A stretch of 64,000 bases of DNA from Aquipuribacter sp. SD81 (GTDB lineage Bacteria > Actinomycetota > Actinomycetes > Actinomycetales > JBBAYJ01). The stretch covers positions 1 through 64,000 of the forward strand of contig NZ_JBBAYJ010000023.1 of assembly GCF_037153975.1 (NCBI RefSeq), in the 5' to 3' direction. The notes beneath the pieces are model-generated. The model was not told the DNA's origin. It ran no database searches and saw only the letters and a program-made list of their open reading frames with translations. A program made the position numbers and the translations under genes. Of the stretch, positions 1-64,000 are shown in pieces (position 1 is the stretch's first letter; every line of letters starts with the position of its first letter).

Positions 1-2466
1 GCCGGCGCTGCGGGCGGCGCCCGCGGGGGCGCGGCCGGCGGTGGCTACGGGTCGGGGGGCTACGGGTCGGGGGGCTACGGGTCGGGACGTCCCGCGGGCC
101 CCGGTGGTGGCGGCCGCGCGGGTGGTGCGGGCGGGCCCGGTCGTCCGGGCGGGCCGGGGCGTCCCGGTGGTCGGGCCGGTGGTCCGGGTGGGGCGGGGCG
201 TCCGCCGGCGCGTCCGCGCCGGCACTGGTTCCGCCGGACGCTGCAGGTGCTCGGCATCCTGCTGCTCGTCGCGGTGCTGCTCGGCGCCGCCGCCGTCGGC
301 ATCGCCTACGCCCGCACGACGGTCCCCGACCCCAACGAGGCGGTCGGCGCGCAGACCACGACCGTGTACTACGCCGACGGCGAGACGGTGCTCGGCACCT
401 TCGCGGAGATCGACCGCACGATCGTCGAGGGCGAGGGCATCCCCGAGACCGTCAGGCAGGCCGTCGTGGCGGCCGAGGACCGCACGTTCTACGACAACCC
501 GGGCATCAGCCCGACGGGCATCGCGCGCGCCGCGTGGGGCATCGTCAGCGGCGAGCCGGCCGGCGGCGGGTCGACTATCACCCAGCAGTACGTGAAGAAC
601 TACTTCCTCACCTCCGACCAGACGGTCCAGCGCAAGGTGCGGGAGATCTTCATCGCGCTCAAGGTCGAGCAGCGCCTGAGCAAGGACCAGATCCTCACCG
701 ACTACCTCAACACCGTGTACTTCGGCCGCAACGCCTACGGCATCGAGGCGGCCGCGCAGGCCTACTTCGGGCTGCCCGCGAGCGAGCTCGACCTCGCCCA
801 GGCGTCGCTGCTCGCCGGGCTGCTGCCCGCACCGAACAGCTACGACCCCCGCGTCGACCCCGAGGCGGCGCAGTCGCGGTTCGACTACGTGCGCGAGGGC
901 CTCGTCGCCACCGGCGAGCTCACCCAGGCCGAGGCGGACGCCCTCGAGCTGCCCGAGACCGTCGAGCCCGAGACCTCCTCGCGCTACGAGGGGTCGCGCG
1001 GGTACCTGCTCGAGGCGGCCCGCGAGGAGCTCGTCGAGCTCGGCTACCCCGAGAACGAGATCGACACCGGTGGCTACCGGGTCGTCACGACGTTCTCCAC
1101 CCGGGTCCAGGACGCCGTCGAGGCCGCGGTCGAGAGCGGGCTGCCGAGCGAGGAGGAGCTCGACGGCGAGACGCTGCCGGAGGGGCTGCGCGTCGGCGCG
1201 GTGACGATCGACCCGGCCACGGGCGGCGTGCTCGGCATGTACGGCGGGGAGGACCTCACCGAGGAGCGCAACCACGCGACGAAGGACATCCTGCAGGCCG
1301 GGTCCACGTTCAAGCCGTTCACGCTCGTGGGCGCGCTGGAGCAGGGCGTGCCGCTGTCGCAGACCTTCGACGGCGACTCGGGCCGGGAGTTCGACGGCTA
1401 CGACCAGCCGGTGCGGAACTTCGGCGGGATCGACTACGGCACCGTCGACCTCGTCGACGCGACCGCCAACTCCGTCAACACCGCCTACGTCGCGCTCAAC
1501 TCCGAGATCGGGCCCGAGACGACGGTCGACGTCGCCCTGCGCGCCGGCCTGCCCGAGGACACCGCCGGGCTGGAGCCGTTCCTGTCCAACGTGCTCGGCG
1601 CGGCGTCGCCGCGCGTGGTCGACATGGCGCAGGCGTACTCGACCTTCGCGGCGCAGGGCGTGCGGCGGGAGTGGCACACCATCGCCCGGGTCGAGCAGCC
1701 GAACGGCGCGGTGGCCTACGAGCCCGACGTCGAGGGCTCCCGGGTCTTCGACGCCGACGTCATGGCCGACGCGACGTACGCCCTCACCCAGGTCGTCGAG
1801 CGCGGCTCCGGCGACACGGCGCAGTCGCTCGACCGGCCCGTGGCCGGCAAGACCGGCACGTCCCAGGCCGGCCGCTCGGCCTGGTTCGTCGGGTACACGC
1901 CGCAGCTGGTGACCGCGGTCGGCATCTACCAGGTCGACGAGGAGGGGAACCCCGTCAAGATCGAGATCCCGGGCCGCGAGACCACGACGGGCGGCTCCTT
2001 CCCGCTCGACATCTGGACCGACCTCATGGCCGCCGCGCTCGAGGGCGAGGAGGTCCTGGACTTCCCCGAGCGCTCGCAGGCCGTGCCGTCGCCCACGCGC
2101 GAGTTCTCCCGCGACCCGGCGCCGGAGCCCGAGCCGGAGCCCGTGGACACGGCCCCCGAGCCGGAGGTGGTGACCGAGACGGTGACGGAGGAGCCGACCC
2201 CCACGCCGACGCCGACCCCCACCCCCACCCCGACCCCCACGCCGACCGAGACGGCCACGCCGACCACGACCCCCACGCCGACGGAGGACCCGGAGCCCGA
2301 GCCGGAGCCCGAGCCGGAGCCGTCCGGCGGTCCCGGTGACGGCGGGGCCGGTGGCGGCGGTGGCGGCGGTGGCGGCGGTGGCGGCGGTGGCGGGGCCGGC
2401 GGTGGTGGTGCCGGCGGCGGCGGCGGTGGACGTCCCGCCCCGCCGAGCATCGGTCCCCTGCCGTGA
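1..2466 (+). CDS. ponA: Bifunctional penicillin-binding protein (class A PBP), 5' end outside window
   Basis: Peptidoglycan glycosyltransferase/transpeptidase. The frame is open from the first base, so the true start lies upstream; the ATG-like start at 247 is only internal. Residues counted from the window start: a cytoplasmic Gly/Arg-rich tail with GYGSG repeats (1-75), one membrane anchor (about 80-105), the GT51 domain with catalytic Glu159 in AAEDRTFY and the GGGSTITQQ motif, and the transpeptidase domain with STFK (Ser435), SVN (491) and KTGT (617). The C-terminus is low complexity: PEPEPEP, a long TP repeat, then poly-Gly. It overlaps the next gene by GTGA. Synteny with Rv0050 (ponA1) supports the name. 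The poly-Gly and TP tracts are slippage-prone and would be typical of an extracytoplasmic linker. Confidence 0.95.
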   Translation, partial: AGAAGGARGGAAGGGYGSGGYGSGGYGSGRPAGPGGGGRAGGAGGPGRPGGPGRPGGRAGGPGGAGRPPARPRRHWFRRTLQVLGILLLVAVLLGAAAVGIAYARTTVPDPNEAVGAQTTTVYYADGETVLGTFAEIDRTIVEGEGIPETVRQAVVAAEDRTFYDNPGISPTGIARAAWGIVSGEPAGGGSTITQQYVKNYFLTSDQTVQRKVREIFIALKVEQRLSKDQILTDYLNTVYFGRNAYGIEAAAQAYFGLPASELDLAQASLLAGLLPAPNSYDPRVDPEAAQSRFDYVREGLVATGELTQAEADALELPETVEPETSSRYEGSRGYLLEAAREELVELGYPENEIDTGGYRVVTTFSTRVQDAVEAAVESGLPSEEELDGETLPEGLRVGAVTIDPATGGVLGMYGGEDLTEERNHATKDILQAGSTFKPFTLVGALEQGVPLSQTFDGDSGREFDGYDQPVRNFGGIDYGTVDLVDATANSVNTAYVALNSEIGPETTVDVALRAGLPEDTAGLEPFLSNVLGAASPRVVDMAQAYSTFAAQGVRREWHTIARVEQPNGAVAYEPDVEGSRVFDADVMADATYALTQVVERGSGDTAQSLDRPVAGKTGTSQAGRSAWFVGYTPQLVTAVGIYQVDEEGNPVKIEIPGRETTTGGSFPLDIWTDLMAAALEGEEVLDFPERSQAVPSPTREFSRDPAPEPEPEPVDTAPEPEVVTETVTEEPTPTPTPTPTPTPTPTPTETATPTTTPTPTEDPEPEPEPEPEPSGGPGDGGAGGGGGGGGGGGGGGGAGGGGAGGGGGGRPAPPSIGPLP

Positions 2467-3884
2467 GCGCACCGGTCGTGGCGCCGACCCGTCACGACCC
2501 CTTCGCCCGCTGGGCCAGCCGCGTCCTCGGCGGCCCGGCGGGCTCGCGCCTGGCCTCGCCCGCCCACCCGTGGTGGTCGGCGGGGCGCGTGCTCGCCCTC
2601 GTCGCGGCGGTGACCGGGGCGCTCGCGCTCGTGCGGCTCGAGCACTGCCGCACGGCCGGGTGGACGACCCCCGGGCAGTTCGTCCACACGTGCTACAGCG
2701 ACGTCGCCGTGGTCTACGCGACGATCGGGGGCACGCCCGCCGCGGTGCTCGGGCTGGGCGCGGAGGCGGGCGACGGCGTCGGCCAGCCCGCGCTCACGAC
2801 GTTCCTGCTCGGCCTGGTCGCGCTGGTCGCGGTCCCGGTCGAGCGCGTGGCCGCCGCCGTCGCCCCGGCGGCCGAGGGGGTCGACCTCGGCCCCCGGGTG
2901 TTCCTCGACGTGTACGCGGTGCTCGCCGCCGCCGCGCTCGTCGCGCTCGTCCTCGCGGTCGCGCGCCTGGCCGGGTCGCGGCCGTGGGACGCGCTGCTCG
3001 TCGCCGTCAGCCCGGTGGTCCTGCTGTCGGGGCTCGTCTCCGCCGACCTCCTCGGCGTCGCCCTCGGGGCGCTGGCGGTGGTGGCGTGGGCGCGGGAGCG
3101 CCCCGTGCTCGCCGGTGCGGTGCTGGGGCTCGCGGTCGCCGCCCGCTTCCACGTGGTGCTCGTCGCGCTCGCGCTGCTGCTGCTCGCGCTGCGCGGGCAG
3201 CGGGTGCGGGAGGCCGTGACGACCGTGTCGACCGCCGCGTTCACGTGGGCCGTCGTCAACCTGCCCCTCGCGGTGCTCGCGCCACAGGCGTGGACCGCCC
3301 CCGCGCGCGGCTGGTGGTCCTCCGACGCCGGCTACGGCTCGCTCATGGTGCTGCCCCGCCTGCTCGCCGACGAGGGCGTCGCGGTGCGGGTCCCGACCGG
3401 CGCGCAGACGGCCCTCGCGCAGGCGGTGCTGACCGCGGTCGTCGTCGGGGCCGTCGCGGTGTGGGTGCTGTCGGCCCCGGTGGCCCCCCGCCTGCCGGTC
3501 GTCGTGCTCGTCCTCGTCGCCCTCAGCCTGCTGGTGTCGAAGACCGTGCCCGTGCAGGCCTCGCTGTGGCTGCTGCCGTGGGCGGCGCTCGCGGTCCCCC
3601 GCTGGCGGGACCACCTGTGGTGGTGGGCGGCCGAGGCCGCGTACGTCGTCGCGGTGTGGCAGTTCCTCGTCGGGCTGTCGCAGTCCGACCGGGCGCTGCC
3701 GCCGGGCTTCTACGCCGCGCTGCTCGTCGGGCGCCTCGCCGCCGTCGCGTGGCTCGCCTGGTGCGCGTGGCAGCGCGACCGGCACCCGGCCTCCGACGAC
3801 GTCCGGCAGGCAGCCGGCGGGGGTGACCCGACCGCCGGTGTCCTCGCCCGCGGGCAGGACCGTCCCCTCGTCCGCTTCACGTAG
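2463..3884 (+). CDS. Polytopic membrane glycosyltransferase (GT87/DUF2029-like)
   Basis: A 473-residue integral membrane protein with about ten hydrophobic segments, starting at a GTG that overlaps the stop of the PBP gene (GTGA). The CYSDV-x-VVY stretch near residue 80 sits where GT-C fold mannosyltransferases carry their acidic loop motif after the first membrane helix. In M. tuberculosis the same position between ponA1 and rpsF holds Rv0051, a membrane protein of this type. A polyprenyl-phosphate-sugar-dependent transfer to a cell-envelope glycan is the likely role; donor and acceptor are unknown. Translational coupling to the PBP suggests a shared envelope function. The family assignment is by topology and synteny, not by a clear catalytic motif. 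Confidence 0.75.
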   Translation: MSAPVVAPTRHDPFARWASRVLGGPAGSRLASPAHPWWSAGRVLALVAAVTGALALVRLEHCRTAGWTTPGQFVHTCYSDVAVVYATIGGTPAAVLGLGAEAGDGVGQPALTTFLLGLVALVAVPVERVAAAVAPAAEGVDLGPRVFLDVYAVLAAAALVALVLAVARLAGSRPWDALLVAVSPVVLLSGLVSADLLGVALGALAVVAWARERPVLAGAVLGLAVAARFHVVLVALALLLLALRGQRVREAVTTVSTAAFTWAVVNLPLAVLAPQAWTAPARGWWSSDAGYGSLMVLPRLLADEGVAVRVPTGAQTALAQAVLTAVVVGAVAVWVLSAPVAPRLPVVVLVLVALSLLVSKTVPVQASLWLLPWAALAVPRWRDHLWWWAAEAAYVVAVWQFLVGLSQSDRALPPGFYAALLVGRLAAVAWLAWCAWQRDRHPASDDVRQAAGGGDPTAGVLARGQDRPLVRFT

Positions 3885-3937
3885 GCCCGCGACCCGGACC
3901 CCGCCGCAGGTGGTACGGGGACCCGCGGCCGTGGCGG

Positions 3938-3943
3938 TACCAT
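3938..3943 (+). promoter_or_regulatory. Possible -10 element of the rpsF operon
   Basis: TACCAT fits TANNNT and lies about 130 nt before the rpsF start, leaving room for the structured leader at 4022-4058. No convincing -35 hexamer is visible at 17-18 bp, so this is weak. Confidence 0.3.
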
Positions 3944-4021
3944 CGAGGCTTGTGCCTCGGGCCCCGCGCCCGGGCCGGACCGCCCTCCGACGGGCACCGG
4001 TCGGCACGACGCACGCACCCT

Positions 4022-4058
4022 CCTGCCACGGATCGCCCGTGGCCGACGAGACCACAGG
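4022..4058 (+). promoter_or_regulatory. Candidate S6:S18 ribosomal-protein mRNA leader
   Basis: Just before rpsF the RNA can form an upper hairpin, CCACGG (4026-4031) with CCGTGG (4037-4042), loop ATCGC. A CCG-containing internal strand (CCGACGAGACCA, 4043-4054) follows, then a lower stem CCTG (4022-4025) with CAGG (4055-4058). CAGG overlaps the Shine-Dalgarno AGGAGG (4056-4061). A hairpin flanked by an unpaired CCG is the published signature of the rpsF leader bound by the S6:S18 complex in other bacteria, and rpsF and rpsR are in this same operon. The match is by eye; no covariance test was possible. Confidence 0.5.
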
Positions 4059-4073
4059 AGGTGGGTACCTGAC

Positions 4074-4364
4074 ATGCGTCAGTACGAACTCATGATCATC
4101 CTCGACTCGGACCTCGAGGAGCGCACCGTGGGCCCGAGCCTCGAGCGCTACCTCTCGGTCATCCGCGAGGCGGGCGGCAGCGTCGACGAGGTCGACGTGT
4201 GGGGCCGGCGCCGCATGGCCTACCCCATCAACAAGAAGAACGAGGGCATCTACGCCGTCGTCACCATGAAGGCCGAGCCCGCGGCCGCGCTGGAGCTCGA
4301 CCGCCAGCTCAACCTCAACGAGTCGGTCGTCCGGACGAAGCTCATCCGGCCCGACGCCCGCTGA
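4074..4364 (+). CDS. rpsF: 30S ribosomal protein S6
   Basis: A 96-residue protein with the S6 hallmarks [10 protein letters not shown] at the start and [16 protein letters not shown] in the middle, binding 16S rRNA together with S18 in the platform of the small subunit. The ATG is preceded by AGGAGGTG at good spacing. It heads the rpsF-ssb-rpsR-rplI operon. The preceding leader can pair with the ribosome binding site, which suggests autogenous translational control by S6:S18. Confidence 0.98.
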
Positions 4365-4378
4365 CGAGGAGGACGAGC

Positions 4379-4984
4379 ATGGCCGGAGAGACCATCGTCA
4401 CCATCGTCGGCAACCTCACCGGCGACCCGGAGCTGCGGTTCACGCCGTCCGGGTCCGCCGTCGCCAACTTCACCGTCGCGAGCACGCCCCGCACGTTCGA
4501 CCGGCAGTCGAACGAGTGGAAGGACGGCGAGACGCTGTTCATGCGCTGCTCGATCTGGCGGGAGGCCGCCGAGAACGTCGCGGAGTCCCTCACCAAGGGC
4601 ACGCGCGTCGTCGTCACGGGCCGCATGAAGTCGCGCTCCTTCCAGACCAAGGAGGGCGAGAACCGCACCGTCATCGAGCTGGAGGCCGACGAGATCGGCC
4701 CGTCGCTGCGCTACGCGACCGCGAAGGTCAACCGCACCCAGCGCGGGGGCGGCGGCTTCGGCGGCGGCCAGCAGGGCGGCGGCCAGGGCGGCCAGGGAGG
4801 CTGGTCCGGCGGCGGTCAGGGCGGTCAGGGCGGTCAGGGCGGCCAGCAGGGCGGCCAGGGCGGCTGGTCCGGCGGCGGTCAGGGCGGCCAGCAGGGCGGC
4901 GGTCAGGGCGGCTACGCCGACCCGTGGGCGACCGGCCCGGCGGCCGGTGGCTACGCCGGCGGGGACGACGAGCCCCCCTTCTGA
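4379..4984 (+). CDS. ssb: Single-stranded DNA-binding protein
   Basis: A 201-residue SSB. The ATG at 4379 follows GAGGAGG and is 14 nt after the rpsF stop; a longer open frame upstream only overlaps rpsF. Residues 1-115 form the OB fold ([41 protein letters not shown]). Residues 122-190 are a disordered Gly/Gln linker with near-exact internal repeats built from GGQGGQ and GGWSGGG. The last residues, GDDEPPF, are the acidic tip used by SSB to recruit partner proteins. It coats single-stranded DNA at the replication fork. The linker repeats are nearly identical at DNA level and may vary in length between strains. Confidence 0.98.
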
Positions 4985-5001
4985 CCGAACCGTGACCTCG
5001 C

Positions 5002-5024
5002 ACCGTCGGCCCGCGGGCCGACGG
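5002..5024. other. Palindromic hairpin between ssb and rpsR
   Basis: CCGTCGGCCC / GGGCCGACGG form a 10-bp perfect stem around a 2-3 nt centre in the 141-bp spacer. It could be a partial terminator or an mRNA processing/stability element that lowers or separates rpsR-rplI expression. No U-tract follows. Confidence 0.4.
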
Positions 5025-5125
5025 CACCCGGCGGCCGAGGCCGTCACCCCGGCCCGAGGGCCGGCCGAGAGAACTGACACGGCGCGCACGCGCGCCGGGT
5101 ACCCGAACCGAGACGAGGAGTGATC

Positions 5126-5371
5126 GTGGCTGCCGCCAAGAAGCCGGTGCTGCGCAAGCCCAAGAAGAAGCTGAACCCGCTGAAGACCGCGGGTGTCGAC
5201 TACATCGACTACAAGGACACCGCCCTGCTGCGGAAGTTCATCTCCGACCGGGGCAAGATCCGCGCCCGCCGGGTCACGGGTGTGACGGTGCAGCAGCAGC
5301 GTCAGATCGCCCAGGCCATCAAGAACGCGCGCGAGATGGCGCTGCTGCCGTACTCGAGCTCCGGTCGCTGA
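5126..5371 (+). CDS. rpsR: 30S ribosomal protein S18
   Basis: An 81-residue S18 with the conserved [19 protein letters not shown] block and [10 protein letters not shown]-terminus. The GTG at 5126 is chosen over an in-frame GTG at 5120 because GACGAGGAG (5112-5120) gives a 5-nt spacing to it. The N-terminal zinc-ribbon cysteines found in the C+ form of S18 are absent ([12 protein letters not shown]), so this is the zinc-independent type common in many actinobacteria. It binds S6 and 16S rRNA. Confidence 0.97.
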
Positions 5372-5385
5372 GGGAGGACCCCGAG

Positions 5386-5832
5386 ATGAAGCTCATCCTC
5401 ACCCAGGAGGTCGACGGGCTCGGCGAGCCCGGCGACGTCGTCGAGGTCAAGGACGGCTACGGCCGCAACTTCCTCCTGCCCCGCAGCCTCGCCACGCCGT
5501 GGACCAAGGGCGGCGAGGCGCAGGTCACCGCCATCCAGCGGGCCCGTCGTTCGCGCGAGATCGCGAGCGTGGAGGAGGCGCAGACCGTCCGCGCCCGCCT
5601 GCAGGAGACCCCCGTGCAGCTGCAGGCCAAGGCCGGCGCGAGCGGCCGCCTGTTCGGCGCCGTCACGCCCGCCGACGTCGCCACGGCCCTCGAGGCCGCG
5701 GGCGCGCCGTCGGTGGACCGCCGCAAGGTCGTGATCGGCCAGCCGATCAAGTCCCTCGGCAGCTACACGGTGCAGGTGCGCCTGCACCCCGACGTCACCG
5801 CGAGCGTGGACGTCGAGGTCGTCGCCGGCTGA
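5386..5832 (+). CDS. rplI: 50S ribosomal protein L9
   Basis: A 148-residue L9: N-terminal rRNA-binding domain ([33 protein letters not shown]), a connecting helix, and a C-terminal domain (residues about 75-148). GGGAGG precedes the ATG, and the gene starts 14 nt after the rpsR stop, so the two are cotranscribed. Last gene of the operon, followed by a terminator-like hairpin. Confidence 0.97.
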
Positions 5833-5853
5833 CGTCGGCACGCGCCCCACGGA

Positions 5854-5885
5854 GGAGGGCGGTCCGCTGCGGCGGGCCGCCCTCC
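5854..5885. terminator. Hairpin after rplI
   Basis: GGAGGGCGG (5854-5862) pairs with CCGCCCTCC (5877-5885). It lies between the convergent rplI and MATE genes and could end transcription from both. No T-tract, as is usual in GC-rich actinobacteria. Confidence 0.55.
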
Positions 5886-5949
5886 GCCGTCTCCGGGTGC
5901 GCGTGGAGCGGGTTCGAGGTGGGTTCGGGGCGGGTCGGGTTCGGTCCGG

Positions 5950-7335
5950 TCACCCGGCGCCGAGCACGAGCCAGCCGTCGGAGCGGGCCCGCAGCCCGAG
6001 CGTGACGGCCCGGGCGGCCATGTAGCCGCCGGCGAAGGCGACCCACAGCAGGACCAGCCCGACCGTCCCCCGAAGCCCGGCCAGCGGCACGACCGCGAGG
6101 AGGGGCGCGTAGGCGAGCAGCGCGAGGACGCCCGCCCGGGCGAGGTAGGCGCCGTCCCCCGCACCGATGAGCACGCCGTCGAGCACGAACACGTAGCCCG
6201 CGAGCGGTGCGGTGGCGCCGACCACGAGCAGGCCGGCGGTGATGCCGGCGCGGACGTCGGCGGAGTCGCTGAACAGCCACGGCAGCACCGGGGAGGCCGC
6301 GGCCACGAGCCCGCCGAGGACGGCGCCGCCACCGACCCCCCACCGCACCATGAGACGGGTCGTCGCCCGCGTGCCCTCGGCGTCGCCCGCCCCGAGGCTG
6401 CGGCCGGTGAGCGCCTGCGCCGCGATGGCGAGCGCGTCGAGGGCGAAGGCCCCGAACGTCCAGCACGTGAAGACGACCTGGTGCGCCGCCAGCGAGGGGG
6501 CGCCGGTCGTGGCGGCCACGGCGACGGTCGCGAGCAGCGCGCCGCGCAGGGTCACCGTCCGCAGCAGCAGCGGGACCCCGCCTCGGGCGGCGGCGAGGAC
6601 GCCCGCGCCGTGCGGGCGCAGCGGTGCGTCGTGCCGTCGGGCCCCGCGGACCACGAGGACGACGAGCCACAGGGCCATCGTCGACTGGGCCACCACCGTG
6701 CCCCAGGCGGAGCCGGCGATGCCGAGCGCGGGCAGGGGACCGGGCCCGTGCACGAGCACGAGGGACAGGACCGCGTTCCACGTGAAACCGACCGCCGCGA
6801 CCACGAGCGGGGTGCGGGTGTCCTGCAGGCCCCGCAGCACGCCGGTGGCGGCGAGGACGAGCAGCATCGCCGGCACGCCGGCCATCGACACGGCGAGGTA
6901 GGTCCTCGCCTCGGCCGCGACGCCGTCGGCGACGCCGAAGGCCGCGACCACGGTCGGTGTGGCGAGGGCGCCGACGACCGCCACGACGAGACCGGTGCCG
7001 AGCGCGAGCCAGCACCCGTCGACACCGACGGCGAGCGCGCGGCGGAGCTCACCCGCCCCCAGGCGGCGTGCGACCGATGCGGTCGTGCCGTAGGCGAGGA
7101 CGACGAAGAGGCCGACGAGCGTCGACAGCACGGCGGAGGCGACGCCGAGCCCGGCGAGGGACTCGGTCCCGAGCGCGCCGACGATCGCGGTGTCCGTGAG
7201 GAGGAACAGCGGCTCGACGACGAGGGCGCCGAGCGCGGGGACGGCGAGGGCGAGGACCTCGCGCGGACCGGCGGCGGGCGGCGCGGGCACGGGGCCGGGC
7301 ACCGGCTGACCAGCGGTTGTCTCGGGCGGGGGCAC
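5950..7335 (-). CDS. MATE family efflux transporter (DinF-like)
   Basis: A 461-residue protein with about 12 membrane segments. The start REVLALAVPALGALVVEPLF is typical of DinF/NorM exporters, and the TDTAIVGALGTESLAGLG and YGTTASVARRLGAG motifs follow. Such proteins export cationic drugs, flavins or metabolites in exchange for Na+ or H+. I chose the GTG at 7335: it gives the usual family length, whereas the frame continues upstream through the promoter region with non-membrane, Arg-rich sequence. It is divergent from dnaB across a 530-bp spacer, as often seen for the gene between rplI and dnaB in actinobacteria. The substrate cannot be inferred. Confidence 0.9.
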   Translation of the reverse strand: MPPPETTAGQPVPGPVPAPPAAGPREVLALAVPALGALVVEPLFLLTDTAIVGALGTESLAGLGVASAVLSTLVGLFVVLAYGTTASVARRLGAGELRRALAVGVDGCWLALGTGLVVAVVGALATPTVVAAFGVADGVAAEARTYLAVSMAGVPAMLLVLAATGVLRGLQDTRTPLVVAAVGFTWNAVLSLVLVHGPGPLPALGIAGSAWGTVVAQSTMALWLVVLVVRGARRHDAPLRPHGAGVLAAARGGVPLLLRTVTLRGALLATVAVAATTGAPSLAAHQVVFTCWTFGAFALDALAIAAQALTGRSLGAGDAEGTRATTRLMVRWGVGGGAVLGGLVAAASPVLPWLFSDSADVRAGITAGLLVVGATAPLAGYVFVLDGVLIGAGDGAYLARAGVLALLAYAPLLAVVPLAGLRGTVGLVLLWVAFAGGYMAARAVTLGLRARSDGWLVLGAG

Positions 7336-7361
7336 GGTCGTCGGCTCTCGTCGTCGGACGG

Positions 7362-7659
7362 TGTGGACAGCGTGTGGACAACGGACGGGCCGACACCGGG
7401 CGCCGCAGGTCGGCGACCGGGCGATTCTGCCGCACACCGCGTGCCGCTCCTCCGCGCCCGAGGCGTGGACACGCGCCGTCCACCGCGCCACGAGTTTTCC
7501 TCCACACCCCCGGTGGGGGTGTTCCTGCTGGTCAGAGCGTTGATCGTCGCAGAAGTCGCGAGCGCGCCGGTGTGTCGTCCACAGAGCCGTCCACAGAGGT
7601 GGACAACGCGGCCTGCGGTTGCGCTGCACGGTCGTCCGGCCGTCCCCAGACCGTCCACA
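7362..7659. promoter_or_regulatory. Cluster of DnaA-box-like sites upstream of dnaB
   Basis: The 530-bp gene-free spacer 7336-7865 holds one perfect actinobacterial DnaA box, TTGTCCACA on the minus strand (7373-7381). Close variants are CTGTCCACA (minus, 7362-7370), TCGTCCACA (plus, 7575-7583), CCGTCCACA (plus, 7587-7595), TTGTCCACC (minus, 7598-7606) and CCGTCCACA (plus, 7651-7659). They form two clumps, at 7362-7381 and 7575-7606, and one single site. The rest of the spacer shows no convincing gene. Confidence 0.6.
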
Positions 7660-7865
7660 GGCCCTGTGCACGACGGGCTTGGCGCGTCGCGGTGCGGCCC
7701 CCTAGCGTCGCGCCCCGGACCACCTCGGAGCGAGGGCGTCGTGGGGGTCGCCGGCCTCCGCACGACCATGTGTCCGGGGGAAGGCGTAGACCGGAGGGCG
7801 ACACGCGGACGGTCGTCGCGAGACGGCCGAGGGCGACGGGGGCACCCCCGGGGAGGGATGGGGAC

Positions 7866-10529
7866 GTGAGCATCGCGGAGACGCCGGTCGACCTGGAGCA
7901 CGGGCGTCCGGGGGCGCAGTCCGGTCCCAGCGGGCTGGAGCGGATGCCGCCGCAGGACGTGATGGCCGAGCAGTGCGCGCTGGGCGCGATGCTGCTGAGC
8001 AAGGACGCCGTCGCCGACGTCAGCGAGGTGCTCAAGGGCCTCGACTTCTACCGTCCCGCGCACGAGATGATCTACGAGGCGGTCATCGACCTCTTCGGGC
8101 GCGGCGAGCCGGCCGACCCCGTCACCGTCGCCGACGTCCTCGGTCGGCGCGGCGAGCTCAACCGGGTCGGAGGGGCGCCGTACCTGCACACCCTCGTCGC
8201 GACCGTCCCCACCGCGGCGTCGGCGGCGTACTACGCCCGCATCGTCCGCGACAAGGCCGTCCTGCGCCGCCTCGTCGAGGCCGGCACGAAGATCGCCGGC
8301 CTGGGCTACGCCGGGGAGGGCGGCGAGGTCGACGACATCGTCAACCAGGCGCAGGCCGAGGTGTACGCCGTCACCGAGCGGCAGTCGCGGGACGACTACC
8401 GGCCGCTGTCGGAGGTCATGCAGGACACCGTCACCGAGCTGGAGGAGATGGAGTCCCGCCCCGACGGCATGCACGGCGTGCCGACGGGTTTCCGCGACTT
8501 CGACCAGCTGACGAACGGGCTGCAGGCGGGCCAGATGATCGTCGTGGCGGCGAGGCCGGCTGTAGGGAAGTCGACGCTGGGACTAGATGTTGCGCGTGCG
8601 GCGGCCATCCACCACAACATGGCGACCGTCATCTTCAGCCTGGAGATGAGCCGGACCGAGATCACGACCCGGCTCATCTCGGCCGAGGCGGGCATCAAGC
8701 TGCAGGCGCTGCGCACGGGCAAGCTGCAGGACAGCGACTGGCAGAAGATCGCCCGCGTCCTCGGTCAGAGCAACGACGCCCCGCTGTTCATCGACGACAG
8801 CCCCAACATGTCCCTGCCGGAGATCAGGGCCAAGTGCCGCCGGCTCAAGCAGCAGCACGACCTGCGCCTCATCGTCGTCGACTACCTGCAGCTCATGACC
8901 TCCGGCAAGCGCGTCGAGTCGCGGCAGCAGGAGGTGAGCGAGTTCTCCCGCGCGCTCAAGCTGCTGGCCAAGGAGCTCGAGGTGCCGCTCATCGCCATCA
9001 GCCAGCTGAACCGTGGCCCTGAGCAGCGCACCGACAAGAAGCCGCAGATGTCCGACCTGCGCGAGTCCGGCTGCCTCACCGCGGACACGAAGGTGCTGCG
9101 CGCCGACACGGGCGCCGAGACGACGATGGGAGAGCTGTACGCCTCCGGGGCGACCGACGTCCCGGTGTGGTCGCTCGACGAGTCGCTCCGCTACGTCACG
9201 CGCCACCTCACCCACGTCTTCCCCACCGGTACGCGCGAGGTGTTCCGCCTGCGCCTGGCGTCGGGCAAGGAGGTGCGCGCGACGGCCAACCACCCCTTCA
9301 TGGCCTACGAGGGCTGGACCGCCCTCGGTGACCTGCGCCCGGGCTCGCGCGTCGCCGTCCCCCGACACGTCCCGGCGCCGTCGCTCGTGACGGCGTGGGA
9401 CGACCGCGAGGTGGTCCTGCTCGCCCACCTGCTCGGCGACGGGTCGTTCGTGCGGAGGCAGCCGCTGCGCTACGCGAGCGTCGACGAGGCCAATCTCGCC
9501 GCCGTCACCGACGCGGCGACCCACTTCGGCATCAGCGCGGTGCGGGACGACCACCCGTCCGCCCGGTGCACCAGCCTGCGCCTGCCCTCTCCTTACCGCC
9601 TCACGCACGGTCGCCGGAACCCGGTCGCGCAGTGGCTCGACGGGCTGGGGCTGTTCGGGCTGCGCTCGCACGAGAAGTTCGTGCCCGCAGCCGTCCACCA
9701 GCTGCCCAAACGACAGATCGCCCTCTTCCTGCGCCACCTGTGGGCCACGGACGGCTCCGTGACCGTCCAGCGCGACGGGCGCGGGGGCCGCGTCTACTAC
9801 GCGTCCACGAGCCGGGACCTCGTGGACGGGGTGTCGCGGCTCCTCCTGCGGTTCGGCATCTCGACCCGGCTCCGTACGGCCACCCGCAAGGGGACCTACC
9901 GACAGCTGTGGACCCTCGACGTCTCGGGAGTGGACGAGCAGCGCCGCTTCCTGCAGGAGATCGGTGTCCACGGCGACCGGGGCGAGAACGCGCGGCGTCT
10001 GCTGTCCATCGTGCGCGACCGTCCGGGCAACCCGAACGTGGACACCGTGCCCCGCCAGGTGTGGGACGACGTCCGCGAGGTGCTCGCCGAGAAGGGCATG
10101 ACGCACCGTCAGTTCGCGGCGGCGATGGGCACGCAGTTCTGCGGCAGCGGGCTGTGGAAGCACGCCCCGTCCCGGCAGCGCCTCGCCCGGGTGGCGGAGC
10201 TCCTCGACAGCGCGGAGCTCGAGATCTACGCCGTCAACGACCTGCTGTGGGACGAGGTCGTGGAGATCGAGAGCGACGGGGTGGAGCCGGTCTTCGACGC
10301 GACCGTCGTGGGCAAGCACAACTTCGTCGCCAACGGCGTCGCGGTCCACAACAGCATCGAGCAGGACGCGGACATGGTCGTGCTCCTGCACCGCGAGGAC
10401 GCCTACGACAAGGACGTGAGACCGGGCGAGGCCGACTTCATCGTGGCCAAGCACCGCAACGGCCCGACCGACACGATCACCGTGGTGTTCCAGGGGCACT
10501 ACTCGCGCTTCATGGACATGGCGCACTGA
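7866..10529 (+). CDS. dnaB: Replicative DNA helicase DnaB, intein-containing precursor
   Basis: An 887-codon precursor. GTG at 7866 follows GGGAGGGA with about 9-nt spacing. N-extein, residues 1-402: N-terminal primase-binding domain (PPQDVMAEQCALGAMLLSKDAV), linker, then the RecA-like ATPase with Walker A ARPAVGKST (Lys235), Walker B LIVVDYLQLM and the ISQLNRGPE motif. The intein is residues 403-829, and the C-extein SIEQDADMVVLLHRE ... follows, so the spliced helicase would be 460 residues, the normal DnaB length. The hexamer unwinds DNA at the fork. The gene depends on splicing because the intein splits the ATPase core. The codons over Walker A (8553-8597) differ sharply from the rest. Confidence 0.97.
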   Translation: MSIAETPVDLEHGRPGAQSGPSGLERMPPQDVMAEQCALGAMLLSKDAVADVSEVLKGLDFYRPAHEMIYEAVIDLFGRGEPADPVTVADVLGRRGELNRVGGAPYLHTLVATVPTAASAAYYARIVRDKAVLRRLVEAGTKIAGLGYAGEGGEVDDIVNQAQAEVYAVTERQSRDDYRPLSEVMQDTVTELEEMESRPDGMHGVPTGFRDFDQLTNGLQAGQMIVVAARPAVGKSTLGLDVARAAAIHHNMATVIFSLEMSRTEITTRLISAEAGIKLQALRTGKLQDSDWQKIARVLGQSNDAPLFIDDSPNMSLPEIRAKCRRLKQQHDLRLIVVDYLQLMTSGKRVESRQQEVSEFSRALKLLAKELEVPLIAISQLNRGPEQRTDKKPQMSDLRESGCLTADTKVLRADTGAETTMGELYASGATDVPVWSLDESLRYVTRHLTHVFPTGTREVFRLRLASGKEVRATANHPFMAYEGWTALGDLRPGSRVAVPRHVPAPSLVTAWDDREVVLLAHLLGDGSFVRRQPLRYASVDEANLAAVTDAATHFGISAVRDDHPSARCTSLRLPSPYRLTHGRRNPVAQWLDGLGLFGLRSHEKFVPAAVHQLPKRQIALFLRHLWATDGSVTVQRDGRGGRVYYASTSRDLVDGVSRLLLRFGISTRLRTATRKGTYRQLWTLDVSGVDEQRRFLQEIGVHGDRGENARRLLSIVRDRPGNPNVDTVPRQVWDDVREVLAEKGMTHRQFAAAMGTQFCGSGLWKHAPSRQRLARVAELLDSAELEIYAVNDLLWDEVVEIESDGVEPVFDATVVGKHNFVANGVAVHNSIEQDADMVVLLHREDAYDKDVRPGEADFIVAKHRNGPTDTITVVFQGHYSRFMDMAH
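8553..8597 (+). other. Codon-usage island over the DnaB Walker A motif
   Basis: Fifteen consecutive codons read AGG CCG GCT GTA GGG, AAG TCG ACG CTG GGA, CTA GAT GTT GCG CGT. Seven end in A or T and one is AGG, while flanking codons end almost only in C or G. The encoded P-loop is normal. The tract sits on the P-loop, a known intein insertion site in mycobacterial DnaB. Confidence 0.75.
9072..10352 (+). other. DnaB intein with LAGLIDADG-type homing endonuclease
   Basis: A 427-residue in-frame insertion between DLRESG and SIEQDAD. Splicing blocks: Cys1 in CLTADTKVL (block A), ATANHPF (block B, TxxH), DATVVGKHNFVANG (block F) and terminal His-Asn followed by Ser+1 (block G). The centre has two LAGLIDADG-like motifs, LLAHLLGDGSF and FLRHLWATDGSV, each with its acidic residue intact, so the endonuclease may be active. 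The stretch EVLAEKGMTHRQFAAAMG looks like a helix-turn-helix before the C-terminal splicing domain. Base composition is GC-rich like the host, which suggests long residence. Confidence 0.95.
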
Positions 10530-10570
10530 CGCTGCGCCGTCGCGCCGGCCGTCGGTGGGCCGGACGCACG

Positions 10571-10602
10571 AGGCCCCGGTGACCGAGTGGTCACCGGGGC
10601 CT
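10571..10602. terminator. Strong bidirectional terminator after dnaB
   Basis: AGGCCCCGGTGACC (10571-10584) and GGTCACCGGGGCCT (10589-10602) form a perfect 14-bp stem with a 4-nt GAGT loop, placed between the convergent dnaB and the small membrane protein gene. Confidence 0.85.
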
Positions 10603-10616
10603 TCGAGCGGGGCGGG

Positions 10617-10889
10617 TCAGACGCGCGAGGAGCGGCGACCCACCACGAGGCGGTAGATGAAGAGGAGGATCAGCGCGCCGACGATGGCGGAGATCCACGT
10701 GGCGAAGCTGAAGAAGCTGTCGTTGACGTCGACGTTGAAGAGCGCGGAGGCGAGGAAGCCACCGAGCAGCGCGCCGACGATGCCGATGATGATCGTGACG
10801 ATGATGCCGCCCGGGTCCTTGCCGGGCATGATCGCCTTCGCGATCAGGCCGGCGATGAGACCGAGGACGATCCAACCGATGATTCCCAC
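10617..10889 (-). CDS. GlsB/YeaQ/YmgE-family stress response membrane protein
   Basis: A 90-residue Gly-rich membrane protein (MGIIGWIVLGLIAGLIAKAI, GGIIVTIIIGIVGALLGGFL, WISAIVGALILLFIYRLVVG), three hydrophobic segments, matching the transglycosylase-associated/GlsB family in length and motif. Family members are induced by general stress; their molecular role is not established. Start is GTG at 10889, with AAGGAG 6-7 nt upstream. A SigB/SigF-like promoter lies 70-95 bp upstream. Confidence 0.9.
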   Translation of the reverse strand: MGIIGWIVLGLIAGLIAKAIMPGKDPGGIIVTIIIGIVGALLGGFLASALFNVDVNDSFFSFATWISAIVGALILLFIYRLVVGRRSSRV

Positions 10890-10902
10890 GTGAGTTCTCC
10901 TT

Positions 10903-10921
10903 GCGACGGGGTCCCCGTCGC
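10903..10921. other. Hairpin in the leader of the stress membrane protein gene
   Basis: A 19-nt palindrome (GCGACGGGG / CCCCGTCGC) immediately upstream of the ribosome binding site on the minus strand. It could influence translation or mRNA stability. Alternatively it is chance in GC-rich DNA. Confidence 0.35.
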
Positions 10922-10958
10922 GTCAGGTCGACGGGGTGGCGCGTACGCCGCGGTCTGA

Positions 10959-10984
10959 GTACCCCCTGGGTGTCCGGTGAAAAC
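10959..10984 (-). promoter_or_regulatory. SigB/SigF-type stress promoter
   Basis: On the minus strand GTTT (10984-10981), a 16-nt spacer, then GGGTAC (10964-10959). This fits the actinobacterial general-stress consensus GTTT-N14-17-GGGTA(T/C). It points at the GlsB-like gene 70 nt downstream, a typical target of such sigma factors. Confidence 0.65.
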
Positions 10985-10985
10985 C

Positions 10986-12206
10986 TCAGGGCCGGACGGG
11001 TGCCGTCCCGTCACCCCCCGCTGACCTGCGGGAGCCGTAGGTGAGCCGGCGCAGCAGCCGCTCGGCGGGTCCGGGGTCGCCGGCGCGCTCGAGGACGACG
11101 GCGACGACGAGCGTCACGACGTAGACCCCGACGGCGACCGTGGAGACGGTCGCCGTCCCCGCGCCGTCGGCGAGCCCGAGCGCCCACGGCGGCAGCAGGA
11201 CGGTGAAGAGCACCGACTGCAGGAGGTAGCACGTGAGCGAGCGCCGACCGACGGCGACGAGGGCGCCCGGCAGCCCGCCGGGGCGCGGCCCGGCCGGACG
11301 GCGGCCGGCCCACCACGCGACCGCCGCCACGAAGGCCACCGCACCGACGAGACCGCTGAGGCCGTGGACCGTCGCCAGCAGCAGGTCCCAGCCGGTGGCG
11401 AGGTCGACGGCACCGGTCGCCGCGAGCACCAGCGGGACAGCGCCGAGCACGCTGACCGGGAAGCCGACGAGCACGAGGCGCCGTAGCAGCGGCAGGTGCT
11501 CCTGGGGACGCTCCAGCACCCGGCGCCGCGCGAGGAGGATGCCGACGACGGCGGGCGGTACGAGGGCCGCCACGACGAAGGGTGCCGTCGAGACCGTGCT
11601 CACGAGCGTGAGCAGGCGCCACACCGCGTCGCCCACGACGGTGCCCTGCCGCAGCGGGCCGGGCAGGTCCTGGTCGAGCGCACCGCCGAGGCCGTCGAGC
11701 GCGGACAGGCCCGCGAGGGCGACGAGGCACGACCAGCCGAGCACCTTCAACCGCGCGTCGCTCCAGCGCACGACCCACACGAGCATCAGCCCGAGCAGGC
11801 CGTAGCTCAGCAGGATGTCGCCGAAGAACAGCAGCAGCATGTGCGCCGCCCCGAAGACCGCCAGCCACAGGCTGCGGCGCAGCAGCACCGCGCGCGCCTC
11901 CGGCCACGGCAGCTGCTGGGCCGCCATGCGCCGCAGCAGCAGCACGAAGCCGTAGGCGAACAGCAGCGTGAACATCGGGAAGGCGCGGTTGTCGACGAGC
12001 AGGCCGACCACCGTGTCGACGGCCCGGTCGGCGGCCGAGCCGTCCACGGGCTTGCCGAGCGGCCCGATGTCGCGGCCCGGCAGCCACACGACGCAGTTCG
12101 CCAGGGCGATGCCGAGCAGCGCCACACCCCGGGCGAGGTCAGGCGCGAGCAGGCGGTCACGGGTCTCGACGGGCCCGGGACGTGGCGGGGAGGCAGGCAC
12201 GCTCAC
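10986..12206 (-). CDS. DUF418 family membrane protein
   Basis: A polytopic membrane protein of about 406 residues beginning near RDRLLAPDLARGVALLGIALAN, the classic opening of DUF418/YeiB-type proteins. FPMFTLLFAYGFVLLLRR and the C-terminal DUF418 block (RRSLTCYLLQSVLFTVLL) follow. Many hydrophobic segments. Its function is unknown, with transport or envelope acyltransfer proposed for the wider family. I chose GTG at 12206; an in-frame start at 12257 would add 17 residues of unlikely composition. The 3' end abuts the stress promoter of the next gene. Confidence 0.85.
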   Translation of the reverse strand: MSVPASPPRPGPVETRDRLLAPDLARGVALLGIALANCVVWLPGRDIGPLGKPVDGSAADRAVDTVVGLLVDNRAFPMFTLLFAYGFVLLLRRMAAQQLPWPEARAVLLRRSLWLAVFGAAHMLLLFFGDILLSYGLLGLMLVWVVRWSDARLKVLGWSCLVALAGLSALDGLGGALDQDLPGPLRQGTVVGDAVWRLLTLVSTVSTAPFVVAALVPPAVVGILLARRRVLERPQEHLPLLRRLVLVGFPVSVLGAVPLVLAATGAVDLATGWDLLLATVHGLSGLVGAVAFVAAVAWWAGRRPAGPRPGGLPGALVAVGRRSLTCYLLQSVLFTVLLPPWALGLADGAGTATVSTVAVGVYVVTLVVAVVLERAGDPGPAERLLRRLTYGSRRSAGGDGTAPVRP

Positions 12207-12312
12207 CCGGGCACCGTGCCACAGCGACGGTCCGCACCCGCACGCGGACGACCGCACGGGGACGTCCGCTGCGACCGCGTCCGCCGCGACCGGCGGCCCG
12301 GGGCGGGCTGGC

Positions 12313-13107
12313 TCAGACCGGCGGGCTCACCGTGGTGGCGACCAGCACGAGGACGAGCAGCCCCCACCAGCCGTTCAGGCGGAACCGCGCCGGAGCGCCG
12401 GGTCGTGGCTCGCGGCCGGCCCAGGACCCGACGAGCAGCTGCAGGAGCGGCCCGACGGGTGGCAGGAGCAGCAGCCAGAACCAGCCCCAGCGCGTCCCGC
12501 GCCTCGGCGGCGGGCCGTTGCCGACCAGCAGCATGTGGCCGAACCACGCGACGGCGACACCGGCGGCCGGCCACCCGCCGACCACGAACACAGCAGGGTC
12601 GAGCAGCGGCACCGCGGCCGCGCCGGGGACCACGTCGAGGCCGTAGCCGAGGACCCCGGCGCCGCCGGTCGGCTGCGGCAGCCGGCGCACCTCCACGCCT
12701 GGGTCGGCGGCGCGCACCCGGTCGGCGAGGTCGACCGTCGACACCTGCCCGTCGGCACCCACGTCGTCGACCGACGTGCCCCGCACGAGCACCTGCTGGG
12801 TGACGCTCGTCCCCAGGCCGTCGCGCCAGCGCGCCGTCTGCGTCGCCCAGCCGGTCGAGTCCTCGGCCAGCCCGCCGGTGACCTCGACGACCTCGACCCG
12901 GCCGGCCTCGACGGCCGACAGGAGCCCGGCCACGCTCGTCCCGCGCTCGCCGACGACCGGGAGCGCGAGCAGCACAGCGGTCCACCACACGAGCAGGACG
13001 ACGTGCAGCAGCCGGGGCAGACCGGCCGCGCGACGTGGCCGACGGCCCACCGTCCCGACCCGGTCCGACCCCGCTGTCCTGTCGAGCCGTCGTTCCAGAG
13101 CGTCCAC
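12313..13107 (-). CDS. Hypothetical membrane protein
   Basis: A 264-residue protein I do not recognise. GTG at 13107 is preceded by GGGAGGGG, which decides the start. One hydrophobic segment near residues 28-48 (LLHVVLLVWWTAVLLALPVV) is followed by about 120 residues of soluble, probably extracytoplasmic sequence. Then come three hydrophobic segments (VAVAWFGHMLLVG, GWFWLLLLPPVGPLLQLLVG, WWGLLVLVLVATTVSPPV). It shares strand with the DUF418 gene about 100 bp downstream and is divergent from the YihY gene. Confidence 0.6.
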   Translation of the reverse strand: MDALERRLDRTAGSDRVGTVGRRPRRAAGLPRLLHVVLLVWWTAVLLALPVVGERGTSVAGLLSAVEAGRVEVVEVTGGLAEDSTGWATQTARWRDGLGTSVTQQVLVRGTSVDDVGADGQVSTVDLADRVRAADPGVEVRRLPQPTGGAGVLGYGLDVVPGAAAVPLLDPAVFVVGGWPAAGVAVAWFGHMLLVGNGPPPRRGTRWGWFWLLLLPPVGPLLQLLVGSWAGREPRPGAPARFRLNGWWGLLVLVLVATTVSPPV

Positions 13108-13211
13108 GCCGTCCCCTCCCGCGTCGCGCCAGGAGCGCACCGTACGCGCCGGGGCGGCCCCGTGGCCACGAACTGGCATGGCCGGTGCCCGGGCGGGGTA
13201 CGCCCGCTCCC

Positions 13212-14228
13212 ATGAGCAGGACGACACGCGACGGCAGCCGCACCATCGACGTCCGGGACGGGGCGAGGCAGCCCGGCGCCGACGCGTCCTCGCCGCGGGA
13301 GATCCCGAAGGCGGGCTGGAAGCAGGTGCTGAAGCGCGCGTGGGCGGAGAACAAGGCCGACAACGTGCCCATGCTCGCCGGGGGTGTCGCGTTCTTCGCG
13401 TTCCTGTCGCTGTTCCCGGCGCTCATCGCCCTCATCACGATCTGGGGCCTGGTCGTGACGCCGGACCGAGCCGCCCAGCAGGCGGAGAACCTCACGGAGG
13501 GGCTGCCGGGCGGGGCGAGCGACATCATCACGACGCAGATGGAGAACGTCGCGAGCCAGCAGAGCGGCGGGCTCGGCATCGGCCTCGTCGTCTCCGTCCT
13601 GCTCGCCCTGTGGTCGGCCTCCGGGGGCACGGCGAACCTCATCAAGGCGGTCAACGTCGCCTACGACGAGGAGGAGACGCGCGGCTTCGTCAAGCTGCGC
13701 GGCCTCGCCCTGCTGCTCACCCTCGGCGCGATCGTCTTCGTCATCCTGTCGGTCGGGCTCGTCGCGGTCGTGCCGCCGGTGCTCGACTCGCTCGGGCTCG
13801 GGATCGTGGGGACGGTCCTCGCCCAGGTCGTCCGCTGGGTCCTGCTCGTCGCGCTCGTCGCCGTCGCCCTCGCCGTGGTCTACCGCTTCGCCCCCGACCG
13901 CGACGACCCGAAGCTGACGTGGGCCTCGCTCGGTGCGGTCGTCGCGACCGTCCTGTGGGTGCTCGGCAGCATCGCCTTCAGCCTCTACGTGTCGAACTTC
14001 GGCAGCTACAACGAGACGTACGGCGCCATCGCGGGTGTCGCGATCCTCCTGCTGTTCCTCTACCTCACCGCCTTCATCGTGCTGCTCGGCGCGGAGGTCA
14101 ACGCCGAGACCGAGCGCCAGACGATGCGCGACACGACCGTCGGCCCGGAGCGCCCCATGGGTGAGCGGGACGCGGACGCCGCCGACACGAAGCCCGCCGA
14201 CAAGGAGCAGGAGCGCGTCCAGCACTGA
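13212..14228 (+). CDS. YihY/BrkB-family inner membrane protein
   Basis: A 338-residue protein with six membrane segments and the family motifs LAGGVAFFAFLSLFPALIALI near the N-terminus, ALWSASGGTANLIKAVNVAYDEEETRGF in the middle and YETYGAIAGV-like NYNETYGAIAGVAILLLFLYL near the end. This family was once called ribonuclease BN, but that activity belongs to another protein; the real role is unresolved. The acidic/basic C-terminal tail is cytoplasmic. ATG at 13212 is used rather than an upstream open frame that overlaps the divergent gene. Confidence 0.9.
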   Translation: MSRTTRDGSRTIDVRDGARQPGADASSPREIPKAGWKQVLKRAWAENKADNVPMLAGGVAFFAFLSLFPALIALITIWGLVVTPDRAAQQAENLTEGLPGGASDIITTQMENVASQQSGGLGIGLVVSVLLALWSASGGTANLIKAVNVAYDEEETRGFVKLRGLALLLTLGAIVFVILSVGLVAVVPPVLDSLGLGIVGTVLAQVVRWVLLVALVAVALAVVYRFAPDRDDPKLTWASLGAVVATVLWVLGSIAFSLYVSNFGSYNETYGAIAGVAILLLFLYLTAFIVLLGAEVNAETERQTMRDTTVGPERPMGERDADAADTKPADKEQERVQH

Positions 14229-14240
14229 GCCGTCCGCGTC

Positions 14241-14642
14241 TCACGGCTCCTCGAGCACGAGGGGGAGCACCGTGGTCATGCGCCGGAAGTCGGCGTCGGC
14301 GGTCAGCAGGCGCGATCCCGTGCGCATCGCCACGCAGGTGATGAGGCAGTCCCTGAGTCCGTGCGGGGTGATCCCGCGGCGGCGACACGTGCGGTAGACG
14401 GTCGCGGCTCCCTCGAAGTCGGCCGCAGGCTCGACCGGAAGCAGGCGCACCGACAGGAGCAGGCTCCGCAACCGTCGCGCCGCGGTGTCGCTGCGAGCCC
14501 CCGCCAGGACCTCCATGAGCACCGGCTCGGTCGTCGCGAGCTCGTCCGGACGGTCGCGCAGCAGGTGCACGAGGTGCTCGTCGGTCGGGCTGCCGGTCGC
14601 GCGGTCGAAGTCCACCCACGCCGAGGTGTCGACGAGGATCAC
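14241..14642 (-). CDS. vapC: VapC-type PIN-domain ribonuclease toxin
   Basis: A 133-residue PIN protein: [12 protein letters not shown] carries the first acidic residue, [11 protein letters not shown] the conserved Glu, HGLRDCLI the next Asp and [11 protein letters not shown] the last. This is the Mg2+-dependent endoribonuclease site that cleaves tRNA or rRNA in the family. GTG at 14642 overlaps the antitoxin stop (GTGA), so translation is coupled. It forms a type II toxin-antitoxin pair with the upstream gene. All four acidic positions are intact. Confidence 0.9.
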
Positions 14643-14842
14643 GCGTGAGGGACCGGGTCCTCTGCCGGGACGTCGTCGATGTCGCGCGCACCGTGCCGGC
14701 CGAGTGCCTCGTCGATCGTCAGCGGCTGGCCGGACAGGTACGTGAGGGCGATGTCGACCGCCTCGGTCTTGGTGCTCAGCCCGTACCGGCGCATGACGGC
14801 GCGGACCTTCGCCTCGTCGAGGTCGATGTTCGTGCGCGCCAT
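14639..14842 (-). CDS. vapB: VapB-type antitoxin
   Basis: A 67-residue protein: [33 protein letters not shown] is a ribbon-helix-helix DNA-binding domain of the VapB (MazE/Arc-like) type found in actinobacteria. The acidic tail ([13 protein letters not shown]) would wrap the toxin. ATG at 14842 is preferred over an in-frame GTG at 14857: the latter lies inside the operator, and no Shine-Dalgarno precedes either. A -10-like TATCGT (14853-14848) ends 6 nt before the ATG, so the mRNA may be leaderless. Confidence 0.88.
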
Positions 14843-14852
14843 GACCGCACGA

Positions 14853-14889
14853 TACACCAGAAAGGTGTGACGTACACCTGTCTGGTGTA
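14853..14889. promoter_or_regulatory. vapBC operator: nested inverted repeat
   Basis: TACACCAGAAAGGTGT (14853-14868), spacer GACGT, then ACACCTGTCTGGTGTA (14874-14889): 16-bp arms with one mismatch. Each arm is itself an ACACC-N5-GGTGT palindrome. It overlaps the presumed vapB promoter and is AT-rich for this genome, fitting cooperative autorepression by VapBC. Confidence 0.8.
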
Positions 14890-14906
14890 CGCAACCGCGG
14901 AACGCT

Positions 14907-14936
14907 GCTGCCGTCGGCAGATCCGCTCGGGGCAGA
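14907..14936. promoter_or_regulatory. PopR-like operator upstream of clpP
   Basis: GCTGCC-GTC-GGCAGA (14907-14921) differs by one base from TCTGCC-N3-GGCAGA, the palindrome I recall as reported for Streptomyces PopR at its clpP target. A second, poorer copy with a perfect right half, GGCAGA (14931-14936), follows one and a half helical turns on. The published site also comes as two successive palindromes. Confidence 0.6.
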
Positions 14937-14977
14937 GGCCCCTGTCAGCGGACCCGAGGCGCGGCGACGCTGCGACC

Positions 14978-15595
14978 ATGACCGCTGCCCTCGACCCCGT
15001 CGGCGACCGCCTCCTGCGCGAGCGCATCATCGTGCTCGGCGCCCAGGTCGACGACCCCCTCGCCAACGCCGTCTGCGCGCAGCTGCTCCTGCTCTCGGCC
15101 GACGACCCGACGCGCGACATCCACCTGTACGTCAACTCCCCGGGCGGCTCGGTGACAGCCGGCATGGCCGTGTACGACACCATGCAGTTCGTCCCGAACG
15201 ACGTGTGCACCGTCGCGATGGGGCTCGCCGCCTCGATGGGGCAGTTCCTGCTCTGCGCAGGCGCGCCCGGCAAGCGCTACGCCCTGCCGCACGCACGCGT
15301 CCTCATGCACCAGCCGCTCGGTGGGGTCGGCGGCACCGCCTCCGACATCGCCATCCAGGCCGAGAACATGCGGGCCGTCAAGGCGACGATGGCCGAGCGC
15401 ATCGCCCACCACACCGGCCAGGACGTCGCACAGGTGGTCCGGGACTGGGACCGGGACCGCTGGTTCGACGCCGAGCAGGCCCGCGAGTACGGCCTCGTCG
15501 ACCACGTGGTGCGGAGCGCGGCCGACCTGCCGGGCTCCCTCGTCGGCCCTCGGCCGGTCGTGCAGCACGGTTTCGCCCCGCCGCGCGCGGTGTGA
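14978..15595 (+). CDS. clpP: ATP-dependent Clp protease proteolytic subunit (orphan ClpP)
   Basis: A 205-residue serine protease of the ClpP family: [21 protein letters not shown], catalytic Ser in [11 protein letters not shown], His in LMHQPLGG, and Asp in the [21 protein letters not shown] block. It would assemble into the Clp barrel and degrade substrates unfolded by ClpX or ClpC. It stands alone: no second clpP or clpX is adjacent, unlike the housekeeping clpP1P2-clpX locus. It therefore looks like an accessory ClpP3-type subunit. A PopR-like operator is upstream, and a PopR/ClgR-like regulator is encoded 3 kb away. ATG at 14978; no strong Shine-Dalgarno. Confidence 0.92.
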
Positions 15596-15602
15596 GCGGG
15601 CG

Positions 15603-15639
15603 CCTCCGCGACGCCCCACCGGGCGTGTCGTCGCGGAGG
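15603..15639. terminator. Hairpin between clpP and the Cys-rich membrane protein gene
   Basis: CCTCCGCGA (15603-15611) pairs with TCGCGGAGG (15631-15639), with a nested CGCCC/GGGCG pairing inside. It lies between two convergent genes. Confidence 0.6.
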
Positions 15640-15666
15640 TGTCCTCTCGCGTCGAGGTCGAAAGCG

Positions 15667-16977
15667 TCAGCCGGTGGCCAGCTCCTCCAGGGGCGGCTCC
15701 TGGGCACAGGCCGTCGTGAGCCCGACCCAGGAGTCGTGGTCGCCGAGCGTCGTCGCCTCCGTCTCCCCGTACGGGCGGTACGCGTACGGGTCGCGCACGA
15801 AGTCCTCGAGGCCGGGGGCGGGGTCCGGCTCGACGCCGTGGGCCCGTAGGCAGGGGGCCTGCACGTCCGTGAACCACGCGTACAGGGCCGCGACGTCCTC
15901 GCGGTCGTCCCAGTCGAAGCGGGTGGGCCGCGGGTGGCGGAGGAGGCACAGGTCGACCGCCGTCGCCCGGGTCGCGCGGTCCGCGCTCCCCACCACCTCG
16001 TCCTCCAGCAGCCACCCGCCGTCGTCCTGCAGGACGGCAGGCACCCCGTTCGCCGTCATGCAGGCGACCTGGGCCTCCGCCGACCCGCGCGTGAAGGCGA
16101 CGGCGTGGGTCGTGGTCCGGTCGCCGGCGCCCAGGTCGGCCTCCTCGCCGTACAGGCCGGTGGCGTCGAGCCCCCACCAGGTCCCGTACTGCACCTCCGC
16201 CCACGCCGGCGGCGCCGGTGGGCTGGGCAGGGGGCAGCTCTGCGAGGCCCGCACCAGGTCGGTGGGTGCGACATCGGCGTACGGCGTCCAGGGCGGGGAG
16301 GCCGGCCGCGGGTCCCGCCAGGCCGTCGTGAGGCCGGCGAGCCCAGGGTCGCTCGAGGCCGCCGCCAGCCGGTTGGCCGCCAGGCAGGTCGCGGTGCTCC
16401 GCAGCGCGGCGTGGTGGGCGCGCAGCTCCCGGTCGCTCAGGGGCGCGCGCCGAGGAGCCTCACCGGCCGCGAGGACGCAGGTCCTCGTGTCCCACTGCCG
16501 CCGCTCACCGGCCGGCAGGCGGTCCGCGGCCACGTGGAGGCCTGACGCGTCGACGGTGACCGCGTCCGGGTACTGCTCGTCGAAGCACCCCCGGACGCCC
16601 GACAGCCACTCCTCGTAGCGCGCTGCCTCGGCCTCGCGGTCGGGCTGGGACTCCGTCCACTCCGACACCCGCCCCGAGACCTCGGCGAGGGCGCTCGGTC
16701 GACCCGTCACCACGACGGCCGACCCGACGGCCAGGACGAGGACGACCGCGGCGACGAGCAACGCGCCCACCCCTGTGGACGGGCGCCGTGCCGCCGCGGG
16801 GACGACGGTCGGGAGGGGCAGGGTCCCGGTCCGTCGCGACGACCCGCGCGCCGAGTCGTCGGCCGCCGCTGCGGCCAGCCCGCGCAGCGTGCGGCTGTCG
16901 GTCGTGGGCAGGCGGCGCGCGGGATCAGCCGCCGCGAGCCGGTCGAGAAGCTGGTCGGTGGCCCCGGGCTCGTTCAT
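15667..16977 (-). CDS. Membrane-anchored Cys-rich protein, partner of the ECF sigma factor
   Basis: A 436-residue protein. Residues 1-75 are a cytoplasmic segment (DQLLDRLAAADPARRLPTTDSRTLRGLAAAA), then one membrane helix (GVGALLVAAVVLVLAVGSAVVV), then a large extracytoplasmic part with eight cysteines. Several sit in CL/CM-x-A-N/H-G-V contexts (CMTANGVPA, CLRAHGVEP) that resemble the repeated CMRENGV-type motif of actinobacterial secreted proteins. ATG at 16977 overlaps the sigma-factor stop (ATGA). Position and topology suggest an anti-sigma or envelope sensor; no zinc-finger (HxxxCxxC) motif is present, so this is inference. The extracytoplasmic function is unknown. Confidence 0.7.
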   Translation of the reverse strand: MNEPGATDQLLDRLAAADPARRLPTTDSRTLRGLAAAAADDSARGSSRRTGTLPLPTVVPAAARRPSTGVGALLVAAVVLVLAVGSAVVVTGRPSALAEVSGRVSEWTESQPDREAEAARYEEWLSGVRGCFDEQYPDAVTVDASGLHVAADRLPAGERRQWDTRTCVLAAGEAPRRAPLSDRELRAHHAALRSTATCLAANRLAAASSDPGLAGLTTAWRDPRPASPPWTPYADVAPTDLVRASQSCPLPSPPAPPAWAEVQYGTWWGLDATGLYGEEADLGAGDRTTTHAVAFTRGSAEAQVACMTANGVPAVLQDDGGWLLEDEVVGSADRATRATAVDLCLLRHPRPTRFDWDDREDVAALYAWFTDVQAPCLRAHGVEPDPAPGLEDFVRDPYAYRPYGETEATTLGDHDSWVGLTTACAQEPPLEELATG

Positions 16978-17621
16978 CGCGTCCTCCTCGTCGTCGCCTC
17001 GCCGCGTCCGCGACCCACCACGGGCACGAAGTGGTCCACCGCCCCCGTCGGCGTCGGGTGGCTGTCGGTGCCGACCGGCCGTGGCGGAGCGGAGGGGCCC
17101 TCGCCGTCGCCCGTCGTCGTGCTCCGCCGTGACCAGCGCGCCCGGAGCCGGGCTCGCGCCCGGTGCAGCCGCACGCGCGCGGCCGTCGGCGAGACGCCGA
17201 GCACCCGGGCGACCTCCGTCCCGTCCAACCCCTCCCACGCGGTGAGGCGCAGGAGCTCCTGGTCGGTCTCGGACAGCTCCCCGAGCGCCGCGAGCAGCTC
17301 GCCGTCGGGGGAGTGCAGGTCCACCGCACGGACGTGCGCGAAGGCCGTCCGCGCATGCAGCAGGAGACGCTCGTCGAGCGCCTCGCGCCGGCGGAGGCCA
17401 CGGCGCTGGTTGCGGACGACGCGACGTGCGGTGCCGTACAGCCACAGCCGCGCCTCGTCGCCGGGCGGCAGCTCGGCGACCCGGCGCCAGGCCGTCGTGA
17501 AGGTCTCCGACACCACGTCCGCGGCGTCGTCCGCAGAGGCGGTGCGACGGACCGCGTACGCCATGAGCGCGTCGTAGCAGCGTTCGAAGAGGTCCTCGAA
17601 GCGCTCGCGGTCCGTCGTCAC
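16974..17621 (-). CDS. ECF-type RNA polymerase sigma factor
   Basis: A 215-residue sigma-70 family protein. Region 2 (RFEDLFERCYDALMAYAVRR ... DVVSETFTTAWRR) begins right after the start. Region 4 includes LSETDQELLRLTAWEGLDGTEVARVLGVSPTAARVRLHRARARL, a helix-turn-helix. A 45-residue low-complexity C-terminal tail follows. GTG at 17621. It is cotranscribed and translationally coupled with the downstream Cys-rich membrane protein, suggesting an extracytoplasmic-signal circuit. Confidence 0.92.
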   Translation of the reverse strand: MTTDRERFEDLFERCYDALMAYAVRRTASADDAADVVSETFTTAWRRVAELPPGDEARLWLYGTARRVVRNQRRGLRRREALDERLLLHARTAFAHVRAVDLHSPDGELLAALGELSETDQELLRLTAWEGLDGTEVARVLGVSPTAARVRLHRARARLRARWSRRSTTTGDGEGPSAPPRPVGTDSHPTPTGAVDHFVPVVGRGRGEATTRRTR

Positions 17622-17695
17622 CGCCTCGTCCCCCTGCCCTGTCCCACACCCCGCTCATGTCCGGCCGCGGGTGGGGCGTTACACCCGACCTCCCC

Positions 17696-17827
17696 GTCGT
17701 GGGACGGCCTGGTCGTGACCCGGTCGCGGAGGCCGCCGCGACGTCCCACGACCAGGCGCACACATCTCGGTCGCGGGACCGCGCGCAACCCGCGCCCGGC
17801 TACGGGCCGCCGCGACGTCCCACGACC
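17696..17827. repeat. Repeated CGTCCCACGACC-containing elements
   Basis: In the 232-bp spacer upstream of the sigma gene, a 23-bp sequence occurs exactly twice in direct orientation (17731-17753 and 17805-17827). Its core GTCGTGGGACG is also present inverted at 17696-17706. A related copy (CGTCCCACGACCGCAG) occurs inside the gene at about 45251. No gene is seen in the spacer. Confidence 0.6.
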
Positions 17828-17853
17828 GCGGGTGAGCACCCGGCCTTCCGGGG

Positions 17854-18225
17854 TCAGGCGGCGGCGCGGACCTCGGGGACCGAGCGGACCGGGCCGCGCT
17901 CCAGGCGCGAGGAGAGGCCGACGACGCGCGTCCCGGCGCCCGTGCTCCGCAGCTCGAGCACGTCGTCGCGGACCTCCGCGAGCAGGTCGGTGAGGTCGAG
18001 CAGCAGGGCCCGGCACAGCGCGGCGAGCACCTCCGAGGAGGCCTCCTTGCGTCCGCGCTCGACCTCGGACAGGTACTGCGTCGACACCTGCGCGGCGCGT
18101 GCGACGTCGGCGAGGGTGCGGCGCTGCGCGAGCCGGTGCCGTCGCAGCACGTGACCGAGCAGGACCCGCAGCGGCGGGGTGGTGCGCACCGGGGCAGCGG
18201 TGACGGCGGGCGCAGCGGGCCTCAT
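17854..18225 (-). CDS. XRE-family regulator of the ClgR/PopR type
   Basis: A 123-residue protein with one helix-turn-helix (residues about 25-80): VLRRHRLAQRRTLADVARAA, then VSTQYLSEVERGRKEASSEV. The YLSEVERG-x-KEASSE-x-L block is the signature of ClgR/PopR, activators of clp genes in actinobacteria. It ends VRAAA; a C-terminal Ala-Ala tail is what targets PopR and ClgR to ClpP-dependent degradation in Streptomyces. An orphan clpP with a PopR-like operator is 3 kb away, so this is a plausible regulator of it. ATG at 18225; the N-terminal 18 residues are Ala/Pro-rich and uncertain. Confidence 0.82.
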   Translation of the reverse strand: MRPAAPAVTAAPVRTTPPLRVLLGHVLRRHRLAQRRTLADVARAAQVSTQYLSEVERGRKEASSEVLAALCRALLLDLTDLLAEVRDDVLELRSTGAGTRVVGLSSRLERGPVRSVPEVRAAA

Positions 18226-18247
18226 GCGCCAACGCTACGCCGCCGGC

Positions 18248-18817
18248 TCACACCGGGGCGAGACGCGCCTCGAGCGTCATGAGGTCGATGACGACGCGGG
18301 CGGCGTCGAACAGCCGGTCCGACAGGGCGCTCGCCCCCGGCGACAGGACGGTGAGCGGCCCGCGGTCCGCGAGCTGGGCGAAGATCCCGTCGTTGCTCAG
18401 CACGATCACCTGCCGGCGCTCCGCCTGCACGGCCTCCGCGCCCTCCAGCAGCTTGAGGTCGGCGAGGTCCGCGCCGTCGGGCACGGGCTGGGCGACGTCG
18501 GCGTACTCGGCGAGGTGCTCCCGACCGCGCGCCACCGCGGTGGTGTGGCCGGAGATGACGACGTGGTCCGCGGTCCTCGCGAGCGCGACGACGAACATCA
18601 TCCGCGCCTTCCAGCGCAGGGGGCCCGCGCGCAGGTTGTCGAGGTCGACGAGCAGCACCCGCTCACCCGCGCCGTCGTGCCACACGGGGTTGGCGTCCAC
18701 CCAGCCGACGAGGGCGGCGGCGAGGCGCTCGTGGTCCTCCGCGGTGAGGTCGGCGAGGGCGACCCACTCGAACTCCTCGCGCGGGTCGTGCTCCTCGTGC
18801 TGGTTCCCCATGCCCAC
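18248..18817 (-). CDS. NYN/PIN-like domain protein
   Basis: A 189-residue protein. The core VLLVDLDNLRAGPLRWKARM, a middle VVISGHTT and a late VIVLSNDGIFAQLADRGPLTVLS follow the pattern of NYN nuclease domains, which carry acidic residues at the start (DxDN) and in SND-x-x-F. That suggests a metal-dependent RNase fold, but the match is by eye and the acidic set is incomplete. The N-terminus (MGMGNQHEEHDPREEFEW) is charged. The 22-bp gap to the upstream end of the ClgR-like gene allows cotranscription. Confidence 0.5.
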   Translation of the reverse strand: MGMGNQHEEHDPREEFEWVALADLTAEDHERLAAALVGWVDANPVWHDGAGERVLLVDLDNLRAGPLRWKARMMFVVALARTADHVVISGHTTAVARGREHLAEYADVAQPVPDGADLADLKLLEGAEAVQAERRQVIVLSNDGIFAQLADRGPLTVLSPGASALSDRLFDAARVVIDLMTLEARLAPV

Positions 18818-18966
18818 CCGGCCGATCGTGCCAGGTCAGGTGGCCGGACGGCCGACCGTGGTCCCGAACCCTGCAGCCAGCCCCACCCGGGAGGTCGCGC
18901 CCGCCCGACCCCGTCACGCCCGGTCGCCCCATTCTGCGGCGGCCCCCGGACGGCCAGCCTCGGGTC

Positions 18967-20553
18967 ATGGCTCGCACCCGCCCCACCGTCCTCGTCGTCG
19001 TCGCCGTCGCGCTCGTCGTGCCGGTCCTCCTCGCCATCACGGGCGTCGCGCTCGTCGCGACGGGGGTGCTCAGCCGGCCGCTCGACACGCGCGGCGAGGT
19101 GGCGTTCGAGCGGCCGCTGCGCGTGCCGGAGCTCGCCGCCTCGACGGTCGAGCCGGACGGCACGCGCGTCTTCGACCTCACCCTGCAGCAGGGCGAGACC
19201 GACCTGACCGGCCGTGGCCCGACCCGGACGTGGGGTGTCGACGGGGCGCACCTCGCGCCCACCCTGCGTGCCGCGCGCGGCGAGACGGTGCGCATCGACG
19301 TCGAGAACACGTTGCCGGAGGCCACGAACCTCCACTGGCACGGGCACCGACTGCCCGCGGCGATGGACGGTGGCCCTCACACGAGCATCGCGCCCGGTGC
19401 CACGTGGTCGCCGACGTGGACCGTCGACCAGGCGGCCGCCACCACCTGGTACCACCCGCACCTGCACGGCTCGACCGCGGCGCACCTGGGCCGCGGCCTC
19501 GCCGGCGTCTTCCTGCTCGACGACCCCGCGAACGACCCCGGCGGCCTCCCCGGGGAGTACGGCGTCGACGACGTGCCGCTGCTGCTGCAGGACGTCCGCC
19601 TCGACCGCGACGGGACGCTACGGGACGTGTCGACGTCCGGCGCGGTCGGCGGGTTGGGCAGCACCGTCCTCGTCAACGGCACGGTCGGGCCGTACCTCGA
19701 CGTCACCACCGAGGCCGTCCGGCTGCGGGTGGTGAACGCCTCCACCTCCCGCGTCTACGACCTCGGCCTGGCCGACGGCCGCGCGCTGCAGCTGGTCGCG
19801 ACGGACGGCGGGCTGCTGCCCGCCCCCGTCACCACCGCGTCGGTGCCGCTGTCGCCGGGCGAGCGCGCCGAGGTCGTCGTCCGTCTCGAGCCGGGCGAGC
19901 GCGTCGTGCTGCGCAGCACCCCGCCCGAGCTCGGCGTCGCCTGGCCCGTGCGCGGCATGTCCGGCGCCCGGGACGCCTTCGACCTGCTCGAGCTCCGCGC
20001 GGCCGACGACCTGCGTGCCTCGCCACCGCTGCCCGCCCGGCTGGCCGACGCACCGGACCTGACCGCCGCCGACGCGACGGTGGAGCGCACGTTCGAGCTC
20101 GGTGACGGCCAGGCCATCAACGGCCGCGAGCTCGACATGGGGCGGGTGGACGAGGTGCTCGAGGCCGGCACCGTGGAGCGCTGGACGGTGCGCAACGCCG
20201 ACGGCATCCCGCACAGCTTCCACGTCCACGACGCGCAGATGGCCGTCGCCGCCGTCGACGGCGCGCCACCGCCCCCGCGCCTGGGCGGCTGGAAGGACAC
20301 CCTCTACGTGCCGCCCGGCGGCGAGGTCGAGCTCGTGTTCCGTGTCGCCGAGCACGTCGACCCCGACCGGCCGTACGTCTTCCACTGCCACCTGCTCGTG
20401 CACCACGACCGCGGGATGATGGGCCAGTTCGTCGTCGTCGCGCCCGGGACGGCGGGCGGGCACCCGGGCACGGTCGACGGCGGGACCCACGGGCACGGGG
20501 ACCTGCCGGACGACGTCGCGGCGATCTTCCCGGGAGCGCTCAGGCACCCGTGA
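18967..20553 (+). CDS. Membrane-anchored multicopper oxidase
   Basis: A 528-residue protein with an N-terminal membrane anchor (residues 7-35), so it acts outside the membrane. Copper ligands are complete: HWHGH (about 123), WYHPHLHG (about 162), HSFHVHD (about 416) and HCHLLVHHDRGMM (about 473), giving the type 1 and trinuclear copper sites of three-domain CueO/laccase enzymes. The likely reaction is oxidation of Cu(I) or phenolic substrates with reduction of O2 to water. The His-rich tail (GGTHGHGDLP) may bind copper. No copper-responsive regulator is adjacent; the Pr6Pr gene follows by 25 bp. Confidence 0.93.
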   Translation: MARTRPTVLVVVAVALVVPVLLAITGVALVATGVLSRPLDTRGEVAFERPLRVPELAASTVEPDGTRVFDLTLQQGETDLTGRGPTRTWGVDGAHLAPTLRAARGETVRIDVENTLPEATNLHWHGHRLPAAMDGGPHTSIAPGATWSPTWTVDQAAATTWYHPHLHGSTAAHLGRGLAGVFLLDDPANDPGGLPGEYGVDDVPLLLQDVRLDRDGTLRDVSTSGAVGGLGSTVLVNGTVGPYLDVTTEAVRLRVVNASTSRVYDLGLADGRALQLVATDGGLLPAPVTTASVPLSPGERAEVVVRLEPGERVVLRSTPPELGVAWPVRGMSGARDAFDLLELRAADDLRASPPLPARLADAPDLTAADATVERTFELGDGQAINGRELDMGRVDEVLEAGTVERWTVRNADGIPHSFHVHDAQMAVAAVDGAPPPPRLGGWKDTLYVPPGGEVELVFRVAEHVDPDRPYVFHCHLLVHHDRGMMGQFVVVAPGTAGGHPGTVDGGTHGHGDLPDDVAAIFPGALRHP

Positions 20554-20578
20554 CGGGTCCCGGGGGTCCCGCGCCGTT

Positions 20579-21289
20579 GTGCCCGCGCCGCGGCGGGTGC
20601 GACGCTCGGACGTGCTCGCCCCCCTGCGCTCGCGCCCGCTCGCCCGGACCTGGTTCGCGGTGACCGCGCTGTGCGTCGCCGTCGGTGTCGTCGTCGACGT
20701 CGTGACGGCCGGGACGGGCGACGGCGGCTTCTTCAACGAGCCGTGGGACCGCCGTCTCAACGTGCTCGCGTACTTCACGATCCAGTCCAACCTGCTCGTG
20801 GGACTCAGCAGCCTGCTGCTCGCGCTCGACCCGGACCGCGACAGCCCGGCGCGCCGCTGGCTCCGGCTGACGGCGCTGGCGGCGATCAGCGTGACCGGGA
20901 TCGTCTACCACCTCGTCCTCGCCGGGCTCGTCGATCTGTCCGGCTGGGGCCTGCTCGCCGACACGCTCGTGCACACGGTCGTGCCGCTCCTCGCGGTCGG
21001 CGGCTTCGTGCTCCTCGGCCCGCGCGGCCGGACGAGCGGGCGGCTGCTGCCCGTCACGCTCCTGTTCCCGGTGGCGTGGACCGCCTTCACGCTCGTCCGG
21101 GGCCCGCTCGTCGGCGGCTTCTGGCCCTACCCCTTCGTCGACGTCGACGAGCTCGGCTGGGGCCGGGTGCTGCTCAACGTGGCCGTCGTCGGGGTGCTGT
21201 TCGTCGGGGTGGCGGCCCTCCTGCACGGGGTCGACCGGGTGATGCGGCGCACGACCGGTCCAGCGCCGCCCCGGCCGGTCGGCGGCTGA
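20579..21289 (+). CDS. Pr6Pr family membrane protein
   Basis: A 236-residue protein with six predicted membrane segments. NVLAYFTIQSNLLVG, VYHLVLAGL, LVHTVVPLLAVGGF and FWPYPFVDVDELGW are the conserved blocks of the Pr6Pr (FAR-17a/AIG1-like) family, which has no established function in bacteria. GTG at 20579 lies 25 nt after the multicopper oxidase stop, so readthrough transcription is likely. Confidence 0.85.
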   Translation: MPAPRRVRRSDVLAPLRSRPLARTWFAVTALCVAVGVVVDVVTAGTGDGGFFNEPWDRRLNVLAYFTIQSNLLVGLSSLLLALDPDRDSPARRWLRLTALAAISVTGIVYHLVLAGLVDLSGWGLLADTLVHTVVPLLAVGGFVLLGPRGRTSGRLLPVTLLFPVAWTAFTLVRGPLVGGFWPYPFVDVDELGWGRVLLNVAVVGVLFVGVAALLHGVDRVMRRTTGPAPPRPVGG

Positions 21290-21313
21290 GGCGCCGCGTC
21301 CGGTCGCCGTGGC

Positions 21314-22402
21314 TCAGGCGGCGCGCTGAGGCAGGGTCGGGTAGTCCGTGTAGCCGCGAGCGCCCGTGCCGTAGAAGGTGCTGCTGTCCGGCTCGTTCAG
21401 CGCGGCGCCGAGGCGCACCCGCTCCGGCAGGTCCGGGTTGGCGATGAACGCCCGGCCGAACGCGACGGCGTCCGCACGGCCCTCCCGCACGGCCTCGGCG
21501 GCGCTGTCGGGGGTGAAGCCCTGCGCGAGGACGACCGGTCCGTGCCAGGTCGAGCGCAGGGCGGCCGTGAGGTCGGTACGGCGGCCCTCCGGCGTCACGG
21601 GCTCGACGTAGTGCACGAAGGCCAGGCCGCGCTGCTGCAGGACCCCGCCGACGTGCGCGAGCAGCCCGGCGGGGTCGTCGTCGGTCGCCCCGGACGTACC
21701 GTTGCCCACCGACAGCCGGATGCCGACGCGGTCGGCGCCGCCGAAGCCCTCGACCACCGCGTCGACGACCTCGCCGAGCAGGCGGGCGCGCCCGGCGACG
21801 TCGCCCCCGTAGGCGTCGGTCCGGTCGTTGACCCCGCTGGTGAGGAACTGCTCGATCAGGTAGCCGTTGGCGCCGTGCACCTCGACGGCGTCGAAGCCGG
21901 CCTCGCGGGCGGCGACGGCCGCGTGGCGGTAGTCCGCGGCCACGCGGGCCAGCTCCTCGGTCGCCAGGGCGCGCGGGGTCGAGACGGGCTCGTAGCCGGC
22001 TGCGGTGTAGGAGCGGGCGTCCGCGGCCCGGGACGTCGAGGAGACCGGCGCCGCGCCGTCGTGGAAGGACGTGTGGCTGATCCGTCCGACGTGCCACAGC
22101 TGGGCGGCGATGCGGCCGCCACCGGCGTGGACCGCCTCGGTGACGGCGCGCCAGCCCTCGACCTGGTCCTCGCGCCACAGCCCCGGGGTGTCGAGGTAGC
22201 CGACGGCCTCGGGGCTGATCGCGACGCCCTCGCTGACGAGCAGGCCCGCGGTCGCCCGCTGCCGGTAGTACTCGACGTTGAGCGGTCCGGGGCGGCGCTC
22301 CGCGCCCGTGCGGGTGCGGGTCAGCGGCGCCATGACGAGTCGGTTGGGCAGGACGAGGGCGCCGAGGCGGGTGGGGTGGAGAAGCGTGCGGGTGTCGGTC
22401 AC
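21314..22402 (-). CDS. Old Yellow Enzyme-type alkene reductase
   Basis: A 362-residue FMN-dependent TIM-barrel enzyme: LGALVLPNRLVMAPLTRTR at the start, QLWHVGRISH, EVHGANGYLIEQFL (His/Asn pair binding the substrate carbonyl), DAYGG and FGRAFIANPDLP (phosphate binding). Family members use NADPH to reduce activated C=C bonds of enals, enones, maleimides and nitro compounds. GTG at 22402 gives the normal length; the frame runs open upstream but into sequence unlike the family. It is divergent from the subtilisin gene. Confidence 0.92.
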   Translation of the reverse strand: MTDTRTLLHPTRLGALVLPNRLVMAPLTRTRTGAERRPGPLNVEYYRQRATAGLLVSEGVAISPEAVGYLDTPGLWREDQVEGWRAVTEAVHAGGGRIAAQLWHVGRISHTSFHDGAAPVSSTSRAADARSYTAAGYEPVSTPRALATEELARVAADYRHAAVAAREAGFDAVEVHGANGYLIEQFLTSGVNDRTDAYGGDVAGRARLLGEVVDAVVEGFGGADRVGIRLSVGNGTSGATDDDPAGLLAHVGGVLQQRGLAFVHYVEPVTPEGRRTDLTAALRSTWHGPVVLAQGFTPDSAAEAVREGRADAVAFGRAFIANPDLPERVRLGAALNEPDSSTFYGTGARGYTDYPTLPQRAA

Positions 22403-22554
22403 GAACCGTCGCAACACCCGCCCTCGCCGCTCGCATCCCTGCGGCACCGCACTGTGACGAGGAGCACGGGCCGGCGCCCCGCGCGTTGCGGGACCGCGCG
22501 CCGCCGGGGGGCGGTGGTCTTGACAGTAATGCTCACCGGTTCTGACCCGGAAAG

Positions 22555-22584
22555 GTGACAAGCGCGCGTCCAAGGGGCTACCGT
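22555..22584 (+). promoter_or_regulatory. Possible promoter of the subtilisin gene
   Basis: GTGACA (22555-22560), 18-bp spacer, TACCGT (22579-22584), about 50 nt before the ATG. A TTGACA at 22520-22525 lacks a partner -10 at the right distance. Confidence 0.35.
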
Positions 22585-22635
22585 CCTGCTCGTCGGGCGA
22601 GGTCGCCCGCCCCCCTGACCCGGAGGACGCCCCCC

Positions 22636-23859
22636 ATGCCGCACGCCCCCCTCCGCGCACGCCGGTGCGCCGCGAGCCTCGCGCTCGCGGCCCTCGTGCT
22701 GTCCGGCCTCGGCGCCACCGGCGCCCAGGCCCAGGTGGACGACGTCGCCCCGCTGCTCGAGGCCACCTCGGCCGACGCGATCGACGGGCAGTACATCGTC
22801 GTGCTCGAGGAGGGTGCCGCCGACTCGGCCCCGGGTCGGGCCCGGGCCGCCGAGCGGGCGGCCGAGCGGGCCCGCGGCCTCGGGGCCGAGGTGAGCCACA
22901 CGTACGACGCGAGCATCACCGGCTACGCGGCGGAGCTGTCGGCGCGCGAGCTCGCCCGGGTCCGCAGGGACCCGGCGGTCGCCTACGTCGAGGCGGACCA
23001 GGTCGTCACCACGGCGGCGACCCAGTACAGCCCGACCTGGGGGCTGGACCGGATCGACCAGCGCACCCGGCCGCTGAGCGGCAGCTACACGTACGGGCCG
23101 ACGGGCAGCGGCGTCCGCGCGTACGTCATCGACACCGGCATCCGCGCGAGCCACACCGACTTCGGCGGCCGCGTGGTCGCGGGCGCCACCGCGATCAACG
23201 ACGGCCGCGGGACCAGCGACTGCAACGGGCACGGCACCCACGTGGCCGGCACCGTCGGCGGCGCCCGCTACGGCGTGGCCAAGCAGGTCACGCTCGTGCC
23301 GGTCCGGGTGCTCGGCTGCAACGGCTCGGGCTCCAACTCCGGCGTCATCGCGGGCATCGACTGGGTCGCGAGCACCGCCCCGCGCGGCTCCGTCGCGAAC
23401 ATGAGCCTCGGCGGTCCCGCCTCGAGCGCGACGGACTCGGCCGTCCAGCGGGCGGTGGACGCCGGCGTGACGATGGTCGTCGCCGCGGGCAACGAGAACC
23501 AGAACGCGTGCAACGTCTCGCCGGCGCGCGCCGCGAACGCCATCACGGTGGGCTCGACCACGAGCACCGACGCCCGGTCGAGCTTCTCCAACTACGGCAC
23601 GTGCGTCGACGTGTTCGCGCCCGGGTCGAGCATCACGAGCGCGTGGTGGCAGAGCAACACGCAGACGAAGACGATCAGCGGGACGTCCATGGCGTCGCCG
23701 CACGTGGCCGGGGTCGCCGCGCTGTACCTGCAGCGCAACCCGGGCGCGTCGCCGTCGACGGTCGCGAGCAGCATCGTCGGCAACAGCACCACCGGCGTCG
23801 TCTCCGGCGCCGGGTCCGGTTCCCCGAACCGGCTCCTGTACTCCGGCTACATCGGCTGA
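22636..23859 (+). CDS. Secreted subtilisin-like serine protease (S8, aqualysin type)
   Basis: A 407-residue preproprotein: signal peptide (residues 1-33, ending AQA), I9 propeptide inhibitor domain ([12 protein letters not shown] ... [10 protein letters not shown], to about 130), then the S8A catalytic domain. The triad is Asp in VIDTGI (about 166), His in [10 protein letters not shown] (about 199) and Ser in [10 protein letters not shown] (about 350). Cysteines at DCNGHG/LGCNG and at NACNV/GTCVD probably form disulfides, as in aqualysin and proteinase K. No C-terminal extension. ATG follows GGAGGACG. Broad extracellular proteolysis is the likely role. Confidence 0.95.
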
Positions 23860-23909
23860 GGGGTCTCCGATGTGCCGTTGAGCCGTCGCGACGGCAGGCG
23901 CGACGGTCG

Positions 23910-23949
23910 GTGGGCCGCGATGACGTGGGGAGACGTCATCGCGGCCCAC
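23910..23949. terminator. 17-bp-stem terminator between protease and reductase genes
   Basis: Arms 23910-23926 and 23933-23949 pair perfectly (17 bp) around a 6-nt loop. Convergent genes flank it. The stop codon of the reductase (23936-23938) is inside the right arm, so the last codons and stop of that gene overlap the terminator. Confidence 0.85.
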
Positions 23950-24958
23950 TGTTGTCCCCGCCCGGCCCTTCCCCGAGCAGCGCGCTCGCGCGGGCGAGCA
24001 GCGCGACCGCGTCGACCGACCCGGGCGGCAGCCGGTGGGTGGCGGCGTCCACGACCTCGCGTCGCAGCAGCTCGTTGATAGGGGCGTCCCGGCCCAGCAG
24101 CCGGGCCGCGAGCACGACCTCGCCGTTCAGCTGGTCGGCCTCCACCGAGCCGGCGCCGCGCAGCAGGCTCTGCCACGTCGACCCGCCGCCCCGCGTCACG
24201 CCGGGCACCTCGGCGAGCCGCCACGCGTCGGCGACCTCACGGGCCCACGCGTCCTCGTCGACGAGCGGGCGACCCGCCGCGCTCAGCACGTCCTCGCCCT
24301 CGGCGAGAGCGAGGCGGTGCAGCCGGCGGACGGCGTCGCGCTGCTCGCCCTGCAGGCCGGTGCCGGTGAGCGCCTCGACCGCGTTGCCCAGGTTGCTCAG
24401 CAGCTTGCGGTGCTTCCACGCCATGACGTCGTCCCGCACCCGCGTGAGCAGCCCCGCGGCGCTCCACCGCCCGGCGACCTCGGTGTCGACGGCGTCGCTG
24501 CCGGCCGGGTAGCGACCGACGTCGAGCACGGCCGAGGGCCGGATGAAGACCGCCACGTGCCCGGGCTCGGTGTGCAGCGCCGGCAGCGCGACGCACACCC
24601 CGTGCACCGCGCGGTGCCGCCGCAGCGCCAGCGCCTCGTTCGCGACCCCGTTCTGCAGGCACAGCACCGGCAGGTCCGCGGCCCGCAGCGGCAGGGCCTC
24701 CAGCACCGCCTGGGTGTGCTGGCCCTTGACGGCCAGGACGAGCACGTCGCCGTCGTGAAGGTCCAGGTGCGACGGGTCCGCCACGACGGGCAGACGCACG
24801 TGCAGCACGCCGTCGGGCGTCGCCAGCCTCAGGCCGTCCTCCTGCACCGCGCGCGCGTGCGCGCCGCGCGCGACCGCGAGCACGTCCTCGCCCGCGGCCG
24901 CGAGGCGCGCCGCCACCGTCCCGCCCACCGCACCGATGCCGATCAGCACGAACCGCAT
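23936..24958 (-). CDS. 2-dehydropantoate 2-reductase family protein
   Basis: A 340-residue ketopantoate-reductase-like enzyme. An N-terminal Rossmann motif (FVLIGIGAVGGTVAARLAAAG, GxGxxG) binds NADPH. WKHRKLLSNLGNAV carries the catalytic Lys position, and the C-terminal helical domain includes STWQSLLRGAGSVEADQLNGEVV with the Ser and Glu of the substrate site. The family either makes pantoate for CoA or acts on other 2-oxo acids; paralogues outside pan operons, like this one, often have unknown substrates. It lies 13 bp after the DUF1697 gene and may be cotranscribed. Confidence 0.85.
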   Translation of the reverse strand: MRFVLIGIGAVGGTVAARLAAAGEDVLAVARGAHARAVQEDGLRLATPDGVLHVRLPVVADPSHLDLHDGDVLVLAVKGQHTQAVLEALPLRAADLPVLCLQNGVANEALALRRHRAVHGVCVALPALHTEPGHVAVFIRPSAVLDVGRYPAGSDAVDTEVAGRWSAAGLLTRVRDDVMAWKHRKLLSNLGNAVEALTGTGLQGEQRDAVRRLHRLALAEGEDVLSAAGRPLVDEDAWAREVADAWRLAEVPGVTRGGGSTWQSLLRGAGSVEADQLNGEVVLAARLLGRDAPINELLRREVVDAATHRLPPGSVDAVALLARASALLGEGPGGDNSGPR

Positions 24959-24971
24959 GCGCGGCAGGTTG

Positions 24972-25550
24972 TCAGGAGGGCGACCCCGACGCGAGGTCGG
25001 CGAGCGTCGTCACGCTCCGCCAGTTGCGGGCGGTCGCGGTGACGCGCAGCCGCTTCTCCCAGAACGCGTGCGACAGCCGGGCGTTCTGCGTGCCCCGCGG
25101 CATCGCGACGTGCACGTCCCGCCCGGTCACGAGGAAGGGCTCCTCGTAGTCGTCCGGGTCGACCGTCGCGACGAGCCCCGGGTCCGGCACCGCCGCGAGG
25201 AACACGACGGCGTACAGGCGCGGGTCCTCCGGCAGCCCGGGCGCCCCCGCGGTCGCGGCCGCCTCGACGGTCGCGCCGAGCTCGGCCGCGGAGCGCACGA
25301 CGCACGGCGAGACGACGTCGAAGTGCGCCCGCACGAGCGCGGACACCCGCGCGGCCAGGTCGGCCTCGGGCGTCCCGTCGTCGTCGACGAGGACGTTGCC
25401 GCTCTGCAGGTACGTCTCGACGCCCGTGAGGCCCTCGGCGTCCAGCAGCTCGCGCAGCCGCGCCATCGGCACCTTGTTGCGGGCGCCGAGGTTGACCGCC
25501 CGCAGCAGGAGCACCCGCCGTCCCGGCCCCGCGCCCCGGTCGTCGCTCAC
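24972..25550 (-). CDS. DUF1697 domain protein
   Basis: A 192-residue protein: RVLLLRAVNLGARNKVPMARLRELL, TYLQSGNVLVDDD, and later RLSHAFWEKRL-x-VTATARNWRSV match DUF1697 end to end. The function of the family is unknown. GTG at 25550 overlaps the stop of the upstream response regulator (GTGA), so it is translationally coupled to a signalling gene, which is unusual for this family and may be only operon drift. Confidence 0.88.
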   Translation of the reverse strand: MSDDRGAGPGRRVLLLRAVNLGARNKVPMARLRELLDAEGLTGVETYLQSGNVLVDDDGTPEADLAARVSALVRAHFDVVSPCVVRSAAELGATVEAAATAGAPGLPEDPRLYAVVFLAAVPDPGLVATVDPDDYEEPFLVTGRDVHVAMPRGTQNARLSHAFWEKRLRVTATARNWRSVTTLADLASGSPS

Positions 25551-26311
25551 GACGTCCGCCCCGCGTCGTGGACGAGGAGCGCCACCTGCACCCGGTTGTC
25601 CAGCCCGAGGCGGGCGAGCAGCCGTGACACGTACGCCTTGACGGTGGCCGGGCTCATGTAGAGCTCCTCGGCGATCTGGGCGTTCGCAAGGCCGCGGGCC
25701 ACCGCCTCGGCGACGTCCCGCTCCCGCTCGCTCAGCTGCCCGAGGGCGGCGCGCGCCGCCTCCTGCCGGCGGTCGACCCCACCGCCGACGTCGAGCACGG
25801 CCACGTGCCGCAGCAGCCCCCGGGTGACGGACGGGTCGAGGACGGCCTCGCCCTCGGCGACCCGTCGGACGGCCGCGACGATCTCGGCGGGAGGGGTGTC
25901 CTTGAGCAGGAACCCGGCCGCGCCGTCGCGGACCGCCCGCACGACCTGCTCGTCGGCGTCGAAGGTGGTGAGGACGACGACCTCCGGCGCGCGCGGGGAC
26001 CGGCGCAGCGCGGCCAGCGCGGTGAGCCCGTCGACGCGCGGCATGCGGATGTCCATGAGGACGACGTCCGGGCGGTGGCGGGCGACGGCGTCGGGCACCT
26101 CGTCGCCGTCCGTGGCCTCCCCGACGAGCGTGACGCCGTCGGCGCCGCGCAGCACCATCGTCAGCGCGGACCGCACGAGGGGGTCGTCGTCCACGACGAG
26201 GACCCGGACCGGTGCGTCCGGTGCGTCCGGTGCGTCCCGTGCGTCCCGTGCGTCCGGTGCGTCCCGCCCGTCCGGTCCGCTCAGGTGGTCGGCCCGCTCG
26301 TCCCTGCTCAT
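25547..26311 (-). CDS. NarL/FixJ-family response regulator
   Basis: A 254-residue regulator. The receiver domain (VRVLVVDDDPLVRSAL, phosphoacceptor Asp in VVLMDIRMPRVDG, LLKDTPP) is followed by a LuxR-type helix-turn-helix (LSERERDVAEAVARGLANAQIAEELYMSPATVKAYVSRLLARLG). The N-terminus before the receiver carries an unusual 3-residue repeat of DAP/DAR (residues about 15-34), encoded by 9-bp DNA repeats. ATG at 26311 overlaps the kinase stop (ATGA). Partner of the histidine kinase; the divergent ABC transporter is a likely target. Confidence 0.93.
   Translation of the reverse strand: MSRDERADHLSGPDGRDAPDARDARDAPDAPDAPVRVLVVDDDPLVRSALTMVLRGADGVTLVGEATDGDEVPDAVARHRPDVVLMDIRMPRVDGLTALAALRRSPRAPEVVVLTTFDADEQVVRAVRDGAAGFLLKDTPPAEIVAAVRRVAEGEAVLDPSVTRGLLRHVAVLDVGGGVDRRQEAARAALGQLSERERDVAEAVARGLANAQIAEELYMSPATVKAYVSRLLARLGLDNRVQVALLVHDAGRTS
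26214..26268. repeat. 9-bp tandem repeat inside the response regulator gene
   Basis: Units of the form (C)GGTGCGTC(C) repeat about six times, each adding Asp-Ala-Pro or Asp-Ala-Arg before the receiver domain. Frame is preserved for any copy number. Confidence 0.75.
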
Positions 26312-27558
26312 CCGTCCTCCTCGTCCCACGGCAGCCACACGTGCAGCCGGAACACCCCGTCGGCGGCGCCGTGCTCCCAGCGCCCGCCCGCCAGCCGGGC
26401 CCGCTCGGCGAGGCCGACGAGCCCAACCCCCGAGCCCGGTACGTCCCGGGCGGCGTCCGCGGCCCCGGGCCGGAGCGCGTTGCGCACCTGCAGCGACAGG
26501 CCGTCACCGGGGCGGCCGCGGACGCACACGTCGACCGCCCCGCCGCGGCCGTGCTTGCGGGCGTTGGTGAGCCCCTCCTGCAGCACCCGGTACGCCGTCC
26601 GGCTCGTCGTCGGCGGCAGCGGTGCGTCGGGCAGGTCGACCTCCTCGCGCAGCGTGACGCCGGCCGCGCGCGTCTCGGCCAGCAGCGACGGCAGGGCGTC
26701 GAGGGTCGGCTGCGGCCGGGACGTCGACGTGCCGTCGTCGGCGGCGTCGGCACCGGCCTCGCCCGTGCGGAGGACCCCGATGACCTCCCGCAGGTCGACG
26801 AGGGCGCGGTGGGCGTTGTCGCGGATGACGCCGGCGGCGCTCGCCACCTCCTCGGGCGAGGCGTCGCGGCTGTACTCCAGGGCGCCCGCGTGCATGCTGA
26901 CGAGCGAGATCCGGTGCGCGAGCACGTCGTGCATCTCCCGCGCGATCCGGGTGCGCTCACCCTGCCGTGCGGCCTCGGCCGAGCGCTGCTGCTCGGCCTC
27001 GGCACGCTCCGCGCGCTCGCGCAGGGAGGCCACGAGCAGCCGCCGGGCGCGGAGGAACATCCCGAAGCCGAGGACCGCCGCGGTGAGCGCCGCTCCGAAG
27101 CCGAGCACGACGAGCCTCAGCACCCACGGGAAGGTGCCGTCGTCCCACCACCACAGGAAGAGTGCGCCGCCCACGAGGTTCGCCCCGCCGACGAGCAGCG
27201 CCGAGGGCCACCGCCGGTGGATCGCGACCGTCAGCAGCATGACGAGCGCCGCGGAACCCGCGAAGGCCGAGACGGCGGCCGCGAGCGCGGAGACCACCCC
27301 CAGCACGACGGGGAACCGCCGGCGCCACCACAGGGCGACCCACAGCGCGATCCCCACGCCGACGTCCAGCCAGAGCTCCAGCTCCGACGGCCGGCGGAAG
27401 CCGCTGCCCTCCACCGGCGCGCTCGCGACGAGGACCGTGGCGATGGAGCCGAGGCCGACGACCACGAACACGACCGAGTCGACGACCCAGTCGCGCCGGC
27501 TGCGCCGCCCGTCGCGGCGCCCGTCGGCGCTCAGCGCCAGGTGGTCCTCGTCCCGCAC
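26308..27558 (-). CDS. Sensor histidine kinase (HisKA_3 type)
   Basis: A 416-residue kinase with an N-terminal set of four to six membrane helices (residues 25-170) and no large extracytoplasmic domain. The dimerisation/phosphoacceptor helix is RTRIAREMHDVLAHRISLVSMHAGALE (His near 230), and the ATPase domain carries the VLQEGLTNARKHG N box and GSGVGLVGLAERARLAGG. This is the DesK/NarX-like class that pairs with NarL-type regulators. It is the first gene of the kinase-regulator-DUF1697 operon. The stimulus is probably sensed within the membrane. Confidence 0.93.
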   Translation of the reverse strand: MRDEDHLALSADGRRDGRRSRRDWVVDSVVFVVVGLGSIATVLVASAPVEGSGFRRPSELELWLDVGVGIALWVALWWRRRFPVVLGVVSALAAAVSAFAGSAALVMLLTVAIHRRWPSALLVGGANLVGGALFLWWWDDGTFPWVLRLVVLGFGAALTAAVLGFGMFLRARRLLVASLRERAERAEAEQQRSAEAARQGERTRIAREMHDVLAHRISLVSMHAGALEYSRDASPEEVASAAGVIRDNAHRALVDLREVIGVLRTGEAGADAADDGTSTSRPQPTLDALPSLLAETRAAGVTLREEVDLPDAPLPPTTSRTAYRVLQEGLTNARKHGRGGAVDVCVRGRPGDGLSLQVRNALRPGAADAARDVPGSGVGLVGLAERARLAGGRWEHGAADGVFRLHVWLPWDEEDG

Positions 27559-27741
27559 CCGGCCACCCTAGGGACGCACGCCGACCGGCAGCCACGGCCG
27601 GAGGTCGACGCCCACCGGTCCGGAGGTCGATCGGGACGTGGCCGTCCGGACCGGTCCGCGCCCGCAGGCGCATACCGACGGCGCCGCACGGTGGCCCTTC
27701 GGCCGCTGCGGGCGGCGCCGGCCCGCGGCGAGGCTCGACGC

Positions 27742-28461
27742 ATGATCGAAGCGAGCTCACTGACCAGGCGCTACGGCGCGACGACCGTGGTGGACGACGT
27801 GTCGTTCACCTGCCCGCCCGGCACGGTGACCGGGTTCCTCGGCCCCAACGGGGCCGGCAAGTCCACGACGCTGCGCATGGTGTGCGGGCTGTCGACGCCC
27901 GACGCCGGCAGCGCGACCGTCGCCGGCCTGCCCTTCCGCCGCCTGCCGAACCCCGGCCGCGTCGTCGGCGTCATGCTCGACGCGTCGGCCCAGCACGGCG
28001 GCCGCACCGGCCGGGAGACGCTGCGCCTCGCGGCGTCCCTGCTCGACGTGCCCGCGAGCCGCGCCGACGACATGCTCGAGCTCGTCGGCCTCGCCGGCCG
28101 GCCGGCCCGGCAGCGGGTCGGCCGCTACTCCCTCGGCATGCGGCAGCGGCTCGGCATCGGCCTCGCCCTGCTCGGCGACCCCGACGTGCTCGTGCTCGAC
28201 GAGCCCGCCAACGGCCTGGACCCCGACGGCATCCGCTGGATGCGCGGCCTGCTGCGCCGCTTCGCCGACGGCGGCGGGACCGTCCTGCTGTCGTCGCACC
28301 TGCTCGGCGAGGTCGCAGCCGTGGCCGATCGCCTCGTCATCATCGCCGGCGGGCGTGTCCGCGCCGCCGGCGCCACCACCGAGCTGCTCGAGGGGCAGGA
28401 CGACCTCGAGGAGTACTACTTCCGCCTCACGACCGCCGAGCCCGCTGGAGCCGCACGATGA
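27742..28461 (+). CDS. ABC transporter ATP-binding protein
   Basis: A 239-residue ATPase: Walker A GPNGAGKSTT, signature YSLGMRQRLGIGLAL, Walker B VLVLDEPANGLDPDG and the H-loop LSSHLL. This arrangement is typical of drug/lantibiotic-type exporters in the ABC-2 group. It overlaps the permease start (ATGA). The two-component operon is divergent across a 183-bp spacer, the common layout of a self-regulated resistance transporter. Confidence 0.93.
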   Translation: MIEASSLTRRYGATTVVDDVSFTCPPGTVTGFLGPNGAGKSTTLRMVCGLSTPDAGSATVAGLPFRRLPNPGRVVGVMLDASAQHGGRTGRETLRLAASLLDVPASRADDMLELVGLAGRPARQRVGRYSLGMRQRLGIGLALLGDPDVLVLDEPANGLDPDGIRWMRGLLRRFADGGGTVLLSSHLLGEVAAVADRLVIIAGGRVRAAGATTELLEGQDDLEEYYFRLTTAEPAGAAR

Positions 28462-29264
28462 GCACCCACCTCGCCCACGACGTGACCCCCACCCCCGCGC
28501 GCCGCCCCGCCGGCCTGGACGTGGCCCGGCCGTCGACGGTCCGTCTCGTCGCCGTCGAGCTCCGCAAGGCCGTCGACACCACGACCGGACGCTGGCTGCT
28601 CGCGGTCACCGGCGTGCTCGTCGTCGGCGCCCTCGTGCTGGGCGCGCTGTTCCAGCCGGGCGAGGACGACCCGAGCCTGCGGTTCCTCCTCGCGAACGGC
28701 CTGCTCCCCGTCTCCCTTCTCGTGCCCGTGCTCGGCGTGCTCCTCGTGTCGGGGGAGTTCTCCACCCGCAGCGTCCTCACGACGTTCGCGCTCGTGCCGT
28801 CGCGCGGGCGGGTCGTCGCGGCCAAGACGGCCGCCGCGGTGCTGCTCGCCGTCGCCATCGCGCTGCTGGCGGCCCTGCTCGCGGTCGCGGCGGCGGGCGT
28901 CCTCGCCCTGCTCGGCGGCGACGTGGTGTGGACGATGGCGTGGCAGGTGCCGGTCCAGCTGCTCGCGCTCCAGGTCGTCTACGTGCTCGTCGGTGTGGGC
29001 ATCGGCCTGCTGTGCCAGAACACGCCGCTCGCGGTCGTCGTCTACCTCGTCGTGCCGTCGCTGCTCGCCCCGGTCGTGTTCCTCGTGCCGGCGCTGCAGG
29101 ACGTCGGCCCGTGGGTCGACCTCGCGACCGGGACGATGGCGCTGCAGATGGACACCGTGCTGTCCGGGCGGCAGTGGGCGCAGGTGGCGAGCGTCACCGG
29201 CCTCTGGGCCGTCGTGCCGTTCGCGCTGGGCTGGCTGCGGCTGCAGCGGCGCGAGATCGCCTGA
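28458..29264 (+). CDS. ABC transporter permease (ABC-2 type)
   Basis: A 268-residue protein with six membrane segments after a 45-residue cytoplasmic N-terminus (VRLVAVELRKAVDTTTGRWLL). SGEFSTRSVLTTFALVPSRGRVVAAKT is the conserved cytoplasmic loop of this permease class. It forms an exporter with the preceding ATPase; the substrate is unknown. Confidence 0.9.
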   Translation: MSTHLAHDVTPTPARRPAGLDVARPSTVRLVAVELRKAVDTTTGRWLLAVTGVLVVGALVLGALFQPGEDDPSLRFLLANGLLPVSLLVPVLGVLLVSGEFSTRSVLTTFALVPSRGRVVAAKTAAAVLLAVAIALLAALLAVAAAGVLALLGGDVVWTMAWQVPVQLLALQVVYVLVGVGIGLLCQNTPLAVVVYLVVPSLLAPVVFLVPALQDVGPWVDLATGTMALQMDTVLSGRQWAQVASVTGLWAVVPFALGWLRLQRREIA

Positions 29265-29277
29265 GCGACCGCCTGCC

Positions 29278-30156
29278 TCAGACCGGGCGGGGGCGCAGCT
29301 CCGAGGTGCAGCACTTCGGGCCGCCCCCGCCCTTGAGCAGCTCCGACAGGTCCACCGGCACCGGCACGAAGCCGCGGGCGTGCAGCTGGTCGGCGAGCCC
29401 CCTCGCGGCGGCCGGCAGCACGACGTGCCGGCCGTCGCTCACGGAGTTGAGGCCGAGCACGAGCGCGTCGGCCTCGGAGGCGACCACGGCGTCCGGGTAC
29501 AGCCGCTCGAGGACGCGACGGGAGCCGTCGGAGAAGGCGCCGGGGTAGTAAGCGACGGTCGTGTCGTCGAGCGGGAACAGCGCGGTGTCGAGGTGGTAGA
29601 AGCGCGGGTCGACGAGCTCGAGCCCGACCACGGGCCGGCCCGTCCGCTCCTGGACCTCCGCGTGGGCGCTGCGCTCCGTCCGGAAGCCCGTGCCGGCGAG
29701 CACGAGGTCGCCGACGACCGTGAGGTCGCCCTCGCCCTCGTGGACCCCGACCGTCGGCGTGACGGGTCCGAAGCCGTGCGCCTCGAGCCACGCCGCGTGC
29801 GCCGGCGCCTCGCCGGCCCGCTCCGGGTGGGCGAAGCGCGCGCCGACCGCGATCCCGTCGACGACGAAGGCGCCGTTGGCCGCGAACACCATGTCCGGCA
29901 GACCCGGCACGGGGTCGAGCACCTCCACGACGTGGCCGAGCGAGGTGTATGCGTCCTTGAGCGCCGTCCACTGCCGCAGCGCGAGCGCGCGGTCCACCGT
30001 CACGCCCGGCGTCATCCACGCGTTGATCGCGTAGGCGACCTCGAAGTGCACGGGGGCGCACATGAGGAAGCGCCGGCGGACGGCGACCCGCTCGTCGGGG
30101 GCGGTCGCGGGCGACGGGACGGGGAGCGCGGGCTCCCCCGGGAGCAGGGTCGTCAC
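29278..30156 (-). CDS. ddaH: Dimethylarginine dimethylaminohydrolase-like amidinotransferase
   Basis: A 292-residue member of the guanidine-modifying superfamily: LPDMVFAANGAFVVDG, FYHLDTALFPLDD with the catalytic His, and catalytic Cys in KGGGGPKCCTSEL near the C-terminus. It would hydrolyse N-methylated arginines, or another guanidino compound, to citrulline derivatives. The divergent Lrp-type gene gives the same pair as M. tuberculosis Rv2323c/Rv2324, which supports the assignment and suggests arginine-linked control. GTG start at 30156. Arginine deiminase or ornithine-metabolism variants of the fold are alternatives. Confidence 0.85.
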   Translation of the reverse strand: MTTLLPGEPALPVPSPATAPDERVAVRRRFLMCAPVHFEVAYAINAWMTPGVTVDRALALRQWTALKDAYTSLGHVVEVLDPVPGLPDMVFAANGAFVVDGIAVGARFAHPERAGEAPAHAAWLEAHGFGPVTPTVGVHEGEGDLTVVGDLVLAGTGFRTERSAHAEVQERTGRPVVGLELVDPRFYHLDTALFPLDDTTVAYYPGAFSDGSRRVLERLYPDAVVASEADALVLGLNSVSDGRHVVLPAAARGLADQLHARGFVPVPVDLSELLKGGGGPKCCTSELRPRPV

Positions 30157-30257
30157 CCTCGAATTGTCGGCGGGCCGGTGCCGTCAGGTCACTGCGCGAT
30201 CATGCGTCGCCGCGGTTGGTCGTTGCGTGTGAGAGCGGTGAAGCGGAGGATCGTTGC

Positions 30258-30695
30258 GTGGCCCTCGACGACCTCGACGAACGCATCCTCGCGATCCTGC
30301 GCGACGACGGGCGTGCCTCCTTCGCCGCCGTGGGGGCCCGCGTCGGGCTGTCGGCGCCCGCGGTCAAGCGTCGGGTCGACCGGCTCCGCGAGACCGGCGT
30401 CATCACCGGCTTCGCGGCCGTCGTCGACCCGGAGGCCGTGGGGTGGACGACCGAGGCGTACGTCGAGCTGTGGTGCGCGCCGTCGACCACGCCGTCGCAG
30501 GTGCTCGCCGTGGCGGCGCGGCACCCGCAGGTCGTCTCCGCCTGCACGATCAGCGGCGAGGCCGACGCTCTCGTCCACGTGCGCGCGACGAGCGTCCACG
30601 ACTTCGAGCGGGTCCTCGAGCGGATCGGCGCCGACCCGGCCGTCGTGCGGACCAAGAGCGCGATCGTCCTGAGCCGGGGCGTGCAGCGGACGTGA
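30258..30695 (+). CDS. Lrp/AsnC family transcriptional regulator
   Basis: A 145-residue regulator: N-terminal helix-turn-helix (LDDLDERILAILRDDGRASFAAVGARVGLSAPAVKRRVDRL) and a C-terminal RAM/ACT-like ligand domain (residues 65-140). GTG at 30258 follows GCGGAGGA (30243-30250). Divergent from ddaH over a 101-bp spacer, so it probably responds to an amino acid and controls that gene and itself. Confidence 0.92.
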   Translation: MALDDLDERILAILRDDGRASFAAVGARVGLSAPAVKRRVDRLRETGVITGFAAVVDPEAVGWTTEAYVELWCAPSTTPSQVLAVAARHPQVVSACTISGEADALVHVRATSVHDFERVLERIGADPAVVRTKSAIVLSRGVQRT

Positions 30696-30699
30696 GCCC

Positions 30700-31263
30700 T
30701 CAGGCGGCCGGCCGCTCCGCGCGCCGTCGCTGCCGGACGCCGTCCTGCGCCTCGTGCCAGTCTGCGACCCACGACGGCAGCGGGCGCGGGGCGGCGCCCC
30801 CGTGCCCGGTGGCCGCGAGCAGCTCCTCGGTCGGCACCCGGCCGCCGCCGCGGCGCAGGAAGAGGGCCCGGACGACGGCCTCGGCGACCACCTCGCCCGC
30901 GCCGTCGTGGCCGCGGCGGAACACCTGCTCCAGCAGGACGGACCGCTCGTCCCAGCCGAGGGTCCGCGTGGTGACGGTGTACGGCTGCCCGAGGCGCAGC
31001 TCGCGGTGGAAGGCGATGGTCTCGGCAGTGACGACGGGGTACCAGCCCTCCCGGCGCAGCACCGGCGACGTCCCGGAGCGCAGGACGAGGTCGGTGCGCG
31101 CGAGGTCGAGCACCGTGAGGTAGCGGCCGTTGTTCACGTGCCCGAGCGCGTCGAGGTCGCCGGGTGCGACGCGGAAGCGGGTCACGCACTCCCCGAGCAG
31201 GTCGACCCGGGGCCGGCGCCGGGCGGTGAGCGTGAGCACGAGCAGTCGGAGCCACAGGTTCAC
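30700..31263 (-). CDS. Acyl-CoA thioesterase (hot-dog fold)
   Basis: A 187-residue protein. FRVAPGDLDALGHVNNGRYLTVLDLARTDLV is the 4HBT hot-dog core with Asp and the GHVNNG-x-Y motif. A middle REGWYPVVTAETIAFHRELRLG and a basic C-terminus follow. The family resembles actinobacterial and eukaryotic THEM6-like thioesterases. GTG at 31263 with GGAGGT 8 nt upstream. Divergent from an HxlR regulator, whose operators lie in the shared spacer, so HxlR probably controls it. Confidence 0.85.
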   Translation of the reverse strand: MNLWLRLLVLTLTARRRPRVDLLGECVTRFRVAPGDLDALGHVNNGRYLTVLDLARTDLVLRSGTSPVLRREGWYPVVTAETIAFHRELRLGQPYTVTTRTLGWDERSVLLEQVFRRGHDGAGEVVAEAVVRALFLRRGGGRVPTEELLAATGHGGAAPRPLPSWVADWHEAQDGVRQRRRAERPAA

Positions 31264-31278
31264 GTCGTACCTCCGCAG

Positions 31279-31339
31279 CTGGGTCCGGTGACCGGACCCA
31301 GGGTCGTGGCCGTTGCTGGGTCTGTCAAGCGGACCTAGC
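31279..31339. promoter_or_regulatory. Paired HxlR-type operators
   Basis: Site 1: CTGGGTCCGG (31279-31288), TGA, CCGGACCCAG (31292-31301), a perfect 10-bp inverted repeat. Site 2: GCTGGGTC (31315-31322) and GACCTAGC (31332-31339), one mismatch. Both use the GGGTC/GACC half-site and fill the spacer between the thioesterase and HxlR genes. Confidence 0.75.
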
Positions 31340-31347
31340 ATGGCCGC

Positions 31348-31917
31348 GTGAGCGAGGTGACGGGCCCGGCGGCGGCGGGAGCGGTGCCCGCCCTGGAGTG
31401 GACGACCGAGGGCTGCACCGTGGAGGCGGCGCTCGACGTGGTCGGCGACCGCGCCACGTTCATGGTCGTCCGCGAGGTGGGGTGCGGGGTCCGGCGCTTC
31501 GCCGACATGCAGCGCCGCACGGGGCTCCCGCGCGACGTGCTCGCCCGGCGGCTCGCGCGCATGGTCGACGACGGGCTGCTGCGTCGTGTCCCCTACCGCG
31601 AGCCCGGGCGGCGCGCGCGCGAGGAGTACCGGTTCACCGACAAGGGGTTCGACCTGTACCCGGTCGTCGTCGCGCTGTGGCGGTGGGGGAGCCGCTGGAC
31701 CGGCGACGCCGGCGCGGTCCAGCCGCCGATCGAGTTCGCGCACCGGGGGTGCGGCGAGCTCGTCCACGCGGAGGTCCGCTGCGCGGCCGGGCACGAGGTG
31801 AGGGAGCCGCGCGACGTGCTCCCCCGGCCGGGGCCGGGCGCCGTCCGGGCGGTGTCCGAGCCTCCGGACGGACCTGTGGACGGACCTGTGGAAGAACGGC
31901 GCCGCGCCCGCCGTTGA
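31348..31917 (+). CDS. HxlR-family transcriptional regulator
   Basis: A 189-residue winged-helix protein: TVEAALDVVGDRATFMVVREVGCGVRRFADMQRRTGLPRDVLARRLARMVDDGLLRRVPY is the HxlR core, which often reports redox or electrophile stress. Residues 125-189 form a C-terminal extension with three Cys (RGCGELVHAEVRCAAGHEV) that could be a small zinc ribbon or a thiol sensor; the motif C-x13-C-x-x-GH is suggestive only. GTG at 31348. It probably binds the two palindromes just upstream. Confidence 0.88.
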   Translation: MSEVTGPAAAGAVPALEWTTEGCTVEAALDVVGDRATFMVVREVGCGVRRFADMQRRTGLPRDVLARRLARMVDDGLLRRVPYREPGRRAREEYRFTDKGFDLYPVVVALWRWGSRWTGDAGAVQPPIEFAHRGCGELVHAEVRCAAGHEVREPRDVLPRPGPGAVRAVSEPPDGPVDGPVEERRRARR

Positions 31918-31924
31918 GCCGCTC

Positions 31925-32245
31925 GTGAACTTCCTGGTGGACACGCACAGCCTCGTCGCCCGCGGCCGCCTCTACCTCGCGGCCGGTGACCCCGCGGGGG
32001 CGGCCCGCCTCCTCGCGCAGGCCGCCGAGGCGGCTCCTCGCGACCGCGCGGTCGCGACGGACCTCGCCCGCGCCTACTTCGACTCCGCGCAGCTCGGCCG
32101 CGCCGAGCAGGCCTTCCGCACCCTCGTCGACCTCGACCCGACCGACGCGTGGGCACGCCGCGGCCTGGCCCGGACGCTGCGCCGGCTGTCCCGCGCCGAC
32201 GAGGCCGCCGGGCACGACCGGGTCGCGGCGGCGCTCGAGGGCTGA
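31925..32245 (+). CDS. Small TPR-repeat protein
   Basis: A 106-residue protein with two to three tetratricopeptide-like helical hairpins: ARGRLYLAAGDPAGAARLLAQAAEAAPRDR and DLARAYFDSAQLGRAEQAFRTLVDLDPTDAWARRGLA. Such small TPR proteins act as protein-interaction scaffolds; the partner is unknown. It follows HxlR by 7 bp and is probably cotranscribed. Confidence 0.8.
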   Translation: MNFLVDTHSLVARGRLYLAAGDPAGAARLLAQAAEAAPRDRAVATDLARAYFDSAQLGRAEQAFRTLVDLDPTDAWARRGLARTLRRLSRADEAAGHDRVAAALEG

Positions 32246-32253
32246 CCCGCGGC

Positions 32254-33150
32254 CTACAGGGGGCGGCCGAGCACGAGCGCACCGTCCGTCCGCTCGACGA
32301 GCGCGAAGCCCAGGCGGGCGTAGAAGCCGATGGCCCGGGTGTTCGTCTCCGACACCCCGAGGTGCACGGCCGACGCGTCCGCCTGGGCCGCTGCCCCCAT
32401 GAACCCCTCGAGCAGGCGCCGGCCCCAGCCGCCGCCCCGCACGTGCGGGAGCAGGTCGACGTGCAGGTGCGCGGGGTAGCGGTCGGTGATGCGCGCGGGG
32501 GTCCGCCGGGGGGAGTGGACGAGGGCGGCGGCCTCGCGGTCCGCCGGTTCGACCATGTCCGCCATCGGGTACGCCCGGCGCTGCGCGGGCCACCACGCCC
32601 GCTCGCACCAGTCCTCGAACGAGACGGTGTCGCTCGTGCCGAGCACGTACCCGCTCACGCGGCCCTCGGGGGTGCCGTCGTCGACGACGAGGCACAGGTC
32701 GGGCTCGAACCGCGCGTAGGGCAGCGCCCAGACGGCGGCGGGCAGGCCCGGGTGCGCGTGCCGGTCGGTGGCGTCCGCGCCGTCCGCCGCGGTCCGCAGG
32801 CACACCCGCGCGAGACCGGCCTCGTCCCCTCGGCGGAACGGCCGGATCGTGACGCGTGAGCCCGCGCGGCGCGGTCGGGCACGGCGGCGGAGGGGTCCGA
32901 GGCGACCGCGACGGCCCGAGTCGCCCTCGGGGGCCGGGTGCGAGCGCGTCGTCTCTGCGGGGCCGGGCTGCTGGCTCGGCGACGGGCCCGGCCGGGGGCT
33001 CGGCGTCGGGTCGGGCTGCGGGACCGGCCGGGCGTCGGGCTGCCCGCCCTGGCCGGCGGCCGCGGCGCGGCGCTCCCGCAGGGCGCGCCTGGTGGGCAGG
33101 GGGCTCTCGGGGCGGGCGTCGGAGCCGCGAGCGCGCTGCGGGGCCACCAC
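32254..33150 (-). CDS. GNAT-family N-acetyltransferase with long N-terminal extension
   Basis: A 298-residue protein. The C-terminal 200 residues are a GNAT domain (VTIRPFRRGDEAGLARVC; acetyl-CoA loop LLPHVRGGGWGRRLLEGF; SETNTRAIGFYARLGF). The N-terminal 100 residues are Pro/Arg-rich and disordered, with LPTRRALRERRAAAAG and Pro-Ser repeats. GTG at 33150 is selected because GGAGAGGAG precedes it by 6 nt; the Val at the domain edge is GTC and cannot start. It follows the TetR gene. Substrate unknown; it resembles the O-GlcNAcase-C-terminal-type acetyltransferases. Confidence 0.75.
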   Translation of the reverse strand: MVAPQRARGSDARPESPLPTRRALRERRAAAAGQGGQPDARPVPQPDPTPSPRPGPSPSQQPGPAETTRSHPAPEGDSGRRGRLGPLRRRARPRRAGSRVTIRPFRRGDEAGLARVCLRTAADGADATDRHAHPGLPAAVWALPYARFEPDLCLVVDDGTPEGRVSGYVLGTSDTVSFEDWCERAWWPAQRRAYPMADMVEPADREAAALVHSPRRTPARITDRYPAHLHVDLLPHVRGGGWGRRLLEGFMGAAAQADASAVHLGVSETNTRAIGFYARLGFALVERTDGALVLGRPL

Positions 33151-33244
33151 CGTCGGCTCCTCTCCACCTGCGGGTCGGCGTCGGTCGTCACCACCGGCCC
33201 GACGGCCCGGCGGGGTCTCACCGTCGCACACCCGGGCCGTCCGG

Positions 33245-33859
33245 TCAGCCCCCGCCCCGGGGCAGGACGCCCGTGAGGACGGCGGTCACGTGGTCGGCGA
33301 GCGGTGGCCAGGGGTACCCGGGCTTGCCGGAGCGCAGCGACACGACGCCGTGCACGCCGGTCCACGCCGCCAGCCGCAGGCCGGCGACGTCGGCCGCCGC
33401 GACCCCGGGCAGCCGGGCGACGAGGGCGCCGAGCGAGTCCAGCATCGCCTCGCCGTCCTCGAAGGCGACCGCCTCCGCCTCGGTGAGCAGTCGCACCGCC
33501 CGCCCCCCGAAGACCACCGCGTAGGCGCCCGGGTGCCGCAGGCCCCACTCGCAGTACTCGAGGGCGCCCGCGCGCAGCCGCTCCTCGGCGTGGCCGGGAC
33601 CGGCGACGGCCGCGTCGAACGCAGCGCGCAGCTCGGCGAGGTGCTGCTCGACGACCGCGAGCAGGAGCGCGTCGAGGTCGGGGAAGTGCCCGTACACGCT
33701 CGGCGCGGCGACCCCCGCCTCGCGGGCGACCGCCCGCAGGGTCACCGCCGCGGGGTCGCCTCCCGCGAGCAGCCGTGACGCGGCGGCGAGCAGCTCCGTC
33801 CGCAGCCGGGCGCCCTCACCGCGGGCGTTGCGCGTCCGGCGGGCCGGTCCGGGGGTCAT
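33245..33859 (-). CDS. TetR/AcrR-family transcriptional regulator
   Basis: A 204-residue repressor: helix-turn-helix in LLAGGDPAAVTLRAVAREAGVAAPSVYGHFPDLDALLLAV, followed by a TetR_C_13/WHG-like ligand domain (residues 80-200). Divergent from the SDR gene, with a GCCTAAC/GTTAGGC palindrome between them, so it likely represses the SDR gene and itself. Confidence 0.92.
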   Translation of the reverse strand: MTPGPARRTRNARGEGARLRTELLAAASRLLAGGDPAAVTLRAVAREAGVAAPSVYGHFPDLDALLLAVVEQHLAELRAAFDAAVAGPGHAEERLRAGALEYCEWGLRHPGAYAVVFGGRAVRLLTEAEAVAFEDGEAMLDSLGALVARLPGVAAADVAGLRLAAWTGVHGVVSLRSGKPGYPWPPLADHVTAVLTGVLPRGGG

Positions 33860-33894
33860 GCGCTGCTCCGTCCGCTCGGGTCGACGTGGGAAGG

Positions 33895-33939
33895 CTAACG
33901 GCTGTAAGGTCAGTCGCGTTCGCCTAACACCCGTTAGGC
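33895..33939. promoter_or_regulatory. TetR operator between regulator and SDR gene
   Basis: GCCTAAC (33922-33928), ACCC, GTTAGGC (33933-33939): perfect 7-bp arms. A degenerate second copy, CTAAC-GGCT-GTAAG (33895-33908), lies 27 bp upstream. AT-rich for this genome and close to the SDR ribosome binding site. Confidence 0.7.
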
Positions 33940-33957
33940 CATACCTCTGGAGAGACC

Positions 33958-34842
33958 ATGCCCACGCCCGCCCCCACCGGTGCCGTCCTCGTGACCGGCT
34001 GCTCCAGCGGCATCGGCCGCGCCACTGCGCTCCGGCTGGTGCGGGGGGGCCACCAGGTCCACGCGACCGCCCGCCGGCCGGACACCCTCGCGGGGCTCGC
34101 GGCCGCCGGGTGCACGACCGGCGCCCTCGACGTCACCGACGACGCGAGCGCGGCCGCCGCGGTCGAGGACGCGCGCCGTCACCACGGGCGGGTGCGCGCG
34201 CTCGTGAACAACGCCGGCTACGGCGAGTACGGACCGGTGGAGGAGGTGTCGCTGGACGCGGCCCGCGCCCAGCTGGAGACGAACGTCATCGGCGTCGCCC
34301 GGCTCACCCGGCTCGTCCTGCCGGAGATGCGGGAGGCCGGCGACGGCCGCATCGTCACGGTCGGCTCGATGGGCGGGCGCCTCACCTTCCCCGGCGGCGG
34401 CTGGTACCACGCGTCCAAGCACGCGCTCGTCGCCCTGCACGACGCGCTGCGCGTGGAGGTGGCGCCGTTCGGCGTGCACGTGAGCCTCGTCGAGCCGGGC
34501 CTCATCCGGACGGAGTTCGGCGCGACGGCGACGCGCAGCCTCGCCGCGGCCGGCGACGGGACCGGACGGTCCGAGCCGGCCGCGGGGACGGACGAGCGGA
34601 CGCCCTCGCCGTACGCCGGTCTCACCGCGGCCGTCGAGCGCGGCATGTCCCGCTCCTACGCGGGCCCGCTCGCCGCGGGACCCGACGCGGTCGCCCGCGC
34701 CGTCGAGCGGGCCGTCACCGCCGAGCGGCCCCGGAGCCGCTACGTCGTGACCCCTGGCGCCCGCGGCCTCATGGCGCTGCGGCGCCTCGGCGGCGACCGG
34801 GTGTGGGACGGGTTCGTCCGCCGGCTGTTCGGCCTGCCCTGA
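33958..34842 (+). CDS. Short-chain dehydrogenase/reductase
   Basis: A 294-residue classical SDR: NADP-binding TGCSSGIGRA, NNAGYGEYG, catalytic Ser in TVGSMGG and Tyr/Lys in WYHASKHAL. The long C-terminal part (residues 195-294) with insertion GDGTGRSEPAAGTDERTPSP and a hydrophobic end is like the retinol/17-beta-HSD-like SDRs that act on lipophilic alcohols or ketones. ATG at 33958 follows GGAGAG. Controlled, by layout, by the divergent TetR. Confidence 0.92.
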   Translation: MPTPAPTGAVLVTGCSSGIGRATALRLVRGGHQVHATARRPDTLAGLAAAGCTTGALDVTDDASAAAAVEDARRHHGRVRALVNNAGYGEYGPVEEVSLDAARAQLETNVIGVARLTRLVLPEMREAGDGRIVTVGSMGGRLTFPGGGWYHASKHALVALHDALRVEVAPFGVHVSLVEPGLIRTEFGATATRSLAAAGDGTGRSEPAAGTDERTPSPYAGLTAAVERGMSRSYAGPLAAGPDAVARAVERAVTAERPRSRYVVTPGARGLMALRRLGGDRVWDGFVRRLFGLP

Positions 34843-34960
34843 CGGGCCGTCGTCCGCTGTCGGCGGAACGGTCCCGGCTCCCCCTGGCGCGGGGACGGCC
34901 CGGCGGGTGAGGATCAGCCCGGCCTCGCAGCCACCCCCGTCACGAGACCTGGGAGGCACC

Positions 34961-35236
34961 GTGCCCACGACCTGCGAGCACCTCGACCCCGCCGGGACGG
35001 CGGAGACGCCGCCCGCCCGCACCCCCGAGGGGTGCGAGGAGTGCCTCGCCGACGGCGGCCGGTGGGTGCACCTGCGCCTGTGCACGAGCTGCGGCCACGT
35101 CGGCTGCTGCGACTCCTCGCCGTCACGGCACGCCACCGCCCACCACGGCAGCACCGGCCACCCCGTCGTGCGCTCGTTCGAGCCCGGCGAGACGTGGCGC
35201 TGGTGCTACCTCGACCGCACCCTCGCCGAGGCCTGA
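34961..35236 (+). CDS. UBP-type zinc finger protein
   Basis: A 91-residue protein: CEHL near the start, CEECLADGGRWVHLRLCTSCGHVGCCDSS and RHATAHHGSTGHPVVRSFEPGETWRWCYLD form the zf-UBP fold with its Cys/His zinc ligands. In eukaryotes this domain binds the C-terminus of ubiquitin; in bacteria it is found as a stand-alone protein beside redox genes and its ligand is unknown. GTG at 34961 follows GGGAGG. Its stop overlaps the next ATG (TGATG), placing it in a tight operon with the receiver-reductase fusion and the cNMP kinase. Confidence 0.88.
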   Translation: MPTTCEHLDPAGTAETPPARTPEGCEECLADGGRWVHLRLCTSCGHVGCCDSSPSRHATAHHGSTGHPVVRSFEPGETWRWCYLDRTLAEA

Positions 35237-36906
35237 TGGCGGAGGGGCGCGACCTCCCCGTCGTCCTCACGGTCGACGACGACCCGTCCGTCTCACGCGC
35301 CATCGCGCGGGACCTGCGCCGCCGCTACGCGGGCGAGCACCGGGTCGTGCGGGCCGACGGCGGCGCCGCGGCGCTGGAGGCGCTGCGCGAGCTCAAGCTG
35401 CGCGGCAGCCGGGTCGCGGTCCTCCTCGCGGACTACCGGATGCCCGACATGGACGGCGTGGAGTTCCTCGAGCAGGCGATGGACCTGTTCCCACGGGCGC
35501 GGCGCGCGCTGCTCACCGCCTACGCCGACACCGACGCCGCGATCCGCGCCATCAACGTCGTCGACGTCGACCGCTACATGCTCAAGCCGTGGGACCCGCC
35601 GGAGGAGAAGCTGTACCCGGTGGTCGACGAGCTGCTCGACACGTGGCGGCGGGAGGGCGACCGCGAGGTCGACGGTCTGCGGCTCGTGGGGCACCGCTGG
35701 TCCCGCGCCTCGCACGAGGTGCGCGACTTCCTCGCCCGCAACGGGGCGCCGTACTCGTGGGTCGCCGTCGACGGGCCGGAGGGCGAGCGCCTGCTCGAGG
35801 CCGCCGGGCTCGACGCCGACCGGGTGCCCGTGCTCGTCACCCCCGACGGCACCGCCCACGCCCAGCCGGACCTCCCCTCCGTCGCCGCTCTCGCAGGGCT
35901 CTCGACGACGCCGGCGGAGGACTTCTACGACCTCCTCGTCGTCGGCGGCGGTCCGGCCGGGCTCGGCGCGGCGGTCTACGGGGCCTCCGAGGGGCTGCGG
36001 ACCGTCCTCGTCGACGCGAGCGCCACGGGGGGGCAGGCCGGCCAGAGCTCCCGGATCGAGAACTACCTGGGCTTCCCCGACGGCGTGTCCGGCGGCCAGC
36101 TCGCGGACCGCGCCCGGCGGCAGGCCGTCCGGTTCGGGGCCGAGGTGCTGACGGCGCGCAAGGTGACCGGCCTGGAGGTCGACGGCCCGGTCCGCACCGT
36201 CCGCTTCGCCGACGGCTCCGACGTGCGGGCGCGCGCGGTGCTGCTCGCGACGGGTGTGCAGTACCGGCGGCTGCCCGCGGACGGGTGCGAGGACCTGCTC
36301 GGACGGGGCGTGTACTACGGCAGCGCCGCCACCGAGGCCGAGGCGTGCCGCGACCAGCACGTCCTCGTGGTCGGCGGGGCGAACAGCGCCGGGCAGGCCG
36401 CGGTCTTCTTCGCGCGCACCGCGGCGAAGGTCTCCCTGCTCGTGCGCGGGCAGACGCTGACGACGTCGATGTCGAGCTACCTCGTCGAGCAGGTGCAGGG
36501 CATCGACAACGTCGAGGTGCGCACGTGCTGCGAGGTCGTGTCGGCCCACGGCACGGACCACCTCGAGGCCGTCACCCTCGCCGACCGCACCCGCGGCACG
36601 ACGGAACGGGTCGACGCGTCCCACCTCTTCGTCTTCATCGGCGCCGCGCCGCGCACGGACTGGCTCGACGGGACCGTCGCGCGCGACGAGAGGGGCTTCG
36701 TCCTCACCGGGCCGGACCTCGTCCGCGAGGGCGAGCGGCCCGCGGGATGGTCCGAGCGCCGCGATCCGTTCTACCTGGAGACGTCCGTCCCCGGCGTGTT
36801 CGCCGCGGGCGACGTCCGGGCCGAGTCCGTCAAGCGCGTCGCCTCCGCCGTGGGCGAGGGCGCGATGGCGGTGACGCTCGCCCACCGCTACCTCGACCAG
36901 AGCTGA
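35236..36906 (+). CDS. Receiver domain fused to thioredoxin-reductase-like flavoprotein
   Basis: A 556-residue three-part protein. Residues 1-125: response-regulator receiver (VVLTVDDDPSVSRAI, phosphoacceptor Asp in LLADYRMPDMDGVEFL, LLTAYADTDAAIRAIN, DRYMLKPW). Residues 150-225: a glutaredoxin/thioredoxin-like fold (RWSRASHEVRDFLARNGAPYSWV) lacking redox Cys. Residues 235-556: FAD/NAD(P)H domains (VVGGGPAGLGAAVYGASEGL, TGGQAGQSSRIENYLGFP, VLVVGGANSAGQAAVFFAR, GVFAAGDVR). The TrxB CxxC is missing: the position reads SAATEAEACRD. So it oxidises NAD(P)H but cannot act as a classic thioredoxin reductase. Likely driven by the downstream kinase. Confidence 0.9.
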   Translation: MAEGRDLPVVLTVDDDPSVSRAIARDLRRRYAGEHRVVRADGGAAALEALRELKLRGSRVAVLLADYRMPDMDGVEFLEQAMDLFPRARRALLTAYADTDAAIRAINVVDVDRYMLKPWDPPEEKLYPVVDELLDTWRREGDREVDGLRLVGHRWSRASHEVRDFLARNGAPYSWVAVDGPEGERLLEAAGLDADRVPVLVTPDGTAHAQPDLPSVAALAGLSTTPAEDFYDLLVVGGGPAGLGAAVYGASEGLRTVLVDASATGGQAGQSSRIENYLGFPDGVSGGQLADRARRQAVRFGAEVLTARKVTGLEVDGPVRTVRFADGSDVRARAVLLATGVQYRRLPADGCEDLLGRGVYYGSAATEAEACRDQHVLVVGGANSAGQAAVFFARTAAKVSLLVRGQTLTTSMSSYLVEQVQGIDNVEVRTCCEVVSAHGTDHLEAVTLADRTRGTTERVDASHLFVFIGAAPRTDWLDGTVARDERGFVLTGPDLVREGERPAGWSERRDPFYLETSVPGVFAAGDVRAESVKRVASAVGEGAMAVTLAHRYLDQS

Positions 36907-36930
36907 GACACCGGAGCTGAGGAGGCCGCC

Positions 36931-38355
36931 ATGGCGGTCACGCTGACCAACGACGAGCTGCGCGCGCTGTTCCTCTTCGAGGCGCTCGACGACGACAAGC
37001 TCGAGTGGCTGCGCACGCACGGCGAGGTCGTGTCGTACGACGCCGCGGACTCCGTCTTCGCCGAGGGCGACCCGGCCACCTGCTTCTACGTCCTGCTGTC
37101 CGGCGAGGTGTCCGTCACCCGCAACGTCCGTGGCGACCAGGTGGAGACGTCCCGCACCTCGCAGGTCGGCGTCTACGGCGGCGCGACGCAGGCGTACGTC
37201 GGGGAGCGGGGCACGACGACGTACGTCAACTCGTTCCGCGCCGTCACGCCGGCCACCCTGCTGCAGCTGCCGGCCGCGGAGTTCGGCGCCCAGGTGCGCG
37301 AGTGGTTCCCCATGGCCGTCCACCTGCTCGAGGGTCTGTACTTCGGTCTGCAGCAGAGCAACGAGCTCGTCGGGCAGCGGGAACGACTGCTCGCCCTCGG
37401 GACCGTGACGGCCGGCCTGACCCACGAGCTCAACAACCCGGCGGCCGCGGCGGTGCGGGCGACGAGCGCGCTGCGCGAGCGGGTCCGCAAGATGCACCAC
37501 AAGCTCGCGATGCTCGCCGACCAGCAGCTGGAGCCGAAGGTCCTCACGGCCCTCGCGGGGCTGCAGGACGACGCGCTCGCGTGCGCGACGACGGCCGAGG
37601 ACCTGTCGGCCCTCGCGGCGAACGACGCGGAGGACGAGCTCGTCGACTGGCTGGAGGACCGTGGCGTCGGGGCGCCGTGGGACCTCGCGCCGCCGCTCAC
37701 CGCCGCCGGGCTGACCCCCGCGTGGCTGCAGCGCCTCGCCGACGAGGTGCCCGCCCACCTCCTCGAGAGCGGTCTGCGTTGGATCGTGTACTCGCTGGAG
37801 ACCGAGCAGCTGATGAGCGAGATCGAGGACGCGACCCAGCGGATCTCGACGCTCGTCGGGGCCGCCAAGCAGTACTCCCAGATGGACCGCGCCGCCCAGC
37901 AGACCTTCGACGTCCACGAAGGCCTCAAGGCGACGCTCGTCATGATGGGGCGGAAGCTCGAGGGGCTCGAGGTCGTCAAGGACCTCGACCGGACGCTGCT
38001 CCCGATCCAGGGCTACCCCGGCGAGCTCAACCAGGTGTGGACCAACCTGCTCGACAACGCCGCCCACGCAATGACCGGGCCCGACGGGGTCCGCTCCGGG
38101 ACGCTCACGCTGCGCACCCGGCGCGACGGGGACTCCCTCCTCGTCGAGGTCGGCGACACCGGCCCGGGTGTCCCGCCGGACCTGCGCCGACGCATCTTCG
38201 AGCCCTTCTTCACGACCAAGCCCGTGGGCGAGGGGACCGGCCTCGGCCTCGACATCTCCTTCCGCATCGTCGTCAACCGGCACGGCGGCGACCTGCGGGT
38301 CGAGAGCGAGCCGGGCGACACCCGGTTCCAGGTGCGCCTGCCGCTGCGCCCCTGA
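36931..38355 (+). CDS. Cyclic-nucleotide-binding-domain histidine kinase
   Basis: A 474-residue soluble kinase. Residues 10-135 form a CRP/cNMP-binding beta-barrel (FLFEALDDDKLEWLRTHGEVV, AEGDPATCFYVLLSGEVSVTR). Residues 155-175 hold the phosphoacceptor (TVTAGLTHELNNPAAAAVRA). The C-terminal ATPase has the N box NQVWTNLLDNAAHAM, the G1 box GDTGPGVP and the F/G2 boxes IFEPFFTTKPVGEGTGLGL. No membrane segment, so it senses an internal signal. It starts 25 bp after the receiver-reductase gene, with GAGGAGG upstream, and is the obvious phosphodonor to that protein. Confidence 0.92.
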   Translation: MAVTLTNDELRALFLFEALDDDKLEWLRTHGEVVSYDAADSVFAEGDPATCFYVLLSGEVSVTRNVRGDQVETSRTSQVGVYGGATQAYVGERGTTTYVNSFRAVTPATLLQLPAAEFGAQVREWFPMAVHLLEGLYFGLQQSNELVGQRERLLALGTVTAGLTHELNNPAAAAVRATSALRERVRKMHHKLAMLADQQLEPKVLTALAGLQDDALACATTAEDLSALAANDAEDELVDWLEDRGVGAPWDLAPPLTAAGLTPAWLQRLADEVPAHLLESGLRWIVYSLETEQLMSEIEDATQRISTLVGAAKQYSQMDRAAQQTFDVHEGLKATLVMMGRKLEGLEVVKDLDRTLLPIQGYPGELNQVWTNLLDNAAHAMTGPDGVRSGTLTLRTRRDGDSLLVEVGDTGPGVPPDLRRRIFEPFFTTKPVGEGTGLGLDISFRIVVNRHGGDLRVESEPGDTRFQVRLPLRP

Positions 38356-38556
38356 CCGCGGGCCCGGCCCCAGCGACACATCCGACGGCCTCCGGCGGCG
38401 CGAAGCGCGCACCGCACCCGTTGCACGTGTCGTCGTGGCCACGGCCCGGCCTCAGCGCGGTCGCGGCGGCCGGGGGCTGCAAGCCGGGTGCAAGCCCGCT
38501 GCAGCGCGCCCGCCGCACGGTGGCTCCGACCACGCACCCACCCTCAGGAGCCCACC

Positions 38557-39234
38557 GTGAGCACGACCACGTCCACCCCGTTCGTCGACACCGACCAGAT
38601 GGTCGCCGTCCACACCATGTACCGGCGGGAGCTGCGCCTGGCCCCGGCCGCCGTCCGCCGCGTCGCGGCCGGTGACGTGGCGCGGGCCGAGGTGGTCGCC
38701 GACCACGTCGCCCTCGTCACCCGCAGCCTCCACGAGCACCACACGACCGAGGACGAGCTGCTGTGGCCGCTCCTGCTCGAGCGCGTCCCGGACGAGCTCG
38801 CCCCCGTCGTCCACCTCATGGAGTCCCAGCACGAGACCGTCGACGCGCTCCTGCAGGAGGTCGGCGAGGCGCTGCCCCGCTGGCGCGCGACGGCGGCCGC
38901 CGAGGACCGCGACCGGCTCGCGGACCTGCTCGGCCGCGCCTACGTCCACCTCGTCGAGCACCTCGACGCCGAGGAGCAGCGCCTGCTGCCCATCGCGGCG
39001 CGCACGTGCACGCCGGCGGAGTGGAAGCTGCTGGGCTCGACCGCCCGCGCCAAGGGGCCCACGGGCGCCGACGGCATGGTCGTGCTCGGCATGATCGTGC
39101 AGGACGGCGACCCCGCGGCCGTGCAGCGGATGCTCGGCGACGCGCCCCCGCCCGTCCGGTGGCTCCTTCCCCGGATCGCCCGCCGCGCGTACCGCCGCCG
39201 GGCGCTCGCGGTCCACGGCACGGCGACCCCGTGA
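38557..39234 (+). CDS. Hemerythrin-like HHE domain protein
   Basis: A 225-residue protein; iron-binding His/Glu candidates occur in VAVHTMYRRELR, SLHEHHTTEDELLWPLL, HLMESQHETVDALL and HLVEHLDAEEQRLLPI, which is the four-helix hemerythrin layout. Such proteins bind a di-iron site and sense or carry O2, NO or iron. GTG at 38557 follows AGGAG. It lies about 200 bp after the cNMP-kinase gene on the same strand, consistent with a redox/oxygen theme for the locus. The spacer 38356-38556 holds no gene; it contains two TGCAAGC direct repeats at about 38475-38495. Confidence 0.88.
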   Translation: MSTTTSTPFVDTDQMVAVHTMYRRELRLAPAAVRRVAAGDVARAEVVADHVALVTRSLHEHHTTEDELLWPLLLERVPDELAPVVHLMESQHETVDALLQEVGEALPRWRATAAAEDRDRLADLLGRAYVHLVEHLDAEEQRLLPIAARTCTPAEWKLLGSTARAKGPTGADGMVVLGMIVQDGDPAAVQRMLGDAPPPVRWLLPRIARRAYRRRALAVHGTATP

Positions 39235-39269
39235 TGCTCGTGACGGCGCCCGGCGCGCGGGCGGGCTGC

Positions 39270-42200
39270 TCAGGCTGCGCCCGCGCGTGCCAGCAGCGCG
39301 TCGGTGCGCTCGACCCAGCCCGGCAGCCCCATCCGCTCGTGCGCCTGCCGGGCGGCGAGCAGGTGCCGCCGCGCGCCCTCGACGTCGCCGGAGTGCAGCG
39401 CGAGCCGGCCGACGGTGTGGGCGAGGCTGCCGAGGAAGAACGACGACATGCCGCCGGCGGCGACCAGGTGCGCGTGCGGCTCGAGGCGCGCGCGTAGCGC
39501 GGCCACGGCGGCGGCGTCGTCGAGCTCCAGCCACAGCCACGCCCGCAGCACCGTCATGGTGGGCCACAGGTAGTCCTCGTCGACGGGCGGCTGGTCGGCC
39601 CACGCCCCGAGCAGCAGCCGCGCCTCGCGGGTCCGGTCGGTCCTCACCAGGTGCAGCGCGTACAGGTCGCGCAGGTGCTCGGGCGCGTGCTGCGCACCGG
39701 CCCGCAGCGCCGGCTCGAGCTCGCCGAGGCGGTCCTGGTGCAACAGGACGGCCAGTCGCTGGGCCATGACCACGCCGACGCCGGGCATCGCGAGCGTCTC
39801 CTCGAGGTGCTCCAGCTCGTCGAGCTCGGCGGTCGCGGCGCCCCACTCGGCCCGCGACTGCCGCACCACGCCCACGCCGTACCCCGCCACGAGGAGCACC
39901 GGCAGGTGGTGGTGGCGGCGGGCGAGCTCACGGGCGCGCACGAGGTCGGAGTACGCCTCGTCCCAGAGGCCAAGCTCGCCGCGGCCGGAGGCCCGCTTCG
40001 TCAGGGCCAGCGCGAGCCCGCGCCCGTCGCCCAGGCGCGTCGTCACCTCGACGAGCTCCTGCGCGAGCGCCGCGCGGTGGTGCGCGACGCCCATCCGGGA
40101 CAGCGCGACGCACGCGACCTGGAGCACCGCCGCGACCTGCGCGGGCGTGCCCTCGGCCCGGGCGCGCGAGACGGCCGTGTCGACCAGCGCGGTCGCCGCG
40201 GGCAGGCTCCCCCGGTCGTGGAGGAGCTCGGTGGCGAGCGCGGCCTCGGTGAGCGACCGGGTGACGGGCGGGAGCGGGTCGATCGCGCCGGTGCCGCCGG
40301 TCGCCTCGAGCACCTCCTGCCACAGCGCGATGGCGTCGCGGTCGACGGCCGGGCGGAACCGCCACCCCCAGACGGCGTCCTCCGTGACGTCGAGCAGGGC
40401 GGCCGCGGCCGCGGTGGGGTCCCCGCGGTCGAGGGCGGAGCGCGCGGCGGCCGCCGCGGGGTGCCACGCCTCCACGGGGCGGGCGAGCCGTCGCAGCGCC
40501 CGCGTCTGGCCGACGAGCACGGCCTCCGCCTCGACGGCGTCGACGAGACCCGGCCGCTGGAGCGCGGCCGCGAGGCGGAACAGCCGCAGCGCCTCGGCGT
40601 GGGCGGAGCGGTCGGCGGCCTGCTGCGCGGCGGCCACCGTCAGCACCCAGGCCGAGCGGGCCTGCGCGGGGCCGGCGAGGCGGTAGTGCTCGGCGACCTC
40701 CGCGACGTGCGCGCCGAGCCGTCCGGCGTGGTGCTCCTCCAGCGCGACGGCGACGGCGGCGTGCAGCCGGGTGCGGGCCGGGGCGGGCACGTTCTCCCGG
40801 AGCGCGTCGGCGACGAGGGCGTGCACGAACCGGAACCGCGTCGGTGCGGCCTCCCCGACCGGCTCGAGCAGACCGAGGGCGAGGCCCGCCTCGACCGCGT
40901 CCTCGACGTCCTCGACGGGGCACCGGGCCGAGCGGGCCACGACGTCGACGTCGAAGCCCCGCCCGACGACCGCAGCCGTCGTCAGCAGCCCCGGCGCGGG
41001 CGCGTCGAGCTGCGCGAGACGCTGCCGGACCACGTCGAGGACCCCGCGGGGCACGCGCTGCCACGCCTCGCTGCCGGGTCGGGCGAGCGCCCCCTCGGCC
41101 CCGAGCAGGCGGACGAGCTCGGTGACGTAGAGGGGGTTGCCGCCGGTCCGGGCGACGAGCGCCTCGGCGGCGTCCCGGGTCAGGCGGACGCCGGCGTCGT
41201 GGTGCACGTACTCGCTGACGGCGTCGGCGTCGAGGCCACCGAGCTGCACCCGGACGACGTCGAGGCGGGCGAGCGAGCCGAGCAGCTCCTGCACCGCGGG
41301 CGGGGCGTCGGCCCCGGTGTCGCGCATCGCGAGCACGAGCACGGCCGGCACGTCGCCGACCTGCGCGGCGACGCGTCGCACGAGACGGAGGCTGTCGGGG
41401 TCCGCCCAGTGCACGTCGTCGAGCAGGAGCACGGACGGGACCGGCCCCCGCAGCGCCGCGAGCAGCGCGTCCGCGAGGCGCAGGCTCAGCGAGGCGGCGT
41501 CGACGACCTCGCCCCCGGGGACGGCGAGCACGTCCGTCCCGAGCGCCTCGCGTGTCGCGCGCGTCCACCCCCACATGGCCGGCCCGCCGTCGGCGTCCCA
41601 CGTGCCGCGGCCGGTGCGGAAGCCGCGGGCCCCGGCGGCGGCCACGACCTCCGCCACGAACCGCGTCTTGCCGATCCCGGCCTCGCCGTGCACGAGGACG
41701 ACGCGGCCACGGCCGGCTGCCGCGTCGCTGAGGGCGGCGTCGACGTCGGCGAGCGGCCGGTCGCGGCCGGCGAGCCGGCGTGGACGCACCTGCGGCGGTG
41801 CGACGGACGGGCCGACGGCCGGGCCGACCGACGGGCCGACCGACGGGCCGGCGGACGGGGCGACGGCCGGGGGGCCGGCCGGGGGGCCGGCCGGACCGTC
41901 GTGGCGGGAGGGCACGGCGTGCCGGCGGCCGTCCCCCTCGCCCCGCCGCGGCCCGTCGAGCTCGGGGTCCTGCCGCAGCACGGCGGCCTCCAGCGCCCGC
42001 AGCTCCTCACCCGGGTCGACCCCGAGCTCGTCGGCGAGGGTCTCGCGCGCCCGGCGCAGCGTCGCGAGCGCGTCGCCCTGCCGCGCACCGCGGTACTGCG
42101 CGAGCGCGAGCAGCGCCCAGCGCCGCTCCCGCAGCGGGTCGACGACGACGGCCCGGCCGAGCTCCGCGGCGACGCCGGCGCTGTCCCCGCGATCCAGCCG

Positions 42201-42710
42201 CAGCCGCCACGCCGCCTCCTGCGCGGCGGCGTGCAGCTCGCGGAGCCGGGTGGCCTCGGCCGCGAGCGACGGGCACCAGCCGAGACCCGGGTACGGCTCG
42301 CCGCGCCACAGCCCGAGCGCCTCCGCCAGCAGCCGCGCGGCGCCGCCCGGGTCCGGCCCGGCGGCGTCCTGCGCCCGCCCGACGAGGTCGGCGAGCCGGT
42401 CGGCGTCGACCTCGTCCACGGCGAGGGAGTACGCGCCGGGGTGGGTCCGCAGCCGGGTGGCCGGGACGCGGGCGCCGCGACCCGGCTCGAGCTCGCGGCG
42501 CAACCGCGCCACGTAGGACTGCAGCGACGCCTCGACCCGCGCGGGCGGCTCCTCGCCCCACACCTCGTCGACGAGCTGCTCGACGGGGACGGGCCGGCCG
42601 CCCGCCGCGACGAGCAGCCCGAGGAGCGCGCGGGGCTTCGGCCCTCCCAGGTCGGCGGGGCGCCCGTCGGCGAGAAGCACCTCGACGTCGCCGAGCACCC
42701 GGACCCGCAT
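39270..42710 (-). CDS. AfsR/SARP-like BTAD regulator with ATPase and TPR-like domains
   Basis: A 1146-residue regulator. Residues 1-95: OmpR-type winged helix (RVRVLGDVEVLLADGRPADLGGPKPRALLGLLV ... LQSYVARLRRELEP). Residues 100-245: BTAD helical domain. Residues about 255-320: a Pro/Gly/Val linker with GPSVGPSVGP repeats. From about 335: a STAND/AAA ATPase (VVLVHGEAGIGKTRFV Walker A, SVLLLDDVHWADPDSL Walker B), then a long helical repeat region to the end. Proteins of this build act as ATP-dependent activators of secondary-metabolite or developmental genes, but no biosynthetic cluster is seen here. It is 60 bp downstream of a membrane protein gene. Confidence 0.92.
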   Translation of the reverse strand: MRVRVLGDVEVLLADGRPADLGGPKPRALLGLLVAAGGRPVPVEQLVDEVWGEEPPARVEASLQSYVARLRRELEPGRGARVPATRLRTHPGAYSLAVDEVDADRLADLVGRAQDAAGPDPGGAARLLAEALGLWRGEPYPGLGWCPSLAAEATRLRELHAAAQEAAWRLRLDRGDSAGVAAELGRAVVVDPLRERRWALLALAQYRGARQGDALATLRRARETLADELGVDPGEELRALEAAVLRQDPELDGPRRGEGDGRRHAVPSRHDGPAGPPAGPPAVAPSAGPSVGPSVGPAVGPSVAPPQVRPRRLAGRDRPLADVDAALSDAAAGRGRVVLVHGEAGIGKTRFVAEVVAAAGARGFRTGRGTWDADGGPAMWGWTRATREALGTDVLAVPGGEVVDAASLSLRLADALLAALRGPVPSVLLLDDVHWADPDSLRLVRRVAAQVGDVPAVLVLAMRDTGADAPPAVQELLGSLARLDVVRVQLGGLDADAVSEYVHHDAGVRLTRDAAEALVARTGGNPLYVTELVRLLGAEGALARPGSEAWQRVPRGVLDVVRQRLAQLDAPAPGLLTTAAVVGRGFDVDVVARSARCPVEDVEDAVEAGLALGLLEPVGEAAPTRFRFVHALVADALRENVPAPARTRLHAAVAVALEEHHAGRLGAHVAEVAEHYRLAGPAQARSAWVLTVAAAQQAADRSAHAEALRLFRLAAALQRPGLVDAVEAEAVLVGQTRALRRLARPVEAWHPAAAAARSALDRGDPTAAAAALLDVTEDAVWGWRFRPAVDRDAIALWQEVLEATGGTGAIDPLPPVTRSLTEAALATELLHDRGSLPAATALVDTAVSRARAEGTPAQVAAVLQVACVALSRMGVAHHRAALAQELVEVTTRLGDGRGLALALTKRASGRGELGLWDEAYSDLVRARELARRHHHLPVLLVAGYGVGVVRQSRAEWGAATAELDELEHLEETLAMPGVGVVMAQRLAVLLHQDRLGELEPALRAGAQHAPEHLRDLYALHLVRTDRTREARLLLGAWADQPPVDEDYLWPTMTVLRAWLWLELDDAAAVAALRARLEPHAHLVAAGGMSSFFLGSLAHTVGRLALHSGDVEGARRHLLAARQAHERMGLPGWVERTDALLARAGAA
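41815..41895. repeat. Low-complexity repeats in the BTAD protein linker
   Basis: Repeated GGGCCGACCGACGG-type units, 12-bp period, encode the (G-P-S-V)n interdomain linker of the regulator. Frame is preserved; likely length-variable. Confidence 0.7.
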
Positions 42711-42770
42711 GCTCGGATGCTAGGTCCGGGTGCCCGGCCGGCGGGACGTCCCGCGCGAGGTCGTCGCAGG

Positions 42771-43451
42771 TCAGGCGACTGCGGCGCGCGCGACGCGGGG
42801 GACGGGCGTGCCGGAGACCGCGGCGGGGCGCTCCTGGCGCCCGCCGAGGCCCGTGGCGACGGCCCAGAGTGCGGTGAGGATCCCTCCGACGGCGAAGAAC
42901 GGGGACAGCTCCGCCGTCGGCAGCACCAGCGTGAGCGGGACCGACACGGCGTGCGCGAGGCCGCCGACGACGCCTGGCACGGCGAGCAGCCACCGCCAGC
43001 CGCCCCAGGCGCGGCCGAGGCCGAGCGCGAGGGTGGCGAGGGCGAGTCCGCTCAGCGGGTACAGGACGGCGGCGAGCCCGATGTGGGTGAAGGCGACCGG
43101 CGCCGCCCCGCCGTGGGCGAGGGCGTGCGCGTCGACCGCCGAGGCGAGGTGCATGACGGTCTCGACGACGTAGAGCGCCCAGACGACCGTCGTCACGAGC
43201 AGCAGCCGGCGCACAGCGGTGGGCCACAGACCGGCGCGCAGCACGCTCCACAGTCCGAGCACGACCAGCACGGTGCCGACCGTGGTGAGCGCGTGCCCGG
43301 GGACCCACGCGGGGTCCGCCGTCATGACGGCGAGCTCCTCGCGCAGGGGGTCGGCGCCGTCGGACTCCGGGTGCAGGGCGCCGCCGGCGGCCATGGCGAG
43401 GCCTCCGGCGACGAGGGCGAGGCGCCAGGCGAGGGTGCGTGTGGTGCTCAT
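42771..43451 (-). CDS. Hypothetical membrane protein (six segments)
   Basis: A 226-residue protein with six hydrophobic segments: LAWRLALVAGGLAMAAGGAL, GHALTTVGTVLVVLGLWSVL, LLLVTTVVWALYVVETVMHL, FTHIGLAAVLYPLSGLALATLALGL, WLLAVPGVVGGLAHAV and FFAVGGILTALWAVATGL. The HPE near residue 27 and conserved His in TM3-4 are features of some DUF4386-like proteins, but I cannot assign a family. ATG at 43451 with AAGGAC upstream. Directly upstream of the AfsR-like regulator. Confidence 0.7.
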   Translation of the reverse strand: MSTTRTLAWRLALVAGGLAMAAGGALHPESDGADPLREELAVMTADPAWVPGHALTTVGTVLVVLGLWSVLRAGLWPTAVRRLLLVTTVVWALYVVETVMHLASAVDAHALAHGGAAPVAFTHIGLAAVLYPLSGLALATLALGLGRAWGGWRWLLAVPGVVGGLAHAVSVPLTLVLPTAELSPFFAVGGILTALWAVATGLGGRQERPAAVSGTPVPRVARAAVA

Positions 43452-43463
43452 GGTCGTGTCCTT

Positions 43464-43498
43464 CCGGTGAGGGTCGATGTCGGGACGACCCTCACCGG
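43464..43498. terminator. 13-bp hairpin upstream of the membrane protein gene
   Basis: CCGGTGAGGGTCG (43464-43476) and CGACCCTCACCGG (43486-43498) pair perfectly around a 9-nt loop, between the NADH dehydrogenase stop (43564) and the next gene start (43451) on the same strand. It could terminate ndh or act as a leader hairpin. Confidence 0.6.
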
Positions 43499-43563
43499 GG
43501 ACACTTGCACCGCGCTTGACGACGGCTGGCAGCGGCCGGCCGTCGGGTCCGGGGACCCGGCCG

Positions 43564-44961
43564 TCAGGCGCGCTGGCGCTCCGCCTCGGACACGTGCGCG
43601 TCGGTGGCCGTGCCGCCGACGCGCTCCTTCTCGACCCGCTCGAGCACCGAGCGGGCGACGATCTGCTGCCGCGTGACGGCGCGCTGGGTGCGGCCCCGGC
43701 CGACGAAGCTGATCGCCCAGTGCAGCAGCGTCGTCACCCGGTTCTTGAAGCCGATGAGGTAGAGCAGGTGGACGAACAGCCACGCCGCCCACGCGACGAA
43801 CCCGGTCAGGCGGATGCGCCCGATCTCGGCGACCGCCGCGAACCGGCTGATCGTCGCCATCGAGCCCTTGTCCCAGTACCGGAAGGCGCCCGGAACGGGC
43901 TTGCCCGCCGCGCGGGCGGCGATCGTCGCGGCGGCGTGCTTCCCGGACTGGATCGCGACCTGCGCGACGCCCGGCAGCCCGTCCAGCGCCATGAGGTCGC
44001 CGACGACGAACACCTCCGGGTGGCCCGGCACGCTCGTGTCGGGCTCGACCTTCACGCGGCCCGCGCGGTCGGTCTCGGCTCCCGCCCTCTCGGCCACCAG
44101 CCGGCCGAGCGGGTTGGCCTCGACGCCGGCCGCCCACACGACGGTCTCGGCGTCGATGCGCCGCTCCCGGCCGTCCTTCGTGCCGCGGACCGTGAGGCCG
44201 CTCGCGTCGACGTCGGTGACGAGGCCACCGGTGCGCACGTCGACGCCGAGCCGGCGCAGGCGGTCCGCGGTGTCGCGCGACAGCCTCTCGTCGAAGGACG
44301 ACAGCACCCGGTCTCCGGCGTCGAGCAGCACGATGCGTGCGGTCGACGTCGCGATGCTGCGGTACTCGCCCGCGAGGGTGCGGTTGGCGAGCTCGGCGAT
44401 CTGCCCCGCCATCTCGACCCCGGTGGGGCCCGCCCCGACGACGACGAAGGTGAGGGCGCGGTCGCGCGCCTCGCGCGTCGTGGCGAGCTCGGCCCGCTCG
44501 AAGGCCGTGAAGATGCGGGCACGGAGCTCGAGCGCGTCGTCGACGGTCTTCATGCCGGGCGCGTGCTCGGCGAAGCGGTCGTTGCCGAAGTACGACTGCC
44601 CGGCGCCCGCGGCCACGACGAGGCTGTCGTAGGGCAGCGACGTGGTGGTGCCCTCCCCCGCGAAGGTGACGGTGCGGGCCGCCACGTCGACGTCGAGCAC
44701 GTCGCCGAGGAGCACGCGGACGTTGTCCTGCCGCTTGAGGACCTCGCGGGTGGCGGGGGCGATCTCCCCCTCGGACAGGATCCCCGTGGCCACCTGGTAC
44801 AGCAGCGGCTGGAACAGGTGGTGGACGGTCCGGGACACGAGGGTGACGTCGACGTCGGCCCTCGCCAGGCGCTTGGCGGCGAAGAGGCCGCCGAAGCCGG
44901 AGCCGACGATGACGACCCGGTGACGGGTGGCGGCCGTGCGGCCGGTGGTGCTGGTGGTCAT
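43564..44961 (-). CDS. ndh: Type II NADH dehydrogenase
   Basis: A 465-residue membrane-associated flavoprotein: VVIVGSGFGGLFAAKRLARA (FAD), LFQPLLYQVATGILSEGEIA, VVVGAGPTGVEMAGQIAELA (NADH), VVGDLM and QVAIQSGKHAA. A C-terminal hydrophobic/amphipathic anchor is present (GFVAWAAWLFVHLLYLIGFKNR). It passes electrons from NADH to menaquinone without pumping protons. ATG at 44961 follows GGAAGGA; a longer frame to 45045 runs through a Rex-like operator and is rejected. The Rex site predicts induction when NADH/NAD+ is high. Confidence 0.93.
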   Translation of the reverse strand: MTTSTTGRTAATRHRVVIVGSGFGGLFAAKRLARADVDVTLVSRTVHHLFQPLLYQVATGILSEGEIAPATREVLKRQDNVRVLLGDVLDVDVAARTVTFAGEGTTTSLPYDSLVVAAGAGQSYFGNDRFAEHAPGMKTVDDALELRARIFTAFERAELATTREARDRALTFVVVGAGPTGVEMAGQIAELANRTLAGEYRSIATSTARIVLLDAGDRVLSSFDERLSRDTADRLRRLGVDVRTGGLVTDVDASGLTVRGTKDGRERRIDAETVVWAAGVEANPLGRLVAERAGAETDRAGRVKVEPDTSVPGHPEVFVVGDLMALDGLPGVAQVAIQSGKHAAATIAARAAGKPVPGAFRYWDKGSMATISRFAAVAEIGRIRLTGFVAWAAWLFVHLLYLIGFKNRVTTLLHWAISFVGRGRTQRAVTRQQIVARSVLERVEKERVGGTATDAHVSEAERQRA

Positions 44962-45027
44962 GGCGGTCCTTCCGAGCCGGGCTGCCGCCCGACCGCTGGG
45001 TGGTGGGGGAGCGCCGTCGCTCGGGGC

Positions 45028-45045
45028 TTGTGAAGCGTTGCACAA
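45028..45045. promoter_or_regulatory. Rex-like operator upstream of ndh
   Basis: TTGTGAA-GCGT-TGCACAA differs in one base from the Rex consensus TTGTGAA-N4-TTCACAA. It lies 67 bp upstream of the ndh start on the minus strand. GC-rich surroundings make a chance 13-14 base match unlikely. Confidence 0.65.
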
Positions 45046-45096
45046 GCGTCAACGCCCGACGACCCCGCCCCCTTCCCCGGCCACGTGCACCTGGCC

Positions 45097-45669
45097 TCAG
45101 CGGCCGTGCTCCACCTCGAGGTGCGCCACCATGTCCGCGACGAGCTCCGGTGCGTCGGTGGAGAAGGACACGAGCGACCCGTCCACGAGGCGGAGCGCCA
45201 CGAGCGTCACGCGGAGGAAGGAGAAGGTCCCGCCGGGGACGGCCCGTCCGACGTCCCACGACCGCAGTGCCGTCACGTCCCGCCAGGCGAGCCGGCCGGG
45301 GTGGAAGTGCGCCCGCCGGCGCTGGAAGGCCGTCGGGACCAGCTCCAGCGCCTCGGGACCGACCACGAGCGTGAGCCGGTGCGTGGTGTACGCCCACGCC
45401 CACCAGCCCCGCCCCGGACCCACGAGCTCGTCGCGGCCGTCGTGGACCTGCGCGGTGTAGGAGCGGGGTCCGGTGCCGCCCGCCTCCTCACGGCGCCGCC
45501 GCTCCCGCCTCGACCGCAGGACCTCGGCGACGGCGACGCCCGCGAGGAGCACGGCGAGCAGCCCCGTCAGCCACCACCGCTGGAGCAGGACGGTGCCGGC
45601 GAGGAGCCCCGCGACCGTCAGGGCACCCTTGCCGCCGAGGCGGTCCGCCAGCGACGCCCTCGGCTCCAC
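45097..45669 (-). CDS. Hypothetical membrane protein
   Basis: A protein of about 190 residues. Two short hydrophobic segments near the N-terminus (LTVAGLLAGTVLLQ and WWLTGLLAVLLAGVAVAEVL) are followed by a 110-residue soluble domain, rich in Trp and beta-strand-like sequence (GWWAWAYTTHRLTLVVGPEALELVPTAF, LRSWDVGRAVPGGTFSFLRVTLVALRL). A PH-like fold is possible but I see no diagnostic motif. Start uncertain: GTG at 45669 or 45720. Stands alone upstream of ndh. Confidence 0.55.
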   Translation of the reverse strand: MEPRASLADRLGGKGALTVAGLLAGTVLLQRWWLTGLLAVLLAGVAVAEVLRSRRERRRREEAGGTGPRSYTAQVHDGRDELVGPGRGWWAWAYTTHRLTLVVGPEALELVPTAFQRRRAHFHPGRLAWRDVTALRSWDVGRAVPGGTFSFLRVTLVALRLVDGSLVSFSTDAPELVADMVAHLEVEHGR

Positions 45670-45752
45670 GACGGCAGCGTAGGAGGGCCGTGCCCGGCCC
45701 CGTCCGAGCCCTGTGGACACGCGCCGGTGCGGACGGCGTGCGACCCTCGGCC

Positions 45753-46517
45753 ATGACCACCGACGTCGCCGCCCGCGCCTCCGAGCTGCTCCGCCTCCAC
45801 CACACCGGCACGACGCTCGTGCTGCCGACCGTCTGGGACGCGTGGTCCGCCCGGGCCGTCGTCGACGCGGGCTTCGAGGCCCTCAGCGTCGGCAGCCACC
45901 CGCTCGCGGACTCCCGGGGCCAGTCCGACAACGAGGGCATGACGCTCATCGACGCGCTCGAGGGCGCCCGGCGCATCACCGGCGCCGTCGAGGTGCCCGT
46001 CTCGCTCGACGTCGAGTCCGGCTACGACACGCCCGCCGCCGAGCTCGTCGAGCGCGTGCTGGACGCGGGCGTCGTCGGCATCAACGTCGAGGACACCGTG
46101 CACTCCGAGGGCCGCATGCGCGACGTGCAGGAGCACGCCGACTACGTCGGCGCCATCCGCTCCGCCGCGGACGACGCCGGTGTCGAGCTCGTCGTCAACG
46201 CCCGCACCGACGCCTTCCTCGGCAAGGTCGCGTCGTTCCCCGACCCGCTCGCGGAGGCGCTCACGCGGCTGCGTGCGTGCGAGGCCGCGGGTGCCCGGTG
46301 CGTCTACCCGGTCAAGGTGCCGGACGCCGCCACGGCACGGGCCCTGCTCGACGGCCTCGACGGTCCGGTCAACCTCACCGCGCACCCCGTGACCGGCGCA
46401 CCGGCCGGCACCCCCGAGGAGCTGAGGGCGATGGGCGTGCACCGCATCACCTTCGGCCCGCTGCTGCAGACGGCGCTGACCGAGCGGGTGGGTGAGCTCG
46501 TCCGCCCATGGCGCTGA
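45753..46517 (+). CDS. Isocitrate lyase/PEP mutase family protein
   Basis: A 254-residue TIM-barrel enzyme: VLPTVWDAWSARAVVDAGFEALSVGSHPLADSRG, VPVSLDVESGYD (metal-binding region), GINVEDTVHSEGRMRDVQEHADYVGAIR, VVNARTDAFL and CVYPVKVPD. The KKCGH of isocitrate lyase is absent, which points to an oxaloacetate decarboxylase, 2,3-dimethylmalate lyase or carboxyvinyl-phosphonate-type activity; the substrate cannot be told from sequence alone. ATG at 45753. Confidence 0.85.
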   Translation: MTTDVAARASELLRLHHTGTTLVLPTVWDAWSARAVVDAGFEALSVGSHPLADSRGQSDNEGMTLIDALEGARRITGAVEVPVSLDVESGYDTPAAELVERVLDAGVVGINVEDTVHSEGRMRDVQEHADYVGAIRSAADDAGVELVVNARTDAFLGKVASFPDPLAEALTRLRACEAAGARCVYPVKVPDAATARALLDGLDGPVNLTAHPVTGAPAGTPEELRAMGVHRITFGPLLQTALTERVGELVRPWR

Positions 46518-46549
46518 GTCCCGCGCGGCTGCAGCCGTTCTCGGGTGGT

Positions 46550-46570
46550 GGACTTAGTCCGACTTAGTCC
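46550..46570. promoter_or_regulatory. Tandem GACTTAGTCC operator of the Phd/PIN pair
   Basis: The 10-mer GACTTAGTCC occurs twice with no gap (46551-46560 and 46561-46570). With the preceding G the first copy is the palindrome GGACT-T-AGTCC. It sits 14 bp before the antitoxin ATG and is AT-rich for this genome. Confidence 0.7.
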
Positions 46571-46583
46571 ATACGGTGGAGAC

Positions 46584-46835
46584 ATGACGCGCACGGTGAA
46601 CGTCCACGAGGCCAAGACCCACCTGTCCCGGCTGCTGGAGGCGGTCGAGCACGGTGAGGAGGTGGTCATCGCGCGCGCGGGACAACCCGTGGCCCGGCTG
46701 GTGCGCGCGCGAGCCGGCGTGAAGCGGGTGCCGGGCGCGTGGCGAGGTCGGCTGGTGGTCGCCGACGACTTCGACGAGACACCGGATGCCGTCGTAGCGG
46801 CCTTCGAAGGCGACCTCGAGCCGCGAGTGCCGTGA
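46584..46835 (+). CDS. Phd/YefM-type antitoxin
   Basis: An 83-residue protein: TRTVNVHEAKTHLSRLLEAVEHGEEVVIARAGQPVARLV is the Phd/YefM DNA-binding domain. The acidic C-terminal part (DDFDETPDAVVAAFEGDLEPR) would neutralise the toxin. ATG at 46584 follows GTGGAGA. The tandem operator just upstream suggests autorepression, and the stop overlaps the toxin start (GTGA). Confidence 0.92.
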   Translation: MTRTVNVHEAKTHLSRLLEAVEHGEEVVIARAGQPVARLVRARAGVKRVPGAWRGRLVVADDFDETPDAVVAAFEGDLEPRVP

Positions 46836-47203
46836 GCCTCCTCCTCGACACCCACATCCTGCTGTGGTGGCTGGGTGACGACGAGAGGCTGCCGCAGCGG
46901 ATGCGCGGGGCGCTCGCCGACGGTGAGCAGGAGGTGCTGGTGTCGGCCGCCTCGGCGTGGGAGATCGCCATCAAGGCGGCACTCGGCAAGGTGGTCGTGC
47001 CCGACGGCCTCCACGACGAGCTGCGTGAGCAGGGGTTCACGGAGCTTCCGGTCACGGTGGACGACGGGCTGGCCGCCGGTGCGCTGCCACCGCACCACGG
47101 CGACCCCTTCGACCGGATGCTGATCGCGCAGGCCCGGCGACGCGGTCTGCGGCTGCTCACCGTCGACCGTCGCTTCCGCGACTACGAGGTCCTGCTCTTC
47201 TGA
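46832..47203 (+). CDS. PIN-domain toxin of the Phd/PIN pair
   Basis: A 123-residue PIN protein: LLLDTHILLWWLGDDERL (first Asp), SAASAWEIAIKAALGK (Glu), HHGDPFDRMLIAQA (Asp) and LLTVDRRFRDY (Asp) form the acidic ribonuclease site. This is the DTHILLWW subfamily, commonly paired with Phd antitoxins. GTG at 46832 overlaps the antitoxin stop. It is the second toxin-antitoxin module in the window, unrelated in antitoxin type to vapBC at 14.6 kb. Confidence 0.9.
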   Translation: MSLLLDTHILLWWLGDDERLPQRMRGALADGEQEVLVSAASAWEIAIKAALGKVVVPDGLHDELREQGFTELPVTVDDGLAAGALPPHHGDPFDRMLIAQARRRGLRLLTVDRRFRDYEVLLF

Positions 47204-47214
47204 CGGTCGGCGGG

Positions 47215-48105
47215 TCACCCCAGCGACGGCAGGCGGGCCGCAACGGCCTCGAGGACGGCCTCGCTGCCCGCGTAGACGCCGGCGGCCCGCGGCCAGTGCG
47301 TGACGAGGTCGGTGAACCCGAGCGCCCGCGCACGCTCGTGCGCGTCGAGGAACACGTCCACCGAGGACAGCGCGTACCGGCCGACGTCGACGCTGAGGTA
47401 GCGGCGCGGCTCCGCGCGGGCGCGACCCACGGCGTCGAGGGCCTTGTCGAACCGGGCGCAGAGGTCCTCGACGCCCCGCCACCACGCGTCCAGGGCGTCG
47501 GGGCGGTCGTCGGCCTCGTCGCGTGCGGGACCCGTCGTCACCCAGCCCCCGCCGAGGCGTGCCGCGAGCGCCATGCCGCGCGGGCCGTTGGCGGCCACCG
47601 CGAAGGGCAGCCGGGGCGCCGACGGCCCGCCCGGCAGCATCCGCGCCTCGTGCGCGGCGAAGTGCTCGCCCCGCCACGTGGTCGCCGGCTGCCGCAGGAG
47701 CAGGTCGAGCAGGGTGACGAACTCCTCGAAGCGGCGGGTGCGCACGGCGCGCGGCAGCGGGTCGGTGCCGAGGACCGTCGCGTCGTACCCGCTGCCCCCT
47801 GAGCCGACCCCGAGGACGAACCGCCCGCCGCTGATGTCGTCGAGGCTCATCAGCTCCTTGGCGAACGGCACCGGGTGGCGGTAGTTCGGGCTCGCGACCC
47901 ACGTGCCGAGGGTGATGGTCGACGTGACGGTCGAGGCGGCCACGAGGGTCGGGACGGTCGCGAACCACGGCTCGTCACGCAGCGACCGCCACGACAGGTG
48001 GTCGTAGGTCCACGCCGAGTCGAACCCCAGCTCCTCCGCGCGCCGCCACGTGCGGGCGGCGTCGGCCCAGCGCTGCTGCGGGAGGATGACGACACCGACT
48101 CGCAC
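47215..48105 (-). CDS. LLM-class flavin-dependent oxidoreductase
   Basis: A 296-residue luciferase-like (beta/alpha)8 barrel: VGVVILPQQRWADAARTWRRAEELGFDSAWTYDHLSWR, ITLGTWVASPNYRHPVPFAKELMSLDDISGGRFVLGVGSGG, LPFAVAANGPRGMALAARLGGGWVT. It uses reduced FMN or F420; M. tuberculosis-type F420 enzymes look similar. The substrate is unknown. GTG at 48105. Confidence 0.9.
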   Translation of the reverse strand: MRVGVVILPQQRWADAARTWRRAEELGFDSAWTYDHLSWRSLRDEPWFATVPTLVAASTVTSTITLGTWVASPNYRHPVPFAKELMSLDDISGGRFVLGVGSGGSGYDATVLGTDPLPRAVRTRRFEEFVTLLDLLLRQPATTWRGEHFAAHEARMLPGGPSAPRLPFAVAANGPRGMALAARLGGGWVTTGPARDEADDRPDALDAWWRGVEDLCARFDKALDAVGRARAEPRRYLSVDVGRYALSSVDVFLDAHERARALGFTDLVTHWPRAAGVYAGSEAVLEAVAARLPSLG

Positions 48106-48139
48106 CCCCCGACCGTAACGACCGGCGCGTTCGGGCCGC

Positions 48140-49162
48140 TCAGCCGAAGCGCTCGACGTCCTCCGTCCGGCTGCGGGTCGCCGGCCGCCACACGCCGACC
48201 ACCCGGCCGTCGACCACGACGGTCGGGCGGAACACCCCGTTCCCACCCGGCACGACGGCGGTCGCGTGCTGCGGGTCGAGGGTGGCGGAGCGGTCGGCGT
48301 ACCCGAGGAGCAGCTCGTCGAACCCGGGCAGACGCAGCTCGCGGCGGGCCGCGGCGCGGCAGCGGGCCAGCTGCTCGGGAGTCGAGGGGTCCATGAGGAG
48401 CTCGACGCCGTCGAGCGTCACCACATCGAGGCGGTCACGGACCGCGGCGGCGCCCGCCCGCACCTCGCGCAGCCCGAGACCGCACCAGCGGGCGAGGTCG
48501 GTGACGGTGGCCGGGCCGTGGGAGCGGAGGTAGCGCTCGGCGAGCCGGGCCACGAGCTCCTCGCGGGACGCGTCCGCCGGAGGGAACCGCTCGTCGAGGG
48601 TCACGAGGCGCTGGCCGACGACCCTCCCGTCGTCGGAGCGGACCACGGGCCCCCACACGAGGTCGGCGGCCTGGCACAGGTGTGCGACGAGGTGGTAGCC
48701 GCGCTGGTCCCCGGTCGGGATGCCCGCGTCCTCCCAGCGCGCGAGCAGCTCCTCGCGCGTGAGGCCGCCGGGCGGGGCGCCGAGGGCGACCGCACGGGCG
48801 CGGTCTACCTCGGCCGGCGTCAGGCCCAGCTCCTCGTGCCGTCGGCGCGCCTTGGCGTGCTGCGCCCGGACGGTGAGCCCGAGGAGTCAGCGGACGTCGC
48901 CCGGCGTCACGACGTGGAGCGTCCCGCGCATGGGCCACGTGCGGACGACGTGCCCGGCGTCGAAGGCGTCGGCGACGGCGGCGGTGTCGCGCCCGCAGCG
49001 CAGCGCGACGGACCGCAGCGCCCCGGGCAGGTCCTGTCCCTGCAGCGCGAGCAGGTGCCGGACCGGCGCGGCCGGGTCGCGCGGGCCGTCCGGCGCGAGG
49101 CCGTGCGCGACGAGCCGCAGCAGCGCCACCTCGCCCCGGTCGACCTCGCGCGCGCTCGCCAC
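48140..49162 (-). pseudogene. AlkZ/HTH_42-family winged-helix protein broken by an in-frame TGA
   Basis: The N-terminal part (49162-48890) reads VALLRLVAHGL ... LLALQGQDLPGALRSVALRC ... VVRTWPMRGTLHVVTPGDVR then TGA (48889-48887). In the same frame it continues LLGLTVRAQHAKARRRHEELGLT ... to the C-terminus (stop 48140), including TDLARWCGLGLREVRAG and LPGFDELLLGYADRS, which match this family throughout. The family usually has Trp at the stop position, so TGG to TGA is the simplest cause. The QGQ at residues 41-43 is at the catalytic QxQ position of AlkZ-type DNA glycosylases. A sequencing error is the main alternative. Confidence 0.8.
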
Positions 49163-49214
49163 GGGTCCACCCTCCCGCCGTCCACCGACAGCGCGGAGCG
49201 GGCAGGATCGGGCC

Positions 49215-50147
49215 GTGCCCGTCCCGATCGTGCTCGACTGCGACCCCGGCCACGACGACGCGCTCGCGCTGCTCCTCGCCCACGCCGACCCCGCCGTTGA
49301 CCTGCGTGCCGTGACCGTCGTGCACGGCAACCAGACGGTCGACAAGTGCCTGCGCAACACCCTCGCGCTGTGCACGCTCGCCGGCATCACCGACGTACCG
49401 GTGGCGCGCGGCGCCGACCGGCCGCTCGCCCGGCCGCTGCGCGTCGCGCCGGACATCCACGGCGACAGCGGGCTCGACGGTCCGGTCCTGCCCGAGCCGA
49501 CCGTCACGGCCGTCGAGGGCGGCGCGGTCCGGCTGATGCAGCGGGTGCTGGCCGGCAGCGAGGACCCGGTGACGGTCGTGGCGACCGGCGCTCTCACCAA
49601 CGTCGCGCTCCTGCTGCGCGCGGACCCCGCGGCCCGCGAGCGCATCGGTGACGTCGTGTGGATGGGCGGCTCGACGGGCCGCGGCAACATCTCCCCGTAC
49701 GCGGAGGCGAACGCCGCCAACGACCCCGAGGCGGCGCAGGAGGTGCTCGACTCCGGCGTCCCGGTGACGGTCGTCGGCCTCGACACGACCCACCTCGCGC
49801 TCGTCACGCCCGACGTCGTCGCGCGTCTGGACGCGATCGGCACACCGGTCGCGCGCGTGTGCGTCGAGCTCATGACGTTCTTCGCGACGACGTACCGCGA
49901 CGTGTTCGCCATGCCGCACCCGCCGCTGCACGACCCCGTCGCGGTCGCGCGGGTGCTCGACCCGAGCCTGGTGCCGGTCGTCCGCACCAACGTCGTGGTG
50001 GAGACCGAGGGCCGCTGGACGACGGGGGCGACGGTCGTCGACCTCGACGGCTACAGCGGCCGGCCGCCGAACGCCCTCGTCGCGCAGGGCCTCGACGTCG
50101 AGCGCTTCTGGGACCGGCTGCTCGCGGCGGTGGCGACCTACCGCTGA
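49215..50147 (+). CDS. Nucleoside hydrolase (IUNH family)
   Basis: A 310-residue enzyme: VLDCDPGHDDALALLLA carries the DxDPGxDD calcium site. GNQTVDKCLRNTLAL, GALTNVALLL, VWMGGSTGRGN, EANAANDPEAAQEVL and LHDPVAVARVLDPSL (metal/active site) follow. It hydrolyses ribonucleosides to base and ribose for salvage. GTG at 49215. It overlaps the convergent Gfo/Idh gene by 10 bp. Confidence 0.93.
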   Translation: MPVPIVLDCDPGHDDALALLLAHADPAVDLRAVTVVHGNQTVDKCLRNTLALCTLAGITDVPVARGADRPLARPLRVAPDIHGDSGLDGPVLPEPTVTAVEGGAVRLMQRVLAGSEDPVTVVATGALTNVALLLRADPAARERIGDVVWMGGSTGRGNISPYAEANAANDPEAAQEVLDSGVPVTVVGLDTTHLALVTPDVVARLDAIGTPVARVCVELMTFFATTYRDVFAMPHPPLHDPVAVARVLDPSLVPVVRTNVVVETEGRWTTGATVVDLDGYSGRPPNALVAQGLDVERFWDRLLAAVATYR

Positions 50148-51040
50148 GCGTCGAGCTGCACCTGGGCGTCGGCGAGCACGCGGACGACGTCGGCGCCGAA
50201 GCGCGCGTCGCACGGGTGCGCGGGCCCGCCGGCCGCGGCCCGGAGCAGGGCGGCGACGGCCAGGCCGTGCGCCTCGAGCGCGCTCGTGCCGTGGTCCGTG
50301 GGGACCGACGTCCAGCCGTGCTCGCCGTACACGTCGCACCGCAGCGCGGCGGCCTGCGGCGGGACGGTGAGGCTGAGGGTCACCGCGCTCGAGGGCGCGC
50401 CGGCGTCCTCGCCGTGCCGCAGCACGAGGTGGACGGTGTCGCCCGGTCCGCGCGCGGCCCGCACCGTGCGCACCGGCCCGAGCGCGGGCACGAGCACCGA
50501 CAGCGCGTGGGGACCGACGTCCCACAGGGCGCCGTGCTCACGACGCCACGGGCTCGCGCCGAACGGGCTGCCGTCGGCGTAGATGGACCCGACCCAGGCG
50601 GCGCTCGCGCCCGTCCAGCCGCCCTGTGCGGCGAGCCCGTCGAGCCAGTCGACGACGGCCGGGGTGTGCCGTGCCGTCATGAACACGACCGAGGCCACTC
50701 CCGCGTCGGCCACGGCCGAGTCGACGGCCTCGGCCCGCTCGACCGTCAGGGCGGTCGGCTTCTCCAGGAGGACGTGGCGTCCGGCGCGGGCGGCGCGCTC
50801 GGCGAGCGGCGCCTGCACGTCGGGCGGGACCGCGAACGTGACGGCGTCGACCGCGTCGAGCAGGTCGTCGACCTCCGCCTCCCCGGCGAGGGCACGGGCA
50901 CCGTGCTCGGCGGCGAGCGCGTCGGCCCGGCCGCGGTCCCTGCCCCAGACGGCGACGACCTCGGCCCCCTCGGTCGCGGCGACGCCCGCCGCGTGCACGT
51001 CGCGCGCCCACCCGCCCGTGCCGACGACCCCGAACCGCAT
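50138..51040 (-). CDS. Gfo/Idh/MocA-family oxidoreductase
   Basis: A 300-residue protein: Rossmann motif FGVVGTGGWARDVHAAGVAA, then AVTFAVPPDVQAPLAERAARAGRHVLLEKPTALT (EKP motif with the catalytic Lys), and a C-terminal beta-sheet domain with WDVGPHALSVLVPALG. NAD(P)-dependent oxidation of a sugar or inositol derivative is likely. ATG at 51040. Its 3' end overlaps the nucleoside hydrolase; both may handle sugar moieties but nothing proves a pathway link. Confidence 0.9.
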   Translation of the reverse strand: MRFGVVGTGGWARDVHAAGVAATEGAEVVAVWGRDRGRADALAAEHGARALAGEAEVDDLLDAVDAVTFAVPPDVQAPLAERAARAGRHVLLEKPTALTVERAEAVDSAVADAGVASVVFMTARHTPAVVDWLDGLAAQGGWTGASAAWVGSIYADGSPFGASPWRREHGALWDVGPHALSVLVPALGPVRTVRAARGPGDTVHLVLRHGEDAGAPSSAVTLSLTVPPQAAALRCDVYGEHGWTSVPTDHGTSALEAHGLAVAALLRAAAGGPAHPCDARFGADVVRVLADAQVQLDAQR

Positions 51041-51082
51041 GACCTGCAGCCTGCCACCCGAGCCACGGTCCCGGCGGACGCG

Positions 51083-51200
51083 GTCGCGCCGGTTGCGCCG
51101 GTCTGGCCGGTCGCGCCGGTGTCGCCGGTCGGGCGGTCGGGCGGTCGGTCCGGTCGGTCCGGTCGGTCCGGTCGGTCTGGTCGCGCGGTCGGTGTGGTCG
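51083..51200. repeat. 9-bp degenerate tandem repeat
   Basis: Units such as CGCGCCGGT, TGCGCCGGT, GTCGCCGGT, then CGGTCGGTC and GGTCGGTCC, repeat with a 9-bp period over about 118 bp. Confidence 0.7.
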
Positions 51201-51225
51201 CGCGTTCGGTCCCTACGGGCAGGTC

Positions 51226-51239
51226 GGTCGTGCACGACC
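51226..51239. repeat. 14-bp palindrome, left copy
   Basis: GGTCGTGCACGACC, a perfect palindrome that extends one more base pair (C/G) on each side. The identical 14-mer recurs at 51443-51456. It flanks the 15-bp array, whose A units contain the half-site GCACGACC. Confidence 0.8.
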
Positions 51240-51271
51240 GTCGGGGAGGGGTGGTGCGACGCGCTGGCTCA

Positions 51272-51417
51272 CGCACGACCGTCTCGCGCACGACCGTCTC
51301 GCACGCGACCGTCTCGCACGCGACCGTGTCGCGCACGACCGTGTCGTGCGCGACTCAGGCGTGCGCGACTCAGGCGTGCGCGACTCAGGCGTGCGCGACT
51401 CAGGCGTGCGCGACTCA
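51272..51417. repeat. 15-bp tandem array (five A units, five B units)
   Basis: A units, consensus CGCACGACCGTCTCG, start at 51272, 51287, 51302, 51317 and 51332 with one to three changes each. B units, TGCGCGACTCAGGCG, start at 51347, 51362, 51377, 51392 and 51407; four are identical and the last is partial. All share the period and the GCGCGAC/GCACGAC core. Confidence 0.88.
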
Positions 51418-51442
51418 CGTCGTGAGCACCATGCCTCCAGAA

Positions 51443-51456
51443 GGTCGTGCACGACC
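51443..51456. repeat. 14-bp palindrome, right copy
   Basis: GGTCGTGCACGACC, identical to the left copy at 51226-51239, extended by A/T on each side. Confidence 0.8.
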
Positions 51457-51479
51457 TACCGGGGCGGCTCGCGACGGTG

Positions 51480-51749
51480 TCAGCCGTCGTCGGCCGGTCC
51501 GCGGTCGTCCCCGCCGGGGCGCCGCCGTCCGGACGACCGCACAGCGGTGACGAGGGCGCCGACGACGAGCAGGGCCCCGACGACGAGGAGGCCGACCGGC
51601 AGCAGCAGGCTGTAGTCGACGCGGATGTCGGTGACCTCGCGAGCCCCCAGTAGCAGGCCGACGGCCAGCACGACGACGCCCCAGACGAGGGTGCCGACGG
51701 CCGGGCCCTGCGGCGCGAGCGGGACGGGGGCGGTGGTGGTGTCGGACAC
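51480..51749 (-). CDS. Small membrane protein of the PspC cluster
   Basis: An 89-residue protein with two membrane segments (VGTLVWGVVVLAVGLLLGA and YSLLLPVGLLVVGALLVVGALV) and a basic C-terminal tail. GTG at 51749 follows AAGGAG. It is downstream of the PspC/toastrack gene on the same strand, 50 bp away, as is common for a DUF-type small protein in this actinobacterial cluster. Function unknown. Confidence 0.75.
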   Translation of the reverse strand: MSDTTTAPVPLAPQGPAVGTLVWGVVVLAVGLLLGAREVTDIRVDYSLLLPVGLLVVGALLVVGALVTAVRSSGRRRPGGDDRGPADDG

Positions 51750-51799
51750 GGGGACTGCTCCTTCAGGTCGGTGGTCGGGGCTCGGGGTCGGCTGCTCGC

Positions 51800-53311
51800 T
51801 CACCGCGGCACCCCGCTGACCACGACCTCGCCGACGAGCACGCGGGCGTCGACGACGACGACGGGGTCGTCGCCGGCGAGGGTGCGCTCGACGCCGACAC
51901 CGTCCTCGACGACGTCGTCGCGCTCGTCGCGGACCGCGCCGACGAGGGCGCCTGCCTCGATGCGGACGTCGAGGCCCTCCGGCACGAGCACCTCGAGGTT
52001 GCCGATGCCGCTGCGGACGGGGATGCGGACCGTCCCGGTCGTGGGCTCCGTGAGGGCACCGAGGTCGAGGACGCCCGAGCCGAGCCCGATGCTGCCGCCG
52101 CGCTCGGCCGCGGCGACGCTCTCCGGCTGCCACACCGCCTCGCCGACGAGCTGGGTGGTCCGCCAGCTCGGCACCACGAGCACCGCCCCCGCGAGCACGA
52201 CCACGAGGAACGCGGCTCCGCCGACCCCGCCGTCCCGGCGACCGGCGAGACCGAGCACGACGATCGCCGCGCCGAGCAGGGTCGCCGCACCCGCGAGGGC
52301 CACGACCGCAGGCCGCCCGGGCAGCAGGTCCGCCTCGGTGGCGAACCACAGCCCGCCCGCCACGAGCAGCGCGAGACCGACGAGGGCCGACGACACGGCC
52401 GCCCCGGGTCCGGGGCGCTGCGGCGGCTTCGGCCGGTAGGCGGGCGGCCCGGGCGTCGGTCGGTGGGGCGGGACCGGAGTCCCGGCACCGGTGCCAGGGT
52501 CGGTGGGGTCGCCGGACGTCGGGCTCCCGTACGTGGTGCCGGCCGCCGTGGTCGCGTACGGGTACGTCCCGTAGCGGGTGGACACCGACCCGGTGGCCTC
52601 GTACCCCTGGCCCGACCAGCCCGTGGTGCCGTAGCCCGTGGCGCCGGACGCGCTCGTGCCGTACGCCTCGTTCCAGGGCGCCGTCGCCTCCGACGCCGCG
52701 TCCGTCGTGGCACCCGTGGCGGCCGACGCGCCCGCGAGCCGGGGCAGGAGCGACAGCCCGATGAGCAGCAGCGTCCCCACGACCACGGCTCCGACGAGGT
52801 CGCCGCCGTCGACCAGCGGACCGCCGCGCAGCAGGTCCCACGGCCCGGGCGAGACGAGACCGAGCAGGAGCAGGGCCACCGCGCCGACCGTCGTGCCGGT
52901 GAGGTCGCCGTGGCTCGCACGCTCCAGCTCGATGCGGCCGTCGGCGTCGGGCAGCAGCACGAGCGCGAGGGCGTACGCGATGACGCCGACCCCGCCGAGC
53001 ACCGTCAGTCCGACGAGCGCGACGCGCAGCAGGAGCGGGTCGACGCCGAGCCGGCGCGCGGTGCCCGCGCAGACACCTCCCAGCCAGCGGTCGTCGGTCG
53101 GGCGGCGGATGCCGGTCCGGCGCATCGCCCGCCACAGCTGTTCGAGCGTGCCAGCGGCGCCGGTCGCGCCGGGCCGAGGGACGTCCCCGGGTCCGGCAGC
53201 AGAGGCACCAGGTCCGGCAGCAGAGGCACCGGGCCCGGCAGCGGCAGGGCCGGCAGCCGAGCCGGCGGGGCCGGCGTCGGGGCCGGCCGGGTCTCGCACG
53301 TCGTCCGTCAT
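51800..53311 (-). CDS. PspC-domain protein with C-terminal LiaF-like toastrack domain
   Basis: A 503-residue membrane protein. N-terminal Ala/Gly/Pro-rich linker (residues 1-55), PspC domain (DDRWLGGVCAGTARRLGVDPLLLRVALV, then two membrane helices), a second membrane hairpin, a Tyr/Gly/Thr-rich cytoplasmic or exposed linker (residues 200-285), three more hydrophobic segments, and a C-terminal beta-helix-like domain (RIPVRSGIGNLEVLVPEGLDVRIEAGALVGAV ... VVSGVPR). It is divergent from the PspC-histidine kinase, making a LiaFSR/PspC envelope-stress module in which this protein probably holds the kinase inactive. Confidence 0.88.
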   Translation of the reverse strand: MTDDVRDPAGPDAGPAGSAAGPAAAGPGASAAGPGASAAGPGDVPRPGATGAAGTLEQLWRAMRRTGIRRPTDDRWLGGVCAGTARRLGVDPLLLRVALVGLTVLGGVGVIAYALALVLLPDADGRIELERASHGDLTGTTVGAVALLLLGLVSPGPWDLLRGGPLVDGGDLVGAVVVGTLLLIGLSLLPRLAGASAATGATTDAASEATAPWNEAYGTSASGATGYGTTGWSGQGYEATGSVSTRYGTYPYATTAAGTTYGSPTSGDPTDPGTGAGTPVPPHRPTPGPPAYRPKPPQRPGPGAAVSSALVGLALLVAGGLWFATEADLLPGRPAVVALAGAATLLGAAIVVLGLAGRRDGGVGGAAFLVVVLAGAVLVVPSWRTTQLVGEAVWQPESVAAAERGGSIGLGSGVLDLGALTEPTTGTVRIPVRSGIGNLEVLVPEGLDVRIEAGALVGAVRDERDDVVEDGVGVERTLAGDDPVVVVDARVLVGEVVVSGVPR

Positions 53312-53454
53312 GCCGCACACGCTTCCGCTCCGGCACCCCCCGGCACATCGGGGACGACCCTGAGCGCGCCCCTGGTCCCGCCCCGGACGAGCCGCGGCAG
53401 GTACCGGGGTCCGACCCTGGTCCGCGGCGGGCCCGGGGGCGGGAGGATGGGGAC

Positions 53455-54804
53455 GTGAGCACCGGGACGCCCGTGCGGGGCGCGAGCGAGCGGCCGCCGC
53501 GGCCGCCGCTGGAGCGCGAGCCGGGCGACCGCTGGGTCGCGGGCGTCGCGTCCGGGGTCGCCCGCCACCTCGGCGCGCCGGTCGCCGGTGTCCGCGCCGC
53601 CTTCCTCGTCGCCACCCTCGTCGCCGGCATCGGACCGCTCGTCTACCTGCTGCTGTGGGTCGCCGTCCCGCGCCGCGACGGCGTGCTCCCGGCCGGTGAG
53701 GCGCCGCGGACGGCGGGAGGACGCGGCCGCCGCTGGACCCCCGGTGGGGAGCAGCTGGTGTGGCTGCTGTGGGGCGTCGGCTTCCTCGTGGCGGGGGCCG
53801 TGCTCCTCCTGCAGCGCCTCGACGTCGCCGTGCCCGTCGGCACGGTCGTGCCGCTCGCGGTGGTCGCGACCGGCGCGTTCCTCACGTGGTCGACCCTCGG
53901 TACGACCGAGCGACGCCGCCTCGTCGACGGCGCCACCGGCGGCACCGGTTCGGGCACGCTCCGGCTCCTCGCGGGCGTCGGCCTCGCGGGCTCCGGCATC
54001 CTCCTGCTCGCCCTCACCGGCACCGACGCGCAGGCCCTGCGTCCCGCGCTGCTCGCCGGCGTCGCGGTGCTCGGCGGCGTGGGCCTGCTCGTCGCGCCGA
54101 CCGTCCTCACGCTGTGGCGCCGCTCCGAGGCCGAGCGGCTCGCCCGGGTGCGGGAGACCGAGCGCGCGGCGATCGCCGCGCACCTGCACGACTCGGTGCT
54201 GCAGACCCTCGCGCTCATCCAGCGGCGCCCGGACGACCCGCAGGCCGTCGCCCGGCTCGCCCGCGCCCAGGAGCGGGAGCTGCGGGGCTGGCTGTACGGC
54301 GACGCCGCCGGTCGCGAGGGGACGCTCGCGAGCGCGGTGGCCGACGCCGTCGCGCAGGTCGAGGACGACCACGGCGTCCCGGTCGAGGTCGTGCAGGTGG
54401 GCGACTGCCCGCTCGACGACCGCTCCGCCGCCCTCGTCGCGGCCGCACGGGAGGCGGTGCTCAACGCCGTCCGCCACGCGCGTCCGCCCGTGCAGGTGTA
54501 CGTCGAGGTGGCCGACGGCGAGGTGCGGGCCTTCGTCACCGACCGCGGTGACGGCCTCGACCTCGCCGACCTCGACGACCCCGAGCGCGTGCCGCCGGAC
54601 CGGCTCGGGCTGCGGGAGTCCGTGCTCGGCCGCATGCGTCGTGCGGGCGGCAGCGCCGGCGTGAGGCGCGCCCCCGGCGGCGGCACCGAGGTCTCGCTGC
54701 ACCTCCCGCTGCACCTCGCCGCCCAGCCCGCCCCGCCCGCCCAGCCCGCCCGGCCCGCCGACCCGGCACCCCGGACCACCCACGCCCCGCAGGAGGACGC
54801 ATGA
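53455..54804 (+). CDS. PspC-domain sensor histidine kinase
   Basis: A 449-residue kinase. Residues 20-75: PspC domain (DRWVAGVASGVARHLGAPVAGVRAAFLV, then a membrane helix). Three more pairs of membrane helices follow. The phosphoacceptor is RAAIAAHLHDSVLQTLALIQRR (His near 245), and the ATPase domain has VAAAREAVLNAVRHA and DRGDGLDLADLD ... RLGLRESVLGRMRRAGG. A Pro/Ala tail ends it. ATG/TGA overlap with the response regulator. The PspC domain is the likely stress-sensing or membrane-binding part. Confidence 0.93.
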   Translation: MSTGTPVRGASERPPRPPLEREPGDRWVAGVASGVARHLGAPVAGVRAAFLVATLVAGIGPLVYLLLWVAVPRRDGVLPAGEAPRTAGGRGRRWTPGGEQLVWLLWGVGFLVAGAVLLLQRLDVAVPVGTVVPLAVVATGAFLTWSTLGTTERRRLVDGATGGTGSGTLRLLAGVGLAGSGILLLALTGTDAQALRPALLAGVAVLGGVGLLVAPTVLTLWRRSEAERLARVRETERAAIAAHLHDSVLQTLALIQRRPDDPQAVARLARAQERELRGWLYGDAAGREGTLASAVADAVAQVEDDHGVPVEVVQVGDCPLDDRSAALVAAAREAVLNAVRHARPPVQVYVEVADGEVRAFVTDRGDGLDLADLDDPERVPPDRLGLRESVLGRMRRAGGSAGVRRAPGGGTEVSLHLPLHLAAQPAPPAQPARPADPAPRTTHAPQEDA

Positions 54805-55466
54805 GGCTCGTGCTCGTCGACGACCACCGGGTGGTCCGGACCGGGGTGCGGACCGAGCTCGCCGCGCTCGCCCCCGACCTGCGGGTGGTGGGTGAGGCCG
54901 GCGACGTCGACGAGGCCGTCGCGGTCGTCACCGCGCAGCGTCCCGACGTCGTGCTCCTCGACGTGCACCTGCCCGGCGGCGACGGGGGCGGTGGCGCGGA
55001 GGTGCTGCGCCGCACCGCGCACCTGCGGACCCCCGAGGGCGCGCCGGTGCGGGCGCTCGCCCTCAGCGTCTCCGACGCCGCCGACGACGTCATAGCCGTC
55101 ATCCGGGCCGGCGCCCGCGGCTACGTGACGAAGTCCGTCGACGGCCCGGCGCTCGTCGACGCCGTCCGCCGGGTCGCCGACGGCGACGCCGTGTTCTCGC
55201 CGCGCCTGGCAGGCTTCGTGCTCGACGCGTTCGGCACCGCGGCCACCGACCTCGCGGTCGTCGACGACGAGCTCGACCGCCTGACGGCCCGCGAGCGCGA
55301 GGTGATGCGGCTCATCGCGCGCGGCTTCTCGTACAAGGACGTCGGCAGCGAGCTCTTCATCTCCGTCAAGACGGTCGAGACGCACGTGTCGAGCGTGCTG
55401 CGGAAGCTGCAGCTGTCCTCGCGCCACGAGCTCACCCGCTGGGCGGCGGAGAGGCGGATCCTCTGA
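54801..55466 (+). CDS. NarL-family response regulator of the PspC system
   Basis: A 221-residue regulator: receiver domain RLVLVDDHRVVRTGVRTEL with phosphoacceptor Asp in VVLLDVHLPGGDGGGGAEVL (a Gly-rich insertion after the Asp) and GYVTKSVDG. The LuxR-type helix-turn-helix is LTAREREVMRLIARGFSYKDVGSELFISVKTVETHVSSVL. Likely targets include the divergent PspC/toastrack operon. ATG overlaps the kinase stop. Confidence 0.94.
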   Translation: MRLVLVDDHRVVRTGVRTELAALAPDLRVVGEAGDVDEAVAVVTAQRPDVVLLDVHLPGGDGGGGAEVLRRTAHLRTPEGAPVRALALSVSDAADDVIAVIRAGARGYVTKSVDGPALVDAVRRVADGDAVFSPRLAGFVLDAFGTAATDLAVVDDELDRLTAREREVMRLIARGFSYKDVGSELFISVKTVETHVSSVLRKLQLSSRHELTRWAAERRIL

Positions 55467-55480
55467 GCGCGCTGGACCGG

Positions 55481-56320
55481 GTGGCCCCGGCGCTCGCGTG
55501 CCCGGTGTGCGGGGCGTCGCTCGCGCTCGTCGAGGGGACGCCGCGCGCCCTGCGGTGCGCGGACGGGCACTCGTTCGACGTGGCGCGACAGGGGCACGTG
55601 GTCCTGCTGAGCGGCGGGACGCGGCTGCGTGCCGACACCACCGACATGGTCGCCGCCCGCGCGCGAGTGCTCGGCTCGGGCGCCTACGACCCGGTGACGG
55701 CGACGGTGCGCGACGCGCTCGTCGCGGCCGCGCCGCCGGCCGGCCTGCTGCTCGACCTCGGCGCCGGGACGGGGCACCACACCGCCGCGGTCCTCGACGC
55801 GCTGCCCGGCCGTGACGGCGTCGCGCTCGAGCTGAGCGTGCCGGCGCTGCGCCGGGCGGCGCGCGCACACACCCGGCTCGCCGCGGTCGGGGCGGACCTC
55901 ACCCGGCCGCTGCCGCTGCGCGGCGGCGTCGCGGGCGCGGTCCTCGCGCTGTTCGCGCCGCTGCCGACCGTCGAGGAGCTCGCGCGCGTCTGCGCTCCGG
56001 GCGCGGTCGTGGTGGTCGTGACGCCCGAGCCCGGACACCTCGCCACGCTGCGTACGCGCCTCGACCTGCTCGACGTCCCGGCCGGCAAGCCGGACCGGCT
56101 GGCGGACCGTCTCGGCACGGGCTTCGGACCCGTGGCCTGCGTCGGCGTCGAGGCGCGGGTGCGGTGGACCGCCGAGCAGGCCGGCGACGTCGTCGCCATG
56201 GGGCCGAACGCGTGGCACCCGAGCGCGGCGCGGACGGCGTCGCTGGCGGCGATGGCCGAGCACGCGGAGACGACGGAGGACACCGTCGCGGTGACGGTGT
56301 CCTCCTTCGTCAGGCGCTGA
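55481..56320 (+). CDS. RlmA-like rRNA guanine-N1 methyltransferase
   Basis: A 279-residue enzyme: N-terminal zinc ribbon CPVCGASL ... LRCADGHSFDVARQGHVVLL (Cys/Cys/Cys/His), then a Rossmann SAM domain with LLLDLGAGTGHHTAAVLDAL. This is the RlmA family, which methylates G745 (type I) or G748 (type II, tylosin resistance) of 23S rRNA; the actinobacterial position suggests type II but I cannot decide. GTG at 55481, 14 bp after the response regulator. Confidence 0.85.
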   Translation: MAPALACPVCGASLALVEGTPRALRCADGHSFDVARQGHVVLLSGGTRLRADTTDMVAARARVLGSGAYDPVTATVRDALVAAAPPAGLLLDLGAGTGHHTAAVLDALPGRDGVALELSVPALRRAARAHTRLAAVGADLTRPLPLRGGVAGAVLALFAPLPTVEELARVCAPGAVVVVVTPEPGHLATLRTRLDLLDVPAGKPDRLADRLGTGFGPVACVGVEARVRWTAEQAGDVVAMGPNAWHPSAARTASLAAMAEHAETTEDTVAVTVSSFVRR

Positions 56321-56353
56321 GGTCCCGGGCGCGGCCGCGCCGGGCCCCGCCCG

Positions 56354-57241
56354 TCAGCCCTCCGGCGGCGGCTGCGTCGCGTCGAGGCGCGCGACCTCGT
56401 CCTCGCTCAGCCGCAGGTCGGCCGCTGCGGCCGACGCGCGTGCGGTCTCGGGCCGGCTGGAGCCGGGGATCGGGACGACGACGGGCGACTTCGCGAGGTG
56501 CCACGCGAGGGTGACCTGCTGCGGGGTCACGTCGTGCTCGCGGGCGACCTCGGCGAACGCGTCGAGGGACCCCGCCAGCTCCGACGCCTTGGCGATCCCG
56601 CCGAGCGGGCTCCACGGCAGGAACGCGATCCCCATCTCGTCGCACAGCCGCAGCTCGGCCTCGCTGCTGCGGAACCCGGGCGAGAACTGGTTCTGCACGC
56701 TCACGAGCCGGCCGCCGAGGACCTCGTTCGCCTCGCGGATCTGGTCCGGGTCGGCGTTGGAGACGCCGGCCATGCGGATCACGCCCTCGTCGAGCAGCTC
56801 GACGAGCGCGCCGACGGACTCCGCGTACGGCACGTCCGGGTCGGGCCGGTGGAACTGGTGCAGGCCGATCGCGTCGACGCCGAGCCGCTTCGCGGACGCC
56901 TTCGCCGCCTCCTTGATGTGCTCGGGGCGTCCGTCCTGCGTCCACGAGCCGTCGCCGGGGCGCAGGTGGCCCGCCTTGGTCGCGACGAGCACCCCCGAGG
57001 TGTCGCCGCCGTAGCTGCGGAGGGCCTCCGCGATCAGCTCCTCGTTGTGGCCGACCTCGCCCGCCTCGAGGTGGTACGCGTCGGCGGTGTCGATGAAGGT
57101 GACCCCCTCGTCGAGCGAGGCGTGGATCGTCGCGATGCTGCGCTCGCGGTCCGGTCGACCCTCGATCGACATGGGCATGCCGCCGAGGCCGATGGCCGAG
57201 ACGGTGACGTCACCGATGGTCCTGGTCGCAGTGATGGGCAT
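56354..57241 (-). CDS. Aldo/keto reductase
   Basis: A 295-residue TIM-barrel oxidoreductase: VSAIGLGGMPMSIEGRPDRERSI, FIDTADAYHLEAGEVGHNEELIAEAL (Asp/Tyr), VATKAG (Lys), IGLHQFHRPDPDVPYAESVGALVELLDEG, VSVQNQFSPGFRSS and VPIPGSSRPETARASAAAADLRLSEDE (NADPH-binding). It is of the AKR11/13-like group. ATG at 57241. A 440-bp spacer separates it from the DsbA gene. Confidence 0.93.
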   Translation of the reverse strand: MPITATRTIGDVTVSAIGLGGMPMSIEGRPDRERSIATIHASLDEGVTFIDTADAYHLEAGEVGHNEELIAEALRSYGGDTSGVLVATKAGHLRPGDGSWTQDGRPEHIKEAAKASAKRLGVDAIGLHQFHRPDPDVPYAESVGALVELLDEGVIRMAGVSNADPDQIREANEVLGGRLVSVQNQFSPGFRSSEAELRLCDEMGIAFLPWSPLGGIAKASELAGSLDAFAEVAREHDVTPQQVTLAWHLAKSPVVVPIPGSSRPETARASAAAADLRLSEDEVARLDATQPPPEG

Positions 57242-57681
57242 GCTCTCGAGGTTCCCAGCGGCGCCGGACGCGGAACGTGGCGTGCACCTCACGGACCGTC
57301 CTCGCGAGCCGGAATACGCCCGCGACGCCCGGGACCGCCGGGCCACTGGAGCGACTGCCGGGACCGGCGGCCACGGGGTGGGGGTGCGGAGCGCTCTGCA
57401 CGCGGGCTGGGTACGGGGGCCACGACCCCGGCGTGTCGCGTCCAGGACCCAGCACTCGTCGACCCGTGACGAGTGCTGGGTCCCTGAGCCCCGCGCCGGC
57501 GTGTCGGGGGCCTGCAGCCAGCACTCGTCGAGAGCGTCCGGACACCCCCTGGCTCTCCGGCCGCGGCGGCCCCCAGGCCGCGGGGAGCCGGCGCGCGTGG
57601 ACGACCGGCCCGCGCCGGCGGTCGGCGGTCGGCAGTCCCGGGCGTCCCGCGTGTCCCGGCCGGCGCGGGGCGCGTCCTCCG
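57242..57681. other. Gene-free spacer with hairpin and repeats
   Basis: This 440-bp stretch holds the palindrome at 57445-57483 and a third half-copy at 57518-57531. I see no supported gene or clear promoter in the rest. Confidence 0.6.
57445..57483. terminator. 16-bp-stem hairpin between DsbA-like and AKR genes
   Basis: GGACCCAGCACTCGTC (57445-57460) and GACGAGTGCTGGGTCC (57468-57483) pair perfectly around a 7-nt loop. It is about 200 bp downstream of the DsbA-like gene. CCAGCACTCGTCGA recurs once more at 57518-57531, which suggests a repeated element rather than only a terminator. Confidence 0.6.
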
Positions 57682-58485
57682 TCAGGCGCGGTCGGGCACC
57701 GCGCAGCCGTCCGGCCCGCAGGCCTCGGCCCCGCCTGCGGCGTCTGCCGACGACGTGCTCGCCCCGACGCTCACCAGCCGCGGCGCACGGTCGGCGGCCG
57801 CCCGGCGCAGCGCCTCGGCGAACACCTCGACGGGCTGCGCGCCGGACACGCCGTAGCGGCCGTCGACGACGGTGAACGGCACGCCGTTCGCCCCGTAGGA
57901 GACGGCCTGCTGCTGCTCGGCGAGGACCTCGCGGGCGTACATCGCACTGCCGAGGACGTCGTCGACCTGCTCGGCGGGCAGCCCGACCTCTGCCGCGAGC
58001 GCGCGCAGCACCTCGGGCTGCGACACGTCGCGGCCCTCGGTGAAGTAGGCGCGCAGGAACCGCTCCTTGGTCCGGTCCTGCAGGCCCGCCGCGCCGTCGG
58101 GGTCGAGGGCGTCGGCGAGGTGGATCAGGCGGTGGGCGTCGGCGGTGCTGCCGCGCACGGCGTCCTCGAGACGGAACTCCAGACCCGCCCGGGCGGCGAC
58201 CTCGCTCACGCGCGCGTTCATCTGCAGACCCGCCTCACGGCCGCCGCCGTACTTCTCCCCGAGGTAGGTCGCCACGTCCGTGCCGTGACCGGGCTCGCCC
58301 GGGCGCGGCGACGAGGGGTCGAGCTGGAACGAGCGCCAGTGCACCCGCACCTCGCCGAGCTCCTCACCGAGCTCCTCGCGCAGCTGCTCGACGGCCGCCT
58401 CCAGGTGGCGCTTGCCGATGTAGCACCACGGGCAGACCACGTCGGACCACACCTCGACGGTCAGGGGACCAGGGTGCGTGCTCAC
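57682..58485 (-). CDS. DsbA-family (FrnE-like) oxidoreductase
   Basis: A 267-residue protein with thioredoxin fold and active site CPWC in VEVWSDVVCPWCYIGKRHLE, then the long helical insertion (residues 70-170) and YGANGVPFTVVDGRYGVSGAQP (cis-Pro) of the FrnE/2-hydroxychromene isomerase-like branch. The C-terminus carries an extra pair in CGPDGCAVP, as in other FrnE proteins, which may resolve disulfides. No signal peptide: it is cytoplasmic. GTG at 58485. Divergent from the mycothiol-dependent dehydrogenase gene. Confidence 0.9.
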   Translation of the reverse strand: MSTHPGPLTVEVWSDVVCPWCYIGKRHLEAAVEQLREELGEELGEVRVHWRSFQLDPSSPRPGEPGHGTDVATYLGEKYGGGREAGLQMNARVSEVAARAGLEFRLEDAVRGSTADAHRLIHLADALDPDGAAGLQDRTKERFLRAYFTEGRDVSQPEVLRALAAEVGLPAEQVDDVLGSAMYAREVLAEQQQAVSYGANGVPFTVVDGRYGVSGAQPVEVFAEALRRAAADRAPRLVSVGASTSSADAAGGAEACGPDGCAVPDRA

Positions 58486-58598
58486 GACAGGTGCCAACGC
58501 GGGCGCCGGTGCGGCTCTTCCGTGGCCGCTCGTGCGTGCGTCCGCACCCCTGTAGTTGACTCGCCGTGCACACCAGCCGCAGGTCGAGGGAGACGCAC

Positions 58599-59684
58599 AT
58601 GCCGTACGAGGTCCAGGGAGTCGTCGCACGCGCCAAGGGCGAGCCGGTCACGCTCGAGACGGTCGTTGTCCCCGACCCGGGTCCCGGCGAGGTGGTCGTC
58701 GACGTGCAGGCGTGCGGCGTGTGCCACACCGACCTGCACTACCGCGAGGGCGGCATCGGCGACGACTTCCCCTACCTGCTGGGCCACGAGGCCGCGGGCG
58801 TCGTGAGCGCGCTCGGCGAGGGCGTCACCAACGTCGCCGAGGGCGACTTCGTTGTGCTCAACTGGCGCGCGGTCTGCGGGCAGTGCCGCGCGTGCCGGCG
58901 CGGGCGGCCCTGGTACTGCTTCGACACCCACAACGCCCGCCAGCCCATGACGCTCGCCGACGGCACCGTGCTGAGCAACGCCCTCGGCATCGGCGCGTTC
59001 CAGGCGAAGACCCTCGTCGCCGCCGGGCAGTGCACGAAGGTCGACCCCGAGGCGCCCGCCACAGCCGCGGGCCTGCTCGGCTGTGGCGTCATGGCCGGTT
59101 TCGGCGCCGCCGTCAACACCGGCGGGGTCCGGCTCGGTGACACCGTGGCCGTCATCGGCTGCGGCGGCGTCGGCGCCGCCGCGGTGGCGGGCGCCGCCAT
59201 CGTGGGCGCGCGGACCGTCATCGCCGTCGACCGCGACCCGCGCAAGCTCGAGTGGGCGAAGGGCCTCGGCGCCACCCACACCGTCGACGCGTCCAGCACC
59301 GACACCGTCGAGGCGGTCAAGGAGCTGACCGACGGGTTCGGCGCGGACGTCGTCATCGACGCGGTCGGCCGACCCGAGACGTACGAGCAGGCGTTCTACG
59401 CCCGCGACCTCGCCGGCACCGTCGTGCTCGTCGGCGTCCCGACGCCCGACATGCGCCTCGACCTGCCGCTGCTCGACGTCTTCGGCCGCGGCGGCGCGCT
59501 GAAGTCGTCGTGGTACGGCGACTGCCTGCCCGACCGCGACTTCCCCGTGCTCGTCGACCTGTACCGGCAGGGCCGCTTCGACCTCGACGCCTTCGTCACC
59601 GAGACGATCGGCATCGGCGACGTCGAGGCCGCCTTCGACAAGATGCACCGCGGAGACGTTCTGCGCTCGGTGGTGGTGCTCTGA
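58599..59684 (+). CDS. mscR: S-(hydroxymethyl)mycothiol dehydrogenase
   Basis: A 361-residue zinc alcohol dehydrogenase: catalytic zinc ligands in [13 protein letters not shown] and GHEAAG, structural zinc Cys in [15 protein letters not shown], and the NAD motif [20 protein letters not shown]. The [17 protein letters not shown] and FDTHNA contexts match AdhE2/MscR, the NAD- and mycothiol-dependent formaldehyde dehydrogenase (also S-nitrosomycothiol reductase) of actinobacteria. ATG at 58599. The stop overlaps the next ATG by one base, coupling it to an MBL hydrolase. Confidence 0.92.
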
Positions 59685-60295
59685 TGGCGCTGCGCCTGGA
59701 CCGGGCCGTCACCTCCGGCACGTTCAGCCTCGACGGGGAGACCCACGACGTCGACAACAACGTGTGGGTGCTCGGCGACGACACCGAGTGCCTCGTCGTG
59801 GACCCCGCTCACGACCTCGACGCCGTCGCCGCCCTCGTCGGCGACCGGCGGGTCACGGCCGTCGTGTGCACGCACGCGCACGACGACCACTGCCGGTACG
59901 CCCCCGCCGCTGGGGAGCGGTTCGGGGCACCCGTCCTGCTGCACCCGGCCGAGGAGCCCGTGTGGCGGCTCACCCACGGCGAGCGGCGCTGGGACCGTGA
60001 CCTCGCCGACGGCGACGTCCTCACCGTCGCGGGCGACGAGGTCCGCGTGCTCCACACCCCCGGGCACAGCCCGGGCTCGGTGTGCCTGCACGTGCCCGCC
60101 CTCGGCGCGGTGCTCACCGGCGACACGCTGTTCTCCGGCGGCCCCGGGGCGACGGGCCGCTCCTTCAGCGACCGCCCCACGATCGAGGCGTCGGTCCGCG
60201 CGCGGCTGTTCGCGCTGCCCGACGACACCGTCGTGCACACCGGCCACGGCGACGACACCTCGATCGGGACGGAGGCGGACGCGCTCGGCCGCTGA
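59684..60295 (+). CDS. Metallo-beta-lactamase-fold hydrolase, partner of MscR
   Basis: A 203-residue MBL protein: VVCTHAHDDHCRY (THxHxDH), LHTPGHSPGSVCLHV, LTGDTLFSGGPGATGRSFSD and VVHTGHGDDTSIGTE give the di-metal site. The glyoxalase-II-like tail and tight coupling to mscR (TGATG) point to a thioester hydrolase acting on S-formylmycothiol, the MscR product; this role is inferred from operon context. Confidence 0.88.
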   Translation: MALRLDRAVTSGTFSLDGETHDVDNNVWVLGDDTECLVVDPAHDLDAVAALVGDRRVTAVVCTHAHDDHCRYAPAAGERFGAPVLLHPAEEPVWRLTHGERRWDRDLADGDVLTVAGDEVRVLHTPGHSPGSVCLHVPALGAVLTGDTLFSGGPGATGRSFSDRPTIEASVRARLFALPDDTVVHTGHGDDTSIGTEADALGR

Positions 60296-60333
60296 GGTCC
60301 GCATACCCGCGGCCGGCGGGGTACGGACGAGGT

Positions 60334-61785
60334 ATGGAGTCGTCGGACGTCGCCCGCCCGGCCCGCTTCGCCCTGCTCAGCGGGCTCGGACTCGTCGTGC
60401 TCCTCGTGGCCGGGGCCGTGGCCGGGCTCCTGCTCGGCCTCGTCGCCGCCGGCAACGAGCCGCTGCAGGGGGTCGACGAACGGGTCGTCGACGCCGCCAA
60501 CGGGCTCGTCCCCGCCTCCCCGGTCCTCGTCAAGGCCCTCACGGTCCTCACGTGGTTCGGGGGCTCGCCCGCGCTGACGCTCGTCGTCGCCGTCCTCGCC
60601 GTCGCCCTGCTCGTGCGGCGCCTGCCGCGGCTCGCCGCCTACGCCGTTGTGACCGGGGTGGGGGCGGCCGCGCTCAGCTCGGGCACCAAGGCCCTCGTCC
60701 GGCGGCTCCGGCCCGAGGTCGACCTCCCGGTCTCCGAGGCGCCCGGCTTCAGCTTCCCCAGCGGTCACTCCCTGGGCTCGGCCGTGACCTTCGGGCTGCT
60801 GCTGCTCGTGCTGTGGCCGCGCGTGCCGCCCCGTGGCCGTCCGCTCGCCGTTGTCGCGGTGGTCGTGACCGTCGGCGTCATCGGGGTGACGCGCGTCCTG
60901 CTCGGGGTGCACTACCCGTCCGACGTCGTGGGTGGCTGGGCGATGGGCGTGCTGTGGCTGGCCGTGACGGCCGTCGCCTTCCGCGCGTGGCGGCACCGGG
61001 AGGGGCTCACGCGGGCGGACGACGACGGCCTCGCCACGAGCCCGGACGAGCGCCGCGCGCTCGACCCGGCTCCCGAGCACGACCGGCCGCTCCCGCACCC
61101 CGCCCGCGCGGCCGCGGTGCTGCTCGTGACGGCGGTGACCCTGTGGGGCGGCCTCGTGCTGCTGGGTGAGGTCGTGACGGGCTGGACGTCCCTCCGCGCG
61201 GCCGAGGCGGCGGTCGTCGCGGCCGTCGTCGACCTGCGGACCGGGCCCCTCACCGCCGTGCTCTCGGTCGCCGGGCTGCTCGGCGACACGGCCGGGGCGG
61301 TGGCCGCGGCGGCGGTGGCGAGCGCCCTCGCGGTCGTGCTCACACGCCGGTGGGCGCCCGGCCTGGTCGTGCTGCTCGCGCTCGTCGGCGAGAGCCTCGT
61401 GTTCCTCGCCACCTCGACCGTCGTCGCGCGGGCGCGCCCGGAGCTCGACCCCACGGCCGCCGAGCTGCCGCCGACCTCGTACTCCTTCCCGTCCGGGCAC
61501 GCCGCGGCCGCCGTGGCGCTCTACGGCACCGTGGCGCTGCTCGTGCTCGCCTGGGTGCGCAGCCGCCCCCTGCGGGTCGCCGGTGTGACCGCGTGCGCCG
61601 TGGTGGTCCTGCTCGTGGCGCTGGAGCGCGTGTACTCCGGCGCCCACTTCCCGAGCGACCTGCTCGGCAGCCTCGTGCTCGGCGGCGTCTGGGTGGCGGC
61701 GTGCTGGTCGGTGACGCAGCCCGCGCGAGGCGCACCCGACGCACCGCGGGTGCTCGCCCGCGAGCCGGTCCGGGCCGGTGCCTGA
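60334..61785 (+). CDS. Tandem PAP2 phosphatase (two PAP2 domains)
   Basis: A 483-residue membrane protein with two complete PAP2 domains. First: KALVRRLRPE, SFPSGHSLGSAVTFG, VTRVLLGVHYPSDVVGGW (residues about 110-215). Second: ARARPELDP, SFPSGHAAAAVALYG, LERVYSGAHFPSDLLGS (residues about 365-455). Each keeps the KxxxxxxRP / PSGH / SRxxxxxHxxxD-like residues; the second starts VARARP. About twelve membrane segments. It would dephosphorylate lipid or polyprenyl phosphates. The duplication in one chain is unusual; single-domain PAP2 proteins are the rule. ATG at 60334. Confidence 0.88.
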   Translation: MESSDVARPARFALLSGLGLVVLLVAGAVAGLLLGLVAAGNEPLQGVDERVVDAANGLVPASPVLVKALTVLTWFGGSPALTLVVAVLAVALLVRRLPRLAAYAVVTGVGAAALSSGTKALVRRLRPEVDLPVSEAPGFSFPSGHSLGSAVTFGLLLLVLWPRVPPRGRPLAVVAVVVTVGVIGVTRVLLGVHYPSDVVGGWAMGVLWLAVTAVAFRAWRHREGLTRADDDGLATSPDERRALDPAPEHDRPLPHPARAAAVLLVTAVTLWGGLVLLGEVVTGWTSLRAAEAAVVAAVVDLRTGPLTAVLSVAGLLGDTAGAVAAAAVASALAVVLTRRWAPGLVVLLALVGESLVFLATSTVVARARPELDPTAAELPPTSYSFPSGHAAAAVALYGTVALLVLAWVRSRPLRVAGVTACAVVVLLVALERVYSGAHFPSDLLGSLVLGGVWVAACWSVTQPARGAPDAPRVLAREPVRAGA

Positions 61786-62854
61786 CGTGCGCCCGCCGCG
61801 CAGGTCCCGCTGCCGCGACGTCGACGGCCGGGTGCTCGCCATCGCCGCCGTCATTGGCGTCACCGCCCTCGTGGTCGCGCGACGGCTCGCCACGGCGCGG
61901 CTGCGGCACGACGGGCAGCCGCCAGGGGTCCGTGCGGACGACGGCGTCCTGCTCCACACCGAGGTCGACGAGAACACGACCGCACCGGTGACGGTCGTGC
62001 TGTCCCACGGCTTCGCCGTGCGCGCGGAGGCGTTCGCGCCGCTGCGGCGGGCGCTGGGCCCCCGGGCGCGGCTCGTCCTCGTGGAGCACCGGGGCCACCA
62101 CCGCAGCGGCTGGGCGGGACGGCGCCGGATCGGGCTGCGCCGGCTCGGGCGCGACCTCGGGGCCGTCGTCGACGCGTGCGCCGACGGCCGGCCCGTCGTC
62201 CTCGTGGGGCACTCGCTCGGTGCGCTTGCGGCGCTCGCGCTCGCGGGCGACCGCCCGGAGCTGTTCGGCGGGCGGGTACGCGGGGTGGCCCTGCTGTCCG
62301 GCTCCTCCGGTCTTCTGCCGGCCCACCGGCTGCCGCGCCTGGCCATGCGCGCCGTCGCGGCGCTCCGGCTCCGTCCCGTCGTGCGCGCGCTGGTGTGGCT
62401 GCTGTCGCCGCTCGCCGACCTCGTGCCCCCGACGCGCCTGCCCGGCGCGGACCGTGCGGTCCGCCGCTTCGTCTTCGGCCCCGCGCCGGTCGCCCCCGGC
62501 ACGGTCGCCGAGGCCGAGGAGATGTGGCGCCGGACGCCGAAGGCGCAGGTCGCCCAGCTGCTGCCCCGCGCCCTGTTCTTCGACTCCGCGAGGTACCTCG
62601 ACGTGCTGTCCCGCGTGCCGACCCTCGTGCTGAGCGGTGCCGCCGACGCGGTCTTCCCCGCCCGCCACGCCCGCGCCCTCGCGGCGGGGGCGGGGGACCG
62701 CGCCCGCCTCGTGCTCGTCGACGGTGGCGGTCACATGGTGCCGCTCAGCCACCCGGAGCCCGTCGCGGCGGCGCTCGAGGATCTGCTGACCCGCGTCGAG
62801 GCCGACCTCGGTGGGGCCGCCCCCCGTGCCGACGGCCGGGGGGTGGGCGAGTGA
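61778..62854 (+). CDS. Alpha/beta-hydrolase with membrane anchor
   Basis: A 358-residue protein: one N-terminal hydrophobic helix (VLAIAAVIGVTALVVARRLA, residues 18-40) and an alpha/beta hydrolase domain. The nucleophile elbow is VLVGHSLGALAALALAG, the oxyanion loop VVLSHGFAVRAEAF, and the C-terminal His is in VDGGGHMVPLSHPEPV. Asp is in LSGAADAVFPARH. Mycobacterial homologues are lipases or esterases. GTG at 61778 overlaps the PAP2 stop by 8 bp; GTG at 61787 is an alternative. Confidence 0.88.
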   Translation: MPDVRPPRRSRCRDVDGRVLAIAAVIGVTALVVARRLATARLRHDGQPPGVRADDGVLLHTEVDENTTAPVTVVLSHGFAVRAEAFAPLRRALGPRARLVLVEHRGHHRSGWAGRRRIGLRRLGRDLGAVVDACADGRPVVLVGHSLGALAALALAGDRPELFGGRVRGVALLSGSSGLLPAHRLPRLAMRAVAALRLRPVVRALVWLLSPLADLVPPTRLPGADRAVRRFVFGPAPVAPGTVAEAEEMWRRTPKAQVAQLLPRALFFDSARYLDVLSRVPTLVLSGAADAVFPARHARALAAGAGDRARLVLVDGGGHMVPLSHPEPVAAALEDLLTRVEADLGGAAPRADGRGVGE

Positions 62855-63780
62855 CCCGGCGCGCGCGCCCGGACGGGGACCGTGGGAGGAGCCGGGGCCG
62901 GCGCGTAGCCGCCCTCGGGGCCAGGGTGCTCGCGGCCGCGCTGGCCGTCGCGGTCCTCCTCGGTCTGTACGCCCTCCTCGTCGAGCCGCGGCTGCTGCTG
63001 GACGAGCGGCGGCTCGAGCACCGCCTGGCCGGCCTCGACCCGGCCGCCGGGCCGGTGCGGGCGGTGTTCCTCGCCGACCTGCAGCTCGGCATGCGATGGG
63101 CCAACACCGGCACGGTCGCCCGCGCGGCCCGGGCCGGTGCCGCGGCGGAGCCCGACCTCGTGCTGCTCGGCGGCGACTACCTCTACAGCCGCTCGCCGGA
63201 CCCCGCGGCGCAGGCGGCCGAGGCCGTCGCGCTGCTGCAGCCCCTCCTCGACCTCGACGTGCCCGTGCTCGCCGTCCTCGGCAACCACGACCACGCCAGC
63301 GGCGGCGCGGCGGAGGTCACCCGGGCGCTGGAGGCGACCGGGGTCACGGTGCTCGTCGACGAGAGCGCCCTCGTGGCGGTGCCCGGCTCGTCGGCGCTGC
63401 ACGTGGTCGGGCTCGACAGCCTCCGGGCGGCCGACGTCGACGTCGCACGGGCCCTCGCCGACGTGCCGCCCGGAGCGCCCCGCGTCGTGCTCACCCACAA
63501 CCCGACGGCCTTCCCGCGCCTGCCGCCGGGCGCTGCCCCCCTGGCGCTGGCCGGGCACACGCACTGCGGGCAGGTCGCGCTCCCGTTCAGCCCGCACTGG
63601 TCCTACCTCGGGCTCACGCAGGAGGAGGCGCTCGTCGCGGACGGCTGGGCCCCCGAGGGGTACGGCGCCGACGGCAACGCCCTGTTCGTGTCGTGCGGGA
63701 TCGGTTTCAGCGTGCTGCCCGTGCGGTTCAACGCCCCACCGCAGGTCGTGGTCGTCGACCTGCTGCCTGCCGGGGGCTGA
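62851..63780 (+). CDS. Membrane-anchored metallophosphoesterase
   Basis: A 309-residue calcineurin-like protein. One N-terminal membrane anchor (AALGARVLAAALAVAVLLGLYALL). The metal-binding motifs are FLADLQLG, LLGGDYLYS, LAVLGNHDHASG, VLTHNP and LAGHTHCGQVALP. The first motif reads DLQ where DxH is usual, so one metal ligand is a Gln. It resembles YkuE-type phosphohydrolases. GTG at 62851 overlaps the hydrolase stop (GTGA), completing a three-gene operon of membrane-facing hydrolases. Confidence 0.88.
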   Translation: MTRRARPDGDRGRSRGRRVAALGARVLAAALAVAVLLGLYALLVEPRLLLDERRLEHRLAGLDPAAGPVRAVFLADLQLGMRWANTGTVARAARAGAAAEPDLVLLGGDYLYSRSPDPAAQAAEAVALLQPLLDLDVPVLAVLGNHDHASGGAAEVTRALEATGVTVLVDESALVAVPGSSALHVVGLDSLRAADVDVARALADVPPGAPRVVLTHNPTAFPRLPPGAAPLALAGHTHCGQVALPFSPHWSYLGLTQEEALVADGWAPEGYGADGNALFVSCGIGFSVLPVRFNAPPQVVVVDLLPAGG

Positions 63781-63795
63781 GAGACTCCTGGCGGC

Positions 63796-63825
63796 CCCGA
63801 CCGGACCGGCACCGTCCCGGTCGGG
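63796..63825. terminator. Hairpin after the metallophosphoesterase gene
   Basis: CCCGACCGG (63796-63804) and CCGGTCGGG (63817-63825) pair, 9 bp, with a 12-nt loop. Confidence 0.4.
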
Positions 63826-63880
63826 TGGCCGGCGCCCCCGCCGTCCGACGCTGGTCCGGTCAACAGGAAAGGGGACCGGG

Positions 63881-64000
63881 GTGCTCGAGAGGTTCAACGC
63901 GGCGCTCGACGACGTCGAGCGCGCCCTCGCGGCCGGCGAGCCGGTCGACGTGGCCGCGCTGGCCCGGCGGGCGTCCACCAGCGAGCACCACTTCCGGCGC
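63881..64000 (+). CDS. AraC-family regulator, 5' end only
   Basis: Forty codons are visible. VLERFNAALDDVERALAAGEPVDVAALARRASTSEHHFRR matches the first helix-turn-helix of AraC/GyrI-like regulators. GTG at 63881 follows GGAAAGGGGA. The gene runs off the window, so the effector domain is unseen. Confidence 0.75.
   Translation, partial: MLERFNAALDDVERALAAGEPVDVAALARRASTSEHHFRR

Follow-up and report, generated by a model that had tools for sequence, protein, structure and literature searches.

Fusions of a receiver domain (REC) to a thioredoxin reductase (TrxR) and, more broadly, enzymatic outputs of response regulators are already known: a passage in a census of archaeal two-component systems notes REC-thioredoxin reductase fusions as a "Mycobacterium-like combination" (PMC5847659). 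The arrangement noted there, a receiver on a thioredoxin-reductase-like enzyme, resembles the one we describe here; that passage says nothing of a missing CxxC motif, a mycoredoxin-like middle domain, a partner kinase, an alternative with a fused cNMP-like domain, or a UBP partner. The initial annotation of this DNA had treated each domain as described separately; going by the same passage, the REC-TrxR fusion itself was in the literature. Within the open-licence literature, we found no described UBP-TrxR-kinase module, nor any account of the CxxC loss, the redox-dead mycoredoxin domain, the pairing with the kinase, the exchange of sensors between cis and trans positions, or the UBP pairing. 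Few response regulators gate a redox enzyme instead of DNA, and those that do are little studied.

The stretch of DNA analyzed (the window) comprises 64,000 nucleotides of Aquipuribacter sp. SD81, whose high-GC actinobacterial genome spans 3.86 Mb in 69 contigs. It encodes a genuine, widely conserved three-gene module made up of a zinc finger, a fusion protein, and a histidine kinase, all on the forward strand. The module opens with a stand-alone bacterial UBP-type zinc finger of 91 amino acids (34961..35236; GTG start, ribosome-binding site GGGAGG). Its stop codon overlaps the ATG of the second gene (TGATG), which encodes a fusion of a receiver, a mycoredoxin-like domain, and a TrxR-like flavoprotein (556 amino acids; 35236..36906; Pfam Response_reg and Pyr_redox_2). 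A gap of 24 bp, with GAGGAGG upstream of the start, leads to a soluble histidine kinase of 474 amino acids (36931..38355). The overlapping or closely spaced genes reported initially are thus borne out for these three. Judged from orthologues at 54–70% identity across the class, the existence of the set is far beyond chance. A hemerythrin-like protein (38557..39234, forward strand; Pfam Hemerythrin 2.2e-11) follows 201 bp after the kinase and had been counted as part of the operon. No hemerythrin match was found in other related loci; the PF01814 matches in 21 other genomes, both same-genus genomes included, lie elsewhere, and none stands beside the fusion. We rejected this gene as an operon member and treat it as a neighbor outside the module. 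All four open reading frames were re-read from the DNA and confirmed by Pfam domains.

We interpret the module as a two-component system whose output is a TrxR-family flavoenzyme, and we put the probability of this reading at roughly 60%. An intracellular signal would act on the soluble kinase, which combines a CRP-like sensor fold with a dimerization hairpin carrying a helical insert; the kinase would autophosphorylate on H165, and the phosphate would move on to receiver residue D66, where it may alter the position or the activity of the fused NAD(P)H/FAD module. We propose that, since this module has lost the CxxC disulfide, electrons would pass from FAD straight to a non-thioredoxin acceptor. 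The cysteine-less mycoredoxin-like domain between receiver and enzyme is probably a docking or ligand-binding part, and the UBP finger would work with the enzyme family, most likely as a binding partner or a subunit for targeting. Where a cNMP-like domain is fused onto the enzyme, as in a sister branch, the kinase would not be needed. The earlier interpretation survives in its gene order, its apparently cognate kinase and receiver, the CxxC loss, and the link to the finger; it fails on the hemerythrin and on the supposed oddity of a bacterial UBP domain, and it is doubtful on cNMP sensing.

The enzyme part has kept its cofactor sites and lost its redox cysteines. In the TrxR-like FAD/NAD(P)H oxidoreductase domain (residues 231–553; 35926..36894; Pyr_redox_2 1.1e-31), the CATC of TrxR is replaced by GSAA (G362-S-A-A365; 36319-36330), whereas the ordinary TrxR of the same genome retains CATC. 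The redox-active CxxC is missing in all 152 relatives, and the FAD and NAD(P)H dinucleotide motifs are present: G237xG239P240, GG[AG]NSAGQ, and the FAD-site pair G525-D526, which is invariant in both alignments. Six residues (N383, S384, Q387, S413, Y415, and L416) are invariant in 152/152 sequences, three more (G380, A385, and G386) are found in 151/152, and R404 in 149/152. The receiver-fused flavoprotein without the TrxR CxxC, as first annotated, stands on these counts. The ordinary TrxR also carries an HRRDELR motif; since the fusion keeps only the first Arg of this NADPH motif, preference for NADH or NADPH cannot be called from its sequence. The fusion resembles TrxB in its domains for FAD and NADPH (fold Z 36; E about 1e-43 to TrxRs of known structure), but its family lacks CxxC and adds a receiver and a dead mycoredoxin domain. 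On the NCBIfam TrxR equivalog, the fusion scores 215 bits, short of the 343 required; NCBIfam gave no named family.

The AF2 model of the fusion was built from 46 sequences (pLDDT 89), with a pTM of 0.73 at which the placement of the receiver on the enzyme is not fixed. It lies nearest, at low rmsd (1.7–2.2 A), to TrxR entries including 5mh4 and 1f6m. Superposition gave 1.8 A on 5mh4, the flavin-reducing conformation (Z 36.4), 2.2 A on 1f6m, a TrxR structure that includes thioredoxin and an NADP analogue, and 7.2 A on the flavin-oxidizing 5mjk. A flavin-reducing-like conformation in the model would suit an enzyme that no longer swings a disulfide to the flavin. The CxxC loss could also mean a pseudo-enzyme, which we counted against the main reading.

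Between receiver and enzyme sits the redox-dead domain (residues 145–222; 35668..35901). Residues 148–219 of the whole-protein model form a strand-helix-strand-helix-strand-strand-helix order, that is, a thioredoxin/glutaredoxin fold. A profile of 40 middle domains found 2LQO (M. tuberculosis Rv3198.1), which we take to be mycoredoxin-1, as its best match of known structure (E=1.3e-7), and 12 of the 40 match Pfam Glutaredoxin individually. The likeness to mycoredoxin-1 and glutaredoxin extends to a proline at the cis-Pro position, P198, kept in 148/152 relatives; in the thioredoxin/glutaredoxin fold, this proline contacts substrates. The difference is that both active-site cysteines are replaced: the CxxC of 2LQO aligns to Ser, and the locus copy reads S156xxS159, with neither a CxxC nor a CxxS motif. 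Among the 152 relatives, position 156 is Ser in 110 and Cys in 4. The Cys-less thioredoxin fold of the initial annotation can therefore be narrowed to a dead mycoredoxin/glutaredoxin-like domain, an identity that rests on the whole-protein model together with the profile match.

The kinase carries the motifs of a two-component histidine kinase. The predicted phospho-acceptor H165 (37423..37425; motif AGLTHELNNP) does not vary among 39 aligned sequences and is conserved above 90% in a 90-member conservation line; the N, G1, F, and G2 boxes (NQVWTNLLDNA, DTGPG, FEPFF, and GTGLGLD) are conserved over the 90 members, and the catalytic domain is recognized both by sequence (HATPase_c 1.9e-24) and by fold (Z 23). 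In the AF2 model (pLDDT 88.7), a long helix (126–197) and a second dimerization helix (275–320) are separated by a helical insertion (residues about 198–274; 37522..37752). The insertion consists of four helices (202–221, 227–243, 249–258, and 263–272; block pLDDT 91–98) and recurs in the kinase family, where E234, W240, and A253 are conserved and the motifs are kept in 90 members.

The N-terminal sensor of the kinase (37030..37290) has the CRP/cNMP fold (cNMP_binding 7.3e-11). The phosphate-binding cassette of cyclic-nucleotide-binding domains has a Glu and an Arg. In the kinase, a near-invariant Gly84 takes the place of the Glu, with no Arg after it, and binding of a cyclic nucleotide by this sensor is therefore not expected; the enzyme-fused cNMP-like domain of the sister branch retains the Glu and is missing the Arg. 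Sensing of cyclic nucleotides by either domain appears doubtful on these residues. Of the soluble kinase with a cNMP-type sensor proposed earlier, the fold holds and the canonical phosphate-binding residues are missing, which leaves "cNMP" as the name of a fold. The kinases of two related loci (L144 and L145) have a different N-terminal half and no cNMP domain.

The receiver (residues 10–122; 35263..35601; Response_reg 2.3e-13) has the full set of phosphotransfer residues: the acidic pocket D14/D15, the phospho-acceptor D66 (35431-35433), and K117. These residues are intact in all 88 fusions with an adjacent kinase, a fraction inflated by shared ancestry, for which the number of state changes is the fairer measure. 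Among the 25 kinase-less fusions, 5 receivers are intact and 20 are degenerate; one of the five intact ones, L176, lies 2.6 kb from a kinase gene. No locus among the 113 REC fusions combines a kinase with a broken receiver. On the enzyme-domain tree, the receiver state changes about 5 times by parsimony, in an orphan clade and in L194 (Bacteroidota) and L224 (Acidobacteriota). Because degenerate receivers are confined to loci without a kinase, kinase and receiver look cognate; gene linkage and the co-loss of kinase and receiver chemistry give good indirect evidence for phosphotransfer between the two. Phosphorylation is not required for the enzyme to be retained, as the branch with degenerate receivers shows; the receivers there may act as no more than a scaffold. 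The kinase-linked and kinase-less versions form a natural experiment on how a receiver controls the enzyme.

The orphan loci also lend themselves to another interpretation, in which the TrxR-like part is a sensor or scaffold and not the output. It would report the redox state of NAD(P)H or flavin and tune the flow of phosphate to or from the receiver, or it would offer a redox-dependent surface to the finger. The enzyme part persists where receivers have decayed, it has no redox cysteines, and its mycoredoxin domain is dead, all of which agree with such a role; however, the FAD and NAD(P)H motifs are kept as strictly as in an active enzyme, and TrxR-family ferredoxin-NADP reductases (FNRs) also lack CxxC and are active nonetheless. 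We regard a sensor or scaffold as possible but rather improbable. In a different reading, akin to those reductases, the flavoprotein may be an ordinary NADPH reductase for ferredoxin, flavodoxin, or quinone, of which the receiver sets only the abundance or location. The Bacillus FNR shares with the fusion a TrxR-like fold without CxxC and matches the model with Z 28, but the sequence stands far nearer to TrxR (2e-43) than to FNR (5e-18), the fusion chain stops at the TrxR end with no evident C-terminal extension, and no ferredoxin, flavodoxin, or substrate gene was found to recur among the annotated neighbor clusters. An ordinary reductase of this kind seems unlikely to us.

The pair of fusion and kinase is a widespread arrangement. 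Close relatives of the fusion were detected at E<1e-60 in 110 of 198 genomes from the class; the system is common in Actinomycetota and extends to at least eight phyla. A survey of gene order across phyla had been named beforehand as a refutation test. A scan of named genomes found the fusion in eight phyla, and the gene order proved conserved across them: the kinase adjoins the fusion, in either order, in Actinomycetota, Cyanobacteriota, Bacteroidota, Pseudomonadota, Chloroflexota, Acidobacteriota, Gemmatimonadota, and Verrucomicrobiota. We assigned 151 loci to three architectures: 113 REC-middle-TrxR, 31 cNMP-middle-TrxR, and 7 middle-TrxR without a sensor; these loci come from hit lists, some of them reached through the kinase or the finger, so that fractions drawn from them are biased frequencies. 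The kinase lies beside 88 of the 113 REC fusions, downstream in Actinomycetota and upstream in Bacteroidota.

The cNMP-like domain has two placements: it sits on the kinase or, in a related branch, is fused directly to the enzyme in replacement of the relay. In four actinobacterial loci of the cNMP-fused type, a Clp-type unfoldase, an active thioredoxin (WCGPC), and a UBP finger stand in a row before the enzyme, and a Clp-type gene is close by in two Burkholderiaceae relatives (L207 and L210). In a clustering of neighboring open reading frames, the largest groups ran in the frame opposite to that of the core genes and were read as antisense artifacts of high-GC DNA; most other clusters are limited to kinase-linked loci and look lineage-specific. 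The one notable group was the pair of thioredoxin and Clp unfoldase, present in a minority of the cNMP-type loci. The company that this branch keeps hints at proteotoxic or thiol stress, as a minority pattern.

The finger belongs to a distinct bacterial branch of the UBP fold (Pfam zf-UBP 4.4e-12) and is a close homologue of a solved protein, 2IDA, labeled "hypothetical protein" (E=1e-27). Nine Cys/His residues and a Trp are invariant in a 65-member alignment (C25, C28, C41, C44, C49, C50, H57, H61, H67, and W79); eight of them (C25, C28, C41, C44, C49, H57, H61, and H67) align with HDAC6 as zinc ligands. The resemblance to the HDAC6/USP fingers thus covers the zinc-ligand pattern and a W/Y near the C-terminus. 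The bacterial finger differs in its vicinal, invariant C49-C50, which replaces the single Cys of HDAC6, and in Ser52 (Ser in 53/65) at the position of the Arg in the HDAC6 CGRY motif, which we take to be the residue that contacts and holds the ubiquitin C-terminus. Other copies of the finger, including a second copy in this genome, form the tail of Na+/H+ exchangers, which favors a general role in binding ligands or partners over one in binding ubiquitin. The UBP finger of the initial annotation is real; as a ubiquitin-binding-type finger that would be odd in a bacterium it does not hold up, since the domain is present in 68 of 296 actinobacterial genomes and the Arg for the ubiquitin tail is Ser, and the term describes a fold only.

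The link between finger and enzyme that had been claimed is supported by position. The finger lies within 3 kb of the enzyme in 10 of the 16 genomes that carry both, drawn independently for finger and for enzyme, against 0.03 expected from gene density, with a tail probability that is uncalibrated as the genomes are related. It adjoins the enzyme family in six phyla, upstream or downstream, whether the enzyme is kinase-linked, cNMP-fused, or without a sensor. In 80 of the 113 REC-fusion loci, no UBP gene lies close by, so the finger need not belong to the operon. The steady pairing presents a prokaryotic role to examine for a fold that is known almost solely as a reader of ubiquitin.

It is very improbable that the finger reads the C-terminus of Pup, or of a different ubiquitin-like tag, and delivers the proteins so marked to the enzyme: the eukaryotic UBP fold binds a C-terminal di-glycine, the host is an actinobacterium, and sister operons of the cNMP type include a Clp-type unfoldase, but the ubiquitin-tail Arg is Ser and the pair of finger and enzyme also occurs in Bacteroidota, Cyanobacteriota, Acidobacteriota, and Pseudomonadota, which are mostly without Pup, a phyletic spread from which we judged Pup an unlikely ligand. 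We tentatively suggest, as a possibility that we would not favor, an NAD(P)H flavoenzyme that is gated by phosphorylation and reduces a new acceptor picked through a bacterial UBP finger; a ubiquitin-type reader fold would then serve redox control without ubiquitin, and the sensor would be swappable between a kinase in trans and a fusion in cis.

The cNMP-type histidine kinase is predicted to carry a helical insertion at residues 198-274 (window 37522-37752), which would separate its two dimerisation helices from each other; the prediction is of high confidence, and alignment together with structure modelling indicates a family-wide feature kept across 90 members. At other loci, the kinase itself is duplicated in tandem (L173:8683-11532, L176:11273-14113, and L150:9201-12001). 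The L150 pair lies close to a UBP finger, and no TrxR-like fusion was found within the 12 kb covered there.

The mycoredoxin-like domain of the fusion is interrupted by an insertion in L113:4397-6175, and genomes G402, G378, and G422 give a split match resembling that of the L113 fusion. In a Bacteroidota fusion without a kinase (L194:6989-8650), Glu replaces the phospho-Asp of the receiver (LSEQKMP), possibly representing a fixed "on" state.

Several actinobacterial loci (L120:317-5703, L122, L127, and L135) encode, consecutively, a Clp-type unfoldase, an active thioredoxin, a UBP finger, and the cNMP-fused Cys-less TrxR-like enzyme; Clp-type genes adjoin L207 and L210 too. In the source genome, a Na+/H+ exchanger that bears a TrkA_N domain has the second UBP finger (G000:C4:39265-39462; L147:6218-6448) as its C-terminal tail, and L151, L152, and L153 contain further exchanger–UBP fusions.
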